A DNA stretch of 64,000 bases. Origin: Gammaproteobacteria bacterium. Its GTDB lineage: Bacteria; Pseudomonadota; Gammaproteobacteria; Nevskiales; Nevskiaceae. This document shows, piece by piece, positions 1 to 64,000 of the stretch (positions are counted from its first letter, which is position 1; every line of letters begins with the position of its first letter). The stretch covers positions 62,001-126,000 of the forward strand of contig JAPLSA010000014.1 in assembly GCA_026398815.1 (NCBI GenBank), read 5' to 3'. The notes beneath the pieces were generated by a model. The model ran no database searches and was not told where the DNA came from. It saw only the letters and a list, made by a program, of their open reading frames with translations. Both the position numbers and the translations under genes were made by a program.

Positions 1-569
1 GGCTGCGGCTGCATCAGTGCCCGCTCGGTTTCCTTCCAGACCCGCTCGGGCGTCAGGTGGTCGACTTCGCCGGCCTCGACCATCTGGCGCATCAGCGCCA
101 GCGTGTCGGCCGCGACGGAGAACCCGAGGTAGGCGTAGCGCGAATGGAAACGGGCCGTGCGCAGCACCCGCACCGGATCTTCGGCGAAGGCGTCCGACAC
201 ATGGCGCAGCAGCCGGGCATTGAGGTCGGCGACGCCGCCGTAAGGGTCGATCAGCGCGCCGGTTTCGTCCTCGGCCATCGCGTTGACGGTCAGGTCGCGG
301 CGGATCAGGTCCTGTTCAAGCGTGACATCGGGGGCCGCGTAGACGGTGAAGCCGTGATAGCCGCGGCCGGACTTGCGCTCGGTGCGTGCCAGCGCGTGCT
401 CTTCCTTGGTCTGAGGGTGCAGGAACACCGGGAAGTCCTTGCCGACCGGCTTGTAGCCGAGCGCCACCATCTCTTCCGGCGTGGCGCCGGTGACCACCCA
501 GTCGTGCTCCAGCACCGGGCGATCGAGCAGGCGGTCGCGCACGGCGCCGCCGACGCGGTAGCGGCGCAT
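1..569 (-). CDS. cca: Multifunctional CCA-adding enzyme (tRNA nucleotidyltransferase), 3' part cut by window edge
   Basis: This cytoplasmic enzyme adds or repairs the CCA end of tRNAs. The visible 189 residues start at an ATG and hold the class-II nucleotidyltransferase head. GGAVRD lies at residues 7-12, and the metal-binding acidic pair is E21-x-D23 in LEHDW. After this come the conserved stretches around [30 protein letters not shown] and [11 protein letters not shown]. The first metal-binding residue is Glu rather than the Asp of E. coli; from memory this variant also occurs in other gammaproteobacterial enzymes. The C-terminal body and any HD domain lie outside the window. The start codon overlaps the slt stop codon by one base (TGATG), so the two are probably one transcript. 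Confidence 0.93.
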
Positions 570-2572
570 CACGGCAGGCCTTCGTCACCGGCCACGACCG
601 ACGGCTGCGCGATCGGCGCCAGCCACGGCTCCACCGGCTGCGGCTTGCCGTCAGCCGCCAACCAGGCGAACACCAGCGAATGCCACAGCACCCGCTGCAC
701 GTAGTTGCGGGTTTCGTTGAACGGAATGTTCTCGATCCAGATATCCGCCGGCAGCGGTCGCTCCGGCAGCCAGCGGGCAGCGGCGTTGGGGCCGGCGTTG
801 TAGCCGGCGATGGCGACCGGAACCTGGCCGGCAAAACGGTCGACCAGATCGCGCAGATGGGCCGCCCCCAGCGGCACGTTGGTGGCCGGATCGAACAGCG
901 CGTCGCGGTTCGGCACCGGCCGCGCCCATTTGCGCGCAGTGCGGGCGGCGGTCTCGATCAGCATCTGGGTCAGGCCGTAGGCGTTGGCCGATGACACGGC
1001 ATCGGCGCGGTACAGGCTTTCCTGGCGCAGCAGGCCGTAGATCAAGGTCGGCGGCAGGCCGGACAGCGCCGCGCCGGCCTTGACCGGCGCGTCGTAGGGA
1101 CGCGGATAGAGGGTGGCGTAGTCGGTGAAGATCTTCTGCCGCGATGCCGTGGCCACACCCTGCTCGTACCAGCCCCAGCGCATCGGCAGGAACACGGCCT
1201 GCGGCCGGGCGGCGGCCTCCAGCGATTCGTAGGCGACCGCGAACTCCACCGACGCCGGCGTGCGCTGCGCGACCCGGAACAGCTCGCGCGCGCGGATGAA
1301 GCCGGGCAGCGCGTCGAGCCGGGCGATCCGCGCTTCGTCGACGCCGAGCGGCTGCGGATGCGGCGCGTAGCGGGCGCCCGCCTGGGCCGCCGCCAGCGCC
1401 GGATACCAGCCGTCTTCGGCAGCCAGCGTCGCCAGCTGCGCCTTGGCGGCTTCGTCGCCGCCAGCCGCCGCCGCCCGCGCCGACCAGTAGCGCCAGCGCT
1501 GCTCGCTGCGGCTGGCCTCCGGCAGCAGCGCGATGGCCCGCGTCACCTGCGGCCAGTCGCCGCTCCACAGCGCGGCACGCGCCCACCATTCGGCGGTCAC
1601 GACATCGACATCGGCCGGCAGCGTCTTCGCGAACCAGTCGAGCGCCGCCGGCTTGCGGCTCCAGGCCAAGCCCAGCGCCAGCGCCCGGGCGTAGCGGCTG
1701 GCGGCCGCGTCGTCGAGCCGGCGCGCCTCGCGCAGCGCAGCGAAACGCGCGGCGGCAGCTTCCGGGTCCTTGCGGGCGTGGCGCTGCCAGCCATCGAGCA
1801 AGGCTTCGTCGTCGACCGGCCGGGCCGGATCGGCGATCAGCGCGTCGAGCGCCTTCTGCGGCGCGTCGATCAGCGCCGCCCACTGACTGATTCGCGCGCG
1901 CGCATCCGCCGCCAGCGGTGTCGCGATCACCTTGGCCAGGGCGCCGTAGCCGTTGCCGGCCACCCGGCGCGCGCGCGCCTCGATCAGCGCCGGCGTCAGC
2001 AGCTGCTGGCCCTTCGCCCAGTCGAACGCGGCATCGCAGGCCGGCAGCGAGCGGTCGGCCGCCTGCCACTGTTCGATCACCAGCGGGCCAAGGCCATCGG
2101 TCTGGTTCAGGGCGATGCGCGCCGCCAGCTGCTGGCAGCGCAGCACGCTGTCAGCAGCCGCCATGCTGGCCGGCAGGTTGGCCAGATAGGCCGGCCATTG
2201 CTGGCGGCTGGCGAGGCTGTTCAGCCAGGCGCGGCGCAGCTCGCGGGTCACCGGCGCATCGCCGTTGGCCTTCAGGAAGGCCGCCACGGCCTCATCAGTG
2301 CTGCTGTCGTCCACGGCGGCCAGGCGGGCCAGCCGCAAGCGCAGCCGGGCGGCGAGCAGATAGGGATGCAGCGGATAGGCGCGCAGCCGATCGCTGTCGA
2401 CGCCATCGAGCGTGCCGGCATCGACCGCCGCCAGCGCCGCCGCGAATTCGCTGCGCGCGGCGGCCAGCGGATCATCGGCAGCCCGGGCCGGCGCCGGCGG
2501 CGTGGCAAGGACGATCGCCGACAGCACGGCCGGCACCAGGACAGCTCGGAGGGAAAAACGGAGGTTCATCAT
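569..2572 (-). CDS. slt: Soluble lytic murein transglycosylase (Slt70 type)
   Basis: This periplasmic enzyme cleaves the MurNAc-GlcNAc bond of peptidoglycan, forming 1,6-anhydro ends. The protein has 667 residues. An N-terminal signal peptide (about residues 1-31, ending ARA) is followed by a long alpha-helical superhelical U/L region. The catalytic SLT domain begins near residue 505, with the catalytic glutamate at about 518 in LLRQESLY. The GLTQM and AIAGYNAGP motifs follow, as expected for the family. The frame stays open far upstream across the divergent exporter gene. I chose the ATG that begins MMNLRFSL because a proper signal peptide starts there. It is coupled to cca downstream. Confidence 0.93.
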
Positions 2573-2671
2573 CACGCTGTGACCGGCAGACTGCCTGCAG
2601 GGTTCGTGTAGCCTTTGCGACCGCGCCATTCTACGGCCTGCATCCGGCCGCCCCGAGAGCCTCCGCCGTCC

Positions 2672-3460
2672 ATGGAAACCATCGCCGTCTTTCTCGCCAC
2701 CGGCGCTGCCGCCGGCCTGCTGGCCGGACTGTTCGGCGTCGGCGGCGGGCTGATCATCGTGCCAGCGCTGGCGGTGATCCTGCCGAAGCTCGGCACCGCA
2801 CCGGAGGTGGTGATGCAGTCGGCGATCGGCACCTCGCTGGCGGTGATCGGCCTGACCGGCATTTCCTCGACCCGCGCGCATCACGCCCGTGGCGGCGTGA
2901 TCTGGCCGATCTTCTGGCGGCTGGCGCCCGGCATCGTCGCCGGCAGCCTGATCGGCGCGGTGGTGGCGCACCACGTGGCCAGCGACACGCTGAAGAAATG
3001 CGTCGGCATCGGCGCGCTGCTGATCTCGATCCAGATGCTGATCGACGCCACGCCGAAAGCCACGCGCAGCGCGCCGGGTGCGGTCGGCCTCGGCATCGTC
3101 GGCAGCCTGATCGGCGCCCTGTCGGCGCTGATCGGCATCGGCGGCGGCTCGCTGACCGTGCCCTACCTGACCGCCTGCAACATCGACATGCGCCGCGCGG
3201 TCGGCACCTCGGCGGCCTGCGGCATGCCGATCGCCTGGGCCGGCGCCGCCGGCTTCGCCTTCAACGGCTACGGCCTGCCGGGGCTGGCGCCGTGGAGCCT
3301 CGGCTACGTCGACCTCGCCGCGTTCGCCGGCATCGCCGTGACCAGCGTGCTCACCGCGCCGCTCGGTGCCCGGCTGGCGCATGGCCTGTCGCCGAAGCTG
3401 CTGAAGCGCGCTTTCGCGCTGTTCCTGGCGGCGATCAGCCTGCGCATGCTGCTGTCCTGA
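2672..3460 (+). CDS. TauE/SafE family sulfite/organosulfonate exporter-like membrane protein
   Basis: This 262-residue inner-membrane protein has about eight hydrophobic segments arranged as two halves. Each half contains the glycine-rich signature of the family (GLLAGLFGVGGGLIIVPAL near residue 15 and SALIGIGGGSLTVPYL near 155). Family members move sulfite, sulfoacetate or other small anions outward; the substrate here cannot be read from sequence. The ATG chosen starts METIAVF, directly at the first membrane segment; a longer in-frame start would add a soluble arginine-rich head. It is divergent from slt, with about 100 bp between the starts, and convergent with maeB. Confidence 0.85.
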   Translation: METIAVFLATGAAAGLLAGLFGVGGGLIIVPALAVILPKLGTAPEVVMQSAIGTSLAVIGLTGISSTRAHHARGGVIWPIFWRLAPGIVAGSLIGAVVAHHVASDTLKKCVGIGALLISIQMLIDATPKATRSAPGAVGLGIVGSLIGALSALIGIGGGSLTVPYLTACNIDMRRAVGTSAACGMPIAWAGAAGFAFNGYGLPGLAPWSLGYVDLAAFAGIAVTSVLTAPLGARLAHGLSPKLLKRAFALFLAAISLRMLLS

Positions 3461-3474
3461 GCCACGCGGCTCAG
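3457..3474. terminator. Stem-loop between convergent exporter and malic enzyme genes
   Basis: A perfect 7-bp inverted repeat, CTGAGCC-ACGC-GGCTCAG, spans both stop codons (+ strand TGA and - strand TGA). There is no clear T-tract on either side. It may act as a bidirectional terminator or simply shield the 3' ends. Confidence 0.45.
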
Positions 3475-5783
3475 CGGCCGACGCTGGCTTCGGCAACCGT
3501 CAGCGCGGTCATGTTGACGATCCGCCGCACCGTCGTGCTCGGCGTCAGGATGTGGACCGGACGCGCACAGCCGAGCAGGATCGGGCCGACCGCCACATTG
3601 TTGCCGGCCGCCGTCTTCAGCAGGTTGTAGGCGATGTTGGCGGCGTCGATGTTCGGCATCACCAGCAGGTTGGCGGTGCCGGCAAGCGTCGACTCCGGCA
3701 GGATCCGCCGGCGCAGCGCTTCATCCAGCGCGCAGTCGCCGTGCATCTCGCCATCCACTTCCAGCGCCGGCATGCGTTCGCGCAGCAGCGCCAAGGTCTG
3801 CCGCATCTTCACGGCCGAAGCCGAATCGTGGCTGCCGAAGTTGCTGTGCGACAGCAACGCCACTTTCGGCGTCAGGCCGAAGCGGCCCACGGCTGCGGCC
3901 GCCAGCCGGGTGATCTCGGCAAGCTGCTCGGCGTCCGGATCGGCGTTGATGTGGGTGTCGACGATGAACAGCTGGCGGTCCGGCAGGATCAGCGCATTCA
4001 TCGCCGCATAGACCGGGCTGCCGGGCGCGCGACCAATCACCTGATCGATGAACTGCAGGTGTCGGGCGGTGCTGCTGATGGTGCCGCAGATCATGCCGTC
4101 GGCCTCGCCCTTGCGCAGCAGCATCGCGCCGATCAGCGTGCTGCGCCGGCGCATTTCCAGCCGCGCGTACTGCGCAGTCACGCCGTGGCGGCCCATCAGC
4201 GCGCGGTACTCGCTCCAGTAGGCGTGGTAGCGGTCGTCGTACTGCGGGTTGACGATGACGAAGTCGCTGCCGCTGCGCAGCCGCAGGCCGTAGCGGCGGA
4301 TGCGCGCCTCGATGATCTCCGGCCGGCCGATCAAGGTCGGCCGCGCCAGCCGCTCGTCGACGACGATCTGCACCGCCCGCAGCACCCGCTCCTCCTCGCC
4401 CTCGGCGTACACCACGCGGCCGCAGTCGGCAGCCGCACGGCGCGCCACCGTGAACACCGGCTTCATGAAGGTGCCGCTCTGATAGACGAACTGCTGCAGC
4501 TTCTGCCGGTAGGCCTCGAAGTCCTCGATCGGCCGGCGCGCGACGCCGCCCTCCATCGCTGCCTTGGCGACTGCAGGCGCGATCTGCACGATCAGGCGCG
4601 GATCGAAGGGCTTGGGGATGATGTAGTCCGGGCCGAATGACAGGCTGTCGGTACCGTAGGCCTCGGCGACGACATCGCTCTGCTCCATGCGCGCCAGTTC
4701 GGCGATCGCCCGCACCGAGGCGATTTCCATCTCCCGCGTGATGGTGCTGGCGCCGACATCGAGTGCGCCCCGGAAGATGAACGGGAAGCACAGCACGTTG
4801 TTGACCTGGTTCGGGTAGTCGGTGCGGCCGGTGGCGATGACCGCGTCATCGCGCACCGCGCGCACCTGCTCCGGCAGGATTTCCGGCGTCGGATTGGCGA
4901 GCGCGAAGATCACCGGCCGCGCCGCCATCGTCGCGACCATCTCGCGCTTGAGCACGCCGCCGGCCGACAGGCCGAGGAACAGGTCGGCACCGTCGATCAC
5001 TTCGGCAAGGCTGCGCTGCCCGGTGGCCTGCGCGAAGCGGGCCTTGTCGGGGTCCATCAGCTCGGTGCGGCCGCGGTAGACGACCCCGGCCAGATCGGTC
5101 AGCCAGATGTGCTCGATCGGCAGGCCGAGATCGACCAGCAGATCGACGCAGGCAAGTGCTGCCGCCCCCGCGCCGCTGACCACCAGCTTGACCGCGTCGA
5201 GATCCTTGCCGACCACCTTGAGCGCATTCAGCGTGGCGGCGGCAACGATGATCGCGGTGCCGTGCTGGTCGTCATGGAATACCGGAATCTTCATCCGCGC
5301 CCGCAGGCGGCGCTCGATCTCGAAGCACTCGGGGGCCTTGATGTCTTCCAGGTTGATGCCGCCGAAAGTCGGTTCGAGTGCCGCGACGATGTCGACCAGC
5401 TTGTCCGGGTCGGTCTCGTCGATTTCGATGTCGAAGACATCGATACCGGCGAACTTCTTGAACAGCACCGCCTTGCCTTCCATCACCGGCTTGGCGGCCA
5501 GCGGGCCGATGTTGCCGAGGCCGAGCACGGCGGTGCCGTTGCTGATCACCGCCACCAGATTGCCGCGCGCGGTGTAGCGATAGGCGTTGACCGGATCGGC
5601 GGCGATTTCCTCGCAGGCGGCAGCGACTCCGGGCGAATAGGCCAGCGCCAGATCGTGCTGGTTGGTGAGCTGCTTGGTAGCCGTGACGGCCAGCTTTCCG
5701 GGCACCGGAAACTGGTGATAATCCAGTGCCGCCTGACGCAGGGTTTCGCGGACCTTGCTGGTGCTGGGCGTCGGCTGGTTCAT
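3471..5783 (-). CDS. maeB: NADP-dependent malic enzyme with C-terminal phosphotransacetylase-like domain
   Basis: This enzyme oxidatively decarboxylates malate to pyruvate with reduction of NADP. The 770-residue length is typical of the large MaeB type. The N-terminal malic domain (about 1-160) includes [13 protein letters not shown] Rossmann NAD(P) domain (about 165-400) has a [13 protein letters not shown] turn. A phosphate-acetyltransferase-like domain (about 430-770) follows; in this family it is regulatory and not thought to be catalytic. The ATG start ([10 protein letters not shown]) is the first in frame. The gene is monocistronic and divergent from dctA. Malate imported by DctA could feed this enzyme and supply NADPH and pyruvate. 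Confidence 0.95.
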
Positions 5784-5867
5784 GGATCTCTCGGTGGACG
5801 GGCGGGGCGGGAAATTTCGGCGCGGCGAGTATAGGAGTGGCCCGAAGCCGATCCGCCGTCCGCGGAC

Positions 5868-5926
5868 TAGTACATTCCGGCTAGGCCCTCGGCGGCGCGC
5901 GTCCAGCGCCTACTACCATCCGGCTA
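5868..5926 (+). repeat. Two 16-bp direct repeats upstream of dctA, candidate activator sites
   Basis: TAGTACATTCCGGCTA (5868-5883) and TACTACCATCCGGCTA (5911-5926) match at 13 of 16 positions. Their starts are 43 bp apart, about four helical turns. They sit 77-135 bp upstream of the dctA start. Same-face spacing suggests a dimeric activator, and the adjacent LuxR-type response regulator is the obvious candidate. That link is inference. Confidence 0.4.
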
Positions 5927-6002
5927 TTCCTCGAATGCAGACACCCGGCGCAGCATCGGATCGTTCCAGCCTGGGCTGGCACCATCCGCGACGAGGACCA
6001 CC

Positions 6003-7328
6003 ATGACCACAACGAACACCGCGTCCGGGACCTCCCGACGCCTCTACCTCTGGGTGCTGCTGGCCATCGTGATCGGCGGCACGATCGGCCACGTCTACCC
6101 GGATACCGGCGTCGCCCTGAAGCCGCTCGGCGACGCCTTCATCGGCCTGATCAAGATGCTGATCGGCCCGATCATCTTCCTGACCGTGGTGATCGGCATC
6201 GCCGGCGTCGCCGACGTGAAGAAGGTCGGCCGGGTCGGCGTCAAGGCGATCCTGTACTTCGAGGTGGTGTCGAGCTTCGCGCTGGTGATCGGCCTGGTGG
6301 TGGTCAACTGGCTGCAGCCGGGCGCCGGCTTCCATGTCGACCCGGCGACGCTCGATGCCGCGGCAGTCACCAAGTACGCGACCGCCGCCCACGACCAGAC
6401 CACCGTCGGCTTCCTGCTGCACATCATTCCGAAGACCTTCACCGATGCCTTCACAGGTAGCGGCGACCTGCTGCAGGTGCTGCTGGTGGCGCTGCTGTTC
6501 GGCTTCGGCCTGAGTGCCGTCGGCGAGTCCGGCCGGCCGGTGATGAACCTGCTGGAAGCCAGCTCGAAAGTGTTCTTCCGGATGATGACCTCGATCATGC
6601 GGCTGGCGCCGATCGGCGCCGGCGGCGCGATGGCCTTCACGATCGGCAAGTACGGCCTCGACAGCCTCGGCCCGCTGGCCCGGCTGATGGGCAGCTTCTA
6701 TCTGACCTGCGCGCTGTTCATCGCGCTGGTGCTCGGCACCATCGCCCGGCTGTCCGGCTTCAGCATCTTCCGGTTCCTGCGCTACATCCGCGAGGAGCTG
6801 CTGCTGGTGCTCGGTACCTCGTCGTCGGAATCGGCGCTGGTGCCGCTGATGCAGAAGCTGGAACGGCTCGGCTGCGGCAAGTCGGTGGTCGGCCTGGTGG
6901 TGCCGAGCGGCTACTCGTTCAACCTCGACGGCACCAACATCTACCTGACGATGGCCGCGATCTTCGTGGCGCAGGCCGTCGATGTCGACCTGAGCCTGAC
7001 CCAGGAGCTGACCTTGCTGGCGGTGGCGATGCTGACCTCTAAGGGCGCTTCCGGCGTCACCGGCGCCGGCTTCATCACGCTTGCTGCGACCTTGGCCGTG
7101 GTGCCGTCGGTACCGGTCGCGGGCTTGGCACTGATCCTCGGCATCGACCGCTTCATGAGCGAGGCGCGGGCACTGACCAACCTGGTCGGCAACGGTGTCG
7201 CGACCATCGTCGTCGCCCGCTGGGAGCAGGAGCTGGACCGCGATCGCCTCGACCGCGAACTGGCCGCCGGTCCCGACGCCGCGCCGGAGGCCACTGCCGT
7301 CATCGCGCTGCCGGAGACCCGTGGCTGA
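6003..7328 (+). CDS. dctA: C4-dicarboxylate:cation symporter DctA
   Basis: This inner-membrane symporter of the dicarboxylate/amino acid:cation (DAACS) family takes up succinate, fumarate and malate aerobically. The 441-residue length is typical. The first membrane helix begins around residue 13. The family core is clear: [14 protein letters not shown] near residue 275, a serine-rich re-entrant loop, then [20 protein letters not shown] near 300, which carries the substrate and cation site. The start ATG follows a GAGGA ribosome site. The last 8 bp overlap the GTG start of the sensor kinase, so transporter and sensor are translated from one message. Confidence 0.95.
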
Positions 7329-9990
7329 GCCACGGATCGCGCGCAGCCCGCGGCCGCACGGCCGGACGCTGCGGCGAGCCGGCGCGGCGCTGCTGATCGC
7401 GGCGCTGACCGCCGCGATCATGCTGCTGGCGGGCCGGCAGGCGGTGCGCCAGTCCCTGCTGCAATCGGCGAGCCGCGGCACCGTGCAGCTCGGCCTCTAT
7501 GCCGGGGCGATGCAGGCGTTCATCGATCGTCATCGCACGCTGCCAACCTTGCTGGCACTCGATCCGGAGCTGCGCGCGGTGCTGCGGGGGCCGATCGACG
7601 CGGCCACCCGCGCCGAGCTCAACGCGCGGCTGGAAGCGGTCAACGGCGCGGCGCAGACCTCGACGCTGACCCTGCTCGACCGCAACGGCATCGGCGTCGC
7701 CGCCAACAACTGGCGGCAGCCGGGCAGCAATGTCGGCGTCGACTACCGCTTCCGTCCGTACTTCCAGCAGGCGATGCGCGAGGGTGCCGGACGCTTCTTC
7801 GGCATCGGCATCACCACCGGGCTGCCCGGCTACTACATGACCCAGGCGGTCGATGACGACCGTGGCCAGCGCATCGGCGCGGTCACCGTGAAGGTCGATC
7901 TCGGCGCGCTGGAGCGCGACTGGACGCAGAGCACCGACGTGGTGCTGGTCAGCGACGCCCGCGGCGTCGTCTTCCTGAGCAACCGGCCAGCCTGGCGCTA
8001 CCGCCTGCTGCGCGCGTTGGGACCGGCCGATCACGAGCATCTGCTACGCAGCCAGCAGTACGGCCGGCAGGCCTTGCTGGCGGTGGCGCTGCGCAGCCGC
8101 GACTTCGACGGCGGCGACCGCCTCGTGCAGGTCGAGAGCACGGGCCTGCAGGGCGACTACCTGTGGCAATCGTATCCGCTGCCTGCCGACGGCTGGACCC
8201 TGCACCTGCTGCACGATCGCCGCGACAGCGCCGCCGCCGGGCGGATCGCGGCGCTGGCGGCCGGCGGCGCACTGCTCAGCCTGCTGTTCCTCGGCCTGTT
8301 CGTGCAGCAGCGGCTGCGACTGGCGCGGCTGCGGCAGCGCAGCCGCGCCGAACTCGAGCAACTGGTGCGCCAGCACGCCGAAGCGCTGCACAGCGCGCGT
8401 GACGGCGTGGTGCTGGCTGCGGAGCGTGCGCGCATCGGTGAGCGGCAGAGCCTGGAGCACCTGCCGCAGGGCGTCAGCGTGATCGACGCCGAACTGCGGC
8501 TGACGGCGTGGAACCGGCGCTATGTCGAAATCTTCGGCTACCCGCCGGAGCTGGTCCGCGTCGGCCGGCCGATCGAGGACCTGCTGCGCTACAACGCCAG
8601 GCGTGGCCTGCTCGGCAACCACGATGTCGACGAGGCCGTGCAGCGCCGGCTGGAACACCTGCGCGCGGGCCGGCCGCACATGTTCGAGCGCGAGTGGGCC
8701 GATGGCACGGTGCTGGAAATCCGTGGCAATCCGCTGCCCGGCGGCGGCTTCGTGACCTCGTACGCGGACATCACCGCCTATCGCAATACGGCCCGCGAGC
8801 TGCGCACGCTGGCGGTGTCGCTGGAGCGCCGGGTCGACGAGCGCACCCGCGACCTCGACAGCGCCCGCCGCGAAGCCGAGCGCGCCAACCGCTCCAAGAC
8901 CAGCCTGGTCAGCGCCGCCGTCCACGATCTGCTGCAGCCGCTGAACGCCGCCCGCATGTACACCTCGGCGCTGCGCGAGCGGCTTGGCGAGCATCCGGCC
9001 ACGGCGCTGGCCGACCACATCGAGGAAGCGCTGGTCGCCGAGGACAGCATCCTGTCGAGCCTGCTCGACATCTCCCGGCTGGAATCCGGCGCGCTGCAGA
9101 CCCAGGTGCAGGATCTGGCGCTGCAGGATCTGTTCGATACCCTGCGCCGCGAGTTCGAACCGAGTGCCGCAGCGCGCGGCCTCGGGCTGCGCGTGGTCGC
9201 CACCCGGGCGGTGGTCAGGAGCGATGCCGCCCTGCTGCGCCGCATCCTGCAGAACTTCCTGTCCAATGCACTGCGCTACACGGTGCGCGGCAGCGTGCTG
9301 ATGGGCCTGCGCCGGGCTGGCGACGGCCATCTGCGCATCGAGGTCTGGGATACCGGCTGCGGCATCGCCGAGGCGCATCGCGAGGCGATCTTCGAGGAGT
9401 TCCGCCGGCTCGACGGCGGCGCCGATCCGCACGATCGCGGCGCCGGCCTCGGCCTGGCGATCGTCGAGCGCATCGCCCGGCGGCTCGATCACCGCATCGG
9501 CCTGCGCTCGTGGCCGGGACAGGGCAGCGTGTTCAGCGTCGCGCTGCCGCGCGGCGACCGGCAGACGCTGGCGGTGCCCGACGTGGTCGCGGCCGAGCCG
9601 GCGACGGCGCTGCAGGATCGCCACATCTGGTGCATCGACGACGATCCGCGGGTCCGCGAAGCGGCAAGGGCGCTGCTCGAAGCCTGGGGCTGCGAAGTGA
9701 CCCTGGTCGGCAGCGCCGATGACGCGCTGGCCAGCGCGGCGCGCGCGCCCGATCTGGTGCTGCTCGATCACCGGCTCGGCAGCGTCACCGGTGCCGAGCT
9801 GATGCCGTCGCTGTTCGCCCGCTGGGGCCGCGAGCCACCGGTGATCGTGATCTCCGCCGAGCGCGCAGCGGCATCGGAGGTCGCGGCGGCGGCCGGCTGG
9901 GCATTCCTGCCGAAGCCGGTGCGGCCGCCAGCCTTGCGGGCGCTGATGCGTCAGCTGCTGCTGCGCAGCGCCGGCGACGATCCGCCCTGA
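7321..9990 (+). CDS. DctB-like hybrid sensor histidine kinase (dCache-PAS-HisKA-HATPase-receiver)
   Basis: This membrane sensor kinase has 889 residues. A first membrane helix (about 20-42) is followed by a periplasmic double-Cache domain with the DctB-like pattern [10 protein letters not shown]...GLPGYYMTQ (about 140-190). A second helix (about 308-330) and a coiled linker lead to a PAS domain (about 380-480), a HisKA domain with the phospho-accepting His535 ([16 protein letters not shown]), an HATPase domain (about 640-750) and a C-terminal receiver with Asp816. I chose the GTG at 7321, which overlaps dctA by 8 bp; a longer reading would lie inside dctA. The ligand is inferred to be a C4-dicarboxylate from the sensor fold and neighbour. 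The attached receiver implies a phosphorelay or a phosphate sink. Confidence 0.9.
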
Positions 9991-10009
9991 TGAATGCAGC
10001 CGGCGCGCT

Positions 10010-10672
10010 TCAGGCGCTGTCGTCCGGCTCCGGCAGCAGCGCCTTCACCTTCACCGCAGCCTGGGTGCGGCTGTAGCACTCGAGCTTGCGCAGCACCGCG
10101 GTGATGTGGACCTTCACGGTGTTCTCGGCCAGGCCCAGTTCGTGGGCGATCTGCTTGTTGAGCAGGCCTTCGGCCATCGCCATCAGCACCCGGAACTGCT
10201 GCGGCGTGAGCTGGGCCAGCTGCTCGGCCAGCTTCGCGTCCTCGGCGCTGCGTGCCGCACGCTGCGGCGGGAACCATTCATCGCCATTCATGACCGCACG
10301 CAGCGCATTCAGCAGCACCGCCGGCGGTGCCGATTTCGGCACGAAGGCGGCAGCGCCAAACTGCTGGGCCCGGCCGATGGTGCGCGGGTGGTCGTTGGAC
10401 GAGATCACGATCACCGGCAGCGCCGGCCGCTCGCCGCGCAGGTAGACCAGCGACGAGAAGCCCTGCGCGCCGGGCATGTTGAGGTCGAGCAGCACCAAGT
10501 CCAGTTCCGGATCGGCGGCGACCGCGGCGGTCAGCGAGGCGAAGCTCGCGGCTTCGGCGATCCGGCCACCGTCGGCGGTGAACGGCGCCAGCGCGTGCAC
10601 GATCGCGGCGCGGAACAGCGGGTGATCGTCGGCCACCACGATGCGCAGCGTGCCGTCATCGAGCGCGGTCAT
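10010..10672 (-). CDS. LuxR/NarL-family response regulator (probable partner of the dctA-linked kinase)
   Basis: This cytoplasmic transcription regulator has 220 residues. The N-terminal receiver carries the acidic pocket (ADDHPLF, residues 14-20) and the phospho-acceptor Asp63 in LLDLNMPG. The C-terminal LuxR helix-turn-helix (about 148-208) contains LTPQQFRVLMAMAEG and NKQIAHELGLAENTVKVHI. The ATG beginning MTALDDG was chosen; upstream in-frame codons extend into low-complexity sequence without a ribosome site. The gene converges on the hybrid kinase 20 bp away. From memory it resembles regulators of carboxylate use such as ErdR/CrbR. Control of dctA and of the channel gene at 10996 is inferred. 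Confidence 0.87.
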   Translation of the reverse strand: MTALDDGTLRIVVADDHPLFRAAIVHALAPFTADGGRIAEAASFASLTAAVAADPELDLVLLDLNMPGAQGFSSLVYLRGERPALPVIVISSNDHPRTIGRAQQFGAAAFVPKSAPPAVLLNALRAVMNGDEWFPPQRAARSAEDAKLAEQLAQLTPQQFRVLMAMAEGLLNKQIAHELGLAENTVKVHITAVLRKLECYSRTQAAVKVKALLPEPDDSA

Positions 10673-10995
10673 GGCCGCGACCGCGCTGTCGCGGCGAGCA
10701 GGCCATCGAAGGACGGGAAAGGATGCATGGCGCCAGTGTAGGCAAACGCTCCGCCCGCAGGAACCTGGCCCGCCGCAGCGAGCAAAGCAATTGATGACAG
10801 GCCCTAGCTCCATGGTGTTATTTCCCTGCGTTCGCGCCGCGACCAAGATGGCGTCATTCACCGGCTGTCATGGCAACCGCCCTGCAACCGGCTAGTCGAT
10901 TCCCGACCGTTCCCTGACGCGCTGCCTGACTGCGGGCGGACCGGCTGCGGCCTGCGGCGAGGCATCGAGCCCGATCAATGTGCGAGGAGCCGTGC
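10673..10995. other. Non-coding divergent region between response regulator and outer-membrane channel
   Basis: No convincing gene is present. The region must hold the promoters of both flanking genes. A CCGGCTAG at 10888-10895 repeats the core found in the two repeats upstream of dctA (CCGGCTA), so a shared regulator site is possible. I see no strong sigma-70 hexamer pair and no stable terminator here. Confidence 0.4.
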
Positions 10996-12483
10996 ATGTC
11001 CTGGAAGCCGCCGCTGTCGCTGCGCATCTGCTGTGGCGTGTTGTGGGCGACGCTGGCACTGGCCGCCAAAGCCGCGGACAGCCCGGCTGCCACGACAACC
11101 GCGCCGCCGGCGCCGAGCGGCTATCCGGCTGCCGCGAACGGACAGGGCGGGATTGCCAACGGCTACTCCGCCGTGCGCTGGGTCGAGGACTGGCAGCGCA
11201 TGCGCGATCCCGGTCAGCGGCGCGATTTCCTCGACCGCCTCAAATACCTGCCGATTGGCCTGCCGCTGGGCCGGCCGGATGTCTATCTGACGCTGTCCGG
11301 CGAGCTGCGCGGCCGCATCAACCACACCGAGCACGCGCAGCTCAACGGCGGCGAGCAGCGGCAGGACATCTACCGCGTGTTTCTGGGCACCGATCTCCAT
11401 CTGGGTCCGAATCTGCGGCTGTACGGGGAACTCGGCCACGGCTTCATCGATGGCCGCAACATCGGCCGGCCGTCCGGCTCGATGCGCAACGACCTGTTCC
11501 TGCAGCAGCGTTTCATCGACTGGACCGACCACTACGGCGATGTCGACGTCGGCGCACGCTACGGGCGACAGGTGTTCATCGACGGGCCGAACCTGCTGGT
11601 CGCGGCGCGCGACAACAACACGCTGCACTTCACCGTCAACGGCCTGCGCACCTGGATCAACGGCGATCGCCTGCGCGCCGATCTGTTCGATTTCCACTTC
11701 AACCGTCTCGGCAACGGCGGCATCGACGATGACCACAGCGACCGCGATCGCCGCTTCTCCGGCATCACCGGCGGCATCGTGCTGCCGCACCACTGGTTCG
11801 ACAGCTCGCTCTTCCTGGAACCGTTCCTGTGGCGTCAACGTCAGCGCCAGGCGACCTGGGGCGCACTTTCGGCGCGCGAGGAGCGCCACTACGGCGGTCT
11901 TCGTCTGTGGGGCGAGATCGGCCCGGGCGCGCTTGACTGGACCATCAACTATCAATGGGGCGACCACGACGGCCGTCGGCTCGAAGCCTGGCAGGCGCTG
12001 TTCGCGCAGAGTTGGCGACTTGGCAAGGAGCGCCTCGCGCCACGTCTCGGCTTCCACGCCGACTACGCCAGCGGCGGCGGTGCCTACGGCGGGCAGACAT
12101 TGCGCAATGCCTCGGCGCCCTATGGCAACAACATCTACTACGCCTACGGCCTGTTCCTGACGCCGACCAATCTCGCCGCCTTCGCGCCCAGTCTGGTGCT
12201 GTCGCCATTCGCCACGGTGCGGGTGACGCTGGAATACCAGTGGACCTGGCGCGTTGACCGCGACGATGCCGTCTACCGCGCCAACGGCACGGCCTATGCC
12301 GGCACCGCCGGTGTGGGCGGCAACCACAGCGCCGATGTCGCGCGCCTGCAGGTGGTGTGGACCGTCACGCCGAGACTGTCTCTGACCACGCGGCTCGAAC
12401 ATCTGGAAGCCGGCTCCGCGCTCGAACAGGGCGGCTACCGCAGCTCGAACTTCGCCGCCGTGTTCGCCAGCTACCGCTTCTGA
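10996..12483 (+). CDS. Outer-membrane beta-barrel, alginate-export (AlgE) family-like channel
   Basis: The predicted product has 495 residues with a signal peptide (about 1-27, cleaved after LAAKAA). Alternating polar and hydrophobic beta-strands continue to a C-terminal phenylalanine (ASYRF), the usual outer-membrane insertion signal. The pattern of repeated aromatic-rich strands and the GARYGRQVFIDG / TVNGLRTWI stretch resemble the alginate-export fold, but the substrate is unknown. I preferred the ATG at 10996 because GAGGAG lies six bases upstream. An ATG 18 bp earlier lacks such a site. Its position beside a dicarboxylate uptake and sensing cluster suggests an organic-acid channel, by inference. 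Confidence 0.65.
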   Translation: MSWKPPLSLRICCGVLWATLALAAKAADSPAATTTAPPAPSGYPAAANGQGGIANGYSAVRWVEDWQRMRDPGQRRDFLDRLKYLPIGLPLGRPDVYLTLSGELRGRINHTEHAQLNGGEQRQDIYRVFLGTDLHLGPNLRLYGELGHGFIDGRNIGRPSGSMRNDLFLQQRFIDWTDHYGDVDVGARYGRQVFIDGPNLLVAARDNNTLHFTVNGLRTWINGDRLRADLFDFHFNRLGNGGIDDDHSDRDRRFSGITGGIVLPHHWFDSSLFLEPFLWRQRQRQATWGALSAREERHYGGLRLWGEIGPGALDWTINYQWGDHDGRRLEAWQALFAQSWRLGKERLAPRLGFHADYASGGGAYGGQTLRNASAPYGNNIYYAYGLFLTPTNLAAFAPSLVLSPFATVRVTLEYQWTWRVDRDDAVYRANGTAYAGTAGVGGNHSADVARLQVVWTVTPRLSLTTRLEHLEAGSALEQGGYRSSNFAAVFASYRF

Positions 12484-12525
12484 ACCGCAGCCGGCCTGCA
12501 CGGCGGCTCGGCTGGGGATCGAGAG

Positions 12526-13323
12526 TCAGTCCGAAGTCTCGATCCGGTAGTAGTCGCGCAGCAGGCCGTACAGCTCCGGGTGCAGCAGGCGCAGCTCGGT
12601 GCCGCGCTGGAAATAGGCTTCGGTGGCGACCGCGAAGAACTCCGTCGGGCCTTCCAGGCCGTAGTCGTCGAGCACCTGCGAGGAGCGCCGTTCGAGCGTC
12701 CGGTACTCGCGCAGCATCACCTTCGACCAGCGCGTGTAGTCCGGCAGCAGCGGCGCGCCTTCGGTCTCCGGATTCTCGGCATCGAGCTGATGGGCGAACT
12801 CGTGTACCAGCACATTGACCGCATCGCCGGCCAGCGCCGCCTCGACATCTTCCCAGCTCAGGATCACCCGTTCGCCGTTCCAGGATTCGCCGAGCCGCAG
12901 CTCGGGTTCGTCGCTGACCAGCCCGAGCTCGTCCGGCTCCTGGTGGCGCACCCAGAACGCGCGCGGATAGACCAGCACGGTGCGCAGGCCGCGGAACACG
13001 TAGGCATCGGGGCGGAGCAGCATCAGGCAGGCCATGCCAGCGATCAGCAGGCGGACCTCGTCGGTAACCAGGAAGCCGTTGCAGCCCTTGATGCGGATGT
13101 CGGCCAGGAACTCGACGACCCGCCGCTCGTGCAGGCGTCGCTGCTCCGGTGTCAGCCGCTGCAGCAGTGGGCCCATCCGGCGCTCCAGCCGTGCCCGCCA
13201 TTCCGGGCGGAACGGCGCCAGCTCGCGCCGCCGACGCGCCTGCTGCCGTCGCCAGGCGGTGAGCAGCAGCACCACGGCCAGCAGGCCGGTCACGAATGCG
13301 ATGAAGCCGTCAGTCCAGATCAT
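12526..13323 (-). CDS. mtfA: MtfA-like zinc-dependent peptidase (M90 family) with N-terminal membrane helix
   Basis: The 265-residue protein carries the gluzincin signature HEFAHQLD, with His174, Glu175 and His178. A downstream GPTEFFAVATEAYF segment supplies the third zinc ligand glutamate of the family. In E. coli MtfA is cytosolic, binds the repressor Mlc and so affects glucose PTS expression. Here a hydrophobic helix (about residues 8-24) followed by an arginine-rich patch would anchor the enzyme to the inner membrane, with the peptidase domain in the cytoplasm. The gene stands alone and converges on the channel gene. Whether Mlc is its partner in this organism is unknown. Confidence 0.85.
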   Translation of the reverse strand: MIWTDGFIAFVTGLLAVVLLLTAWRRQQARRRRELAPFRPEWRARLERRMGPLLQRLTPEQRRLHERRVVEFLADIRIKGCNGFLVTDEVRLLIAGMACLMLLRPDAYVFRGLRTVLVYPRAFWVRHQEPDELGLVSDEPELRLGESWNGERVILSWEDVEAALAGDAVNVLVHEFAHQLDAENPETEGAPLLPDYTRWSKVMLREYRTLERRSSQVLDDYGLEGPTEFFAVATEAYFQRGTELRLLHPELYGLLRDYYRIETSD

Positions 13324-13396
13324 CGGACAGAGGTGGGTGTTTCGCTGCCGGGATCAAGGGCGATGCCGCGCCCGCGTTGCCGGCCCCTGAAACGAC

Positions 13397-13428
13397 ATCG
13401 CCCGCCGTGCTTGCGCACGGCGGGCGAT
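13397..13428 (-). terminator. Strong intrinsic-terminator-like hairpin downstream of the secreted protein gene
   Basis: A perfect 14-bp stem (ATCGCCCGCCGTGC with its complement) closes on a four-base TTGC loop. On the minus strand it lies 24 bp after the stop codon of the gene at 13453-14064 and is followed by GTCGTTTC, a partly U-rich tail. It is the most stable hairpin I noticed in the window. Confidence 0.75.
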
Positions 13429-13452
13429 GGCCCCGCGAACCTCAGGCGACGA

Positions 13453-14064
13453 TCAGTTCTGCACGCAGACGCCGTAGACCTTCAGCGAGTTCAGCGCGCG
13501 GACGACCGAGCCGTAGGTGATACGCACGGCGTCGAAATCGGCCGTGGCCACGCCGCCGAGCAGCGCCAGGTCCTTCGAGTTCAGCAGGCCGAGCAGGTCG
13601 AGCTTCAGCAGGCCGCCGACCGCGAAGGTCTGGCGATCAACGCCGTTCAGGCTGGTGGTGACGGCGGCGCCGCGCAGCAGGTCGGCGGTGAGCAGCGAAT
13701 CCGGGTTGCGGATCACGATGCCCACGCGCCGCGGCAGCAGCGGGCCGGCGATGTAGCGGGTGGCCGTGTCGGTCACGCCGAGCGACACCGCCGAAGCGAT
13801 GCCGACCGTCGTGCGCAGCGTCGCGTAGGTGCTGCGCGTGCGGTCGACCACGTTGCCCGGATTGTCGACACCGCACAGCAGGCAGATGCCGGCGACATCC
13901 TTGCTGACCACGGCAGCCGGTGCCAGCATCGGTTCCATCGGGCCGCCGGGGCGGCAATCGGCCATCGAATCGACGGCCATGGCTTCGGTGCTGATCACGC
14001 CGGCGAGCAGCGCGGCTCCCATCAGCGTCTTTGCGGCAGTACGCAGGTGCTTATGAATATTCAT
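13453..14064 (-). CDS. Secreted protein of unknown function
   Basis: I do not recognise this 203-residue protein. It has a clear signal peptide (about 1-30, ending TEAMA). A proline-rich stretch, two cysteines in the segment ICLLCGVDN (about 60-68) and a final cysteine four residues from the end (YGVCVQN) follow. The middle is rich in small, beta-favouring residues and repeated Leu/Gly turns (GGLLKLDLLGLLNS). The ATG chosen has GGGGGA just upstream, whereas an earlier in-frame ATG lacks both a ribosome site and a signal peptide. A strong terminator directly downstream suggests a monocistronic, well-expressed exported protein. Confidence 0.7.
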   Translation of the reverse strand: MNIHKHLRTAAKTLMGAALLAGVISTEAMAVDSMADCRPGGPMEPMLAPAAVVSKDVAGICLLCGVDNPGNVVDRTRSTYATLRTTVGIASAVSLGVTDTATRYIAGPLLPRRVGIVIRNPDSLLTADLLRGAAVTTSLNGVDRQTFAVGGLLKLDLLGLLNSKDLALLGGVATADFDAVRITYGSVVRALNSLKVYGVCVQN

Positions 14065-14210
14065 CTTATTTCCCCCGAGCAACGTGTTGGACGAAGCCCG
14101 ATCGTAGCCCGCTGCAGCCACTTATTCCATTTGAATCGGTTATCAGGTGTGACCGGTTACATGGCTTGACCGCATTCACGCCGCCGTGGCTGCCCCGGAA
14201 AGCCGCCGCG

Positions 14211-14381
14211 TCACCAGAAACCGCTGGGCTTGTCGGGATCGTCCGGATTGTCGTCGTCGGCCGGCGGCTTCCTCGCCGACAAGCGCCGCGTCTTGTAGTG
14301 CGACACCGCCCGCAGCGTGGCGAACGGACCGACGATCAGCACGACGACCAGCACCAGCACCCAGACGACGGTGGCGTTCAT
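14211..14381 (-). CDS. Small single-pass membrane protein, coupled to uvrD
   Basis: This 56-residue protein has one hydrophobic helix at the N-terminus (about residues 4-22), then a basic segment (HYKTRRLSARK) and an acidic, proline-containing tail (DDDNPDDPDKP) ending GFW. I do not recognise the family. Its ATG overlaps the uvrD stop codon (ATGA), so translation is probably coupled. It is the last gene of the terC-uvrD operon. A role in repair is possible only by association; it may simply be a tail-end passenger. Confidence 0.65.
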   Translation of the reverse strand: MNATVVWVLVLVVVLIVGPFATLRAVSHYKTRRLSARKPPADDDNPDDPDKPSGFW

Positions 14382-16672
14382 AGCTTCTCCAGATGCGCGT
14401 AGGACAGCATCAACCATTTGGTGCCGGCGTCGCGGAACTTGATCTCGATGCGGGTGCGGTCGGCATCGCCGTCGAAGCTCAGGATGGTGCCTTCACCGAA
14501 CTTGGCGTGGCGCACGCGATCGCCGAGCCGGAAGCCGCCCGGCCCCTCGCCGGTGGTGGCCTGGTTCATCTTGGTGCGGGCCGGCGGCACATCGGCGGCA
14601 CGGGCGTAGCGGTTGCCGCCACCGCCATAACCGCCGCCACCGTAGCTGCTGCCACCGCCGCCGTAGCCGCCGCCGGATGACGGGCCGCCATAGGACGGCC
14701 GCAGGATGCCGGCGCGCGGCCGGGTCTCGACCACGGTTTCGGCCGGGATTTCCTTCAGGAACATCGACGGCATGCCGATCTGCTCCTGGCCGTGGATGCG
14801 CCGCACCTCGGCATAGGTCAGGTACAGGTGCTGGCGCGCGCGGGTGACGCCGACATAGGCCAGCCGCCGCTCTTCCTCCAGCGAGCCGCCATCGACGGCG
14901 CGCTGGCTCGGGAACAGGCCGTTCTCCATGCCGACCAGGAACACCACCGGAAACTCCAGCCCCTTGGCCGAGTGCAGGGTCATCAGCTGCACGCAGTCCT
15001 CGCCGACACCGGCCTGCCGCTCGCCGGCTTCCAGCGAGGCATTGGCCAGAAACGCGTTCAGCGGATCGAGGCCCTCGTCCTCCGGCGGCCGCTCGAAGCC
15101 GCGCGCGGCATTGACCAGTTCGTCGAGGTTGTCGAGCCGCGCCTCGGCCTGCTCGCCCTTGTCCTTCTTGTAGTGCTCCTTGAGCCCCGAGCGCTCGATG
15201 GTCAGCTTCATCAGCTCGGCCAGCTTCAGGTTGGCGCCGTCGCGGGCCAGTCCCTCGATCAGATCGAGAAAGCCCTTCAGATTGCCGCTTGAACGGCCCA
15301 AGCTGGCACCGGCGCCGGACGCCGCCTTCCACTGTGACACCTGCGCATCGCGGGCGACGGCGCGCAGCTTTTCCACCGTCGTCGCGCCGATGCCGCGCGG
15401 TGGCGTGTTGACCGCGCGCTCGAAGCTGGCGTCGTCGTCGCGATTGGCGACCAGCCGCAGGTACGCCAGCGCGTCCTTCACTTCCTGGCGTTCGAAGAAG
15501 CGCAGACCGCCGTAGATGCGGTACGGCAAACGGTTGCGGATCAGCGCCTCTTCGAGCACGCGCGACTGCGCGTTGGAGCGGTACAGGATCGCGCAGTCGT
15601 TGAGCGCAAAAGTGCCCTCGTGATGCGCCTTGATCCGGCCGACGACGAACTCGGCCTCGTCGTACTCGTTGAACGCCGCGTACAGCTGGATGGCATCGCC
15701 GTCCTTGCCGTCGGTCCACAGCACCTTGCCGAGGCGCCCGGAATTCTTCGCGATCAGCCCGTTGGCGGCCTTCAGGATGGTGCCGGTGGAGCGGTAGTTC
15801 TGCTCAAGCCGGATCACCTCGCAGCCCGGAAAATCCTTGCCGAGCTTGGCCATGTTCTCGACCTTGGCGCCGCGCCAGCTGTAAATCGACTGATCGTCAT
15901 CACCGACCGCGAACATCGTTCCGGTATCGCCGGCCAGCACGCGCAGCCAGGCGTACTGCAGGGTGTTGGTGTCCTGGAATTCGTCGACCAGGATGTGCCG
16001 GAAGCGCTGGCGGTAATGCGCTTGAATCTGCGGCACGTCGCGACACAGCTCGTGGGCTCGGAGCAGCAGCTCGGCGAAGTCGACCAGGCCGTTCTGCGCG
16101 CACTGGGCTTCGTAGGCGGAATAGATGCGTACCAGGGTGCGCTGCGCGAAGTCGCCCTGATCGGCCATCGCGGTCGGCCGCCGGCCCTCTTCCTTCTGGG
16201 CGTTGATCCAGCCGGTGACCACCTTCGGCACCCACTGTTCGTCGGACAGGTCCAGCGCCCGGATCACCCGCTTGACCAGCCGCTGCTGGTCGTCGGCATC
16301 GAGGATCTGGAAATTCTGCACCAGCCCGGCTTCCTTCCAGTGCAGACGAAGCAGGCGATGGGCGATGCCGTGGAAGGTGCCGACCCACATGGTCCGCACC
16401 GGCACGGTCACCAGCGCTTCGATGCGGCTGCGCATTTCGGCAGCGGCCTTGTTGGTGAAGGTGACGGCCAGGATCGAATGCGGCGACACGCCTTCCACCG
16501 CGATCAGCCAGCCGATGCGGTGGGTCAGCACCCGGGTCTTGCCGGAGCCCGCACCGGCCAGCACCAGCCGGTGCTCGGGCGGCGCGGTCACCGCTTCGCG
16601 CTGCGCCGGGTTCAGGCCCTGGCAGAGGCGGTCGATCTCCGGCGAATTGCCGGTCGGTAGCCCGATCGCCAT
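14378..16672 (-). CDS. uvrD: DNA helicase II (UvrD), superfamily 1
   Basis: This ATP-dependent 3'-5' helicase acts in nucleotide excision repair and methyl-directed mismatch repair. The 764 residues contain the Walker A AGAGSGKTRV (about 40-49), VTFTNKAAAEM (motif Ia), DEFQDTN (motif II), GDDDQSIYSWRGA (motif III) and LMTLHSAKGLEF plus VGVTRAR toward the end. The C-terminal Tudor-like UvrD tail (GDRVRHAKFGEGTI) is present. Between the helicase core and this tail lies a glycine/serine/tyrosine-rich linker (about residues 660-695) longer than in E. coli. I chose the ATG six bases after a possible TTG because the TTG lies inside terC. Confidence 0.96.
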   Translation of the reverse strand: MAIGLPTGNSPEIDRLCQGLNPAQREAVTAPPEHRLVLAGAGSGKTRVLTHRIGWLIAVEGVSPHSILAVTFTNKAAAEMRSRIEALVTVPVRTMWVGTFHGIAHRLLRLHWKEAGLVQNFQILDADDQQRLVKRVIRALDLSDEQWVPKVVTGWINAQKEEGRRPTAMADQGDFAQRTLVRIYSAYEAQCAQNGLVDFAELLLRAHELCRDVPQIQAHYRQRFRHILVDEFQDTNTLQYAWLRVLAGDTGTMFAVGDDDQSIYSWRGAKVENMAKLGKDFPGCEVIRLEQNYRSTGTILKAANGLIAKNSGRLGKVLWTDGKDGDAIQLYAAFNEYDEAEFVVGRIKAHHEGTFALNDCAILYRSNAQSRVLEEALIRNRLPYRIYGGLRFFERQEVKDALAYLRLVANRDDDASFERAVNTPPRGIGATTVEKLRAVARDAQVSQWKAASGAGASLGRSSGNLKGFLDLIEGLARDGANLKLAELMKLTIERSGLKEHYKKDKGEQAEARLDNLDELVNAARGFERPPEDEGLDPLNAFLANASLEAGERQAGVGEDCVQLMTLHSAKGLEFPVVFLVGMENGLFPSQRAVDGGSLEEERRLAYVGVTRARQHLYLTYAEVRRIHGQEQIGMPSMFLKEIPAETVVETRPRAGILRPSYGGPSSGGGYGGGGSSYGGGGYGGGGNRYARAADVPPARTKMNQATTGEGPGGFRLGDRVRHAKFGEGTILSFDGDADRTRIEIKFRDAGTKWLMLSYAHLEKL

Positions 16673-16674
16673 CG

Positions 16675-17412
16675 TCAACGCAGCGCCGAGGCCGACAGCT
16701 CGGCCATCTTCCGGCGCATCCGCAGGTTCAGGAATTCCACCGCCACCGAGAAGCCCATCGCCGTGTAGACGTAGGCCTTGTCGACATGCACGTCGACGCC
16801 TTCCAGCACCAGCACGCCGCCGATCAGCACCAGGAATGCCAGCGCCAGCATCTTGATCGTCGGGTTGGCGTCGACGAAGCGCGACAAAGGACCTGCGAAG
16901 AACATCATCACGATCACCGCCGTGATGATCGCCGCGATCATCACCGGCAGGTTGTCGGTCATGCCGACGGCGGTGATCACCGAATCGAGCGAGAACACGA
17001 TGTCGAGGACCATGATCTGCACGACGATGCCGGTGAAGGTCACGCCGCGGTCGCCGCCGCGATCGCCCGCTTCATGGCTTTCGCCGCGCAGCATCAGCAG
17101 GATTTCCCCGCCCGCCTTCCAGAACAGGAACAGGCCGCCGAGCGACAGGATCAGGTCGCGCCCCGAAAAGCCCATGCCGGCAATGCTGAACAGATCGGCG
17201 GTCAGCCGGGCGATCCAGCTCAAGGACACCAGCAGCGCGATGCGGGTGCCCATCGCGCCGGCCAGGCCGATGGTCCGCGCGCGCGCCTGCTGATGCAGCG
17301 GCAGCTTCGCCGCCATGATCGACAGGAAGATGATGTTGTCGATGCCGAGGACGATTTCCAGCGCGGCCAACGTCAGGAAAGCGACGATCAGTTCGGGGTC
17401 GAGCAGGTTCAA
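16675..17412 (-). CDS. TerC/YoaE-type integral membrane protein
   Basis: This inner-membrane protein of the TerC superfamily has 245 residues and about seven hydrophobic helices. It shows the diagnostic ALEIVLGIDNIIFLSI near the N-terminus and IVFSLDSVITAVG in the middle. Both carry the paired acidic residues thought to coordinate metal. Relatives are linked to tellurite resistance or to manganese export and metalation of secreted proteins. No in-frame ATG precedes the conserved start. I use TTG at 17412, which falls just downstream of a CATAAT -10-like hexamer on the minus strand (17444-17449). Its stop overlaps the uvrD region, so the pair is probably cotranscribed. Confidence 0.85.
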   Translation of the reverse strand: MNLLDPELIVAFLTLAALEIVLGIDNIIFLSIMAAKLPLHQQARARTIGLAGAMGTRIALLVSLSWIARLTADLFSIAGMGFSGRDLILSLGGLFLFWKAGGEILLMLRGESHEAGDRGGDRGVTFTGIVVQIMVLDIVFSLDSVITAVGMTDNLPVMIAAIITAVIVMMFFAGPLSRFVDANPTIKMLALAFLVLIGGVLVLEGVDVHVDKAYVYTAMGFSVAVEFLNLRMRRKMAELSASALR

Positions 17413-17489
17413 GGCGGGGGTCGGAGCGGCGGCGGGACGGGCGATTATGATGGAATCGCCTGACGCGGGATCAGGCCAGGAGCGCGGCA

Positions 17490-19439
17490 ATGGCTGACAC
17501 GGCGGGCGCAGTTGCGACGGAACCCAGGGCCATGGATCGCGCCGTGCAGTGGCTGATCGTGGTGATCGCCGAGCTGGCCGCCGTGCTGCTGCTGGTGCTG
17601 CACGAAGGCATCGACCGCCAGTGGCCGGGCTTCGCCGATCCGGGCCTGCGAATGCTCGTGTACACGCTGGCGATCGCGCCGCCGCTGATGCTGGCGCTGG
17701 CGATCGAACGCGCCGGCGAGCGTTTCTCCTTCATCGCGATCGGCCTGCTGGCGATGCTGCTGGCCGCCGTCGCCGTGCATACCGGCAGCGACTGTCCGCC
17801 CGGGTCGTGGGCGAGCCGGGCGGTGTCGATGCCGTACTGGACCAGCCTGACGATCGCCCTGTTCGTGCTGCTGCCGTTCCTGCAAGCCTGGCGCGACGCC
17901 GGGACCCGGCTGCCGATCGGCCTGCCATACAGCGGCCTGTACCACCACGCCTGGGACAACGCGCTGGCCCTGGCGGCCACCGTCGCCTTCGTCGCCGCAG
18001 CCTGGGCCGTGCTGTGGCTGTGGGCGGCGCTGTTCGCGCTGGTCGGCATCCCGGAGTTCCGCGAGCTGTTCGCGCAGCCACGCTTCGTCTATCCGGTCAC
18101 CGGCCTGATCACCGGCTTCGGGCTGGTGATGAGCCGCGCCCAGAGCGGCGCGCTGCGCGCCGTGCTGCGGCTGTGCCTGAGCCTGGCCCGGGCGCTGCTG
18201 CCGCTGGTGATGCTGCTGGCGCTGCTGTTCCTGGCCGTGGTCACGCTGAAAGGGCCGGATGCGCTGTGGCAGACGCGCCGCGCAGCTTCGCTGCTGCTGT
18301 GGCTGGTGCTGTTCGGCGTGGTGCTGGCCAACGGCGTCTACCAGGATGGCGGCGCCGAAGCGCGTTACCCGCGCTGGCTGCGGCGTTTCGTGTCGGCCGG
18401 CCTGCTGAGCCTGCCGGCCCACGCGGCGCTGGCGATCTGGGCGATCTGCCTGCGGGTGGGGCAATACGGCTGGACGCCGGACCGGCTGACCGCGCTGCTG
18501 GTCGCCGTGATCCTCGCGCTGCATGCGCTGCTGATGGCCTGGGCAGTGCTGCCGACGCGCGATGGCCGCTGGCTCGCCCGGCTGTCGACCGGCAATCCGC
18601 TGCTGGCCGCGATGGTCGTCGCGCTGCTGCTGGCCTCACAATCGCCGCTGCTGGATTTTCGGGCGCTCACGGTGGCGTCGCAACTCGAACGGCTGACGCG
18701 GGGCGAGCTGCGCCTTTCTGCTGCGACCCCTGAGACCTGCGGCATCGACGCGACCGCCGACACCGACCCAGCAGCAACGGCCTGCCGCGACGGCAACCCG
18801 GCTGCACGGCCGGTGGAGCGCTTCGATCTCCACCTGTTCGGCAATCAGCTCGGCGTTCAGGGCCGGCAGGCGCTGGAACGGCTAAAGCGCGACCCGCGCT
18901 ACGCCGGCGACACCCGGCTGATCGCCGAGATCGACGACGCCCTGCGCGATCAGTACGCCAGCCTCGAAAAGCCGCGCGCGCTGGCGGCAGACGATCTCCG
19001 CGTGCTGCCGGCTGGCACCGCCCTGCCGGCCAGCCTGTTCGAATCCATCGCTGCCGACCTGAAGCCGGGCGCCCCGAACGATGCCATCGGATCCCGGCCG
19101 GACTGCCACCCCGCGCTGCGCATCTGCGTGCTGATGGCCATCGATCTCGGCGGGCCGGACGGCGCGGAATGGCTGTTCGTGCCGTCCGGAACCGGCTTCA
19201 GCCCGCCGCCGCTGGTCTACGGCAAGACCTCCGACGGCAGCTGGCAGCTGATGGCCTGGGTGGCCGAGTCCTACAACAGCGTCGGCGCGTTCACCGCCAA
19301 TGCCCTGCTCGACCAGGCGCCGACCGCCGCCGCCAGCCGCTGGTGGGCGTTGCGGGTCGGCGACAAGTCATTCCCGATCATCGACGGCCGCCCAGCGTCG
19401 CTCGACCGCCGCCCGGCAACGCCATCCGCCGGCCCCTGA
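17490..19439 (+). CDS. DUF4153 family polytopic membrane protein
   Basis: The 649-residue product has about eleven to twelve hydrophobic segments in its first 420 residues. A largely soluble C-terminal domain of about 220 residues follows. The repeated Leu/Ala-rich helices and the YPRWLRRFVSAGLLSLPAHAALAIWA region fit DUF4153 membrane proteins, whose role is not established. Three cysteines in the soluble part (near CGID, TACRDG and PDCHPALRICV) could form disulfides if this domain is periplasmic. The ATG follows an AGGAG site (17478-17482). It is divergent from terC and followed by the possible Pho box of the next gene. Confidence 0.75.
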   Translation: MADTAGAVATEPRAMDRAVQWLIVVIAELAAVLLLVLHEGIDRQWPGFADPGLRMLVYTLAIAPPLMLALAIERAGERFSFIAIGLLAMLLAAVAVHTGSDCPPGSWASRAVSMPYWTSLTIALFVLLPFLQAWRDAGTRLPIGLPYSGLYHHAWDNALALAATVAFVAAAWAVLWLWAALFALVGIPEFRELFAQPRFVYPVTGLITGFGLVMSRAQSGALRAVLRLCLSLARALLPLVMLLALLFLAVVTLKGPDALWQTRRAASLLLWLVLFGVVLANGVYQDGGAEARYPRWLRRFVSAGLLSLPAHAALAIWAICLRVGQYGWTPDRLTALLVAVILALHALLMAWAVLPTRDGRWLARLSTGNPLLAAMVVALLLASQSPLLDFRALTVASQLERLTRGELRLSAATPETCGIDATADTDPAATACRDGNPAARPVERFDLHLFGNQLGVQGRQALERLKRDPRYAGDTRLIAEIDDALRDQYASLEKPRALAADDLRVLPAGTALPASLFESIAADLKPGAPNDAIGSRPDCHPALRICVLMAIDLGGPDGAEWLFVPSGTGFSPPPLVYGKTSDGSWQLMAWVAESYNSVGAFTANALLDQAPTAAASRWWALRVGDKSFPIIDGRPASLDRRPATPSAGP

Positions 19440-19454
19440 CCCGTCGCCGCAAGG

Positions 19455-19487
19455 CTGTCACCGAACCGTCATCGAACCGTCATCCGG
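19455..19487 (+). promoter_or_regulatory. Putative Pho box: three 11-bp direct repeats
   Basis: CTGTCACCGAA, CCGTCATCGAA and CCGTCATCCGG follow one another without gaps, each beginning with the 7-bp PhoB half-site pattern CTGTCAT or one to two changes from it. PhoB sites are tandem 11-bp units that replace the -35 element. This array ends 67 bp before the glycosyltransferase start. Identity is inferred from the repeat geometry and half-site match. Confidence 0.6.
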
Positions 19488-19554
19488 GAGTTACCGCCGC
19501 CACCTACCGTGCCTCGTGAATCCGCCCGACACGACAACGGGGAGCGGCAAGGAC

Positions 19555-20673
19555 ATGAAGATTGCCTACGGCGTGATGGGCTACGGCCGCGGTCACGCGA
19601 TGCGCACGATGGCGGTGCTGCCGAGCCTGATGGCCGAGCACGACGTCACCGTGTTCGCCGGCGGCGACGCCTACGACGTGCTGGCGCCGCTGTTCCCGAC
19701 CGTGCGGATTCCCACCATCGGCTACGTCTATCAGGCCAGCGGCAGCCATTCGGTGCCGAAGACCATCGCCCGCAACCTGACGCCGATGGCCGACCTGTTC
19801 TTCGGCGGCGAAGGCTCGGACACCGTCGAACGCGAGATCAAGGCCCGTGGCATCGAGCTGGTGATTTCCGATTCCGAAGCCTGGACCCACCGCGCCGCGC
19901 GGAAGCTCAAGCTGCCGCGCATCAGCTTCGACCACGTCGGCATCATCGCCTACTGCAAGCCGCACTTTCCGCCCGATCTCTGGCTGATGGGCATGCGCGA
20001 CGCGATCGGCTACCGCAGCCTGATGGGCATCCCGGAACGCATCCTGATCGCCAGCTTCTACCCGGCCGACGGCGCCTATCCGGGCGTCAAGGTCATCGGC
20101 CCGATGCTGCGCGACGAGGTGCTGCGGACCCAGCCCCGCGACGGCGATTTCCTGCTCGCCTACTTCAACAAGGGCGAGCACCAGTACCGGCCGAACATCG
20201 ACCACGCGCTGCGCCAGCTCGACTGCCCGGTGGTGATCTACGGCACGCCGTATCGCGGCAAGGTCGAGAACCTCGACTTCCGCGCACCGAGCAACGAATG
20301 GTTCGTGCACGACCTCGCGAACTGCCGCGCGGTGATGTCCACCGCCGGCAACCAGACCATCGGCGAAGCGATCCACTTCGGAAAGCCCATTCTGGCGCTG
20401 CCGGAGGAGGCCTTTGAACAGCGCCTGAACGCCTGGATGATCGAACGCATGGGCGTCGGCATGCGCGGCAACCGGCTGAACCTGACGCCGAGCGACGTCG
20501 ACCGCTTCATGGGCAACTACGACTTCTACAAGTCGAACATGCGCGACCACGCCGGCGACGGCCGCGCCGAAGCCATCGCCACCTTGCGCCGCTACATCGA
20601 CGAACTGTCGGCCGAACTCAAGGCCCCCGCCCGCAGCCGACCCCGGCGCGGAACGGCGGTGTCGGTGGCCTGA
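19555..20673 (+). CDS. Glycosyltransferase, MJ1255-like (GT-B fold)
   Basis: The 372-residue cytoplasmic protein begins MKIAYGVMGYGRGHAMR, the glycine-rich nucleotide-sugar fold start of this family (GYGRGHAxR). The C-terminal half holds the usual donor-site features: HDLANCRAVMSTAGNQTIGEAIHFGKPILALPEE (about 258-292), which resembles the DSG/GG-x-T-E motif of GT-B enzymes such as MurG. It probably transfers a sugar onto a lipid or cell-surface acceptor, but the substrate is unknown. The start has an AGGA site directly upstream. The Pho-box-like array in front suggests induction under phosphate limitation, when many bacteria replace phospholipids with glycolipids. Confidence 0.8.
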   Translation: MKIAYGVMGYGRGHAMRTMAVLPSLMAEHDVTVFAGGDAYDVLAPLFPTVRIPTIGYVYQASGSHSVPKTIARNLTPMADLFFGGEGSDTVEREIKARGIELVISDSEAWTHRAARKLKLPRISFDHVGIIAYCKPHFPPDLWLMGMRDAIGYRSLMGIPERILIASFYPADGAYPGVKVIGPMLRDEVLRTQPRDGDFLLAYFNKGEHQYRPNIDHALRQLDCPVVIYGTPYRGKVENLDFRAPSNEWFVHDLANCRAVMSTAGNQTIGEAIHFGKPILALPEEAFEQRLNAWMIERMGVGMRGNRLNLTPSDVDRFMGNYDFYKSNMRDHAGDGRAEAIATLRRYIDELSAELKAPARSRPRRGTAVSVA

Positions 20674-20834
20674 GGCAAGGCCAGCACCTCCAGCGAACAT
20701 CGCCGGGTGCGCGGAGTTGAACGGGCCTGCCGCCGCACGACGCGGACGGCGTGGCCGCCTGAGCGTCGAAGGCCAACGCCAGGCCGGCGCGCTAAAGTGC
20801 ACGGACAATTCCAAACACTCCGTGCGAGAACCCG

Positions 20835-22244
20835 ATGGCGACCCTCTTGAAGCCGCTCGATGCGTCCTGGCTGTATGTCGAATCCAGGACCACGCCGATG
20901 CATGTGGCCGGCCTCAACATCTTTTCGCTGCCGGACGATGCACCGCCGGATTTCCTGGTCCGGCTGGTGGCGCAGCTGAAGGACGCCAAGAGCTTTTCTC
21001 CGCCATGGAACCTGCGGCTGAAGGCCTCGCTGCTGAAGAGCGTGGCGCCGGCCTGGGAGATCGACGACGGGCTTGATCTGGACTATCACGTGCGCCATTC
21101 GGCGCTGCCGCACCCGGGCGGCGAGCGCGAACTGGGCGTGCTGGTGTCGCGCCTGCACAGCCACGAGCTGGACTTGAACCGGCCGCTCTGGGAATGCCAT
21201 GTCATCGAAGGGCTGGAGAACCGCCGTTTTGCGCTGTACATCAAGATCCACCACGCACTGATCGACGGCGTCGGCGGCATCCGGCTGACGGCGCGGGCGT
21301 TCTCGACCAGCCCGAGCCAGCGCGGCATCACGCCGCCGTGGTCGATCGGCACCGAGATGAAGAAGCGCCGCGCGCGCCGCGACGAGACCGCCGACAACAC
21401 GCCGCCGCCGTCCACGCTCGACCGGCTGCGCGAGCAGCTGGCGCAGCAGGTCGAGCTGGTGCCGCAGGTGTTCAATGCGCTGACCAAGATCTGGAGTGGC
21501 AAGAAGCCGCATGACGCGCTGGCCACGCCGTTCAAGGCGCCGAAGTCGGTGCTCAACGACCGGGTCGACGGCCAGCGCCGCTTCGCCACCCAGCAATACG
21601 ATCTGGCGCGGCTGAAGGCGATCACCGAAAAGGCCGGCGTCACCCTCAACGACGTAGTGCTGGCGATCTGCGCCGGTGCGCTGCGCCGCTTCCTGAAGGA
21701 GCTGAACGCGCTGCCCCGGCGCAGCCTGACCGCCGGCCTGCCGGTGTCGGTGCGGCCGAAGGGCGATCTGGAGCTGGGCACGGCGATCAGCTTCATGCTG
21801 GCCGATCTCGGCACCTCGATTGCCGATCCGGTCAAGCGCCTGCACTGGATCCACGAGTCGACGCTGGGCGCCAAGGAACATCTGCAAAGCCTGCCGAAGA
21901 GCGGCCTGAACAATTACACGACGCTGTTCATGGCGCCTTACATCATGGGCATCCTCACGGGTGCGGCCGGGCGCATCAAGCCGATGTTCAATCTGGCGAT
22001 CTCCAACGTGCCGGGGCCGGACCAGACCCTGTATCTCGGCGGTGCGAAGCTGGAGGCGATGTATCCGGTCAGCGTGCTGATGCACGGCCAGGCGCTGAAC
22101 ATCACCTGCCTGTCGTACGCCGGCAAGCTGAACTTCGGCTTCACCGGCGCCCGCGACGCGCTGCCGCACATGCAGCGGCTGGCCGTCTACACCGGTGAAG
22201 CGCTGGACGAGCTGGAAACGGCCGTGCAGAAGGCCTTCCGTTAA
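20835..22244 (+). CDS. Wax ester synthase / diacylglycerol acyltransferase (WS/DGAT)
   Basis: This 469-residue enzyme condenses acyl-CoA with a fatty alcohol or diacylglycerol to make storage wax esters or triacylglycerol at the inner membrane. The catalytic HHxxxDG motif is intact: His139, His140, Asp144, Gly145 in IHHALIDGVGG. PLWE (117-120) and the late AISNVPGP motif of the family are also present. The length matches known bacterial enzymes. The ATG (MATLLKPLDASW) is the natural family start. A 6-bp stem with a long loop (20799-20825) lies just upstream; its role is unclear. It follows the glycosyltransferase by 161 bp, possibly with its own promoter. Confidence 0.93.
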   Translation: MATLLKPLDASWLYVESRTTPMHVAGLNIFSLPDDAPPDFLVRLVAQLKDAKSFSPPWNLRLKASLLKSVAPAWEIDDGLDLDYHVRHSALPHPGGERELGVLVSRLHSHELDLNRPLWECHVIEGLENRRFALYIKIHHALIDGVGGIRLTARAFSTSPSQRGITPPWSIGTEMKKRRARRDETADNTPPPSTLDRLREQLAQQVELVPQVFNALTKIWSGKKPHDALATPFKAPKSVLNDRVDGQRRFATQQYDLARLKAITEKAGVTLNDVVLAICAGALRRFLKELNALPRRSLTAGLPVSVRPKGDLELGTAISFMLADLGTSIADPVKRLHWIHESTLGAKEHLQSLPKSGLNNYTTLFMAPYIMGILTGAAGRIKPMFNLAISNVPGPDQTLYLGGAKLEAMYPVSVLMHGQALNITCLSYAGKLNFGFTGARDALPHMQRLAVYTGEALDELETAVQKAFR

Positions 22245-22712
22245 GCCAGACGTAGGCTGGCGCGACGGACGACCGTACGCGCCGGGAGCTGCGAACGGGT
22301 CTGGGTGCTTGCAGCCTCACGGTCTTCGGCCACGCGCAGGCGACGATCCCCGCTGAATCTCGCTGCCTAAAACCGGCCGGCGACAAGGATCGAAGCGGCG
22401 AAGACACCGACAGGGCGAAATCGGTTACCTCCGCCGTTTCTGGTGCGGATCAACCAGACACGGCGTGCTACATGACCAGCGGGCGACTGCGAGGCTGCCC
22501 AACGACTCGGTGCCCGTGGCCTGGACAAAGAACGGCTGACGGCACCGCGTTCGCGGCGTCGGGCGCGCTGCGGGCTACGGCCGACCTGCGCCACTGCCGC
22601 GCCGATTGCCAACCCCATACCTAAGACGAGTACCGTTCCGGCGCGACTGACTACGCTGCGGCATCACATTGCCAATAGAAACGGCACGACGCCGTCCGCG
22701 TGGAGGATTCTC
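22245..22712. other. 468-bp stretch without a convincing gene
   Basis: No supported gene is present; the short open frames lack ribosome sites and family features. A weak hairpin GCCAG/CTGGC (22245-22261) directly follows the WS/DGAT stop. Another small one, ACGGC/GCCGT (22681-22695), sits just before the ribosome site of the next gene. Base composition looks more even than in the surrounding genes. It may mark the left boundary of an acquired three-gene unit. Confidence 0.4.
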
Positions 22713-24959
22713 GTGACCCCGACCCTGAGCCCTGCCGATCCCACGTCTGTCGCCGATCCCAGCGTTCGTGTCACGCGCACCTCCTGCGGCATCTGCGAAG
22801 CCTCCTGCGGTCTGGTCGTGCGTGTCCGCGGCGACGAGGTGCTGGACATCCGCCCGGATCCGCTGCACCCGAACTCGAAGGGCTTCGCCTGCTCCAAGGG
22901 CGTGCAGTTCCATCACCTGCGCGACGACCCGGACCGCGTGCGCCAGCCACTGCGTCGACGCGCCGACGGCAGCTTCGAGCCGGTCAGCTGGGAGCAGGCG
23001 CTGGACGACATCGGCCGACGGCTCAAAGCGATCATCGCGCGCCACGGCGGCGAATCAGTGGGCTTGTACGGCGGCAATCCAATTGTCTGGAACCATGAAG
23101 CGTTCTCCCTGCTGCTTGGCCTCGGCGCAGCGCTGAAAACCCGGCACCTGTTCGCGGCCGCGTCGGTCGACATCAATAACTATTACGTCGTCAACCAGCT
23201 GCTCTACGGAAACAACTTTTGCAGCCTTTTCCCAGACGTTGAGCGCACGCGGTTCATGGTGATCCTCGGCGGCAATCCGGTGGTCTCGCACGGCAGCATG
23301 ATGACCGTCGGCCATGTCCGCGAAGCGCTGCAGGACATCGTCCGTCGAGGCGGCCGCGTAGTGGTGATCGACCCGCGCCGCAGCGAGACCGCGCAGCTGT
23401 TCGAGCACCTTCCGCTACGTCCGGATGCCGATGCTTGGCTGGTCGCGGCGATGCTGCGGCTGGCACTGCAGCGGGGCTGCCCACGGCCGGAGGTGGCGGC
23501 AACGCTCGGCGGGCTGGCCTTCCTGCAGACGCTTGTCGAGGTCGCGACGCCAACGCGTGCCGAACAGGAAACCGGCATCCCGGCAGCCCGCATCGAACAG
23601 CTGACGCGCGACTTCATCGCCGCCGACGGCGCAGTCCTGTACGGCCGCTGGGGCGCTTCCCTGGGCCAGTTCTCGACACTGACGAAGTATCTGATCGAGG
23701 CGTTCAACGCGGTCACCGGCAATCTCGACCGGGCCGGCGGCGCGCTATTCGGGCATTCGATGATCGATATCGAAAAGCTGATGCGAGACACTGGCCAGAT
23801 CGGCTACGACCGCTGGCGCACACGCGTCGAAGGCATTCCCGAGGTGTTCGGCACTGCGCCGCTGGCAACAATGGCTGCAGAAATAGAGACGCCCGGCAAC
23901 GGTCAGTTGCGCGCGCTGCTGGTCAGTCACGGCAATCCGGCGATGAGCGGCCCCGGAGGCCGGCGCCTAGAGCGGGCGCTCGGCCAGCTGGAGCTGCTGG
24001 TGTCGATGGACCCGTACCTGACGGAGACCAGCCGGCTCGCGCACTACGTGTTGCCGCCGACGCTATGGCTGGAACGTGAAGGCTTTCCGATCTTCACGAT
24101 GGCACACACCGCCGTGCCATACGCGCAGTGGAGCCCGGCTAGCGTGCGGCCGCCGGAGGGCGCGCGGGACGATGGCTGGATATTCGCCGAGATCAGCCGC
24201 CGGATCGGCGTGGTGCCGTCGCCGCTGGCGCTGGTGCGTGGCCTTGGCCGACTCGGCATCACGCTCGGCGCACGCACGCTGACCGACCTCGCGCTACGCA
24301 CCGGCGAGCACGGCGACTGGTTCGGCCTAAGGCCTTCAGGCCTGAGCCGCCGCAAGCTGCTGGCCGTCGGTGGCCCGTTGCTGCTGAAGCCGAGGCCGCC
24401 GACAGGCGTGCTGCGCCAGCGCATCGCACATCGCGACCACCGCGTACATCTGGAGCACCCTCTGTTCGCAGCAGAAATGCAGCGGCTGGCACAGCGCCAG
24501 AGCAACGATCCAGCCTATCCGCTGCACATCATCAGCGTGCGCGAGCTGCGCTCGCACAACAGCTGGCTGCACAACATTCCGAAGCTGATGGCGGGCGAGC
24601 GCGTGCAGCGCCTGCGCGTCCATCCTCAGGACGCCCGCCCACTGGGCCTGCACAACGGCGACCGGGTGCGCGTCGAATCACGACACGGCGCGGTGGAGGT
24701 CATGGCCTGGATCAGCGATGAGGTGATGCCCGGCGTGGTCGCACTTCCGCACGGCTGGGGCCATCGCGGCGGCTGGCGGCGTGCAGTGGAGGCTGGCGGA
24801 GCAGCATTCAACGATCTGACCTCCAGCGCCTACGTCGATATCGACCGGCCGTCCGGACAGGCGCAGCTGACCGGCATCGCGGTGCGCCTGTGTCCGCTTT
24901 CGTCAGCCACGCCACCGGCAACTGACACCGTCACCACATCCTGCTCCCCCTCGGCCTGA
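22713..24959 (+). CDS. Molybdopterin-dependent oxidoreductase, formate dehydrogenase/nitrate reductase-like catalytic subunit
   Basis: This is a 748-residue member of the DMSO-reductase superfamily, predicted to bind a [4Fe-4S] cluster and Mo- or W-bis-pyranopterin. Cluster ligands are Cys25, Cys28, Cys32 and Cys60 (CGICEASC then ACSKG). A C-terminal molydopterin-dinucleotide-binding domain starts near residue 600 (SVRELRSHNSWLHN, then NGDRVRVES). At the usual position of the metal-ligating Cys, SeCys or Ser the sequence reads AAASVDINNYY, so Ser151 or Asp153 is the candidate ligand. There is no signal peptide, so the enzyme is cytoplasmic. GTG start with GGAGG seven bases upstream. It forms an operon with ferredoxin and reductase. 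Substrate unknown. Confidence 0.87.
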   Translation: MTPTLSPADPTSVADPSVRVTRTSCGICEASCGLVVRVRGDEVLDIRPDPLHPNSKGFACSKGVQFHHLRDDPDRVRQPLRRRADGSFEPVSWEQALDDIGRRLKAIIARHGGESVGLYGGNPIVWNHEAFSLLLGLGAALKTRHLFAAASVDINNYYVVNQLLYGNNFCSLFPDVERTRFMVILGGNPVVSHGSMMTVGHVREALQDIVRRGGRVVVIDPRRSETAQLFEHLPLRPDADAWLVAAMLRLALQRGCPRPEVAATLGGLAFLQTLVEVATPTRAEQETGIPAARIEQLTRDFIAADGAVLYGRWGASLGQFSTLTKYLIEAFNAVTGNLDRAGGALFGHSMIDIEKLMRDTGQIGYDRWRTRVEGIPEVFGTAPLATMAAEIETPGNGQLRALLVSHGNPAMSGPGGRRLERALGQLELLVSMDPYLTETSRLAHYVLPPTLWLEREGFPIFTMAHTAVPYAQWSPASVRPPEGARDDGWIFAEISRRIGVVPSPLALVRGLGRLGITLGARTLTDLALRTGEHGDWFGLRPSGLSRRKLLAVGGPLLLKPRPPTGVLRQRIAHRDHRVHLEHPLFAAEMQRLAQRQSNDPAYPLHIISVRELRSHNSWLHNIPKLMAGERVQRLRVHPQDARPLGLHNGDRVRVESRHGAVEVMAWISDEVMPGVVALPHGWGHRGGWRRAVEAGGAAFNDLTSSAYVDIDRPSGQAQLTGIAVRLCPLSSATPPATDTVTTSCSPSA

Positions 24960-24967
24960 GACCAACC

Positions 24968-25231
24968 ATGCCCTACGTCATCGCGGCTCCATGCGTGGCC
25001 GACTACTCCTGCGTCGAAGTCTGTCCGGTCAACTGCATTGCACCAGGACCGGCCGATCCGGGTTTCGCGAAGGCCGAGCAGCTCTATATCAACCCGGCAC
25101 TGTGTATCCACTGCGAAGCCTGCGTCGAGGCCTGCCCGGTTAATGCGATTTTCGAGACGAAGGCGCTGCCAGAGCCCTGGAAGGCTTACGCGCAGATCAA
25201 CGCCGACTACTTCACCCAGGCTGCTCGATGA
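24968..25231 (+). CDS. 7Fe-type ferredoxin
   Basis: This small electron carrier of 87 residues lies 8 bp after the molybdoenzyme. Cysteines follow the Azotobacter-type ferredoxin layout. Cys9, Cys15 and Cys56 can hold a [3Fe-4S] cluster. Cys46, Cys49, Cys52 (CIHCEAC) and Cys19 can hold a [4Fe-4S] cluster. The second cysteine of the first motif, which would complete a second 4Fe cluster, is missing, as in FdxA. Its stop overlaps the reductase ATG (ATGA), which ties the two stoichiometrically. It probably shuttles electrons between the flavoprotein and the Mo enzyme. Confidence 0.9.
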   Translation: MPYVIAAPCVADYSCVEVCPVNCIAPGPADPGFAKAEQLYINPALCIHCEACVEACPVNAIFETKALPEPWKAYAQINADYFTQAAR

Positions 25232-26550
25232 CGCCGGGCAACTCGCAACGACCACTGCGCGTCGCGATCGTCGGCTCCGGTCCAGCCGGCTTCTATGCCG
25301 CCGGCCATCTGCAGAAAACGCGCGGACTGCACGCCGAGATCGATGTCTACGAACGCCTGCCGACCCCGTGGGGTTTGCTGCGCGCCGGAGTAGCACCAGA
25401 TCATCCTGACAAGAAAGGCGTGTCGCGGGTCTTCGAGTTGATCGCCGCGCATCCGGGGCTGCGCTGGTTCGGCAATGTCGAGGTCGGCCGCGATGTCAGC
25501 CTCGATGCGCTGCTCGGCACTTACGATGCGGTAATCCTCGCGCACGGAGCTGCCGCGCCACGCCCACCTGGCCTGCCTGGTGAGACGCTCGACGGCAGCG
25601 TCAGCGCCGCCGATTTCGTCAGCTGGTACAACGCCCACCCCGACGCCGCGCACCGGCAGCATGATTTCAGCCGTAGCGAGCGCGCCGTGGTGGTCGGCAA
25701 CGGCAATGTCGCGCTCGACATTGCACGCCTGCTGACGCTGGACCCGGCGCGGCTGCACGAGACTGATATCGCCGCCGGCGCGCTGGACGCACTGCGCAGC
25801 AGCCGCATCCGCGAAGTTCTGGTGCTCGGTCGTCGCGGTGCAGAGCACGCGGCCTTCCACAATCCGGAGCTGGCTGAACTCGGCCATCTGCCGGCAGTCG
25901 ATGTAGTCGTCGATACTGCCGAGCTGGCCAGAGTGCCGCCCGAGGCTGCTGCGGATTGGGCCCGCCGGCGCAAACTCGCGACGCTTCACGACTACGCGCA
26001 ACGGTTGCGCCGCCATCCGCGGGCGATCGCGCTGCGCTTCGGCTGGCAGCCACTAGCGGTTATCGACGATGGCCACGGCCACGTCGCCGGCCTGCAAGTC
26101 GCCACCCAGGCTGGCGAGCAGCGCATCAACGCCGGCCTGGTGGTCTGGGCAATCGGCTTCGAGGCGCGGCCGCTGGCCGGCGTGCCGAACGAGCGTCCCG
26201 GTGGCCGGCTGCGGCACGTTAGCCAGCGCGTCGCTGGTCTAGACCGCGTCTACGTCACCGGTTGGGCGGCTCGCGGGCCGCAGGGCGTGATCGGCAGCAA
26301 CAAGCACTGCGCGCAACTGGCCGTCGATGCACTGCTGGCGGATCTCGCTGGCGGCTGCATCGACGCCGCACCGCGTCATTCACCGAACGCGCTGCTGGAG
26401 GAAATCAGCCAGCGCGGCGTCGAGCTGGTGCGCTATCGCGGCTGGCAGCGGATCGACGAGCAGGAACGCGATTTCGGCGTGGCGAGCGGCCGGCCGCGGA
26501 TCAAGCTCGACAACCGCGAAGCGCTGCTCGAGGTTGCGCGCGGCGCTTGA
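25228..26550 (+). CDS. Ferredoxin-NADP(+) reductase, adrenodoxin-reductase/FprA type
   Basis: The 440-residue flavoprotein exchanges electrons between NADP(H) and ferredoxin. The FAD-binding GSGPAGFYAA lies at residues 16-25, followed by PTPWGLLRAGVAPDHP. The NADP-binding GNGNVALDIARLL is near 155. Near the C-terminus TGWAARGPQGVIGSNK matches the family's last FAD contact. This is the glutathione-reductase-fold class found in mycobacteria (FprA) and mitochondria, not the plant-type FNR. It closes the operon, giving a complete chain from NADPH through FAD and Fe-S to the Mo enzyme, or the reverse direction. Confidence 0.92.
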   Translation: MTPGNSQRPLRVAIVGSGPAGFYAAGHLQKTRGLHAEIDVYERLPTPWGLLRAGVAPDHPDKKGVSRVFELIAAHPGLRWFGNVEVGRDVSLDALLGTYDAVILAHGAAAPRPPGLPGETLDGSVSAADFVSWYNAHPDAAHRQHDFSRSERAVVVGNGNVALDIARLLTLDPARLHETDIAAGALDALRSSRIREVLVLGRRGAEHAAFHNPELAELGHLPAVDVVVDTAELARVPPEAAADWARRRKLATLHDYAQRLRRHPRAIALRFGWQPLAVIDDGHGHVAGLQVATQAGEQRINAGLVVWAIGFEARPLAGVPNERPGGRLRHVSQRVAGLDRVYVTGWAARGPQGVIGSNKHCAQLAVDALLADLAGGCIDAAPRHSPNALLEEISQRGVELVRYRGWQRIDEQERDFGVASGRPRIKLDNREALLEVARGA

Positions 26551-26580
26551 TCTCCCTCCGCCACGACACCGCTGACGGGT

Positions 26581-27090
26581 TCAGGCGATCGAAGTCGGAC
26601 CGCCGCGCCGCAGCCGCACCACCGCCCGGCGCAGCACCGGCAGCAGGCCGAAATGGATCGCCGTCGCGGCCAGCGGCGCGAACAGCAGCCAGGCCGCGAT
26701 GCCGCCGAGCGCAACGCCGGCGAACTCGCGGATGAACGGCAGCGGTGCGGCCTCGAAGCGCGCCATCAGCTCCGGAATCGACAGGCTCACATGCGGCGCG
26801 CCGAACCATTCGCCGGCCCGCCAGAACGGAATCAGCAGCGCGAACTGCAGCGGGTAGCAGAGGTAGTTGACCAGCTGGATGATCGGCTGGTTGAGGCGCA
26901 GCGCCCAGGCGGCGAGGCCACACAGCAGGGTGGTCGAGCCGAGGATCGGGAACACCGCGATCACGGCGCCGAGCGCAGCGGTCAGCGCAATCCGCTCCGG
27001 CGTGGTGCCCTGGCGCAACTGGTTGAGGATCGGCGCGACGATGCGCCGCCGCCACCAGCTGACCGCCACCACCACCGGCACGGCGCTCAT
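26581..27090 (-). CDS. DUF2062 family membrane protein
   Basis: The 169-residue protein has an N-terminal basic segment (WWRRRIVAPILNQLRQGTTPERIA) and about four hydrophobic helices. It shows the AVFPILGSTTLLCGLAAWALRLNQPIIQLVNY region that defines DUF2062. Function is not established. The start codon overlaps the stop of the upstream DUF1475 gene by one base (TGATG), and the gene ends the lipid-modification operon. Members often sit near glycosyltransferase or fatty-acid genes, so a membrane-linked role is likely. I cannot say more. Confidence 0.75.
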   Translation of the reverse strand: MSAVPVVVAVSWWRRRIVAPILNQLRQGTTPERIALTAALGAVIAVFPILGSTTLLCGLAAWALRLNQPIIQLVNYLCYPLQFALLIPFWRAGEWFGAPHVSLSIPELMARFEAAPLPFIREFAGVALGGIAAWLLFAPLAATAIHFGLLPVLRRAVVRLRRGGPTSIA

Positions 27091-27449
27091 CAGCGAGCTG
27101 GCGGCCGGCGCAGCAGGAAGTCCTCGATGGTCGCGCCAGCGGGCAGCCGGTACAGCTGGATCAGCGCGTAGGCCGCCATCGCCATGTTGCCGGTGGCCAG
27201 CACCAGCAGCAGCCAGACCAGCCGCGCCAGGTTCGAGGTTTCCTTGTAGGCGATCCACAGCCAGAACCACAGGAACCCGAAGTAGGTGTCGAACAGCGTG
27301 GCGACGAACCACGGGTTGTTGCCGGCCGCCGGGTTGGCGAGCAGGTCCTGGATCGCCGGCACGATGCTCTGCTGGCCGGTGGCCCAGACCGAGGCGCCGA
27401 TCAATGCGCCGAAGGCGATGACCGCGAACACGCCGATGCCGAATTTCAT
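27090..27449 (-). CDS. DUF1475 family small membrane protein
   Basis: This 119-residue protein has three hydrophobic helices (about 5-25, 48-68 and 76-98). The central NPWFVATLFDTYFGFLWFWLWIAYKE is characteristic of DUF1475, a family of unknown function found in bacteria and plants. It lies 11 bp after the cyclopropane synthase gene and overlaps the DUF2062 start by one base. It is part of a run of six minus-strand genes that appear to modify membrane lipids. Confidence 0.75.
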   Translation of the reverse strand: MKFGIGVFAVIAFGALIGASVWATGQQSIVPAIQDLLANPAAGNNPWFVATLFDTYFGFLWFWLWIAYKETSNLARLVWLLLVLATGNMAMAAYALIQLYRLPAGATIEDFLLRRPPAR

Positions 27450-27460
27450 GATCGCGCGCC

Positions 27461-28750
27461 TCAGGCCGGCTTGTTCAGGGTGAGGTGCATCAGGTCGATC
27501 GAGCCGGTGCGGAAGCCGCATTCGCAGTAGCTCAGGTAGTAGCGCCACATGCGCAGGAAGCGCTCGTCGAACTGCTGGACGATCTGCTCGCGCACGCCGA
27601 GCACGTTGCGGTGCCAGGCGGCCAGCGTGTCGGCGTAGTCCTTGGCATAGAAGCTCGGGTTCACCGGCAGCAGGCCGGCGCTGCGGGCCAGATCCTGGAA
27701 CAGCCCCGGCGGGCACAGCATGCCGCCCGGGAAGATGTACTTCTGGATGAAGTCGCGCTTGGTCCGGTAGTTGTCGAAGATCGCCGGATTGATGGTGATG
27801 CCCTGGATCGCGGCGATGCCGCCAGGCTTCAGCGCCTTCGAGATCGCGGCGAAGTAGCCGGGCCAGTACTCCTCGCCGACCGCCTCGTACATCTCGATCG
27901 ACACCACGCGGTCATAGGTCTCGGTGACGTCGCGGTAGTCGCGGATCTCGAACGTCACCCGGTCGGCGACGCCGGCCTTCTCGGCGCGCAGGCACGCTTC
28001 CGCGTACTGCTCGCTGGACAGCGTGATCGAATGCACGCGGCAGCCGGCATGCTTGGCCGCGTAGATCGCGAAGCCGCCCCAGCCGGAGCCGATCTCCAGC
28101 AGCGTGTGCTCAGGGCGCAGATCCAGCCGCTCGAACATCAGCCGGAACTTGTTGATCTGGGCGTCCATCAAGGTCTCGTTCGGCTTGATGTACATCCCGC
28201 TTGAGTACGCCATCGTGTCGTCGAGCCACATCTTGTAGAACTCGTTGCCGAGGTCGTAGTGGTACTCGATGTTCTTCCTGGCGGTGCGCTTGGTGTTGGC
28301 TTTCAGCTTGTGCTTGACCATGCCCCAGAAGCGGCCCAGCCAGTTGATCTCGAACGGGCCCTTGTAGTGCGGCTCGTTGAGATACATGACCATCAGCAGG
28401 CGGGTCAGGTCCGGGCTTTCCCAGCAGTCGTCGAGATAGGCGTCGCCGATGCCGACCTCGCCGCCGGCCAGCAGGTGGCGCATCAGCCGTTCGCTCTTGA
28501 TCTGCCACAGGCCGTGCGGGCCGGGCTCGCTGCCTTCGAAGCGGCGGGTGCTGCCGTTCGGCAGCACGATGTCGAGCGTGCCGATGCGCACGCCGGACAT
28601 CATGTACATCAGCACCCGCAGGCCAAGGCTCAGGCCACGGTTGTCGCCGTGGGTGGCGAAGGTGTCGGGCAGGTCGGGCGAAAAACCATCGCGATGGATG
28701 ATCTTGTCGAGCGGCTCGCGGCGATCATCGTCGGTGTCGTCGTGCTTCAT
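27461..28750 (-). CDS. cfa: Cyclopropane-fatty-acyl-phospholipid synthase family methyltransferase
   Basis: This SAM-dependent enzyme methylenates the double bond of unsaturated phospholipid acyl chains, or adds a methyl group in related enzymes. The 429-residue length is slightly above E. coli Cfa. The SAM-binding loop LLEIGSGWGGFAIYAA lies near residue 220. SITLSSEQYAEA, the acidic VSIEMYEAVGEEYW and the NIEYHYDLGNEFYKMWLDDTMAYSSGMY segment near 170-200 are all family features. The ATG start (MKHDDTDDDRRE) follows the DUF1365 stop by 36 bp. Because it is grouped with a FAD oxidoreductase and DUF1365 protein, a modified (methylated or furan-type) fatty acid is an alternative product. Confidence 0.9.
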   Translation of the reverse strand: MKHDDTDDDRREPLDKIIHRDGFSPDLPDTFATHGDNRGLSLGLRVLMYMMSGVRIGTLDIVLPNGSTRRFEGSEPGPHGLWQIKSERLMRHLLAGGEVGIGDAYLDDCWESPDLTRLLMVMYLNEPHYKGPFEINWLGRFWGMVKHKLKANTKRTARKNIEYHYDLGNEFYKMWLDDTMAYSSGMYIKPNETLMDAQINKFRLMFERLDLRPEHTLLEIGSGWGGFAIYAAKHAGCRVHSITLSSEQYAEACLRAEKAGVADRVTFEIRDYRDVTETYDRVVSIEMYEAVGEEYWPGYFAAISKALKPGGIAAIQGITINPAIFDNYRTKRDFIQKYIFPGGMLCPPGLFQDLARSAGLLPVNPSFYAKDYADTLAAWHRNVLGVREQIVQQFDERFLRMWRYYLSYCECGFRTGSIDLMHLTLNKPA

Positions 28751-28786
28751 GGCGTCAAAAGGTCGGATTCGCAGGATGTTCGACGT

Positions 28787-29593
28787 TCAGCTGACATCGT
28801 GTTCCGGTGCCGCCGGCTTGCCGTGGAAGCGGCCGCCGCGCAACCAGATCTTCAAGGCTTCCCAGTGAATGCCGGCGACGACCTTCAGGGTCATCAGCGG
28901 CATCCGCAACACCTGCGCCAGCACCGCGCCATCGCGCAGCGGCCGGCGTTCCCCGGCCAGGGTCGCGTCGAGGATCGGCACCCCGTCGCGCGTTTCGTGG
29001 ATCACCACCCGCAGCCGCTCGCCAGGGTCTTCCAGCGTGAAGCGGTAACGGCCGACGAGGTCGAAGAACGGTGACACGTGGAAGCACTTGTCCTTCTCAT
29101 GTGGCTGCTGATACGGCATCGGCTCGCCACCGGATGCGAGCAGGTAGCAGTGCTTCTCGCCGAAGGTGTTGCGGACCTCGGCGATCACCGCGCGCAGACG
29201 ACCGTCGCGGTGCTCGCAGTACCACAGCGAAATCGGGTTGAAGGCGAAGCCGAGCAGCCTCGGGAAGGCCAGCAGCCGGATGCGGCCGCCGTCCAGCGCG
29301 ATGCCGGCCTGCGCCAGCAGATCTTCGGCCCAGCGGCGCAAGCCGCCCGGCGCGCCGTTGCCGTGGTCGCGGTCATGGAAAGCCAGCAGATTGAAGCGGT
29401 TGCGCGACACTAGCCGCAGGCCGGCCACCGCTTCGTCGATGCGGTCGATGTCCCAGACGATGTAGAAGACCTTGTAGACGAAGCGGTACAGCGGCGCGAC
29501 CAGGCGCCGGTGCATGACACGGCTCGGGTACAGCGCGGCAGCCGGATCGCCGGTGGTGACCGGGCCTGCGTTTGCTGGCGCGGTGCCGGTCAT
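28787..29593 (-). CDS. DUF1365 family protein
   Basis: The 268-residue protein starts with PSRVMHRRLVAPLYRFVYKVFYI, the defining DUF1365 head. It contains FAFNPISLWYCE and EVRNTFGEKHCYLL in the middle and a VSPFFDLVGRYRFTLE segment. The biochemical role is unproven. Members are almost always encoded beside a FAD-dependent amine-oxidase-like protein and a cyclopropane synthase, as here, and are thought to take part in fatty-acid modification. The ATG start lies 4 bp after the stop of the FAD gene, so the genes are tightly coupled. Confidence 0.85.
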   Translation of the reverse strand: MTGTAPANAGPVTTGDPAAALYPSRVMHRRLVAPLYRFVYKVFYIVWDIDRIDEAVAGLRLVSRNRFNLLAFHDRDHGNGAPGGLRRWAEDLLAQAGIALDGGRIRLLAFPRLLGFAFNPISLWYCEHRDGRLRAVIAEVRNTFGEKHCYLLASGGEPMPYQQPHEKDKCFHVSPFFDLVGRYRFTLEDPGERLRVVIHETRDGVPILDATLAGERRPLRDGAVLAQVLRMPLMTLKVVAGIHWEALKIWLRGGRFHGKPAAPEHDVS

Positions 29594-29597
29594 GCGG

Positions 29598-30878
29598 CTA
29601 GAGCCCGACCGCCCAGGCCGGGAGACAGCTCGGATCGATGCCCTGCGCCGCCCGCAGTCCGGACTTCAGGCCATCCTCGTGGAAGCCGTAGCCGGTCCAG
29701 GCGCCGGCCCACCACAGGCCGCCGTTACCCTGGATCGCCGGCAGCTTCGCGTGCGTGATCTGGCTGGTCGCGGTGTACAGCGGGTGGTGGTAGACGGTGT
29801 CGTAGATGACCTTGTCGGCCGGCACCGGGCGCTGCGGGTTCAAGGTGACGATGTAGTTGGTCGGCCCCGGAAGGTGCTGCAGCAGGTTCATCCAGTAGCT
29901 GCCGGAGATCCGCTGGTCGTGCACCGCCGACACCGGATGCGTGTAGTTCCAGCTGGCCCAGGCGGCGCGGCGCTTCGGCAGGAAGCTGTCATCGGTGTGC
30001 AGGATCACCCGCGATTCGCTGTACGGAATGCCGGCCAGCACTTCGCGCTCGGACGCGCTGGCATCCTCCAGCAGCCGCAGCGCGGTATCGGAATGGGTGG
30101 CGCAGACCACGCGGTCGAAGTGCTGCTCGCCGTCGGCCAGCCGGACGATCACGCCGCCTTCGGCAGCCCGGCGGATACCGAGCGTCGGCGTTTCCAGCCG
30201 CAGCGCACCGCGATAGCGGGCCAGCAGCTGGCGGACATAGACATGGCTGCCGCCGGTCACCGAATGCCAGGTCGGCTGCTGGGTCGCGGTGAACAGGCTG
30301 TGGCTGTCGAAGAAGCGCATGAAGTCATCGGCCGGGTACTGCGCCGCCGCCTGCGGCGAGCAGCTCCAGATCATGCCGGCCATCGGCAGCAGGTAGTCCT
30401 GCTTCAGGCCTTCCGAATAGCCTTCGCGGTCGAGGAATTCGCCGAGCGAACCCTTGGGCAGCCGGCCCGACTTCAGCAGCGCGTTGCAGCGCTTGTTGAG
30501 CTTCAGGATGTCCAGCAGCATCCGGATGTGGCCGGGCTTGAACAGGTTGGTCCACTGCGCGAAGACGCTCCAGATCTGGTCGCTGCCCTTCCATTCGTAG
30601 CGGCCTTCGCCGATCGACACCGCGAACGACATGCTGGTCGGCCGCGTCGCCACGTCCAGTTCCCTGAACAGCGCGGTCAGGTTCGGATAGTTGATGCCGT
30701 TGTAGACGATCCAGCCGGTGTCGACGGCGATCGGCCCGGCCGGCGTCGAGATCGGGATGGTGTTGGTGTGGCCGCCGACGCGGCTGTCCTGCTCGATCAG
30801 CGTGACCGTGTGCTGGCGAGCCAGGAAATAGGCGGCGGACAGGCCGGAGATGCCGGAACCGATGACGGCGATGTTCAT
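29598..30878 (-). CDS. NAD(P)/FAD-dependent amine-oxidase-like flavoprotein of a lipid-modification cluster
   Basis: This 426-residue flavoprotein begins MNIAVIGSGISGLSAAYFLA (dinucleotide fold). It continues with the second FAD contact DSRVGGHTNT and closes with WWAGAWTGYGFHEDGLKSG, which binds the flavin in amine-oxidase/desaturase enzymes. Conserved synteny with DUF1365 and CFA synthase suggests it oxidises or desaturates an acyl chain rather than an amine. The Rhodobacter genes that make furan or methylated fatty acids under singlet-oxygen stress contain comparable enzymes, from memory. It follows tesA by 45 bp with no evident terminator. Confidence 0.82.
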   Translation of the reverse strand: MNIAVIGSGISGLSAAYFLARQHTVTLIEQDSRVGGHTNTIPISTPAGPIAVDTGWIVYNGINYPNLTALFRELDVATRPTSMSFAVSIGEGRYEWKGSDQIWSVFAQWTNLFKPGHIRMLLDILKLNKRCNALLKSGRLPKGSLGEFLDREGYSEGLKQDYLLPMAGMIWSCSPQAAAQYPADDFMRFFDSHSLFTATQQPTWHSVTGGSHVYVRQLLARYRGALRLETPTLGIRRAAEGGVIVRLADGEQHFDRVVCATHSDTALRLLEDASASEREVLAGIPYSESRVILHTDDSFLPKRRAAWASWNYTHPVSAVHDQRISGSYWMNLLQHLPGPTNYIVTLNPQRPVPADKVIYDTVYHHPLYTATSQITHAKLPAIQGNGGLWWAGAWTGYGFHEDGLKSGLRAAQGIDPSCLPAWAVGL

Positions 30879-30923
30879 GAGCGAGAAAGGGAAAGGGCCG
30901 GCATCTGTTTGCCGTGCGCGCTG

Positions 30924-31592
30924 TTACGGCGCAGCGGCAGCCCGGGATGCAGCCGGCGCACGCAGCACCGGCACCAGCTGCGGCCAGACGGCATCGAGCA
31001 GCAGCGGCTGGGCGGCGGTGTTGGGGTGGATGCCATCGTCCTGGAACCATTTCGGGCGGTCATCGGCCACCGGCGCCAGGAAGAACGGCACCAACGGCGT
31101 GCGGGTGGCCTCAGCGACTTCGGCGAACGCCTTCTGGAAGCGTTCGGTCATCAGCTGCCCGTAGTTCGACGGGATGCGCATCTCGAACAGCAGCGGCGTC
31201 GCCCCGGCCTTGCGCGCCAGCACGATCATCGTTTCGAGATTGGCGCGCATGGCCTTCAGGCTCAGGCCGCGCAGGCCGTCGTTGCCGCCGAGTTCGATCA
31301 GCACCAGCGCCGGCCGGTGACGGGCCAGCGCCGCCGGCAGCCGCGACAACCCGCCGGCGGTCGTTTCGCCGCTGACCGAGCCGTTGACCACGGTCCAGCC
31401 GCGCAAGGATGCATCGGCTTGAGTTCCTAGCTTTTGTTCCAATAAACGAACCCATCCGCGCTGGCTGTCGACGCCATAGCCGGCGCTCAGCGAATCGCCC
31501 CAGACCAGGATCGTCTGCGCGGCGCGCAGCGGCCCGGCGGCGATCAGCGCGACGGTCAGCAGCAACCATCGGATCAGGAGTGTTGGACGCAT
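30924..31592 (-). CDS. tesA: Periplasmic SGNH esterase, TesA-like (acyl-CoA thioesterase I / arylesterase)
   Basis: The 222-residue protein has a signal peptide (about 1-25, ending LRAA). The GDSL catalytic block carries nucleophile Ser34 in WGDSLSAGYG. The oxyanion Gly (SGET), the GGND block and the final DGIHPN with the Asp/His pair are intact. Such enzymes hydrolyse thioesters, lysophospholipids and aryl esters in the periplasm. The ATG overlaps, head to head, the ATG of ybbA (shared CATG). The divergent tesA/ybbA-ybbP arrangement is the same as in E. coli, where these genes also overlap at their 5' ends. Confidence 0.9.
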   Translation of the reverse strand: MRPTLLIRWLLLTVALIAAGPLRAAQTILVWGDSLSAGYGVDSQRGWVRLLEQKLGTQADASLRGWTVVNGSVSGETTAGGLSRLPAALARHRPALVLIELGGNDGLRGLSLKAMRANLETMIVLARKAGATPLLFEMRIPSNYGQLMTERFQKAFAEVAEATRTPLVPFFLAPVADDRPKWFQDDGIHPNTAAQPLLLDAVWPQLVPVLRAPAASRAAAAP

Positions 31593-32280
31593 GAGCGCAG
31601 ACGCCAGCGGAGTGGGAACGACCGTGATTGTGGCTGAAAGGCTGACACAAAAGATCGTCAGCGGCGGCGAACAAATCGCCATCCTGGACGACCTGAGCCT
31701 GTCGATCCGGGCCGGCGAAACGGTGGCGATCGTCGGCGCTTCCGGCTCCGGCAAGACCACGCTGCTGTCGCTGCTGGCGGGGCTGGATTCACCCACGTCG
31801 GGTTCGATCATGCTGGCCGGCCAGCCACTTTCAAGCCTCGACGAGGACGGCCGCGCCGCGCTGCGCGCCGGCCGGGTCGGCTTCGTGTTCCAGTCGTTCC
31901 AGCTGCTGGCCGGGCTGACCGCGCTGGAGAACGTCATGCTGCCGGCCGAACTGGCCGGCCGCGCCGATGCCGAAAGCCTGGCCCGCGACACGCTGGCCAA
32001 GGTCGGCCTCGGCACGCGCACCGGCCACTACCCGTACCAGCTGTCCGGCGGCGAGCAGCAGCGGGTGGCGATCGCTCGCGCCTTCGCCGCGCAGCCGGAC
32101 ATCCTGTTCGCCGACGAGCCGACCGGCAATCTCGATGCCGCCACCGGCGCGCGGATCATCGACCTGCTGTTCCAGCTCAACCGCGAACGCGGCGCGACGC
32201 TGGTGCTGGTCACCCACGACATGGCGCTGGCGGCCCGCTGCGACCGGGTGCTGCGGCTCAACGCCGGGCGCATCGAATGA
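31591..32280 (+). CDS. ybbA: ABC transporter ATP-binding protein YbbA
   Basis: This 229-residue ATPase of the LolD/MacB-like class has Walker A GASGSGKTT (49-57), Q-loop FVFQSFQLL, signature LSGGEQQRVAIARA near 149 and Walker B ILFADEPTGNLD, with the switch His in LVTHDMA. It pairs with the FtsX-like permease encoded next; their ATGA overlap couples translation. AGGAG at 31576-31580 supports the ATG at 31591, although a GTG seven codons later is also possible. The family handles export or extraction of lipophilic molecules at the inner membrane; the substrate is not established. Confidence 0.92.
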   Translation: MSADASGVGTTVIVAERLTQKIVSGGEQIAILDDLSLSIRAGETVAIVGASGSGKTTLLSLLAGLDSPTSGSIMLAGQPLSSLDEDGRAALRAGRVGFVFQSFQLLAGLTALENVMLPAELAGRADAESLARDTLAKVGLGTRTGHYPYQLSGGEQQRVAIARAFAAQPDILFADEPTGNLDAATGARIIDLLFQLNRERGATLVLVTHDMALAARCDRVLRLNAGRIE

Positions 32281-34796
32281 GCGCGCCGGGCACGGCCAGC
32301 ACGGTCCGCTTCGCGCTGCAGCGGCTGCGCCGGGGCTGGACCAGCGGCGAGCTGCGGGTGCTGGTGCTGGCGCTGGCGATCGCGGCGGCGGCGGCGATCG
32401 CCGTCGGCCTGTTCACCGACCGCGTGCGGCGGGCGCTGGAAGCCGGTGCCGGCGAACAGCTCGGCGCCGATGCGGTGATCAACGGCCGCGATCCGCTGCC
32501 GGAATCGACGCTGGTGGCGCTGCGCGTGACCGGCGTGCGGCTGGTCGCCGTCACCAGCTTTCCAAGCGTGGTCGCCCGGGTCGACGGCGAGGACACCCAG
32601 CTGGCGACGATCAAGGGTGTGGAAGCCGGCTATCCGCTGCGCGGCGCGCTGCTGCTGGCGCGCGAGCCGTTCGGCACCACCGAGACGGCGCCGCCGCAAC
32701 CGGCCGCCGGCGAGGTCTGGGTCGACCTGCGGCTGTGGACCACGCTCGGCCTGCAACAGGGCGCCCAGCTGCAGGTCGGCAACCGGGCGCTGACGGTCAG
32801 CCGGCTGATCGTCGAGGAACCGGGCCGCACCGCCGGCTTCGGCGATCTGGCGCCGTCGCTGCTGATCAACGCCGACGAGCTGCCGGCCACCGGCCTGATC
32901 GGCCCGGGCAGCCGCCTGCAGATCAGCCTGCAGCTCGGCGGCACGCCGGCCGCGCTGGCGGCAGCCGCCGCCGTCACGCTGCCGCCCGGCTACCGCTATG
33001 TCACGCCGGAGAACGCCCGCCCGGAAATCCGCAATTCGATGGACCGCGCGCGCAGCTTCCTGAACATCGCCGTGCTGGCCACCCTGCTGCTGGCGGCGGC
33101 GGCGGTGGCGCTGTCGGCCCGCCAATACAGCCAGCGGCTGCGCGACGAGGTGGCGCTGCTGAAGGTGCTGGGCGCGCGCCGGGCCTTCATCCGCCGCAGC
33201 CTGCTGCTGCAGGTGCTGCTGCTGGGCCTCGTCGCCGGCGGGCTCGGCGCACTGGTCGGCGTCGGCGGGCAGGCGGTGCTGGCCGCCGTCGCCGCGCCGG
33301 TGATGAAGATCGCGCTGCCGCCGCCCGGCTGGCTGCCGCTGCCGGCGGTGCTGGGCCTGGTGCTGCTGATGCTGGCCGGCTTCGCGCTGCCGCCGGTGCT
33401 GGCCTCGGTCGACAGCGCACCGGTACGGGTGTTCCAGCGCGCCGCCGATCGCCAGCGCCGCCGTCCCTGGGGCGTGCTGGCGGCGGTGGCGGCAGTCGCC
33501 GCGCTGCTGTGGCTGCAGGCCGGCAGCCTGAAGCTGGCCGCCGTGGTGTTCGGCGGCACGCTGCTCACGGCCGGGGTGCTGGCGCTGTTCGCCTGGCTGC
33601 TGGTGCGCGGTCTGGCCGGCGTCCGCGCGCGCGGCGGCGTCGAGTGGCGCTTCGGCCTCGGCAACATCGCCCGACGCAAGGCGGCGGCGGTGGCCCAGAT
33701 CGTCGCGCTGGGCATCGCGCTGATGGCGCTGCTGCTGGTGACCGTGGTGCGCCATGACCTGCTGGCGAGCTGGCAGAACAAGCTGCCGCCGGAGACGCCG
33801 AACCAGTTCCTGATCGGCATCCTGCCGGAGCAGGTCGCGCCGCTGCAGGCGTTCTTCGCGGCGCACGGCCGGCCGGCGCTGACGCCGCAGCCGATGGTCC
33901 GCGCCCGGCTGACGGCGCTGCGCGGTGCGGAGGTCAGCGCCGACAGCTTTGAAGATCCGGAGACGCGGCGCTGGATCAACCGCGAGTTCAACCTGAGCTG
34001 GACCGCCGCGTTCGGTGACGACAGCCGCTTCCTCGAAGGCCAGCCCTGGGGCGCAGAGGCGCGCGGCAAGCCGTGGCTGATCGTCGACGACTACGCGGTC
34101 GAACGGCTGAAACTGAAGCTGGGCGACACGCTGACCCTGGATCTCGCCGGCACGCCGATCACGCTGGAAGTGCACGCGGTGCGCAAGATCAAGTGGGATT
34201 CGTTCAAGCCGAACTTCTTTCTGGTCACCCCGCCCGGCGTGCTCGACGCCGAGGGCCTGAGCGCGCCGCTGCAGTGGATCGCCAGCTTCTACCTGCCGCG
34301 CGAGCAGCGGGCGCTGCTGCGCGAACTGATCCGGGAATTCCCGAACGTCACCGCGCTGGATCTGGACGCCGCGCTGAACCAGGTGCGCGGCATCGTCGAT
34401 CGCATTGTCGGCGCGCTGGAGTTCATCTTCCTGTTCACGCTGCTGGCCGGCGTGGTGGTGATGATGGCGGTGATCGAGGGCTCGCGGGCCGACCGCGTGC
34501 GCGAAACCGGCGTGCTGCGCGCGCTCGGCGCCTCGCGGCGGGTGATCCGGCGCGGCCTGATCGCCGAGTACGCGGTGCTCGGCGGGCTGGCCGGCGCGGT
34601 GGCCGCGTTCGCCGCCCAGGCGCTGGCCTGGGGCCTGGCGGTCGGCGTGCTGGAACTGCCGTACGGGCCGCGGCCGCTGCTGTGGCTGGCCGGCACACTG
34701 GCCGGTGCGCTGATCGTCACCGCCGCCGGTTACCTGAGCCTGCGCCGGGTGCTGGACACGCCTCCGCGCACGGTGCTGGCCGGAGGCGCGGCATGA
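32277..34796 (+). CDS. ybbP: FtsX-like ABC transporter permease YbbP
   Basis: This large inner-membrane permease of 839 residues has a first helix near 25-45 and a long periplasmic domain to about 255. Two FtsX-type helix sets follow (LNIAVLATLLLAAAAVALSARQY and the C-terminal FTLLAGVVVMMAVIEG...LRALGASRRVIRRG). This matches the ten-helix MacB-like arrangement of YbbP, which has two soluble periplasmic regions. It overlaps ybbA and the next gene by ATGA in both cases, so all three are translated as a unit. No enzymatic motif is present; transport is powered by YbbA. Confidence 0.9.
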   Translation: MSAPGTASTVRFALQRLRRGWTSGELRVLVLALAIAAAAAIAVGLFTDRVRRALEAGAGEQLGADAVINGRDPLPESTLVALRVTGVRLVAVTSFPSVVARVDGEDTQLATIKGVEAGYPLRGALLLAREPFGTTETAPPQPAAGEVWVDLRLWTTLGLQQGAQLQVGNRALTVSRLIVEEPGRTAGFGDLAPSLLINADELPATGLIGPGSRLQISLQLGGTPAALAAAAAVTLPPGYRYVTPENARPEIRNSMDRARSFLNIAVLATLLLAAAAVALSARQYSQRLRDEVALLKVLGARRAFIRRSLLLQVLLLGLVAGGLGALVGVGGQAVLAAVAAPVMKIALPPPGWLPLPAVLGLVLLMLAGFALPPVLASVDSAPVRVFQRAADRQRRRPWGVLAAVAAVAALLWLQAGSLKLAAVVFGGTLLTAGVLALFAWLLVRGLAGVRARGGVEWRFGLGNIARRKAAAVAQIVALGIALMALLLVTVVRHDLLASWQNKLPPETPNQFLIGILPEQVAPLQAFFAAHGRPALTPQPMVRARLTALRGAEVSADSFEDPETRRWINREFNLSWTAAFGDDSRFLEGQPWGAEARGKPWLIVDDYAVERLKLKLGDTLTLDLAGTPITLEVHAVRKIKWDSFKPNFFLVTPPGVLDAEGLSAPLQWIASFYLPREQRALLRELIREFPNVTALDLDAALNQVRGIVDRIVGALEFIFLFTLLAGVVVMMAVIEGSRADRVRETGVLRALGASRRVIRRGLIAEYAVLGGLAGAVAAFAAQALAWGLAVGVLELPYGPRPLLWLAGTLAGALIVTAAGYLSLRRVLDTPPRTVLAGGAA

Positions 34797-35419
34797 GCGC
34801 GGCCCGCGAAGCGCGGCTGCCGCCGGCCACACTGGACGCCATCGAGGCCGAAGCCTGGACGCTGCTGGAAGCCGGCGGCCGCTCGTTCCGGGCGCCGTTC
34901 CACAGCGGCCAGATCGCCAGCATCGGCGCCGACGGCCCCAACGTCCGCACGGTGATCCTGCGCGGCGCCGATGCCGCCGGCCGGCGCATCTGCTGCCACA
35001 CCGATCGCCGCTCGCCGAAGTTCGCCGAACTGGCCGCCGATCCCCGGGTCGCCTGGACGCTGTACGACGAAGGGTCGCGACTGCAGTTCCGCGCCTGGGG
35101 CCACGCCCGCCTGCACCACGACGACGCCGTGGCCGACGAACGCTGGGCCGCCACCGTGCTGAACAGCCGGCGCGTCTACCAGGTGCTGGACGCGCCGGGC
35201 AGCACCAGCCCGCAGCCGACCGCCGGCACGCCGCCGGAACTCGACGACGGCCGCTGGACGATCGACTTCAGCGAGCGCGGCCGGGCCCATTTCGCGGTGG
35301 TGGAAACCGTCGTCCACAGGCTGGAAGCGCTGTACCTGCACCACGCCGGCCACCGGCGGGCGAGCTTCCGCTACGGCGCCGACGGCTGCCGTACGGCGGC
35401 GGACTGGCTAGTGCCGTGA
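34793..35419 (+). CDS. Pyridoxamine 5'-phosphate oxidase-related FMN-binding protein
   Basis: The 208-residue cytoplasmic protein has the split-barrel flavin-binding fold: RTVILRGAD (about 50-58), ICCHTDRRSPKFAELAADPRVAWTLYDEGSRLQFRAWGHARL and a C-terminal half that ends with an arginine-containing strand (RRASFRYG). This places it among PNPOx-like FMN flavoproteins of the Alr4036 sort, not the classical PdxH. True pyridoxamine phosphate oxidation is therefore unlikely, and its substrate is unknown. The start overlaps the ybbP stop (ATGA), which links it to the transporter operon. Confidence 0.83.
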   Translation: MSAAREARLPPATLDAIEAEAWTLLEAGGRSFRAPFHSGQIASIGADGPNVRTVILRGADAAGRRICCHTDRRSPKFAELAADPRVAWTLYDEGSRLQFRAWGHARLHHDDAVADERWAATVLNSRRVYQVLDAPGSTSPQPTAGTPPELDDGRWTIDFSERGRAHFAVVETVVHRLEALYLHHAGHRRASFRYGADGCRTAADWLVP

Positions 35420-35549
35420 CACCGGCCGGCTGCGCCGGCAGCGGGCGCGCACTGACAGGATCGGCCGGCCGATTGCGCCGATAATCGCGATGCCCGGCGC
35501 CCGCGTTGGCCGGCAACCTTCCTTCCTGTCCGTCCTCACCAGGTGCCCC

Positions 35550-36653
35550 GTGCTCCGATCCCTGCTCGCCCTGCTCTGCTGCACCATCCTGCTGCCGTCG
35601 GCGTTCGCCGATACCTGTCTGAACACCGACAAGGAAAAGTACGCCGACAACGACGTCCGCTCGTCCGACTACGGCAAGTGCAAGTCCACCGGGCCGGACA
35701 ACAGCTATGGCTCGGTGACCACCATCGGCAAGCAGATGGAAGGCATTCTGCAGCGCAATGCAGACGAGCCACGCCGGCAGATCAGCGCCGAGGAAAGCTC
35801 ATCGATCCGCGACCGCGATCGTGAACGCTTTGCGACCAGCCCATATTCGATCCTTTGCGAGGTCGAGGCCTGCGTCAATCCGCCATTGCCGTACCCGAAC
35901 GCGGCCACCACGCCGGAGCAGCAGCAGGCGATCCGCGAGGAGATCAAGGCGGCGATCGCGGCCGGCAAGCTGCTGGAAACCTATGGCGACGGCAGCTACG
36001 CGAAGAAGTGGGTCAGCGGCAGCGACCCGGTCGCCAACTGGAAGATGTGCGAAGTGGCGACCACCTTGACCCAGGCCTACGTCCACGGCACCAGCGTGAC
36101 GCCGGCCCAGAAGGACCCGGCCAAGGGCCTGGCGATCGCCCGTGCCGGCTGCGCGGCCAGCTGCGGCGGCACCTGCCTCGAACTCGGCCGCATCTTCGCC
36201 GCCGGCGATTCCGCAGCCCCGGGGGTCGACAAGATTCTCGGCAAGACACCGCACGAACAGACCGTGTTCGCGTTCGAGACCGCGATCCGCAACGGCATCA
36301 CCGCGGCCTACGAGCCGCTCGCCGACCTGAACCGCGAAATGCCGGCGCGCTACAAGGACAAGACCTATTTCAACCTGGTCGAGCTGGATACCGACAGCTA
36401 CTGGATCAACAGCTACACCGACCGCCGGCTGGCCTATCGCCAGTACCAGAAGTGCCTGAAGGCCGATCCGGCCAACCTGAACTGCGCGCGCGGCATCAAC
36501 CTGTTGCTGAAGGACGAGACCCCGAACCGCGGCGACGCCTACAAGCTCGCCAGCGACATCACCGCCGAGGACATCGCCTTCTACAAGGACTACCAGCAGA
36601 AGCTCGAAGCGCTGCTGTCCGCCGCGCAGAGCCCGGCCGCGCCGACGCCCTGA
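35550..36653 (+). CDS. Secreted cysteine-containing protein of unknown function
   Basis: I do not recognise this protein with confidence. From the GTG chosen, 367 residues start with a short signal peptide (VLRSLLALLCCTILLPSAFA). A longer ATG start at 35490 would add 20 residues before it. The mature part is hydrophilic with at least eight cysteines, among them pairs around ILCEVEACVN, CAASCGGTC, KCLK and LNCARG, so disulfides are likely in the periplasm. The C-terminal third is helical with repeat-like spacing (GLAIARAG...GRIFAAGD), loosely like Sel1/TPR solenoids. It stands alone between two unrelated units. Confidence 0.65.
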   Translation: MLRSLLALLCCTILLPSAFADTCLNTDKEKYADNDVRSSDYGKCKSTGPDNSYGSVTTIGKQMEGILQRNADEPRRQISAEESSSIRDRDRERFATSPYSILCEVEACVNPPLPYPNAATTPEQQQAIREEIKAAIAAGKLLETYGDGSYAKKWVSGSDPVANWKMCEVATTLTQAYVHGTSVTPAQKDPAKGLAIARAGCAASCGGTCLELGRIFAAGDSAAPGVDKILGKTPHEQTVFAFETAIRNGITAAYEPLADLNREMPARYKDKTYFNLVELDTDSYWINSYTDRRLAYRQYQKCLKADPANLNCARGINLLLKDETPNRGDAYKLASDITAEDIAFYKDYQQKLEALLSAAQSPAAPTP

Positions 36654-36675
36654 GCGGCAGGCCTTCGCGCGCCAT

Positions 36676-37575
36676 TCAGCCGGGTGTGGCCAGGCCGGCG
36701 GAGCGGCGGCTGGCCGGCGGCTCGACGATCACCGTGCAGGTCAGGCCGGACACCAGCACCACGCCGTCCGGCACGGTGTCGAGCGCGATCCGCACCGGCA
36801 CCCGCTGGGCCAGCCGCACCCAGTTGAAGGTCGGGTTGACGTCGGCCAGCAGGCGCGGGCCGAGCGGGTTGTCGCGATCGGTGATGCCGCGCGACACGCC
36901 GTCGACGTGGCCCTGCAGTTCCGGGCCGCCGCTCATCAGGCGGATGCGCACCGGGTCGCCTTCATGCAGGTACGGCAGCTTGGTTTCCTCGAAGTAGCCG
37001 TTGACCCGGAACGAGTGGGCGTCGACCAGCGCCAGCAGCGGCCGGCCGGCGCTGGCGTAGTCGCCGGCATGGACTTCCAGGTTGGTGATGTAGCCGTCGA
37101 CCGGCGCCCGCGGCTCGGTGCGCGCCAGGTTCAGCGCGGCGGTGTCGCGCGCCGCCTGGGCCTGGTGGTACAGCGCCGCAGCGGCCGCCGCCGTGGACGC
37201 CGCCGACTCGCGGCTTTCGCTCGACACCACGACGCCGGACAGGCTGGCGCGGCGCGCCGCCTCGCTGCGCTTCAGCGCGTAGTCGGCCTGGCGGGCGCTG
37301 ACGGCGGCCTCGGCCTCGGCCAGCGCGTGGCGATAGCGCTCGGCATCGATGCGCAGCAGCGGCTCGCCCTGGCGGACGCGCTGGTTTTCCCGCACCAGCA
37401 GCTCGGTCACCGGCCCGGAGACATCCGGGGCGATGGCGATCACATCGGCCTTGACCCGGCCGTCGCGAGTCCACGGCGAATACTGGTAGTGGCGCCACAG
37501 CGCCAGGCCGACGACCACGGCCACGGTGAAGATCAGAACGGTCAGCAGCGGGCGCAGCAGGTGTCGGACAGACAT
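36676..37575 (-). CDS. HlyD-family periplasmic adaptor subunit (AaeA/EmrA-like)
   Basis: This membrane-fusion protein has 299 residues and one N-terminal helix (about 10-28). A WRHYQYSPWTRDGRVKADVIAIAPDVSG biotinyl-lipoyl motif follows, then a coiled-coil hairpin (about 75-150) and a beta-barrel region with RAPVDGYITNLEVHAGDYASAGRPLLALVD. Sequence and order match AaeA of the aromatic-carboxylic-acid efflux system. It bridges the FUSC pump and the outer-membrane factor. It is the last gene of the minus-strand operon, 17 bp after the DUF1656 gene. An in-frame ATG 12 bp upstream is an alternative start. Confidence 0.88.
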   Translation of the reverse strand: MSVRHLLRPLLTVLIFTVAVVVGLALWRHYQYSPWTRDGRVKADVIAIAPDVSGPVTELLVRENQRVRQGEPLLRIDAERYRHALAEAEAAVSARQADYALKRSEAARRASLSGVVVSSESRESAASTAAAAAALYHQAQAARDTAALNLARTEPRAPVDGYITNLEVHAGDYASAGRPLLALVDAHSFRVNGYFEETKLPYLHEGDPVRIRLMSGGPELQGHVDGVSRGITDRDNPLGPRLLADVNPTFNWVRLAQRVPVRIALDTVPDGVVLVSGLTCTVIVEPPASRRSAGLATPG

Positions 37576-37592
37576 GGGCGGAACCATCGGGG

Positions 37593-37793
37593 TTAACGGT
37601 ACAGGGCCAGCCCGAGCGCCCCGAACAGGCAGACGAACAGGCTGAAGCGGAACAGCGCGGGATGCCAGACGCGGCCGTAGACGCCGAGCCGGCCCAGGCG
37701 GTTGTCGATCAGCCATTGCAGCCCGAAGGCGAACAGGAAGATCGGCAGCAGGGTCGGCACGAAGAAGCCGAACAGTTCGATTTCACGGGGCAT
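37593..37793 (-). CDS. DUF1656 family (AaeX-like) small membrane protein
   Basis: This 66-residue protein has two hydrophobic helices (about 8-27 and 46-64) separated by DNRLGRLGVYGRVWHPALFR. Members of DUF1656 sit between a FUSC pump and a HlyD adaptor in aromatic-acid efflux operons, as in this case. Its first 11 bp overlap the end of the FUSC gene. Its contribution to transport is not defined. Confidence 0.87.
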   Translation of the reverse strand: MPREIELFGFFVPTLLPIFLFAFGLQWLIDNRLGRLGVYGRVWHPALFRFSLFVCLFGALGLALYR

Positions 37794-40011
37794 CGGGCGG
37801 CGCCTGCGGCAAGGGTTCGGGATCGGTGCCGGCGTCGTGCGACGACAGCGCGGCGTGGCTGCTGTCATCGCCCAGCAGGCTGCGCAGCAGGTGCAGGGCC
37901 GCGCGCGCGCGCCGCAGCGCGGCCTGCTCGCCGACGTCGGCCGCTACGTCATCGCCGGCGTCGACGATGGCTTCGGGGGCAGACGGCAGCAGGCGGGTGT
38001 CGATGCGCGCCAGCGCGGCCAGCGCCTGCTGGCGGCGCGGCACGTCGGGCGTGTCGAACAGCCGGGCGATCACCCGCACCGCCGCGTGCAGGCCGGCCCG
38101 CGTGCCGATCGGCAGGCCGCCGCTGCCGGCGACTTCACGCAGTTCGATCACCGCGCGGCCGGCTTCCAGCACCGCCATCGCGCGGGCCAGCAGCGCGCGG
38201 TCTTCGCCGGTGCCGCGATCGGCGCCGGCCAGCAGCTGGCCGAGCAGGTCGCGGGTGCTGTTCTCGAAACGGTGACGCAGGCCGGCAACCGGCGCGAAGC
38301 AGGCCATCCGCAGCTGCTGGTGCAGGCTGCGCGTCAGGTGCCGGCGCAGCCGGGGGCTGCCGGCCGGCACGATCAGCGCGAACGCCAGCGTCGCGACCAG
38401 CGCGCCGAGCAGCGCCGCGAAGCCTTCGTTGAGCAGCAGCGCCGGGTCGTAGCGGGTGAGGTTGTCGAGGCCGATGGTGCTGCCGAACATCAGGCAGTAA
38501 CCGGCGCCGATGCCGGCGTGGCGCGGCGTGGCCAGCAGGCGCACGCCGATCATCACGAACGGCGCCATGCCGGCCGCCAGCAGGCCGAAGCCGTCGAGCT
38601 GCGGCAGCACCAGCAGGCCGCAGCAGAACGAGGCGATCAGGCCGGCGGCGAAGCCGATCGACAAGCCCTTGGCGGCCGCCACCGGCGCCGGCAGCGCGGC
38701 GAACAGGCAGCAGACGATGCAGGCGATGCTGACCGCGCCGATGCCGCTCGGCCAGGCGCTGGCAATCCAGAACACGCTGACCGCCAGCAGCACAGCCACC
38801 GCCCGCAGGCCGGCCAGCGCCGCGCCCAGGCGATCGCCGTGCGGCACGTAGGCCGGCGCCGGACGCGGCGGCAGGCCGCCCGGCGTGGCCAGCGAGCGGT
38901 AGCTGTCGGTGTAGTCGTGCAGCTCGCCGGCGAAGCGTTGCAGCAGCTCGCAGACGGTGTCGGCATCGAGCTGCTCGCCGGGCGTGGCCAGCTGCGCGCG
39001 GGCCGCCGCCGCCCGGGCCGGCAGCGCGGCCCGGAACGCCGCCAGCCGTGCCAGCAGCGGCGGGGTGTCGGCAGCCCGGGCCGGCAGCGCTTCGCCGGCC
39101 GGCTGCACGGCTTCGGCCAGCGCCGCGTACAGCGGCTGCAGTGCCGCCAGCACCGCCGTCTGCTGCCGCTTCAGCAGCCGCAGCCGGGCCTGGTGCAGCA
39201 GGTGGATGCCGGTGGTCGCGGCCATGAAATCGGCGTTCATCAGGCGCAGGCGGCTGCTGCGCAGGCGCGCCTCCGGGCTTTCGAAATAGGCGGCGTCGCG
39301 CTGCGCCTCGAAAGCGATGACCTGGGCCAGGAAGCGGTCGTGCGCCTGCTCGATCGCGCCGGCATCGAGCCGGCCGTGCAGCGCGTCGACGACGAAGCGG
39401 GCGAACGCCTGATGGCCGTCGCGCACGGTGGCGATCAGGCCGCTGCCCAGCGTCTGCGGCAGCAGCAGGTCGCTGACCACGCCGGCGCAGAAGATGCCGA
39501 GCAGCACTTCCGACACCCGGGTGACGGCGATCGCGAAGCTCAGCTCCGGGTGCTGCGCCGCCGGCAGGCCGATCAGGCAGGCGGTATAGCCGGCCAGCAC
39601 GTAACCATAGGCGCGGAAGTTGCGCGTGCGCGTGGCGCCCGCCGTGCACAGGCCGATCCACAGCGCCAGCGCGCCAAGGAACAGTTCGCGCTGCTGGGCG
39701 AACAGCGCCAGCAGCAGCAGCGCCATGACACTGCCGACCAGCGTGCCGGCGGCACGGTAGAAGCCCTTGGCGAGCACCAGCCCGGTCTGCGGCTGGGCGA
39801 CGATGAACACCGTCAGCATCGCCGTGCGCGGCGAGCCGAGGCCGATGCGGAAAGCGATCCACAGCGCCAGCAGCGCCGCGATGAAGGTCTTGGCGACGAA
39901 GATCCAGGCGCGGCCGTCCTGCGCCTGCCAGGTTCGCAGCGCCGCGCGCCACGGCGCGGCACCAGTACCGGGACCGGGGCCGATTTCCGGCGCGGTGGCG
40001 GCGCTGCTCAC
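37783..40011 (-). CDS. FUSC-family inner-membrane efflux protein (AaeB-like)
   Basis: The 742-residue pump component has two sets of about five to six helices (about 40-190 and 390-530), each followed by a large cytoplasmic helical domain. The first set starts WIFVAKTFIAALLALWIAFRIGLGSPRTAMLTVFIVAQPQTGLVLAKGFYR, typical of AaeB/FUSC. The start is GTG overlapping the MarR stop (GTGA). Together with the HlyD and OMF subunits it forms a tripartite exporter, probably for hydroxylated aromatic carboxylates or similar weak acids. The real substrate is inferred from family only. Confidence 0.9.
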   Translation of the reverse strand: MSSAATAPEIGPGPGTGAAPWRAALRTWQAQDGRAWIFVAKTFIAALLALWIAFRIGLGSPRTAMLTVFIVAQPQTGLVLAKGFYRAAGTLVGSVMALLLLALFAQQRELFLGALALWIGLCTAGATRTRNFRAYGYVLAGYTACLIGLPAAQHPELSFAIAVTRVSEVLLGIFCAGVVSDLLLPQTLGSGLIATVRDGHQAFARFVVDALHGRLDAGAIEQAHDRFLAQVIAFEAQRDAAYFESPEARLRSSRLRLMNADFMAATTGIHLLHQARLRLLKRQQTAVLAALQPLYAALAEAVQPAGEALPARAADTPPLLARLAAFRAALPARAAAARAQLATPGEQLDADTVCELLQRFAGELHDYTDSYRSLATPGGLPPRPAPAYVPHGDRLGAALAGLRAVAVLLAVSVFWIASAWPSGIGAVSIACIVCCLFAALPAPVAAAKGLSIGFAAGLIASFCCGLLVLPQLDGFGLLAAGMAPFVMIGVRLLATPRHAGIGAGYCLMFGSTIGLDNLTRYDPALLLNEGFAALLGALVATLAFALIVPAGSPRLRRHLTRSLHQQLRMACFAPVAGLRHRFENSTRDLLGQLLAGADRGTGEDRALLARAMAVLEAGRAVIELREVAGSGGLPIGTRAGLHAAVRVIARLFDTPDVPRRQQALAALARIDTRLLPSAPEAIVDAGDDVAADVGEQAALRRARAALHLLRSLLGDDSSHAALSSHDAGTDPEPLPQAPPDAP

Positions 40012-40523
40012 GGCAGCGGCGTCGACGGCGACGCGTCGGTACGGGCCAGCACCTGGCGCAGCAGCGTGGTCAGCGCGGCGATCTGGCCCGCGTCGAAATC
40101 ACCGTACAGCTGCTGCAGCGCCTGACGGATGCCGGGCTGCAGCGCGGCGATCAGCGCCTCGCCGGCCGGGCTCAGGCGCAGCACCACCTTGCGGCGGTCG
40201 GCGATGCCGGCGCTGCGCTCGATCAGGCCGCGCGCCAGCAGCTCGTCGCAGACGCGGGTGACGTTGGTCGGCTTCTCGCCGGTCGCCTGGCTCAGCGCCG
40301 ATGGCGTCAGCGTCTGCTCCGGCGAGCCGTACAGCATCATCAGCGCCGTGTAGGTGACCATGTTCAGTTCATGCGGCTTCAGCGCGGCGTTGCAGAGATC
40401 GGTCTGCCGCTTCTGCACGTGGGTGACCAGCCGCGCCAGCAGCACCTGCTCGTGCGGATAGCCGCGCAGGCGTTTGCGGGTCAGCGCCACCCGCTGCTCG
40501 ACTTCCCGGAAGCTGTCGGTCAT
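40008..40523 (-). CDS. MarR-family transcriptional repressor of the efflux operon
   Basis: This 171-residue winged-helix regulator has a central domain with LNMVTYTALMMLYGSPEQTLTPSALSQATGEKPTNVTRVCDELLARGLIERS as the DNA-binding helix-turn-helix and DRRKVVLRLSPAGEAL as the wing. It lies inside the operon between the outer-membrane factor and the pump, overlapping both (ATGA and GTGA). MarR proteins bind short palindromes and release them when a phenolic ligand is bound. The perfect 20-bp palindrome at 41999-42018 over the operon promoter is the likely operator, giving autoregulation. Confidence 0.92.
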   Translation of the reverse strand: MTDSFREVEQRVALTRKRLRGYPHEQVLLARLVTHVQKRQTDLCNAALKPHELNMVTYTALMMLYGSPEQTLTPSALSQATGEKPTNVTRVCDELLARGLIERSAGIADRRKVVLRLSPAGEALIAALQPGIRQALQQLYGDFDAGQIAALTTLLRQVLARTDASPSTPLP

Positions 40524-41983
40524 GGCGCGGCCCCGATGGTCGGGTCCTGGTAGCCGCCGCCGAGCGCGGCCATCAGCGCGGCGTGGCTTTCGATCTGCTG
40601 GGCGACCAGCTGCGCCTGCTGGCGCTGCTGCTGCAGCAGCGTGGCCTGGGCGTCGAGCACGTTGAGGTAGTCGGTCAGCCCGGCCTTGAAGCCCTGCTCG
40701 GCCTGCCGTTCGGCGCGCCGGGCGCTGTCGAGCGCCGCGGCGTTGAGCGCCAGCTGCTGGCCGATCGAGTGCTGCCGGGTGATCTCGTCGGCCACCTCGC
40801 GCAGCGCGCCGATCACCGCCGCGTTGTAGCGCTCCACCGCCTCGTCGTGACGGGCGGTCTGCTGCTGCAGGTTGCCGCGCAGCCGGCCGCCATCGAACAG
40901 CGGCAGGCTGATCGCCGGGCCGAAGCCGGCGGTGCCGAGATCGGCCAGGCTGCCGGTGACCAGCGTCGTCAGGTTCAGGCTGGCGACACCGGCGAAGGCG
41001 GCGAGATTGATGTCCGGATAGAAGCGGGTCCGGGCCACCGCGATGTCGGCGCGGCGCGCCTCCACCCGCCAGCGCTGGGCGACGATGTCCGGCCGCCGGC
41101 CGAGCAGGTGCGCCGGCAGCGCCGCCGGCAGTTCGGCCGCGTGGTCGAGCGCCAGCCGCGGCCGGCCGATCGCCTCGCCGGCTCCCGGTCCCTGGCCGGT
41201 CAGCGCCGCCAGCTGGTGGCGGCCGATCGCCAGGTTCTCGTCGACCTGCTCGATCTGCGCCTCGGTCACCGGCAGCTGGGTGGCCGTGCGGTTCAGCTCC
41301 AGTTCGGTGCCGAGGCCGGCGGCAAGGCGGCGGCGGGCGATGTCGAGCAGGGTCTGCTGGCGCGCGAGATTGGCCGCCAGCACCTCGCGCAGCGCCTGCT
41401 GCATCGACAGCTGCGCATAGGCCTGTACCACCGCCGTCGCCAGCGACAGCCGCACGGCCTGTGCTTCGGCAGCACCGGCGCGCACCTGGTCGAGCGCGCC
41501 TGCCAGCGCCTGTTCGTCCCGGCCCCAGAGATCCAGCGCATAGCGGGCGCGCAGCAGCAGGTCGGACTTCCAGTAGGTGTGGGCAAAGGCCGGCGACGGG
41601 CTGAATTCCTGCTGGGTCTGGTAGGTGCGCTGGAAGCCAGCCTCGGCGTCGATCTGCGGCCCGGTCGCGCTCCTGGCGATCTGCGCCGCGCCCTCGGCCT
41701 GGGCGATGCGGGCACGGGCGGCGCGCAGGTCCGGATTGCCGGCAAGCGCCGCGTCGACCAGCGCATCGAGCTGGGGATCGCCATAGCGCTGCCACCAGCG
41801 CTCGTCCGGCCACGCCGCAGCGCTGCCGGCGGTGGACTGCAGCAGCGGGCCGGCGTCGAGCGCCTGCGGATCCTGCAACTGCGCCTGCGGCGCGATGCCG
41901 CCGAAGCCGGCGCAGCCGGTCAGCGCCGCCGTCAGCGCGATGGCGGCAGCCAGCCCCGGCAATCGCCGCGCCGGGGGAACCAT
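40520..41983 (-). CDS. NodT-type outer-membrane efflux lipoprotein (OMF)
   Basis: This TolC/OprM-like channel subunit has 487 residues. A lipoprotein signal peptide ends at the lipobox LTGC (about residues 20-23). Two OEP repeats of coiled-coil helices and strands follow, with ALAGNPDLRAARARIAQAEG and GLRRPDIVAQRW-type motifs (LLGRRPDIVAQRWRVEARRADI). The annotated ATG (MVPPARR) was chosen because the promoter -10 and start of transcription fall on the earlier ATG at 42007, which would be leaderless. The protein forms the outer-membrane exit for the FUSC/HlyD pump and is the first gene of the five-gene operon. Confidence 0.9.
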   Translation of the reverse strand: MVPPARRLPGLAAAIALTAALTGCAGFGGIAPQAQLQDPQALDAGPLLQSTAGSAAAWPDERWWQRYGDPQLDALVDAALAGNPDLRAARARIAQAEGAAQIARSATGPQIDAEAGFQRTYQTQQEFSPSPAFAHTYWKSDLLLRARYALDLWGRDEQALAGALDQVRAGAAEAQAVRLSLATAVVQAYAQLSMQQALREVLAANLARQQTLLDIARRRLAAGLGTELELNRTATQLPVTEAQIEQVDENLAIGRHQLAALTGQGPGAGEAIGRPRLALDHAAELPAALPAHLLGRRPDIVAQRWRVEARRADIAVARTRFYPDINLAAFAGVASLNLTTLVTGSLADLGTAGFGPAISLPLFDGGRLRGNLQQQTARHDEAVERYNAAVIGALREVADEITRQHSIGQQLALNAAALDSARRAERQAEQGFKAGLTDYLNVLDAQATLLQQQRQQAQLVAQQIESHAALMAALGGGYQDPTIGAAP

Positions 41984-41998
41984 AAAATTCAGATACTG

Positions 41999-42018
41999 AT
42001 ATTTCATTAATGAAATAT
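41999..42018. promoter_or_regulatory. Perfect 20-bp palindrome, probable MarR operator
   Basis: ATATTTCATTAATGAAATAT is a perfect palindrome in otherwise GC-rich sequence. It overlaps the -10 hexamer and the predicted transcription start of the efflux operon. A bound dimer would block RNA polymerase. The internal marR gene is the expected binder. Confidence 0.8.
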
Positions 42019-42042
42019 AAGCCGGCTTTTAATCGGCGTCAA
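42014..42042 (-). promoter_or_regulatory. Sigma-70-type promoter of the efflux operon
   Basis: Minus-strand TTGACG (42037-42042) and TATATT (42014-42019) are separated by exactly 17 bp. Each differs from the consensus by one base. Transcription should start near 42007, leaving about 24 bases of leader before the ATG at 41983. Confidence 0.75.
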
Positions 42043-42121
42043 AACCGGGACCGGCCGGGCCGACCGGCGGCGCCGTCCCGCCGCGCTCCGGGCTTGGCGA
42101 GGGCGCGCCGGCCGCGCCGCG

Positions 42122-43495
42122 TCAGCCGCCGGCCAGCGCCGCAGCGACCTCGGCGGCGACCCGCTCGCCCGATTCCAGCGCGCCGTCGAGGTAGCCGGTC
42201 CAGCGCGCGGCGGTTTCGGTGCCGGCCCAGTGCACGCGGCCGCAGGGCGCCCGCAGCGCGTGGCCGATGCTGGTCAGCGTGCCGGGCGTGGTGTAGCCGA
42301 CGTAGCAACCCTGGCTCCAGGGATCGGAGATCCAGTCCTTGTCGACGTAGCCGATCGGCTCGGCCGCCGCCGGGCCGAAATAGCGGCACAGCGAGGCGAC
42401 CGCTGCGGCCTGTCGCTGGGCCACCGGCTGGCCGGCCAGCCGGCGGCTGTGGGCGCCATCGAAGAAGCCGACCAGGAAGCCGTGCGTGCTGCCCGGCGGC
42501 GTGGCGTCGAACACCGGGCCGAACGGGCCGGCATCGCTGATCACCTCGCCGGACAGGCCACCGGTCTTCCAGAACGGCGTCGGATAGGCGACCAGCGCCT
42601 TGATCACCGAGCCCATCGGCATCCGGCTGTGCAGCTGCAGCCGCGCGGCGGGCAGCGCGGCATCGAAATGGATGCCGGCGGCCAGCGCCGGTGGCGCGGC
42701 GATCACCAGCCGCCGGACGCGCAGGCTGCCGCCGGCATGGCGCAGCAGCACCGTGTCGGCCGACTGCGTCACCGCGTGCACCGGCGCGTTCAGCTGCAGC
42801 ACGCCGGCCGGCAGCCGTTCGGCCAGCCGGCGGGCGATCTGGAACGCGCCGCCGCTGACCTTGTACTTCTGCGCGCCGTCGCCGTGCACCTCGGCCAGCG
42901 TCTCGATGCGCCCGGCGGCGGCGACGTAGTTCAGGAAGCAGAGCAGCGACACCTCGTGCGGGTCGCAGGTCATGATCGCCCGCACCAGGATGGTCATCAG
43001 CGTGCGGCCGCCACGGGTCAGCATCGCCGCGCGCAGCCACTGATCGACCGTCTGGCGATCCAGCGCCGCGGCCCCGACGGCCGCCCAGGGCGCTGCGGGG
43101 TCGATGCGGCGGGCGACGCGGTTCAGCCGCTGCATCGCCTGGTAGGCGTCGAGCAGGCCGGGCAGCGACATCTTCGGCACCGTGCCGCGATAGCGGCGCA
43201 GGCGGCCGTCGATCTCCATCAGCCGCCAGCCGTCGGCGAACTGCGGATGCAGCGCCAGCCCCAGTTCCTCGCAGGCGGCGATCACGCGGGTCTGGGTCGG
43301 GCCGATCCACTGGCCGCCGACATCGACCGGCTCGCCGCACAGCAGGCTGCCTTCGGTGCGGCCGCCGACCCGGTCGCGCGCTTCGAGCAGCCGCACCCGC
43401 AGCCCCTGCCCGGTCAGCGCCTGCGCGGCGCGCAAGCCAGCCAGCCCGGCGCCGACGATGCCGACGTCAATGATCTCGTCCGCCGCGGCGCTCAT
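42122..43495 (-). CDS. Flavin-dependent monoamine oxidase family protein
   Basis: The 457-residue flavoprotein has an N-terminal dinucleotide fold (DVGIVGAGLAGLRAAQALT). The second FAD motif RDRVGGRTEG is followed by VDVGGQWIGPTQTRV, a signature of the monoamine-oxidase/putrescine-oxidase class. The C-terminal flavin motif is GRVHWAGTETAARWTGYLDGALESGERVA. Such enzymes deaminate aromatic or polyamine amines, forming aldehyde, ammonia and peroxide. It is divergently transcribed from a TetR regulator, with an operator-like palindrome in the 97-bp gap. The exact amine is unknown. Confidence 0.87.
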   Translation of the reverse strand: MSAAADEIIDVGIVGAGLAGLRAAQALTGQGLRVRLLEARDRVGGRTEGSLLCGEPVDVGGQWIGPTQTRVIAACEELGLALHPQFADGWRLMEIDGRLRRYRGTVPKMSLPGLLDAYQAMQRLNRVARRIDPAAPWAAVGAAALDRQTVDQWLRAAMLTRGGRTLMTILVRAIMTCDPHEVSLLCFLNYVAAAGRIETLAEVHGDGAQKYKVSGGAFQIARRLAERLPAGVLQLNAPVHAVTQSADTVLLRHAGGSLRVRRLVIAAPPALAAGIHFDAALPAARLQLHSRMPMGSVIKALVAYPTPFWKTGGLSGEVISDAGPFGPVFDATPPGSTHGFLVGFFDGAHSRRLAGQPVAQRQAAAVASLCRYFGPAAAEPIGYVDKDWISDPWSQGCYVGYTTPGTLTSIGHALRAPCGRVHWAGTETAARWTGYLDGALESGERVAAEVAAALAGG

Positions 43496-43566
43496 CGGCC
43501 GGCCACCATCGGCAGGGCGTGGCTCGCGGGAATCGGCAGGGCTGGCATCATGGTCGCGACCTCAAT

Positions 43567-43586
43567 TAAATGTACGCGTATATTTA
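43567..43586. promoter_or_regulatory. Operator-like imperfect palindrome between amine oxidase and TetR genes
   Basis: TAAATGTACGCGTATATTTA equals its reverse complement at 18 of 20 positions. It lies in the divergent promoter region, with a TATATT -10-like hexamer inside it on the plus strand (43579-43584). It is a good candidate for TetR binding that would control both genes. Confidence 0.6.
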
Positions 43587-43592
43587 TTTCAC

Positions 43593-44219
43593 ATGAACCC
43601 CCCTGTTGCCAAGCCCCGAGGGCGTCCGCGCCGGCCGGACGCCGACCAGCGGCAGGTGCGCGCGGACATCGTCGCCGCAGCCCGAAGGCTGTTCCTGCGC
43701 GACGGCGTCGACGCGGTGTCGATGCGCAACCTGGCCGCCGAGATCGGCTGCTCGCCGATGGCGCTGTACCGCTACTTCCCGCGCAAGCAGGACATCCTGT
43801 CGGCGATCTGGGACGTGTTTCTCGACGAACTGTTCGCGCGGCTGGCCGAAGTCGACGAGGCCAGCCCCGGCCTGCGGCTGGAGCGGCTAGCGCTGGCCTA
43901 CCTCGACTACTGGCTGGCCCATCCGCAGCACTTCCAGATCGTCTTCCTGCAGCGCGACCTGGAACCGGGCGCGACCCGTCAGTACCTGGAAACCTCCGGC
44001 GTGACGGCCCGCTACGCGCTGTTCAGCGCCACGGCCGCCGAGGCCATCCAGGCCGGCGCGCTGCCCGGGCCGGACGCCGAGCCGATCGCCCAGGGTCTGG
44101 TCTGTCTGCTGCACGGGCTGGCGCTGAACCTGACCACGCTGCCCGACTACGGCTGGTGCGATGCGGCCACGCTGGCCCGGCTGGCCGTGCGCCGCTATCT
44201 CGCCGGAGCGGCCGGTTGA
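43593..44219 (+). CDS. TetR-family transcriptional regulator
   Basis: This 208-residue regulator has an N-terminal helix-turn-helix (about 25-65) with ADIVAAARRLFLRDGVDAVSMRNLAAEIGCSPMALYRYFPRKQDIL, followed by a helical ligand domain resembling TetR_C members. The ATG was chosen because the conserved domain begins shortly after it and the palindrome lies 6 bp upstream. Divergence from the amine oxidase and the shared palindrome imply control of amine breakdown together with autoregulation. The inducer may be an amine or its aldehyde, by inference. Confidence 0.9.
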   Translation: MNPPVAKPRGRPRRPDADQRQVRADIVAAARRLFLRDGVDAVSMRNLAAEIGCSPMALYRYFPRKQDILSAIWDVFLDELFARLAEVDEASPGLRLERLALAYLDYWLAHPQHFQIVFLQRDLEPGATRQYLETSGVTARYALFSATAAEAIQAGALPGPDAEPIAQGLVCLLHGLALNLTTLPDYGWCDAATLARLAVRRYLAGAAG

Positions 44220-44273
44220 GCGACGGCGCTGCGGCCGGTCCCGCCGGGTTCGCCGCCCTGCGGCTGCAAACGG

Positions 44274-44279
44274 CATAAT
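44274..44279 (+). promoter_or_regulatory. CATAAT -10-like element upstream of mdh
   Basis: CATAAT stands out in GC-rich surroundings 58 bp before the mdh ATG. No good -35 hexamer is visible 16-18 bp upstream. An AGGAAA ribosome site follows at 44324-44329. Confidence 0.4.
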
Positions 44280-44336
44280 TCGCCGCCCGAAAAGCACGCC
44301 GCACCCCCTCCAGCCCGAACAACAGGAAACTTTTCC

Positions 44337-45276
44337 ATGAAGAAGCCCGTCAAGGTCGCCATCACCGGCGCCGCCGGCCAGATCGCCTACTCGCTGATTT
44401 TCCGTGTCGCCTCCGGCTCGATGCTCGGCCCGGACCAGCCGGTCATCCTGCAGCTGATCGAAGTGCCGGTGCCGGAAGTGCTCGAGAAGCTGAAGGGCAC
44501 GATCATGGAAGTCGAGGACTGCGCGTTCCCGCTGGTCCATTCGATCGAGCTGCATTCGAGCCCGGAAACCGGCTTCGAAGGCACTGACTACGCGCTGCTG
44601 GTCGGCGCCCGTCCGCGCGGCCCGGGCATGGAGCGCAAGGACCTGCTGACCGCCAACGGCGGCATCTTCGGCCCGCAGGGCAAGGCGCTGGCCACCAAGG
44701 CCTCGAAGAACGTCAAGGTGCTGGTGGTCGGCAACCCGGCCAACACCAATGCCCTGATCGCCGCCACCGCCGGCTCGAAGGACGGCCTGAACCCGCGCCA
44801 GGTGCACGCGATGGTCCGCCTCGACCACAACCGCGCGATCAGCCAGCTGGCCTCGAAGACCGGCGTCCACGGCAACGACATCGACAACGTCATCATCTGG
44901 GGCAACCACAGCTCGACCCAGTACCCGGACGTCAGCCACACGACGATCGGCGGCAAGAAGGCCAAGGACCTGGTCACCCAGGAATGGCTGGAAAAGGACT
45001 TCATCCCGGTCGTGCAGCAGCGCGGCGCGGCGATCATCAAGGCCCGCGGCCTGTCGTCGGCCGCCTCGGCGGCCTCCGCTGCGGTGGACCACATGCGCGA
45101 CTGGGCGCTGGGCTCCAACGGCAAGATCGTGTCGATGGGCGTGCCGTCGGACGGCGAACGGCGACTACGAGATCGTCCAGGGCCTGTCGGTCGACGATTT
45201 CTCGCGCGGCCGCATGACCCTGACCGAGAACGAGCTGCGTGAAGAACGCGCCGCCGTCGAAGACCTGCTGAAGTAA
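44337..45276 (+). pseudogene. mdh: Malate dehydrogenase with internal deletion and frameshift near the C-terminus
   Basis: This gene encodes NAD-dependent malate dehydrogenase of the 328-residue cytosolic type. Residues 1-273 read normally: [10 protein letters not shown], the [13 protein letters not shown] motif and the catalytic His in [13 protein letters not shown]. After MGVPSDG the frame runs out of phase and stops at 45242. The true C-terminus ([20 protein letters not shown]... to DLLK) is intact in the next frame from 45157 to 45276. Compared with relatives, about 16 codons (the YGIPEG...SFPVTTK segment) plus a frame shift are missing, consistent with loss of about 50 bp. The junction shows two adjacent ACGGCGA copies. 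This is either a real lesion in a central gene or a sequencing/assembly error. Confidence 0.85.
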
Positions 45277-45374
45277 GCGGCACCCCGCCTGCGGCGGTCG
45301 GCTCGGCTTCGATCCGGCCGGCCACCGCAAGCGCATTCCTTTCCATCCTGCTGTTCCGGCACCGGAGATCGGCC

Positions 45375-45809
45375 GTGACCACTTCCTGGCTGCGCGTCGC
45401 CGCGCTGGCCGCGATCACTTTCCTGGTCGCCACGCCGGCCCGCGCGTTCGAGATCCGCGCGCGCAGCGACAACCCGCTGATCAGCGCCGACGCGATGAAG
45501 GCGCGCGCGCTGGAAATCGCCGCCGAGATCGGCACCCGCATTCCCGACGACCCGCGCATCCGCGTGTCCGTCTACAGCCGTTCGCATGATTCCCGGATCG
45601 CCGGCTCGCAGATCTACCTGCACCGCATCCAGCTGACCAAGGCCTTCACCAGCACCGCGCCGTATCCGTACGCTGGCTACCTGCCGCTGCGCTCGGTGGA
45701 GCGCTATGGCGTGGACGCCGAAGCCGGCGTCCGCGAGCAGTTCGACGAAGCCCTGCGCGCGTTCTTCCGCCAGATGCTGGCGCAGGACCCGAACCGCGAA
45801 CTCGAATAG
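45375..45809 (+). CDS. Small secreted protein of unknown function
   Basis: This 144-residue product starts at GTG, with a signal peptide (about 1-24, ending ARA). The mature part begins [29 protein letters not shown] and contains conserved-looking aromatic and basic residues ([28 protein letters not shown]) without cysteines. I do not recognise a family. It lies 98 bp after mdh and 14 bp before the corA-like gene, so it may share a transcript with the transporter. Confidence 0.6.
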
Positions 45810-45823
45810 GCCCGCCGCACCCG

Positions 45824-46798
45824 ATGCAGATCTACCGGCTCAACCGGCAGGGCGAAGTGCCGGTGCGGCTCGACAGCGTCGATGCGCTTCCGGCCGAGGG
45901 CTTCATCTGGCTGGACTTCACCCGCAGCGATGCCCGCGAATGGCCGCAGTGGGCCGAACGGCTGACCGGCGAGAAAGTCCACGACGCCCACATTTCCGAC
46001 AGCTTCAACGGTGACCATCCGTCGTACTTCGACGGCACCGAGGACTACGACATGCTGATCTTCCGGGGCCTGACGCCGGAAGACTGCGAATCGGCCAGCA
46101 ACCTGATCGTCACCAAGTCGGCCGCCTTCTTCCTGTTCGACCGCCTGCTGATCAGCGTGCACGCGGCCGAGAACGTGTCGTTCCAGCGGGTCAAGGAAAA
46201 GTTCTGCGAAACCAAGCTGCGCTTCCCGTCGACGCCGCTGGGGCTGGTGCACGCGATCCTCGACATCATGGTCGACCGCTACCTGACCATCGTCGACGAG
46301 CTGGAGGACCGGCTGGAAAAGCTGCAGGACGCGCTGCTCGATCCGAACGACCCGTTCGATGACTGGCAGGAGCTGCTCAACTACCGCAAGCAGGCGCACC
46401 AGTTCGAGCTGCTCTGCGAGCACAACCTGCAGACCATCGGCACCTGGCGCCGGCGGATGCGCATCGAGCTGACCGAGAACCAGCGCGTGCGGCTCGACGA
46501 TCTGGTCGAGCATCTGACCCGCGTGCAGGTGCACGGCGATGCGCTGCAGAAAGATGTCGAGGTCGCCGTGCAGCTGCACTTCGCGGCGATGAGTCACCGC
46601 ACCAACGAGATCGTACGCACCCTCACCGCAGTGTCGATCGTGTTCTTCCCTCTGACCCTGATCACCGGCATCTACGGCATGAACTTCGAGTACATGCCGG
46701 AACTGAAATGGCGCTACGGCTATTTCGGCGTGCTGGCGCTGCTGGCCAGCCTCGGCATCGGCCTGGTGCTCTGGCTCAAGCGCCGCAAGGTGTTCTGA
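45824..46798 (+). CDS. CorA-family divalent metal ion transporter
   Basis: The 324-residue protein consists of a large cytoplasmic N-terminal domain with a long helix (about 165-260) and two C-terminal membrane helices. The pore signature YGMNFEY (GMN motif) follows the first helix, and MPEL after it is the usual short loop. The very C-terminal LKRRKVF is the basic tail of CorA pentamers. Substrate is Mg2+ or Co2+/Ni2+ for CorA, or Zn2+ for ZntB-like members; this sequence does not settle which. The gene converges on regA. Confidence 0.9.
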   Translation: MQIYRLNRQGEVPVRLDSVDALPAEGFIWLDFTRSDAREWPQWAERLTGEKVHDAHISDSFNGDHPSYFDGTEDYDMLIFRGLTPEDCESASNLIVTKSAAFFLFDRLLISVHAAENVSFQRVKEKFCETKLRFPSTPLGLVHAILDIMVDRYLTIVDELEDRLEKLQDALLDPNDPFDDWQELLNYRKQAHQFELLCEHNLQTIGTWRRRMRIELTENQRVRLDDLVEHLTRVQVHGDALQKDVEVAVQLHFAAMSHRTNEIVRTLTAVSIVFFPLTLITGIYGMNFEYMPELKWRYGYFGVLALLASLGIGLVLWLKRRKVF

Positions 46799-46834
46799 AG
46801 CCCGCCGGCCCGCGCGTGGCAACAGCCGGGGACG

Positions 46835-47377
46835 CTACTGCGGCACCCAGCGCTTGGCCAGCTTGCGGGCCAGCGTGCGCCGATGCATGCCGAGCCTGCG
46901 CGCGGTTTCCGAGATGTTGAAATCGGTCTCGGCCAGCACTTCGTGGATGCGCTCCATTTCCAGCGTCTTGATCGAGGTCGGCCGGGCGGTCAGCGGCGTG
47001 TCGGCCGCTTCGGCGCTGGCTTCGCCGTTGAACGCGGCTTCGATGTCGTCGGTGTTCGACGGCTTGACCAGGTAGTTGCTGGCGCCGAGCTTGATCGCTT
47101 CCACCGCCGTGGCGATGCTGGCGAAGCCGGTCAGCACCACGATCAGCAGTTCCGGATCGTGCTCGTGCAGGTGACGCACCACCGCCAGCCCGGATTCCTG
47201 ACCGAGCTTGAGATCGACCACGGCATGGCTCGGCGCGACGCCGGCCAGCACGGTGCGAACCGCGTCCAGACTCGCCGCGGAATGGACGACATAGCCACGC
47301 CGCTCGAAGGAACGGCGCAGGGTGCGGGCGAAGGCCTCGTCGTCCTCGACCAGCAGCAGGGTTCGGGGTTCGGTCAT
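46835..47377 (-). CDS. regA: RegA/PrrA-type global redox response regulator
   Basis: This 180-residue regulator has a receiver domain with acidic pocket E11-D12-D13 and phospho-acceptor Asp55 in VVDLKLGQESG. A short linker leads to a Fis-type helix-turn-helix (about 145-178: EVLAETDFNISETARRLGMHRRTLARKL). This domain order and near-invariant HTH mark the RegA/PrrA/RoxR group, which controls respiratory oxidases and other redox-linked genes. The gene lies 5 bp after regB in the same direction, so they form a two-gene operon. Regulation of the nearby cyo operon is a reasonable inference. Confidence 0.92.
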   Translation of the reverse strand: MTEPRTLLLVEDDEAFARTLRRSFERRGYVVHSAASLDAVRTVLAGVAPSHAVVDLKLGQESGLAVVRHLHEHDPELLIVVLTGFASIATAVEAIKLGASNYLVKPSNTDDIEAAFNGEASAEAADTPLTARPTSIKTLEMERIHEVLAETDFNISETARRLGMHRRTLARKLAKRWVPQ

Positions 47378-47382
47378 CGCGT

Positions 47383-48717
47383 TCAGGCCTCGACCATCAG
47401 TGCCGCCATCGGCAGCCGCAAGGTGACCACCGCGCCGCCCTCCGGCGCATTGGCGGCCCGGGCTTCGCCGCCGAGCTTGCGCATCACGTTGACGACCAGG
47501 AACAGCCCCAGGCCGCTGCCCGGCCGATCCTTGCTCGACTGATACGGCTTGCCGAAGTTCGCCAGCATCGCCGGGCTGAAACCGGGGCCGCGGTCGCGTA
47601 CCGTCACCACCAGCTCGCCGCCGTGACAGCGCAGGCTTAAGCACACCCAGCCCGGCGACACCTCGCGGGCGTTGTCGAGCACGTTGAACAGCATCTGTCG
47701 CAGCGAGGTGTCGGAAACGATCGGCGTGCGCCGGAACGCGACCTCGTCGAGCGGCATTTCGACGCTGACCTCCAGCGGCACGCCCGGCGACACCTCGCCC
47801 CAGCGGTCGACCAGCGTGGCCAGCGATTCGGCCACCGTGGTCAGCGCCGGTGCCTCGCCACGCGCTTCGCCAGCGGTCATCAGGATGCCGCCGACGATGC
47901 CCTTGCAGCGCTGCAGCGCGGCGTCCATGTCGTCCAGTTCCTGGCGCAGGTCCGGGTCGTCGCGGAAAACGGCCATCCGCTTCCAGTCGCCGAGAATCAC
48001 CGACACGGTGGCCAGCGGCGTGCCCAGTTCGTGCGCGGCGCCGGAGGCCAGCAGGCCGATGCGGACGATGTGGTCGTGCTCCGCCGCCTGCTGGCGCAGA
48101 TCGGCCAGGCGCTGGTCGCGACGGCGCAGGTTGGCGCTGATCTGGCCGGTGAACAGCACCAGCAGCACCACCACCAGCAGGAAGCAGACGAACATGCCGG
48201 CGACGTGCAGCTGGAACAGCTTGGCGGCGTCGCCGGCCGCGCTGCCCACCACCAGCGGCACGTGGAAATGCATCAGCAGGCCGAAGCATAGGCAGGCCAG
48301 CGCCGCCAGCACCCAGGTCGACCAGGCTTCGAGCAGCACCGCGCCGAGCGTCACCTGCAGCACGTACAGGAACGCGAACGGATTGCTGGCGCCGCCGCTC
48401 AGGTACAGCAGCGCGGTCAGCGCGCTCAGGTCGAACACCAGGCCGGCCATCAGCTCGGCATTGCGCACCTCCCCGCCCATGCGCGGCCGCAGCATGCTGA
48501 CCAGGTTCAGCAGCACCAGCAGGCCGACGATGCCGAACATCGGCGCCATCGGCAGCTGCAGATCGAGCAGCAGCGTGCCGAGCACGATGGTGAAGGCCTG
48601 GCCAAACACGGCCAGCCAGCGCAGCTGCACCAGCAGCATCGCGTTCTGCTGGTTGGCGGTTTCGCCGAGCGAGTCGAGCAACGACAGTCGGCGCGCGGAG
48701 GACAGGACTTCGGACAT
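47383..48717 (-). CDS. regB: RegB/PrrB-type redox sensor histidine kinase
   Basis: This inner-membrane kinase has about 444 residues and six hydrophobic helices in the first 190 residues. The quinone-binding heptapeptide is GGASNPF (108-114), exactly the RegB pattern GGxxNPF. Phospho-acceptor His229 lies in GAAHELGTPLATV. The redox-active cysteine of RegB is matched by Cys271 in LQRCKGIV. The HATPase domain (about 330-435) ends with GSGLGLFLVVNVM. RegB senses ubiquinone redox state and aerobic electron flow. An alternative ATG lies 9 bp upstream. The IS30 element sits 85 bp upstream of the start and could affect expression. Confidence 0.93.
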   Translation of the reverse strand: MSEVLSSARRLSLLDSLGETANQQNAMLLVQLRWLAVFGQAFTIVLGTLLLDLQLPMAPMFGIVGLLVLLNLVSMLRPRMGGEVRNAELMAGLVFDLSALTALLYLSGGASNPFAFLYVLQVTLGAVLLEAWSTWVLAALACLCFGLLMHFHVPLVVGSAAGDAAKLFQLHVAGMFVCFLLVVVLLVLFTGQISANLRRRDQRLADLRQQAAEHDHIVRIGLLASGAAHELGTPLATVSVILGDWKRMAVFRDDPDLRQELDDMDAALQRCKGIVGGILMTAGEARGEAPALTTVAESLATLVDRWGEVSPGVPLEVSVEMPLDEVAFRRTPIVSDTSLRQMLFNVLDNAREVSPGWVCLSLRCHGGELVVTVRDRGPGFSPAMLANFGKPYQSSKDRPGSGLGLFLVVNVMRKLGGEARAANAPEGGAVVTLRLPMAALMVEA

Positions 48718-48773
48718 GCCGCGCATGCTAGTTCAACGCGAGCTGTGCTTCAGGGGCGATGACGGCGGGACCG

Positions 48774-48797
48774 TCAACTTCAACTTCAACTTCAAAA
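48774..48797 (+). repeat. Short hexamer tandem repeat (TCAACT x3) upstream of regB
   Basis: TCAACT is repeated three times (48774-48791), followed by TCAAAA, just outside the left end of the IS30 element. It lies in the regB upstream region. It may be a slippage-prone spacer; no function is evident. Confidence 0.5.
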
Positions 48798-48801
48798 GGG
48801 C

Positions 48802-49894
48802 GGTTTCAAGAACCAAGTGCAATGCTGGTTGACTGAGCGGTTCGATCGAAACATTTCGTGAAGAACACCTCGGCCGGTGTTTTGAAGCCGAGGGACTTCC
48901 GGGGCCGGGTATTGAGACTCCAGGCGATCCGGTCGAGGTCGCGCTGAGAGTACTGCGACAGCTCAGTACCTCTGGGCAGGTACTGCCGCAGCAGACCGTT
49001 GGTGTTCTCGTTGATGCCACGCTGCCACGGACTGTGCGGATCAGCGAAGTAGATGGCCAAGCCGGTGCTCTCGGCAAGCCGACGGTGCAGCGCCATTTCC
49101 TTGCCTTGGTCGTAGGTCAGTGTCTTCTTCAATGAGGCGTCCAGTGGCGCGAACGCTGTGCTGAAGCCGGTCAGGGCAGCCGCCGCGCTGCACCCGTCCA
49201 TCTTCGCTAGCATCACGAATAGCGAGTACCGATCGACCAGCGTCCCGACGGCGGAATGGTTGCCAGCGCCCTTGATGAAATCGCCCTCCCAGTGTCCCGG
49301 CAGCAGCCGATCGTTCGCTGCCGGCGGCCGGACGTGGATGCTAGGCAAGTCGTGCATCCGTCCACGACGTTCCTCGCCGCGACTACGGGGCCGTTGTTGC
49401 GCGCGGCCTTGACGCAGCAACACGGTCAGCTCGCGCCGCAAGGCACCGCGAGGGATGGCGTAGATCGCGCTGTAGATCGTTTCGTGGGACACGCAGCCAA
49501 GTGTGGCGGCGATCTGTTCCGGTGACCATCGCCAGCGAAGGCATTTCACCACCTGCTGCCACAGCGGGCTCGATCGGCACAGCTTGCGCAGACGCCGGGG
49601 CTTTCGGCGCATGCGTCGAGCGCGGTGACCCGCTCGAGTTGCGTCATAGCCAACATCTCCTGCTTTCCGTGCCCGGCCCAAAGCAGAACGGCCTGATGCA
49701 CTCCGATCACCGTTCCGACGAAGCTCGCGTGAAATCGTGCTCGCCGAACGGCTCAATTGCTCAGCTACCGCCCGGACACTCGCTCCTGTGCTTCGCATCA
49801 ACATAATCACCGCGCGCTCTTCTGCGCTCAGTTGCTCGTAGTGCTTCCCCATGCAACACCTCCTTTGAAAGTGTTGCACTTGATGTTTGAAACC
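48802..49894. mobile_element. IS30-family insertion sequence, about 1.09 kb
   Basis: The element is bounded by imperfect 24-bp inverted repeats. The left runs 48802-48825 and begins GGTTTCAAG; the right runs 49871-49894. They match at 19 of 24 positions, including GGTTTCAA and CAAGTGCAA blocks. A 2-bp GC flanks each side (48800-48801 and 49895-49896), a plausible target duplication of IS30-type length. One transposase gene fills it. The rejoined target is nearly palindromic (AAAGGGCGCGTCCTTT, 14 of 16) and resembles a terminator stem at the end of the cyo/SURF1 operon. IS30 elements are known to favour palindromic targets. Confidence 0.88.
48806..49852 (-). CDS. IS30-family transposase
   Basis: This DDE transposase has 348 residues. 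N-terminal helix-turn-helix domains (MGKHYEQLSAEERAVIMLM...SVRAVAEQLSRSASTISREL) recognise the inverted repeats. The catalytic triad is visible as HWEGDFIKG (first Asp), LTYDQGKEM (second Asp) and PWQRGINENTNGLLRQYLP (Glu), in the IS30 layout. The reading frame is intact, so the element may still be mobile. The stop codon lies inside the left inverted repeat. An upstream in-frame ATG at 49879 would fall in the right repeat, so I chose the ATG at 49852. Confidence 0.93.
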   Translation of the reverse strand: MGKHYEQLSAEERAVIMLMRSTGASVRAVAEQLSRSASTISRELRRNGDRSASGRSALGRARKAGDVGYDATRAGHRARRMRRKPRRLRKLCRSSPLWQQVVKCLRWRWSPEQIAATLGCVSHETIYSAIYAIPRGALRRELTVLLRQGRAQQRPRSRGEERRGRMHDLPSIHVRPPAANDRLLPGHWEGDFIKGAGNHSAVGTLVDRYSLFVMLAKMDGCSAAAALTGFSTAFAPLDASLKKTLTYDQGKEMALHRRLAESTGLAIYFADPHSPWQRGINENTNGLLRQYLPRGTELSQYSQRDLDRIAWSLNTRPRKSLGFKTPAEVFFTKCFDRTAQSTSIALGS

Positions 49895-49935
49895 GCGCGT
49901 CCTTTCTTTTCACTTGGCGCCTTTGCGTTTAACGG

Positions 49936-50022
49936 TTGCTTTTGCTTCCCGGCATTCGCAGCGCACCCCGCCGAGCGCGTCAGAGCGCCGGAAGTTTGCT
50001 TTTGCCTGCCGGCATTCGCAGC
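49936..50022 (+). repeat. 27-bp direct repeat covering the 3' end of the SURF1 gene
   Basis: Copies at 49936-49962 and 49996-50022 match at 24 of 27 positions (TTGCTTTTGC ... CCGGCATTCGCAGC) and are offset by exactly 60 bp. The right copy encodes the last residues of SURF1 (MPAGKSK). The left copy lies beyond the stop codon, so it appears to be a partial duplication of the gene end. It is next to the IS30 element. Confidence 0.65.
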
Positions 50023-50708
50023 AGCATCCAGATCGCCACCAGCACCATCAGCGCCAGCCCGTACCAGGTCAGCGCGTAGACCAGGTGGTTGTCGGCGAAG
50101 CGGATGACCGTCAGGCCGCCAGCCGGGCCGCCGGGGACGCTCGATTCGGCGTCGGCGTCGAGGAAGTACGGCGCCACGCGATCCGGCGGCAGGCCGCGGG
50201 CGGCGGCGATCGCGGCGACATCGCGCGAATGCCAGCGGTTGCCGGCCGGGTCGTTGTGGCGCAGGAAACCGCCGTTCGGCTCGCTGAGCCGCAGCAGGCC
50301 GGTGACGGTGACCGGCCCTGCGACCTGCGCGGCGGCGCGGCTTGCCGGATCACGATGACCCTCGTCGACGAAACCGCGATTGACCAGCAGCCAGTCGCCG
50401 GCATCCGTCTGCAGCGGCGTCAGCACCCAGCAGCCGGGGCCGCGTTCGGTGACCGCCTGTGTGCAGGCTTCGAGATCGTGGTGGAACACGCCTTCGGCGC
50501 GCAGCCGACGATAGGCGTCATCGCGGCCGATGGCCTGCCACTGCCCGGGGCCGGGCACCGGCACCGGTGACGCGGCCAGATGCTGCGCCACCTGTTCGAC
50601 CAGCGCCCGCTTCCACTCGCGCCGCGCCAGCTGCCAGTTGCCGAGCAGCAGCAGCCCGACGAATGCCGCCGCCAGTACCGCCATCAGGGCGAGGCGGCGG
50701 CGCTTCAT
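49980..50708 (-). CDS. SURF1-family oxidase assembly protein
   Basis: This 242-residue protein has two membrane helices, at about 8-24 and near 215-232. The periplasmic loop between them carries the SURF1 features GNWQLARREWKRALV, ALVNRGFVDE-type (WLLVNRGFVDEGH) and the late DNHLVYALTWYGLALMVL. SURF1 assists heme and copper insertion into heme-copper oxidases. Here it is the last gene of the cyo operon, its start overlapping cyoD (TGATG). It therefore fits the quinol-oxidase-specific Surf1q type described in Paracoccus. No cyoE (heme O synthase) is present in this operon. Confidence 0.88.
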   Translation of the reverse strand: MKRRRLALMAVLAAAFVGLLLLGNWQLARREWKRALVEQVAQHLAASPVPVPGPGQWQAIGRDDAYRRLRAEGVFHHDLEACTQAVTERGPGCWVLTPLQTDAGDWLLVNRGFVDEGHRDPASRAAAQVAGPVTVTGLLRLSEPNGGFLRHNDPAGNRWHSRDVAAIAAARGLPPDRVAPYFLDADAESSVPGGPAGGLTVIRFADNHLVYALTWYGLALMVLVAIWMLLRMPAGKSKLPAL

Positions 50709-51130
50709 CAGGGCGAAGTGCCCATCTCGTGCACCATCGCCGGCATCATGTTGTCGTTCATGTGGAACATCACCCACAGCGAGCCGGCGATGGTGATCAC
50801 CACCAGCACCACGGTGAAGATCGCCGCCAGCATGTTCCAGCCGCCCTGCGAACGGCTGTCGAGATGCAGGAAGTAGACGATGTGGACCAGCATCTGGGCG
50901 ATGGCGAACACCACGATGATCGCCGTGGTGGCGTGCTTCGACGGCAGCACATCGGCCATCACCAGCCAGAACGGCACCGCCGTCAGCAGCACCGACAGCA
51001 GGAAGCCGATCAGGTAGTCCTTGAACGCGGCGTGGGGAATGCCGTCGTCGTGATGGTCGTCATGCGCCTCGTCGTGGCCGTGGACGAACTCGGCGTTGGC
51101 GGAAGCCTTGTGCAGGTCGGCGGCACTCAT
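50708..51130 (-). CDS. cyoD: Cytochrome bo(3)-type ubiquinol oxidase subunit IV
   Basis: This small 140-residue membrane subunit has three hydrophobic helices and a histidine/aspartate-rich N-terminal segment (HGHDEAHDDHHDDG). The motif LIGFLLSVLLTAVPFWLVM and AQMLVHIVYFLHLD match CyoD. It is needed for assembly of the binuclear centre, but is not itself catalytic. Its ATG overlaps the cyoC stop (ATGA). The acidic and histidine-rich head could bind metal; that is speculative. Confidence 0.92.
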   Translation of the reverse strand: MSAADLHKASANAEFVHGHDEAHDDHHDDGIPHAAFKDYLIGFLLSVLLTAVPFWLVMADVLPSKHATTAIIVVFAIAQMLVHIVYFLHLDSRSQGGWNMLAAIFTVVLVVITIAGSLWVMFHMNDNMMPAMVHEMGTSP

Positions 51131-51753
51131 CGCAGCACTCCCATCAGATACACGTAGGTGAAGACGCCGATCCAGATCAGATCGAGGAAATGCCAGAACA
51201 TCGACAAGCAAGCGAGCCGCCGGCGCGTGGCGTCGGTCAGGCCCCAGCGCTTGAGCTGGAACACCAGGGTCACCAGCCAGACGATGCCGAAGCTGACGTG
51301 CAGGCCGTGGGTGCCGACCAGCGCGAAGAACGCCGACAGGAAGGCGCTGCGCTGCGGCCCGGCGCCCTCGTGGATCAGGTGCTGGAACTCGTACAGCTCG
51401 ATGCCGACGAAGGCCAGGCCGAACAGGCCGGTGACGGCGAGCCAGCCGATCGTCGCGTTCACGCGCCGGCGCTGCATCTCGATCATCGCGAAGCCGTAGG
51501 TGATCGAGCTGAACAGCAGCATCGCGGTATTGACCGCGACCAGCGGCAGCTCGAACAGATCCTTCGGGCTTGGGCCCGCCGCGTAGTTGTGGCCGACGAC
51601 GCCATACATCGCGAACAGGCAGGCGAAGATCAGGCAGTCGCTCATCAGGTACAGCCAGAAGCCGAGCATGGTGCCCGGCTGGGCGTGCAGGTCCTCGCGG
51701 ACCAGCCAGCGGTCCGCGCCTTCAGCGGCCATCACAGCATTGCTTGCGGACAT
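51127..51753 (-). CDS. cyoC: Cytochrome bo(3)-type ubiquinol oxidase subunit III
   Basis: This integral membrane subunit has 208 residues and five helices, the length of E. coli CyoC. FWLYLMSDCLIFACLFAMYGV and GTHGLHVSFGIVWLVTL are conserved blocks around the lipid-binding cleft. It stabilises subunit I and belongs to the heme-copper oxidase subunit III family. It starts 4 bp after the cyoB stop and overlaps cyoD. Confidence 0.94.
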   Translation of the reverse strand: MSASNAVMAAEGADRWLVREDLHAQPGTMLGFWLYLMSDCLIFACLFAMYGVVGHNYAAGPSPKDLFELPLVAVNTAMLLFSSITYGFAMIEMQRRRVNATIGWLAVTGLFGLAFVGIELYEFQHLIHEGAGPQRSAFLSAFFALVGTHGLHVSFGIVWLVTLVFQLKRWGLTDATRRRLACLSMFWHFLDLIWIGVFTYVYLMGVLR

Positions 51754-51757
51754 CGGC

Positions 51758-53779
51758 TCAGGCTCCGTTCACGGCGAGCGCGCGGGTATGCGCGCTTTCG
51801 ACGTGCGCCACCTCGTCCGCCGGGATGTGGAAATCGCGATTCAGATTGAAGGTGTGGAAGATCGCGAAGCCGACCAGGCTCGCGAAGCTGGCCACCGCCA
51901 GCCACCAGATGTGCCAGATCAGCGCGAAGCCGACGACCGCACTGATGCCGGCCAGGATGATGCCGGCCGAGGTGCCCTTCGGCATGTGGATCGCCAGGAA
52001 GCCGGTGGTCGGCCGCTGATAGCCGCCGCGCTTCATGTCCCACCAGGCGTCGATGTCATGCACGCGCGGCGTGAACGCGAAGTTGTATTCTGGCGGCGGC
52101 GACGAGGTGGCCCATTCCAAGGTGCGGCCATCCCAGGGATCGCCGGTCACGTCGCGCAGCTGCTCGCGGCGCTGGTAGCTGACATAGAACTGGATCAGCG
52201 AGGCCAGGATGCCGACGCCGATCAGCACCGCGCCGAAGGCCGCGACCACGAAGAACGGCTGCAGACTCATGTCCTCGAAATGGCTGACCCGGCGAGTCAC
52301 GCCCATCAGGCCGAGCACGTAAAGCGGCATGAAGGCGAACAGGAAGCCGATCTGCCAGCACCAGAACGACACCTTGCCCCAGAACACGTTGAGCCTGTAG
52401 CCGAACACTTTCGGGTACCAGTAGCTGACCGCCGCGAACACGCCGAACACCACGCCGCCGATGATCACGTTGTGGAAGTGCGCGATCAGGAACAGCGAGT
52501 TGTGCAGCACGAAGTCGGCCGGCGGCACCGCCAGCAGCACGCCGGTCATGCCGCCGACGACGAAGGTGAACATGAAGCCCATCATCCACAGCATCGGCAG
52601 CTCGAAGCGGATGCGGCCGCGGTACATCGTGAACAGCCAGTTGAAGAGCTTCGCACCCGTCGGGATCGAGATGATCATCGTCGTGATGCCGAAGAAGCTG
52701 TTGACGCTGGCGCCCGAGCCCATCGTGAAGAAGTGATGCAGCCACACGAGGTACGACAGGATGGTGATCACCACCGTCGCGTAGACCATCGAGGTGTAGC
52801 CGAACAGGCGCTTGCCGGCGAAGGTCGACACCACTTCGGAGAACACGCCGAACAGCGGCAGGATCAGGATGTAGACCTCGGGGTGGCCCCAGATCCAGAT
52901 CATGTTCACGTACATCATCGGGTTGCCGCCGAAATCATTGGTGAAGAAGTTGGTCCCCACCGTGCGGTCCAGGCCGAGCAGCAGCAGCACCGCCGTCAGC
53001 ACCGGGAACGCGGCGACGATCAGCACGTTGGTGCACAGCGCGGTCCAGGTGAACACCGGCATCTTCATCAGGGTCATGCCGGGCGCGCGCATTTTCACGA
53101 TCGTCACGATCAGGTTGACGCCCGACAAGAGCGTGCCGACACCGGCGATCTGCAAGGCCCAGATGTAGTAATCCACACCGACGCCGGGGCTGTAGTCGGC
53201 ACCCGACAGCGGCGGGAAGGCCAGCCAGCCGGTGGTCGCGAACTCGCCGACGAACAGCGACAGCATCACCAGCAGCGCGCCGGCCGTGGTCATCCAGAAG
53301 CTGAAGTTGTTGAGGAACGGAAAGGCCACGTCGCGGGCACCGATCTGCAGCGGCACGATGTAGTTCATCAGCCCCGTGACGAACGGCATCGCCACGAAGA
53401 AGATCATGATCACGCCGTGGGCGGTGAAGATCTGGTCGTAGTGGTGCGGCGGCAGGTAGCCAGCCGCGTCGCCAAAGGCCATGGCCTGCTGGGCGCGCAT
53501 CATGATCGCGTCGGCGAAGCCTCGCAGCAGCATCACGAAGCCGAGGATCATGTACATCACGCCGATCTTCTTGTGGTCGATCGAGCAGATCCAGTCGCGC
53601 CACAGCCAGCCCCAGGCGCGGGCCCGGGTGATCCAGGCCAGCACGGCGGTGCCGGCCAGCGCGGCGACCAGGAAGGTCATCACGATGATCGGCTCGTGGT
53701 ACGGAATGGAATCGAGGCTCAGGCGACCGAACAGCAAGGTCGCCAGCTCGGAGCGGGGTTCGGCGGATGCAGGCGTCAT
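51758..53779 (-). CDS. cyoB: Cytochrome bo(3)-type ubiquinol oxidase subunit I
   Basis: This is the catalytic subunit with 673 residues, about fifteen helices and a proton-pumping heme-copper centre. [14 protein letters not shown] holds the CuB His and the cross-linked Tyr. HHFFTMG and HFHNVIIGG carry further ligands to CuB and the two hemes. The quinol-site residues of E. coli CyoB (Arg, Asp, His, Gln in [10 protein letters not shown]...HHYDQ) are conserved, so ubiquinol is the donor. The long C-terminal extension past the twelfth helix is normal for CyoB. It is the second gene of the cyoABCD-SURF1 operon. Confidence 0.96.
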
Positions 53780-53837
53780 GGAAAGCTCAGTCCGTGGAAT
53801 CTGGGCGTGGAATCAGGGCCGGCGCGATGGCCAGTGT

Positions 53838-54932
53838 TCAGGGCGCGAGCCGCGCGCCGCCGTAGTGCGGCGGATCGACCGGGCTCATGTAGGCATCCGG
53901 CGCAACGGTGCACAGCGCGGTGACGTAGCGGTCCGGCGTGGCGGCCGTGCGATCACGCCGGCGGTCGGCGTCGTAGCGCAGCTGGGCGACGTTGTAGACA
54001 TTGGCCAGCCCGAGGCCGCCGCGCGCGTCGATCGCCATCATGTCGCGCATGCACATCTTGGTCGGGTCGACGCACAGGTTCAGCGCCGCGTCGTAGAGGC
54101 CCGCGACCACCTTGCCGTAATGGCGCGCCGGCTCCTTCTCGCTGGGCCGTTCGAGGCGCAGGTATTCGTCGCGGCTCAGCTCGGCCGGTGCCGCGCGCAC
54201 CTGGGCCACCCACTGGTCGAAGGCCGCACCGTCGAGACCCTTGAAGCGGAAGCGCATGTGCGAGAAGCCGGCGCCGCTGTAGTGCGCGGACATGCCCTCG
54301 TAGTCGCCGGCCTGGTTGATCACCGCGTGCAGGCGCGTGTCCATCGCCGGCATCGTGTAGATCATGCCGGCCAGGGTCGGCACGTAGAAGGTGTTCATCA
54401 CCGTCGACGAGGTGAGCTGGAATTCGATCGGCACATCCACCGGTGCGGCCAGCTCGTTGATCGTGGCGATGCCGTAGTCCGGGTAGATGAACAGCCACTT
54501 CCAGTCCAGCGCCACCACCTGCACCTTCAGCGGCTTGACGTCGGCCGGCACGGCGCGCGTCGCGTCGAGGCGATCGAGCTTGCGGAACGGATCGAGCGTG
54601 TGGGTGCTGATCCAGGTCACCGCGCCGAGCGCGATGATGATCAGCAGCGGCGCCGACCAGATCACCAGCTCCAGCTGCGTGGAGTGATTCCACTCCGGCG
54701 CATAGGTGGCGCGGCGGTTGGACGCGCGGTAATGCCAGGCGAACCAGCCGGTCAGCGCCATCACCGGCACCACGATCAGCAGCATCAGCACGGTGGACAC
54801 CACGATCAGGTCGCCCTGCTGGCGGGCGATGTCGCCGGCCGCATCGAGCGTGACGAGGTTGCAGCCGGACAGCAGCGCGGACAGCGCGGTCAGGCACAAG
54901 GTGGTGACTAGGCGCAGCGATCGGGCAGACAT
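53838..54932 (-). CDS. cyoA: Cytochrome bo(3)-type ubiquinol oxidase subunit II (lipoprotein)
   Basis: The 364-residue subunit begins with a lipoprotein signal peptide ending LLSGC (about residues 20-24). Two membrane helices (about 44-64 and 86-106) and a periplasmic cupredoxin domain follow. That domain lacks the CuA ligand cysteines, as expected for quinol rather than cytochrome c oxidases; YSGAGFSHMRF matches the E. coli region. The C-terminus is longer than usual and contains two cysteines (NLCVDPTKMCMRD). The ATG start (MSARSLRL) is divergent from the MFS gene. It is the first gene of the operon, so the cyo promoter lies in 54933-55091. Confidence 0.94.
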   Translation of the reverse strand: MSARSLRLVTTLCLTALSALLSGCNLVTLDAAGDIARQQGDLIVVSTVLMLLIVVPVMALTGWFAWHYRASNRRATYAPEWNHSTQLELVIWSAPLLIIIALGAVTWISTHTLDPFRKLDRLDATRAVPADVKPLKVQVVALDWKWLFIYPDYGIATINELAAPVDVPIEFQLTSSTVMNTFYVPTLAGMIYTMPAMDTRLHAVINQAGDYEGMSAHYSGAGFSHMRFRFKGLDGAAFDQWVAQVRAAPAELSRDEYLRLERPSEKEPARHYGKVVAGLYDAALNLCVDPTKMCMRDMMAIDARGGLGLANVYNVAQLRYDADRRRDRTAATPDRYVTALCTVAPDAYMSPVDPPHYGGARLAP

Positions 54933-55002
54933 GACGGAATTCGCGACGGGCGCAGTGGCAGGATTGCGAGACGCAGTCTGGGCCGCAGGGTGCGGGCGCG
55001 CG

Positions 55003-55021
55003 ATTGGACCAATTGTCCAAT
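55003..55021. promoter_or_regulatory. Inverted repeat between cyoA and MFS gene, possible operator
   Basis: ATTGGAC-CAATT-GTCCAAT has perfect 7-bp arms with a 5-bp spacer in the 159-bp divergent promoter region. Its position, 71 bp from each start codon, is suitable for control of both units. The binder is unknown; it does not look like a Fnr or Pho site. Confidence 0.45.
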
Positions 55022-55091
55022 GGGCGCAGGCGGCCACCCGTGCGAAAGTCTCGGCGCCGGAAACCCCCGGCCCGCACCCGGATTGCGCCCG

Positions 55092-56423
55092 ATGGCCCTG
55101 ACCACCGCCCACCCCAGCTCCGCGCTGCCCCCTATGGCCGGCGCGCATCACGCCTCGGTTTCGCCCGGCGAGATCGCCATCGGCGTGGTCATCGGCCGGC
55201 TGTCGGAGATGTTCGACTTCTTCGTCTTCGGCATCGCCTCGGTGCTGGTGTTTCCGTCGGTGTTCTTCCCGTTCGTCGACGCACGCACCGGCACCTTCTA
55301 CGCGTTCGCGATCTTTTCGCTGGCCTTCGTCGCGCGGCCGTTCGGCTCGGTGCTGTTCCGGCTGATCCACGAACGCTACGGGCGCGGCTCGAAGCTGACG
55401 ATCGCGCTGTTCGTGCTCGGCACCGCCACGGCCGGCATCGCCTTCCTGCCCGGCTACAAGACGCTTGGCGAATGGTCGATCGTGCTGCTGGCGCTGATGC
55501 GCATGGCCCAGGGCATCGGCCTGGCCGGCTCCTGGGACGGCCTGCCGTCGCTGCTGGCACTCAATGCACCCGAGAACCGCCGAGGCTGGTTCGCGATGCT
55601 GCCGCAGCTCGGCGGGCCGATCGGCTTCTTCATCGCCGCCGGCCTGTTCGCGTTCCTGGTGTCGTCGCTGAAGCCGGAAGATTTCCTCGTCTGGGGCTGG
55701 CGCTATCCGTTCTGCGTGGCGTTCGCGATCAACGTGGTGGCGCTGTTCGCCCGCCTGCGGCTGGTGGTGACGCCGGAGTTCACCGCGCTCTTGCAGACCC
55801 GTGAACTGGAGCCGTCGCCGATCGGCGAGCTGCTGAGCAGCCAGCGCGCCGGCATCGTGCTCGGCGCCTTCGCGCCGCTGGCCAGCTTCGCGCTGTTCCA
55901 TGTCGTCACCGTGTTCCCGCTGTCCTGGGTCACGCTGCTGACCACCGAGAAGGTCAGCGTCGTCGAATGCCTGAGCGTGCAGATGTTCGGCGCGCTGCTG
56001 TGCATCGTCGGCATGCTGCTGTCCGGCCAGATCGCCGATCGCATCGGCCGCCGCGCCACGCTGGCGCTCGGCGCCGGCCTGATCGCGCTGTTCAGCCTGA
56101 TCGGCCTGCTGCCGATGTTCGTCAAGGGCAGCCTGATCGGCGCGCTGCTGTTCGTGCTCGGCGGGTTCGTGCTGCTCGGCTTCACCCATGCGCAGGCGGC
56201 CGGCGCGATCAATTCCACCTTCCCGAGCCGCTACCGCTACAGCGGCGCGATCATCACTTCGGATCTCGCCTGGCTGGTCGGCGCGGCGTTCGCACCGCTG
56301 GCCGCACTGTTCATCGCCAGCCGTTTCGGCGTCGGCTATGTCGGCCTGTACCTGCTGTCCGGCGCGGTCGGCACCTTGATGGCGCTGGGCATCAACCGCA
56401 GCCTGGAAATGCGCGACGACTGA
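55092..56423 (+). CDS. MFS transporter, metabolite:H+ symporter-like
   Basis: This 443-residue inner-membrane protein has twelve hydrophobic helices. The sequence IAIGVVIGRLSEMFDFFVFGIASVLVFPSVFFP at the first helix and ARPFGSVLFRLIHERYGRGSKLT, with RMAQGIGLAGSWDG, fit the MHS branch of the major facilitator superfamily. Its members import carboxylates, quaternary amines or similar metabolites. The cytoplasmic motif DRIGRRATL between helices 8 and 9 is intact. An ATG 42 bp downstream (MAGAHH) is a possible alternative start. It lies divergent from cyoA. Substrate unknown. Confidence 0.86.
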   Translation: MALTTAHPSSALPPMAGAHHASVSPGEIAIGVVIGRLSEMFDFFVFGIASVLVFPSVFFPFVDARTGTFYAFAIFSLAFVARPFGSVLFRLIHERYGRGSKLTIALFVLGTATAGIAFLPGYKTLGEWSIVLLALMRMAQGIGLAGSWDGLPSLLALNAPENRRGWFAMLPQLGGPIGFFIAAGLFAFLVSSLKPEDFLVWGWRYPFCVAFAINVVALFARLRLVVTPEFTALLQTRELEPSPIGELLSSQRAGIVLGAFAPLASFALFHVVTVFPLSWVTLLTTEKVSVVECLSVQMFGALLCIVGMLLSGQIADRIGRRATLALGAGLIALFSLIGLLPMFVKGSLIGALLFVLGGFVLLGFTHAQAAGAINSTFPSRYRYSGAIITSDLAWLVGAAFAPLAALFIASRFGVGYVGLYLLSGAVGTLMALGINRSLEMRDD

Positions 56424-56440
56424 CCGCGCGGCACGCGGTC
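56422..56440. terminator. Hairpin between convergent MFS and hypothetical genes
   Basis: GACCGCG-CGGCA-CGCGGTC is a perfect 7-bp stem overlapping the MFS stop codon. There is no T-tract. Its position between two converging genes suggests a transcript end for either side. Confidence 0.45.
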
Positions 56441-56459
56441 CCGCTGCCGGCTACGGCGG

Positions 56460-56735
56460 TCAGTCCAGCGGCCCGCGCAGTCCTTCCAGCCAGTAGCCGC
56501 GCACGGTCGTCCGGTCACCGTCGGTGCGGGTGATCGTGCGGATCAGCGTGTCGGCCTCCGGCGGCACCGGCCGCTCGGTCACCGGCACCCAGCGGCACAG
56601 CATCGGATTCTGCGTGCGGTCCACCAGTCCGACCCCCGCTTCCCGCAGCAGCGCGACCAGCAGGTCGGCGTCCACCACCCCCGCCCGCTGCAGGGCTTGA
56701 AGGGCTCGCCATTCACCGGCGCTGTCGTCATGCAT
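56460..56735 (-). CDS. Small protein of unknown function
   Basis: I do not recognise this 91-residue soluble protein. It begins MHDDSAGEWRALQALQRAGVVDADLLVALLREAG, which looks like a helical N-terminal half. A beta-rich second half contains CRWVPVTERPVPPEADTLIRTITRTDGDRTTVRGYWLEGL. One cysteine is present. The ATG is preceded by no obvious ribosome site. It converges on the MFS gene and is divergent from the amidohydrolase operon. Whether it is expressed is uncertain. Confidence 0.5.
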   Translation of the reverse strand: MHDDSAGEWRALQALQRAGVVDADLLVALLREAGVGLVDRTQNPMLCRWVPVTERPVPPEADTLIRTITRTDGDRTTVRGYWLEGLRGPLD

Positions 56736-56864
56736 GAGGCGGTTCCGTCCAGAAGGAGTCGGGGAAAAGCGTAAAGCAATGCTCGCGCCGGGGCGCCCTT
56801 GAGCAGACCGCGACATTAGGCGCGCAATCCCGGGCCGGCGCACGGCCGCAAGGCACCGACTGCG

Positions 56865-56903
56865 CCCCCCGAACGAGTCGCGGCAAACCCTGAGTCGCGT
56901 GAT
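56865..56903 (+). promoter_or_regulatory. 39-bp sequence shared with the acyl-CoA dehydrogenase promoter region (copy A)
   Basis: The block starts CCCCCCGAACGAGTCG and ends GTCGCGTGAT, 100 bp before the amidohydrolase start. It aligns without gaps with 62943-62981 at 29 of 39 positions, in the same orientation relative to the downstream gene. This suggests a common regulator site for the two catabolic units. Confidence 0.6.
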
Positions 56904-57003
56904 ACCGGCAGCCGGCGGTGACCACCATGCTGGCCGCCGAGATGGACACGTGGCATGCACCCCTCCGGTGCCAGCCGTGGCCGTCCGCGAACGGGGGACG
57001 CGC

Positions 57004-58500
57004 ATGTGGCTCGATGACAGGCAGATCGGCGAACTGGCCTCGCTGGACGATGGCAAGACGGGCTGGCCGGTGCCGACCCGGATGATTTCCAACGGCGAGT
57101 TCCTGCCGATCGCGCAGACGCCGGCACAGCGGCGGGTGGAGCACGAACTCGCCCAGCTGACCGCCGCCCACAGCCGCATGCTCGGTGTCAGCCGTCGCGA
57201 TTTCCTGCGCAGCGGCGCCGGCATGAGTGCGGCTTTCCTGGCGATGAACACGGTGTTCGGCAGCTACTTCAACGACGCCGATGCCGCAGCACTCGACCCG
57301 GACGCCGCCGACGCGTTGCGCGCCCGGCTGCGCGACCAGCCGATCATCGACGTGCAGCTGCATTTCGTGCGCGACGACTACAAGAAGACCATCGTGCTGG
57401 CGCTTGGCGAGTACGCCAAGAACTGGAATCCGGTGATGGCGCGCGAAGGCGTCAGCATCGAACGCTACAAGTTCGATCACTTCCTGAAGGAGGTGTACTT
57501 CGACAGCGACACCACCATCGGCCTGGTCAGCGCCGCGCCGTCCGAACAGGGCGACAACGTGATCGTCGGCAATGCCGGGCTGGAACAGGCGCGCCGGCTG
57601 GTCAACGAGGCGGCGGGCTCGCGGCGCATGCTCTGCCACAGCGTGATGGCGCCGGGCCAGAAAGGCTGGCTGGAAGAGATCGACAAGGCCATCGAGCTGT
57701 ACAAGCCGGATGGCTGGAAGGGCTACACGCTCGGCGATCCGTTCGAGAACTCCCAGTACCCCTGGCGGCTCGACGACGAAAAGCTGATGTACCCGGCCTA
57801 CGAGAAGATGATGAAGTCGGGCATCCGCACCGTCTGCATCCACAAGGGCCTGCTGCCGGACGACTACCAGCGGACCATGACCCATTGGCGGCACGCGATG
57901 GTCGACGACGTCGGCAAGGCGGCGAAGGACTGGCCGGGCCTGAAGTTCGTGATCTACCACAGCGGCTTCCGCAACTTCCTGTCGAGCCCGGACCCTGTGC
58001 TCGCCGAGTTCGACAAGACCGGCCAGATCGACTGGGTGACCCAGCTTGCCGAAGTGCCGGCGACATTCGGCGTCAGCAATGTCTACGCCGAGCTGGGCAC
58101 CACCTTCGGCAGTTGCGCGGTCACCCATCCCAAGCTCGCGGCAGCGCTGCTCGGCACGCTGATCAAGGGCATGGGCGCGGACCACGTGGTCTGGGGCACG
58201 GATTCGGTCTGGTACGGCTCGCCGCAGTGGCAGATCGAAGCGTTCCGGCGCATCGAGATTCCGCAGGCCATGCAGAAGGCGCACGGCTACGCGGCGCTGG
58301 GCGCGGCCGACGGCAAGATCAAGTCGGCGATCCTCGCCGGCAACGCAGCCGGCCTGTTCAACCTGCAAAAGGAGATGGCCGAACAGCCCTGGCGCAACGA
58401 TCTGCTGGCCCAGGCCAGGGCCGAGTACCGGGCGGCCGGCGGCAAGCCATCGAACCGGTATTACGGCTTCATCCGCAAATCCAGCGGGCCGCAGTCGTGA
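57004..58500 (+). CDS. Amidohydrolase-2 family metal-dependent hydrolase/decarboxylase-like protein
   Basis: The predicted protein has 498 residues. A 60-residue leader is followed by an internal twin-arginine-like segment (SRRDFLRSGAG, residues 63-73) and a hydrophobic stretch, as if for Tat export. The TIM-barrel metal site starts in IIDVQLHFV, where the first His of the family's HxH is Gln118 and His120 is kept. Later ligands appear as VIYHSGF and VWGTDSVWYGS. Relatives in this family hydrolyse or decarboxylate ring-cleavage products. The ATG follows GGGGGA. The stop overlaps the SDR start (GTGA). The unusual first metal ligand may mean altered chemistry. Confidence 0.8.
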   Translation: MWLDDRQIGELASLDDGKTGWPVPTRMISNGEFLPIAQTPAQRRVEHELAQLTAAHSRMLGVSRRDFLRSGAGMSAAFLAMNTVFGSYFNDADAAALDPDAADALRARLRDQPIIDVQLHFVRDDYKKTIVLALGEYAKNWNPVMAREGVSIERYKFDHFLKEVYFDSDTTIGLVSAAPSEQGDNVIVGNAGLEQARRLVNEAAGSRRMLCHSVMAPGQKGWLEEIDKAIELYKPDGWKGYTLGDPFENSQYPWRLDDEKLMYPAYEKMMKSGIRTVCIHKGLLPDDYQRTMTHWRHAMVDDVGKAAKDWPGLKFVIYHSGFRNFLSSPDPVLAEFDKTGQIDWVTQLAEVPATFGVSNVYAELGTTFGSCAVTHPKLAAALLGTLIKGMGADHVVWGTDSVWYGSPQWQIEAFRRIEIPQAMQKAHGYAALGAADGKIKSAILAGNAAGLFNLQKEMAEQPWRNDLLAQARAEYRAAGGKPSNRYYGFIRKSSGPQS

Positions 58501-59258
58501 GCAGCGGTCTCGCCGGCCGGACCGTGCTGGTCACCGGCGCGGCCTCCGGCATCGGCCGGGCGATCGCGCTGGCCGCCGGCCGTGCCGGCGCGAAATTGAT
58601 CGTCGGCGACATCGCCACCGCAGGGCTGGCGGACACCGTCGCCCTGCTGGCCGAGGTCGGTGCACCGACGGCGTCGGCCCGCTGCGACGTACGCCGGCAG
58701 GCCGACCTCGACGCGCTGTTCGCCACCGGTGCAGCTGCCTTCGGCGCGCCGCAGGTGGTGTTCGCCAATGCCGGCATCCTTGGCGCCCTGATGGATGTCT
58801 GGGACTGCCCGGAAGCCGCCTTCGCGCAGGTGATCGACATCAACCTGATGGGCGCCTTCCGCACCATCAAGGCGGCGCTGCCGGCGATGCTGGCGCGCGG
58901 CTCGGGCGTGATCGTCGCCACCGCCTCGGTGGCCGGGCTGATCGGCGCGCCGGGCCTTGCCGCCTATGTCGCCAGCAAGCACGCGGTGGTCGGCCTGGTG
59001 AAATCGACGGCGCTGAACGTGGCGGCACAGGGCGTCCGGGTCAATGCGCTGTGTCCCGGCATGGTCGACACGGCGATGCTCGATGCGCTGGCCAGCGATC
59101 AGCCCGGCCTGCGCGAAGCGCTGATGGCGATGAATCCGATGAAGCGGATCGCCAGCCCGGAAGACATCGCCGGCGCGGCCCTGTGGCTGGCCTCGGATCA
59201 GGCGGGCTTCGTCACCGGCCACTGCCTGGCGGTCGACGGCGGCTTCATCGCCCAGTAG
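58497..59258 (+). CDS. Short-chain dehydrogenase/reductase (SDR)
   Basis: The 253-residue NAD(P)-dependent oxidoreductase has TGAASGIGRAIA (about 14-25) for nucleotide binding and the NAG motif in FANAGILG. The catalytic Ser is in ATASVAGLIG and Tyr-x3-Lys in YVASKHAVVG. The substrate is likely an alcohol or ketone made in the same pathway. The GTG start overlaps the amidohydrolase stop (GTGA). Its 3' end lies 41 bp before the epoxide-hydrolase-like gene, so the three form one transcript. Confidence 0.9.
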   Translation: MSSGLAGRTVLVTGAASGIGRAIALAAGRAGAKLIVGDIATAGLADTVALLAEVGAPTASARCDVRRQADLDALFATGAAAFGAPQVVFANAGILGALMDVWDCPEAAFAQVIDINLMGAFRTIKAALPAMLARGSGVIVATASVAGLIGAPGLAAYVASKHAVVGLVKSTALNVAAQGVRVNALCPGMVDTAMLDALASDQPGLREALMAMNPMKRIASPEDIAGAALWLASDQAGFVTGHCLAVDGGFIAQ

Positions 59259-59299
59259 GCCGGCCATCCCTTCCGAACCGCATCGCACTGGAGTCGCAC

Positions 59300-59701
59300 A
59301 TGAACGCCCACCTTGATCCCCAGGACGCCTGCGAACGCCGGGTCCGCGCTTTTCTCGGCGCCTGGACCGGCCGCGACATCGATGCGCTGTGCGGCTACTT
59401 CGCCGCCGACGCGGTCTACCACAACGTGCCGGTCGCGCCGATCACCGGGATCGCCGGCATCCGGCAGATCTTCGTCGCCTTCCTCGAAGCCTTCGAGGCC
59501 GCGAGCCTCGATGTCGTCAGCCTCGCGGCCGCGCCGGGCCTGGTGATCGCCGAGCGCATCGACCGCTTCACGATGCGCAACGGCACCCGTGTGGTGCTGC
59601 CGGTGACCGGCGTGTTCGAGCTGCGCGGCGGCCGGATCACCCGCTTCAGCGACTACTTCGACCTCGCCGATTTCGAGCGCCAGAGCGGCCTGAAACTCTA
59701 G
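59300..59701 (+). CDS. Limonene-1,2-epoxide hydrolase-like protein (SnoaL fold)
   Basis: This is a 133-residue cone-shaped (NTF2/SnoaL-like) protein. The catalytic set of limonene-1,2-epoxide hydrolase (Tyr53, Asn55, Arg99, Asp101, Asp132 in Rhodococcus) maps to Tyr40, Asn42, Arg86, Asp88 and Asp118. Spacing is the same except one residue before the last Asp. YHNVP, ERIDRF and FSDYFDL are the visible motifs. It should open an epoxide by adding water. The product could feed the SDR. The start follows GGAGTC. The natural epoxide is unknown. Confidence 0.87.
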   Translation: MNAHLDPQDACERRVRAFLGAWTGRDIDALCGYFAADAVYHNVPVAPITGIAGIRQIFVAFLEAFEAASLDVVSLAAAPGLVIAERIDRFTMRNGTRVVLPVTGVFELRGGRITRFSDYFDLADFERQSGLKL

Positions 59702-59771
59702 TGCCGGCCGCGCGCCGAGGCGGAATCGCTGCGGGGTATGCTGGCGCCCCCTTGTGCTGCCGGTGGCCGCC

Positions 59772-61049
59772 ATGACCCGTCCCTGGACCGCCTCGCCCGA
59801 TCTGCCCTGGCTCGACCGGACGCCGCAGTGGGTCGAAGCCGGGCACGACGAGCAGCGCCTGCGGCGCGCCGAGAAGGACATCCGCTGGCTGCGCAATATC
59901 GGCCTGATCGGCTGGTTCGTGGTGCTGCGCGGCCACGGCTACGCGCTCGGCCCGACGCCGGTCTGGGCGGTCTACGCGGCCGGCGTGGTCTACGGCCTGT
60001 GGGCGCACCGGGAAGCCGGGCGGACCCGCAACATCCGGCGCACCGCCGTGATCACCACCTTCGGCGATCCGGTGCTGGCCGGCATGATCTGCCTGTTCAC
60101 CGGCGGCATCGATTCGATCCTGTACCCGTTCTTCTACTTCACCCAGATGTCGGTCGCGATCCGCTTCGGCGTGCTCGAATCGATCGGCATCGCCTGCTTC
60201 AACTGCTTCGTCACCGTGCTGATCTTCTTCGCCGAACCGCTGTACAGCGGCGATGCCGGCCGCGAAACCTGGCTGACGCTGACCACCCAGTTCTTCCTGC
60301 TCGGCTTCGCCGGCTTCATGGGCGCGATCCTCGCCGACTGGGCCCGCGAGCACGCCCAGCTGATCCTCGAACACGCGCGCAGCCTGCGCGAGTCCGGCGA
60401 GCGCTATCAGGCGGTGCTGCGCCGCTTTGCCCAGGTTCAGGAAGAAGAACGGCGCAACATCTCCGGCGAGCTGCACGATCGCATGAGCGGCCACCTGTTC
60501 GGCCTGCGCCAAGGGCTGGAGCAATGCATGGCCGGGCTCGATGACCGCGCGGCGCTGCGCGAAAAGCTCCTTGAGCTGGAGGTCACGGTGCGCGCCTGCA
60601 ACCACGATGTCCGCTCGATCATGAACGAGCTGCGGCCGACGGTGCTCGACGAACTGGGCTTCTTCGAAGCCGCCAGCGAGCATCTGGCCCGCCATTCGGA
60701 CATCGCGCCGTACCGCCTGAGCTGCCGCATCGATCCGCGCCTGCGCGACTGGCGCTCGCGGCAGGACGCGATGCTGTTCCGGCTGCTGCAGGAAGCGCTG
60801 CTGAACATCCAGAAGCACGCGCAGGCGTCGACTGTCGACGTCGTGCTCGAACCGCGCCACGGCCAAGTGGTGCTGAGCATCAGCGACGACGGCCTCGGCT
60901 TCGATCCCGATCAGGTGCCGATCGGCCACTACGGCCTGATGACGATGCGCGAACGCGCCGAGGCAGCCGGCGGCCGGCTGATCGTCGAGGCCGGCGCCGG
61001 CCGGCGCGGCACCCGGATCGAAGTGCGACTGCCGGGGAGCGGATCGTGA
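59772..61049 (+). CDS. Membrane sensor histidine kinase, NarX/DegS-type (HisKA_3)
   Basis: The 425-residue kinase has five or six hydrophobic helices in residues 40-195. A coiled stretch leads to the HisKA_3 dimerisation domain with phospho-accepting His235 in SGELHDRMSGHL. The HATPase domain has LLQEALLNIQKHA (N box) and SDDGLGF (G box). There is no large periplasmic sensor, so the signal is probably sensed in or near the membrane. A GTG 18 bp upstream is possible; I chose the ATG. The stop overlaps the regulator's GTG (GTGA). It follows the epoxide-hydrolase gene by 70 bp, so it may be part of the operon. Confidence 0.9.
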   Translation: MTRPWTASPDLPWLDRTPQWVEAGHDEQRLRRAEKDIRWLRNIGLIGWFVVLRGHGYALGPTPVWAVYAAGVVYGLWAHREAGRTRNIRRTAVITTFGDPVLAGMICLFTGGIDSILYPFFYFTQMSVAIRFGVLESIGIACFNCFVTVLIFFAEPLYSGDAGRETWLTLTTQFFLLGFAGFMGAILADWAREHAQLILEHARSLRESGERYQAVLRRFAQVQEEERRNISGELHDRMSGHLFGLRQGLEQCMAGLDDRAALREKLLELEVTVRACNHDVRSIMNELRPTVLDELGFFEAASEHLARHSDIAPYRLSCRIDPRLRDWRSRQDAMLFRLLQEALLNIQKHAQASTVDVVLEPRHGQVVLSISDDGLGFDPDQVPIGHYGLMTMRERAEAAGGRLIVEAGAGRRGTRIEVRLPGSGS

Positions 61050-61696
61050 CCGCCGCGACCCGCGTCTTCCTGATCGACGATCACCATGTGCTGCGCCAGG
61101 GCATCGCGCGGATGCTCGATCAGGAAGCCGACATCTCCGTCGTCGGCCAGGCCGGCGATGCGCAGAGCGGCATCCGCAGCATGGAAGCGCTGCAGCCGTA
61201 TCCGGAGGTGGTGGTCATCGATCTGAAGATGCCGGGCCAGAGCGGCATGAGCGCGATCGCCGACATCATCGCCGCGCATCCGGACACCCGGATCATCGTG
61301 TTCACGATGTACGACAACCCCGGCTATGTCTGGAGCACGATGAACGCCGGCGCCCGCGGCTACCTGCTGAAGAGCGCCTCAAGCAGCGACCTGCTGCGCG
61401 CGGTGCGCTCGGTGGCCAGCGGCGGCGGCTACCTGCAGGCCGAGATCACCATGCCGCTGCTCCGGCGCCTGGTGCAGGACGCGCGCAGCGCCGACGACCG
61501 CGGCGCGCTGTCGGTGCGCGAGATGCAGATCCTCGAAGCGCTGGCCGATGGCCTGAGCAACAAGATGATCGCGCGGACGCTGACGATCACCGAGGAAACG
61601 GTGAAATCGCACCTGAAGAAGATCTACGAAAAGCTCGGCGCCGCCGACCGCGCCCACGCCGTCGCCATCGCGCTGCGCCAGCAGCTGATCGGCTGA
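61046..61696 (+). CDS. NarL/FixJ-family response regulator
   Basis: This 216-residue partner of the preceding kinase has a receiver domain with DDHHVLR (residues 11-17) and phospho-acceptor Asp59 (VVIDLKMPG). A LuxR-type helix-turn-helix (about 152-212) contains LSVREMQILEALADGLSNKMIARTLTITEETVKSHLKKIYEKL. GTG start, overlapped with the kinase stop. Its most likely targets are the catabolic promoters on both sides, and the 39-bp shared sequence is a candidate. Next to it, in the opposite direction, lies a second LuxR-type regulator. Confidence 0.92.
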   Translation: MTAATRVFLIDDHHVLRQGIARMLDQEADISVVGQAGDAQSGIRSMEALQPYPEVVVIDLKMPGQSGMSAIADIIAAHPDTRIIVFTMYDNPGYVWSTMNAGARGYLLKSASSSDLLRAVRSVASGGGYLQAEITMPLLRRLVQDARSADDRGALSVREMQILEALADGLSNKMIARTLTITEETVKSHLKKIYEKLGAADRAHAVAIALRQQLIG

Positions 61697-61728
61697 GGCG
61701 CGTCCCGGTCGTCGGCAGCGCGCGTGTC

Positions 61729-62868
61729 CTAGCGGATCAGCTTCAGCTCGCGTGCGGTAGCGATCGCCTGCAAGCGGCTGCCGACGGCCAGTTTCGTGTA
61801 GATGTTCTTCAGGTGGTACTTCACCGTGTCTTCGGACACGAAGATCGCACGGGCGATTTCGAGGTTCGAGTGCCCGTTATCGAGATGACGGAGCACGTCG
61901 ATCTCGCGTCGGGTCAGCTGGTCCAGAAGGCGCAGGTCCGGGCTCCGCGATCGGGTGTCGCCCGGTCCTTCCGGAAGCCCGCTGGCACGCACCGCACGCC
62001 GTTCGAGATCGCCCACTTCGACCAGCGTGGCGGCCACGCTCAGGCCCCCGTTGATCCGCACGGTCGCGATGCCGTTCGCGATCGACCGCAGTCGCAGCGG
62101 GCTGACCTCGAAGAAGCCATCCAGCGGACGGCCGACGGCATGTTGCTGGGTGATGCCCAGGAGCTGCGCGGCGATCGTGTTGGCGCCGAGGATCTCGCCA
62201 TCCTTGCCGACGGCGATCAGCCCTTCCGAGATGCCGCCGAGGCCGCAAGGGTGCGGATGCAGGCGAAGAATCTTCGGGCTGCCCAGTTCGCGCAGCAGCT
62301 GTCGCTCCATCCGCAGCACCGCGCTCTGGACCATGTCCACGATGCCGGGCAGCAATGGCCGCTGGTCGCTGCAAACGCCGAGCACGCCCAGCACGTCACC
62401 ACCGGGCGTGAAGATCGGCGCGGCCAGGCATTCCAGCTGCCGCAGCCGGGTCAGAAAGTGATCGCTGCGACGCACCAGGATCGGTTGCCGATCGGCGAGC
62501 GCGGTCCCCGGCGCGGTAGTGCCGAAACTGGCCTCGCTCAGATCGACGCCCAGGCGCAGCCGGCGCAGGGTATCGCCGGCATGGTGGACATCGCCGGCAA
62601 CGGCGGCGATGAAGCCCTGATCGTCGATGACCACCAGCACGTGGCCGGTATCGGCAACCGCCCGGGACATCATCTCCAGCTCCTGCCGGGCCACCGCCGC
62701 CAGACGGGCGTCGCGCTGCAACAGCTTGCGCAGCTGGCTGTCGGTCACCGGTTCGAGCGGCAGATCGAGATCGTGATCCAGATGCATGCCGCGACAGCGA
62801 TGCCAGGACGCGGACAAGCGCTCGAACGCCGCTCCCATCGGAAAATCGGATCTTTCGGCTATATGCAT
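61729..62868 (-). CDS. LuxR-type regulator with AcoR-like GAF and PAS sensory domains
   Basis: The 379-residue protein starts with a segment typical of AcoR/sigma-54 activators (SWHRCRGMHLDHDLDLPLEPVTDSQLRKLLQRD, then LVVIDDQGFIAAVAGD). The GAF-like region (about 85-190) has FGTTAPGTALADRQPILVRRSDHF and LAAPIFTPGGDVLGVLGV. A PAS domain follows (about 205-260: GLIAVGKDGEILGANTIAAQLLG). In place of the AAA+ module there is a LuxR HTH at the C-terminus (LTRREIDVLRHLDNGHSNLEIARAIFVSEDTVKYHLKNIY). It should respond to a small molecule without phosphorylation. A palindrome covers its start codon; an in-frame ATG ten codons later is the alternative start. Confidence 0.85.
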   Translation of the reverse strand: MHIAERSDFPMGAAFERLSASWHRCRGMHLDHDLDLPLEPVTDSQLRKLLQRDARLAAVARQELEMMSRAVADTGHVLVVIDDQGFIAAVAGDVHHAGDTLRRLRLGVDLSEASFGTTAPGTALADRQPILVRRSDHFLTRLRQLECLAAPIFTPGGDVLGVLGVCSDQRPLLPGIVDMVQSAVLRMERQLLRELGSPKILRLHPHPCGLGGISEGLIAVGKDGEILGANTIAAQLLGITQQHAVGRPLDGFFEVSPLRLRSIANGIATVRINGGLSVAATLVEVGDLERRAVRASGLPEGPGDTRSRSPDLRLLDQLTRREIDVLRHLDNGHSNLEIARAIFVSEDTVKYHLKNIYTKLAVGSRLQAIATARELKLIR

Positions 62869-62882
62869 GAGATCGGTCTCAT
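62867..62882. promoter_or_regulatory. Palindrome over the start codon of the AcoR/LuxR regulator
   Basis: ATGAGA-TCGG-TCTCAT has perfect 6-bp arms. On the minus strand it lies just downstream of a TATAGT -10-like hexamer (62898-62903), in the short leader. It could be an autoregulatory operator or a leader hairpin. Confidence 0.45.
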
Positions 62883-62942
62883 TTGAGGCCCGGCCAAACT
62901 ATAGGGATGGCTCGCAGCGGGCAAACCCCAGGCCGCGCGCCG

Positions 62943-62981
62943 CCCCCCGAATGGGTCGCCACCAGCCCTTGATTGCGTGAT
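62943..62981 (+). promoter_or_regulatory. 39-bp sequence shared with the amidohydrolase promoter region (copy B)
   Basis: This copy begins CCCCCCGAATGGGTCG and ends TTGATTGCGTGAT, 54 bp before the acyl-CoA dehydrogenase start. It matches copy A (56865-56903) at 29 of 39 positions with no gaps. It sits in the divergent region between the AcoR/LuxR-type regulator and the dehydrogenase. Confidence 0.6.
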
Positions 62982-63035
62982 TTTCCGCACCGCCGGCCAG
63001 TCGAACAATGGCGCAGGTCGAAGCGGAGGCACCGG

Positions 63036-64000
63036 GTGTTCGGAGAATCGGCAACTGCGGCGAAGGCGGGCCCGGCGTTCAGCGAGCCGGAGCGCAGCGC
63101 CGTCCAGCGCGCTGCAGCGGCGGCGGGCTTCGATGCCGCGCGGTTCCGCGCCGAGCTGCGCGCGTTCTGCCGCGACCAGGTGCCGGCCGACATCCGCACG
63201 CGGATGCGCCAGCACCAGTACTTCACGCGCGAGCAGCGCATCCGCTGGCAGCAGCTGCTGCAGACCCGGGGCTGGTTCATCGGCCACTGGCCGAAGGCCC
63301 AGGGCGGCGCGGGCTGGGGGCCGTTGCAGCGCTTCATCTTCATCGAGGAGCTGGAGCGCGCCGGCACGCCGTGGCTGACCCATTTCGGCACCTCGTTCCT
63401 CGGACCGGTGCTGTGCGCGTTCGGCAACGATGCGCAGCGGGCGCGCTTCCTCGGGCCGATCCGCGATTCGACCGAGTGGTGGTGCCAGGGCTTTTCCGAA
63501 CCCGGCTCGGGCTCGGATCTGGCGTCGCTGAAGCTGCGCGCCGAACGCAGCGGCAGCCATTACCGGGTCAACGGCCAGAAGACCTGGACGACCATGGCGC
63601 AGTGGGCCGACTGGATCTTCTGCCTGGTCCGCACCCAGGCCGGCGGCAAGCCGCAGCAAGGCATTTCCTTCCTGCTGATCGATCTGAAGAGCCCCGGCGT
63701 GACGGTGCGGCCGATCGACACCTTCGATGGCGGCCAGCATGTCAACGAGGTGTTCTTCGATGACGTCGAGGTGCCGGTCGAGCAGCGGGTCGGCCAGGAA
63801 GGCGACGGCTGGACGATCGCCAAGTTCATCGTCGGCCGCGAGCGGCTGCTGGTCACCGAAATCGGCAAGGCCTGGCATCTGCTCGGCGTCCTGCACTCGA
63901 TCGCCGCAGCGCGCCACGACAGCCCGACGTTCCGCCGCCGTACCGCCGAGCTGGAGGTGCAGTTCCACAGCCTGCGCGCCACCGCCTATGCCGCCGTGCT
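63036..64000 (+). CDS. Acyl-CoA dehydrogenase, 5' part (cut by window edge)
   Basis: The reading frame starts at GTG with GGAGG six bases upstream and is open to the end of the window (321 complete codons). The N-terminal helical domain has WFIGHWPKAQGGAGWGPLQRFIFIEELERAG. The flavin-binding beta domain has the signature WWCQGFSEPGSGSDLASLKLRAE and VNGQKTWTTMAQWADW. GRERLLVTEIGKA follows at the start of the C-terminal helices. The catalytic base lies beyond the edge or cannot be placed. It oxidises acyl-CoA at the alpha-beta bond with electron transfer to ETF. Members of this branch take part in steroid or terpenoid side-chain breakdown, by family resemblance only. Confidence 0.9.
   Translation, partial: MFGESATAAKAGPAFSEPERSAVQRAAAAAGFDAARFRAELRAFCRDQVPADIRTRMRQHQYFTREQRIRWQQLLQTRGWFIGHWPKAQGGAGWGPLQRFIFIEELERAGTPWLTHFGTSFLGPVLCAFGNDAQRARFLGPIRDSTEWWCQGFSEPGSGSDLASLKLRAERSGSHYRVNGQKTWTTMAQWADWIFCLVRTQAGGKPQQGISFLLIDLKSPGVTVRPIDTFDGGQHVNEVFFDDVEVPVEQRVGQEGDGWTIAKFIVGRERLLVTEIGKAWHLLGVLHSIAAARHDSPTFRRRTAELEVQFHSLRATAYAAV

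Follow-up and report, generated by a model that had tools for sequence, protein, structure and literature searches.

An Asp-ligated family of molybdenum enzymes, predicted from alignment, with a member encoded beside its own ferredoxin and FprA-type reductase

Which reaction is served by a soluble molybdenum enzyme that is encoded together with its own ferredoxin and NADPH-dependent reductase? This question is raised by a tight three-gene operon on the + strand of the window, i.e., the whole stretch of 64,000 nucleotides that was analyzed (Table 1). The original prediction had described a soluble Mo-bis-pterin enzyme, a 7Fe ferredoxin (Fd) and an FprA-type reductase in one operon, and all three genes were confirmed. 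The Mo gene runs from a GTG start to a TGA stop, and its product scored above the curated Pfam cut-offs for the Molybdop_Fe4S4, Molybdopterin and Molydop_binding domains, i.e., it belongs to the DMSO reductase superfamily. The ferredoxin gene starts 9 bases past the Mo stop. Its product matched 1bc6 across residues 3-83 and contains both cysteine motifs, the 7Fe type being assigned from sequence similarity. The start of the third gene overlaps the ferredoxin stop as ATGA, and the encoded reductase matched M. tuberculosis FprA (1lqt) over its full length (residues 8-437) and adrenodoxin reductase with an E-value of 3e-74; the Rossmann motifs for FAD and NADP are present. A twin-arginine start was looked for in the Mo protein and not seen. 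The Mo gene is trailed only by the genes for the 87-aa ferredoxin and FprA, and a NarH-type Fe-S beta subunit is absent. As predicted, neither a membrane subunit nor a chaperone is encoded within the operon; at loci of this kind a missing chaperone is not odd, and some of them have moaA or glp in its place.

Table 1. Features of the operon and its surroundings (positions refer to the window).
Feature	Position	Strand	Evidence
Segment missing from congeners, approximate insertion limits	22240..26611	.	Collinear flanks in L153-L156 end at 22216-22239 and restart at 26612-26674
Gene-free leader, 468 bp, 5' of the operon	22245..22712	.	Neither a Moco riboswitch or other RNA family (Rfam) nor a sigma-70-like promoter match nor internal repeats found
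Putative ribosome-binding site GGAGGA	22702..22707	+	Read from sequence
Mo-bis-pterin oxidoreductase, soluble, Asp-ligated family (predicted), 748 aa	22713..24959	+	Pfam PF04879, PF00384, PF01568; PDB relatives FdhF, Nap; tree
Codon of Asp153, predicted metal ligand	23169..23171	+	Asp in 44/44 family members, aligned with Sec140 of FdhF
7Fe-type ferredoxin, 87 aa	24968..25231	+	Fer4; 1bc6, E 4e-18; partners 53-67% identical adjoin FprA in relatives
FprA/adrenodoxin-reductase-type NADPH-ferredoxin reductase, 440 aa	25228..26550	+	1lqt, E 2e-90

The metal ligand was sought in an alignment of the window enzyme and 43 relatives, drawn from the same genome, from genomes related to it and from named plasmids, with FdhF, NapA, NarG, DmsA and BisC of E. 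coli. The sequence AAASVDINNYY, in which Ser151 or Asp153 had been offered as ligand in place of the usual Cys or SeCys, is present as described. The column of Asp153 corresponds to Sec140 of FdhF and to the ligand Cys of NapA. Since Asp fills this column in all 44 family members, Ser151 was rejected; Asp153 is the metal ligand predicted from the alignment, and the part of the claim that excluded Cys and SeCys held. Also invariant in these 44 proteins were the four cysteines of the Fe-S cluster and Lys62, the relay lysine equivalent to Lys44 of FdhF. Where FdhF has Sec/Cys140, His141 and Arg333, the window enzyme has Asp153, Ile154 and His348. Since both His141 and Arg333 are missing, the window enzyme is judged not to be a formate dehydrogenase (FDH). 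The AlphaFold model of the enzyme, built with 8 distant sequences as input, had a pLDDT below 50 at residues 138-156, i.e., in the ligand loop, and therefore was not used for geometry. Its top Foldseek match was acetylene hydratase, with FDH and Nap scoring the same, a result that confirms the superfamily only.

The Asp-ligated proteins formed one clade (n = 44), with a support of 1.0 in one tree and of just 83 in another that recovered the same set. Members occur in Pseudomonadota including sphingomonads, in Deinococcus, in Streptomyces and in Mycobacterium. In the trees, the clade grouped with FDH, Nap and Nas, apart from NarG, which alone represented the type II DMSO reductases because a search for further references with TIGR03479 gave none in 150 genomes. 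Type II enzymes ligate Mo by Asp; in the clade, Asp fills the ligand column of all 44 members and is the predicted ligand, and the tree position is not that of the type II representative. Conversely, the Cys ligand of Nas and Nap is replaced by Asp153, and the combination of FDH, a Sec/Cys ligand followed by His, together with Arg333, is missing. None of the curated NCBIfam functional models was reached by the Mo enzyme. The best was FDH alpha (TIGR01591) with 217 bits against a cut-off of 666; the type II model TIGR03479 gave 66 bits against 985, and all nitrate, DMSO, TMAO and arsenate reductase models were missed by far. The earlier statement that no substrate is recognized for the enzyme stands. 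The host genome encodes three Mo paralogues, namely an FDH, a Nas-type enzyme and a distant Molybdopterin-domain ORF (49 bits), and a scan of genome contigs with the Mo protein returned distant relatives for the most part. A literature search found neither a characterized family member nor an account of the Mo-Fd-FprA trio, with a coverage of subscription journals too thin to prove novelty. An Asp ligand on an FDH-like backbone would blur the usual type I/II/III classification.

The three genes recur together elsewhere. Mo-Fd-FprA adjacency was found in a sister lineage with 52-54% identity of the Mo proteins (L078, L079, L081, L082), in two distant members of the Asp family (L084, L091) and with a separate, Cys-ligated Mo clade. 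The latter comprises plasmid pAtS4e of Allorhizobium ampelinum, with the order Mo-Fd-FprA-moaA, Thioclava p4, with the order Mo-Fd-FprA-glp, and two further genomes. Genes for FprA-type reductases are rare (present in 14 of 299 genomes sampled from the phylum), so chance would not be expected to bring the three genes together repeatedly, and the comparative evidence indicates that they form a unit. The predicted complete chain of NADPH, ferredoxin and Mo enzyme gains support because the same trio occurs with other Mo enzymes, and the system is not confined to this genome. In three congeners and a fourth relative, from another genus of the family, the Fd-FprA pair is found not with the Mo enzyme but with a flavoprotein that resembles CrtI/carotenoid isomerase and is fused to FprA. 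The window enzyme is placed at the base of its subclade in the Mo tree. This placement is most simply explained if the trio was ancestral in the subclade and a sister group of nine sequences lost Fd-FprA from the locus.

In the window, the trio appears to be a newcomer. In four congeners (L153-L156), both flanks are collinear, with about 81-89% DNA identity beside the site, and the segment listed in Table 1 is absent. One congener (G010) has a near-empty site of 171 bp, and the others carry 1.2-3 kb of different sequence there. The GC3 values of the Mo gene (0.81) and of the FprA gene (0.78) were the lowest among the genes compared in the correct reading frame, the flanks ranging from 0.82 to 0.94 and mostly lying at about 0.90. 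Likewise, codon adaptation to the flanks was 0.54 and 0.52, respectively, versus 0.59-0.81 for the other genes compared, as anticipated by the claim that codon use is less GC-biased than in the neighbors. Overall GC content did not differ. Among the genomes of the same order that were examined, the closest Mo protein did not exceed 57% identity. Neither an insertion scar (tRNA, inverted repeats) nor a mobile element was found at the site. These comparisons are best explained by a recent gain at a variable site, loss from all congeners being less likely. The suspected acquisition was supported, with the near-empty site weighing more than the codon statistics. The gene-free region before the operon has exactly the predicted length. 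Catabolic neighbors of the trio are missing from the window except for WS/DGAT, which is part of the old flank.

On balance, the operon probably encodes a cytoplasmic NADPH-dependent molybdenum reductase. NADPH would reduce the FAD of the FprA-type protein, and the 7Fe-type ferredoxin would pass electrons singly from there to the Mo enzyme, which they would enter at its [4Fe-4S] cluster. The electrons would then travel past Lys62 to the bis-pterin Mo center with Asp153 as predicted ligand, where the substrate would be reduced, e.g., by oxygen removal or hydrogenation. Ferredoxin-NADP reductases are able to run in reverse, which counts against a reductive model. Nevertheless, of the two directions offered originally, the one from NADPH via FprA and ferredoxin to Mo is considered probable, because related FprA genes adjoin those of electron consumers: P450s on a Mycobacterium avium plasmid, acyl-CoA desaturases in Tsukamurella and a diiron oxygenase in Streptomyces. 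The flavoprotein fused to FprA in relatives was also counted as an electron consumer. In C. glutamicum, the FprA-like Fpr2 and CysX were proposed to feed sulfite reductase (PMC1266029).

An organic, hydrophobic compound is the likeliest substrate, and it may be a CoA-linked intermediate from the breakdown of lipids or isoprenoids. This choice is favored because of the neighbor genes of relatives. In the nearest sister clade, whose locus lacks Fd-FprA, an SDR gene adjoins the Mo gene in 8 loci. The SDR has 2,4-dienoyl-CoA reductase (1w6u, E 8e-59) as its best structure match and PRK07677 as its top model, yet scored under the cut-off of the latter. Acyl-CoA dehydrogenases, MaoC, a nitronate-monooxygenase-family protein and an AlkB-like desaturase are encoded close by in several of the sister-clade loci, and one trio locus (L081) contains an acyl-CoA ligase gene and an AlkB-like gene. 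Since the window trio was inserted without such neighbors, confidence is low and a lipid-like substrate is proposed tentatively. A bolder and rather doubtful generalization is a family of oxygen-tolerant cytoplasmic Asp-ligated Mo-bis-pterin reductases, supplied by NADPH via an adrenodoxin-reductase-type protein and ferredoxin, that would reduce an intermediate of aerobic lipid or isoprenoid breakdown. We know of no such role in the DMSO reductase superfamily; if it were true, Mo chemistry would enter aerobic lipid catabolism at an unexpected place. Since the trio brings its own electron supply, it should be expressible and testable as a complete NADPH-driven enzyme, and the substrate would thereby become testable for a whole Mo-enzyme family of Pseudomonadota, Deinococcus and actinobacteria.

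The same electron chain could also reduce a small oxidized compound (nitrate, chlorate, an S- or N-oxide, a metalloid oxyanion) for assimilation or detoxification. The predicted ligand resembles that of the type II oxyanion reductases, which have Asp (review PMC6650914), and the enzyme groups with Nap/Nas and FDH. However, a separate Nas-type enzyme is already present in the host genome, the neighborhoods examined contained no recognizable transporter, nitrite reductase or chlorite dismutase, and the low scores against the reductase models speak against this unlikely explanation as well. Even less probable is an oxidative enzyme that would hydroxylate a hydrocarbon or lipid with water, or dehydrogenate it, and send the electrons from Mo via ferredoxin and FprA to NADP+. 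A precedent is given by the ethylbenzene and steroid-side-chain dehydrogenases, which are Asp-ligated and act as hydroxylases, and the hydrocarbon-type neighbors in relatives also favor this reading. These hydroxylases use high-potential acceptors, however, and reaching NADP+ through a low-potential ferredoxin would be uphill; the electron consumers beside FprA relatives and the absence of a NarH-type beta subunit also argue against such an enzyme.

Acetylene hydratase, the top Foldseek match of the weak model, requires a reduced metal center, and a non-redox Mo hydratase of this kind might be held reduced by NADPH, FprA and ferredoxin. This is very improbable, since the ligand of acetylene hydratase is Cys rather than Asp, the fold match is non-specific with FDH and Nap equal, and in sequence the window enzyme is no closer to acetylene hydratase than to FDH. 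FDH alpha subunits are the best named matches, but an FDH or CO2 reductase is the least credible of all explanations given the three replaced active-site residues, the score of barely a third of the cut-off and the presence, elsewhere in the genome, of another FDH accompanied by an FdhD-like gene.

A NADPH-driven reductase, the preferred reading, would thus contain a Mo enzyme that is a variant within a known superfamily and belongs to a so far uncharacterized family with a predicted Asp ligand. With FDH and Nap/Nas (type I), the window enzyme shares the domain layout, the N-terminal [4Fe-4S] cysteines, the relay lysine and the sister position in the tree. It differs by its predicted Asp in place of their Sec/Cys ligand, by the lack of the catalytic His and Arg of FDH, and by its own ferredoxin and FprA in place of membrane, haem or NADH-type partners. 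Asp as protein ligand of Mo, predicted here, would be shared with the type II enzymes NarG, PcrA and ethylbenzene dehydrogenase, whereas a NarH-type beta subunit is missing, the enzyme does not group with NarG, and NarG has His where the window enzyme has Cys25. The operons of A. ampelinum pAtS4e and Thioclava p4 show the identical three-gene order and the same kinds of partners, but their Mo enzyme falls in a different clade, whose ligand column holds Cys, and they carry a Moco-synthesis gene (moaA or glp) and an AraC regulator. They are annotated just as molybdopterin-dependent oxidoreductase, and to our knowledge no function has been assigned to them. The cluster fpr2-cysIXHDNYZ of C. glutamicum likewise combines an FprA-like reductase with a small ferredoxin, both of which were proposed to supply a single Fe-S reductase (PMC1266029), although its terminal enzyme is sulfite reductase and not a Mo enzyme. 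Finally, the reductase resembles M. tuberculosis FprA and mammalian adrenodoxin reductase over its full length, but differs from both in that its gene is accompanied by those for a single dedicated ferredoxin and for a Mo enzyme.

The intergenic space separating the WS/DGAT gene from the DUF2062 gene is a variable site, as comparison of the window with four congener loci with collinear flanks (L153-L156) showed. The site measures 171 bp in genome G010 and carries different genes in G014, G016 and G007, while the Mo trio occupies it in the window. At another trio locus, L082, the Mo enzyme, ferredoxin and FprA genes showed GC3 values of 0.53-0.58, lower than the L082 flanks. A COX3-like gene and a membrane-protein gene lie upstream of this trio, and an ORF resembling a transposase fragment was observed downstream.

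Positions of the features described
Feature	Locus	Position	Strand	Remark
WS/DGAT-DUF2062 gap	window	22240-26611		
Cyclopropane-fatty-acid-synthase-like, DUF1365 and FAD oxidoreductase genes	window	27461-30878		consecutive
Candidate IS30-family transposase ORF	window	48806-49879	-	by-eye reading only
Mo-Fd-FprA trio	L082	7190-12742		
Second Asp-family paralogue	L013	6510-8957		also L089, L103
Mo-Fd-FprA-moaA operon	L160	3461-8339		plasmid-borne
Mo-Fd-FprA-glp operon	L161	3544-8597		plasmid-borne
FprA/CrtI-like fusion gene	L092	8056-11433		
Multi-Mo locus	L084	G035:C82:35500-55000		

The second Asp-family paralogue is common across the order and present in other families of the class, frequently with pyrC or rsmE homologues close by, and has the look of a long-resident gene. 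Five Mo genes, Asp-family or related, were observed at the single locus L084, which also encodes moaA, an FNR-type reductase, ferredoxin and FprA. In the two plasmid operons, the Mo enzyme is Cys-ligated and an AraC regulator is present.

In four relatives (L092-L095), the FprA-type reductase is joined to a CrtI/carotenoid-isomerase-like flavoprotein in single proteins of ~1100 aa. The same ferredoxin as in the trio is encoded immediately upstream, and the fusion is likely an NADPH-driven CrtI-like enzyme. The window's cyclopropane-fatty-acid-synthase-like gene row is kept in congeners and is similar to fatty-acid-modifying clusters.
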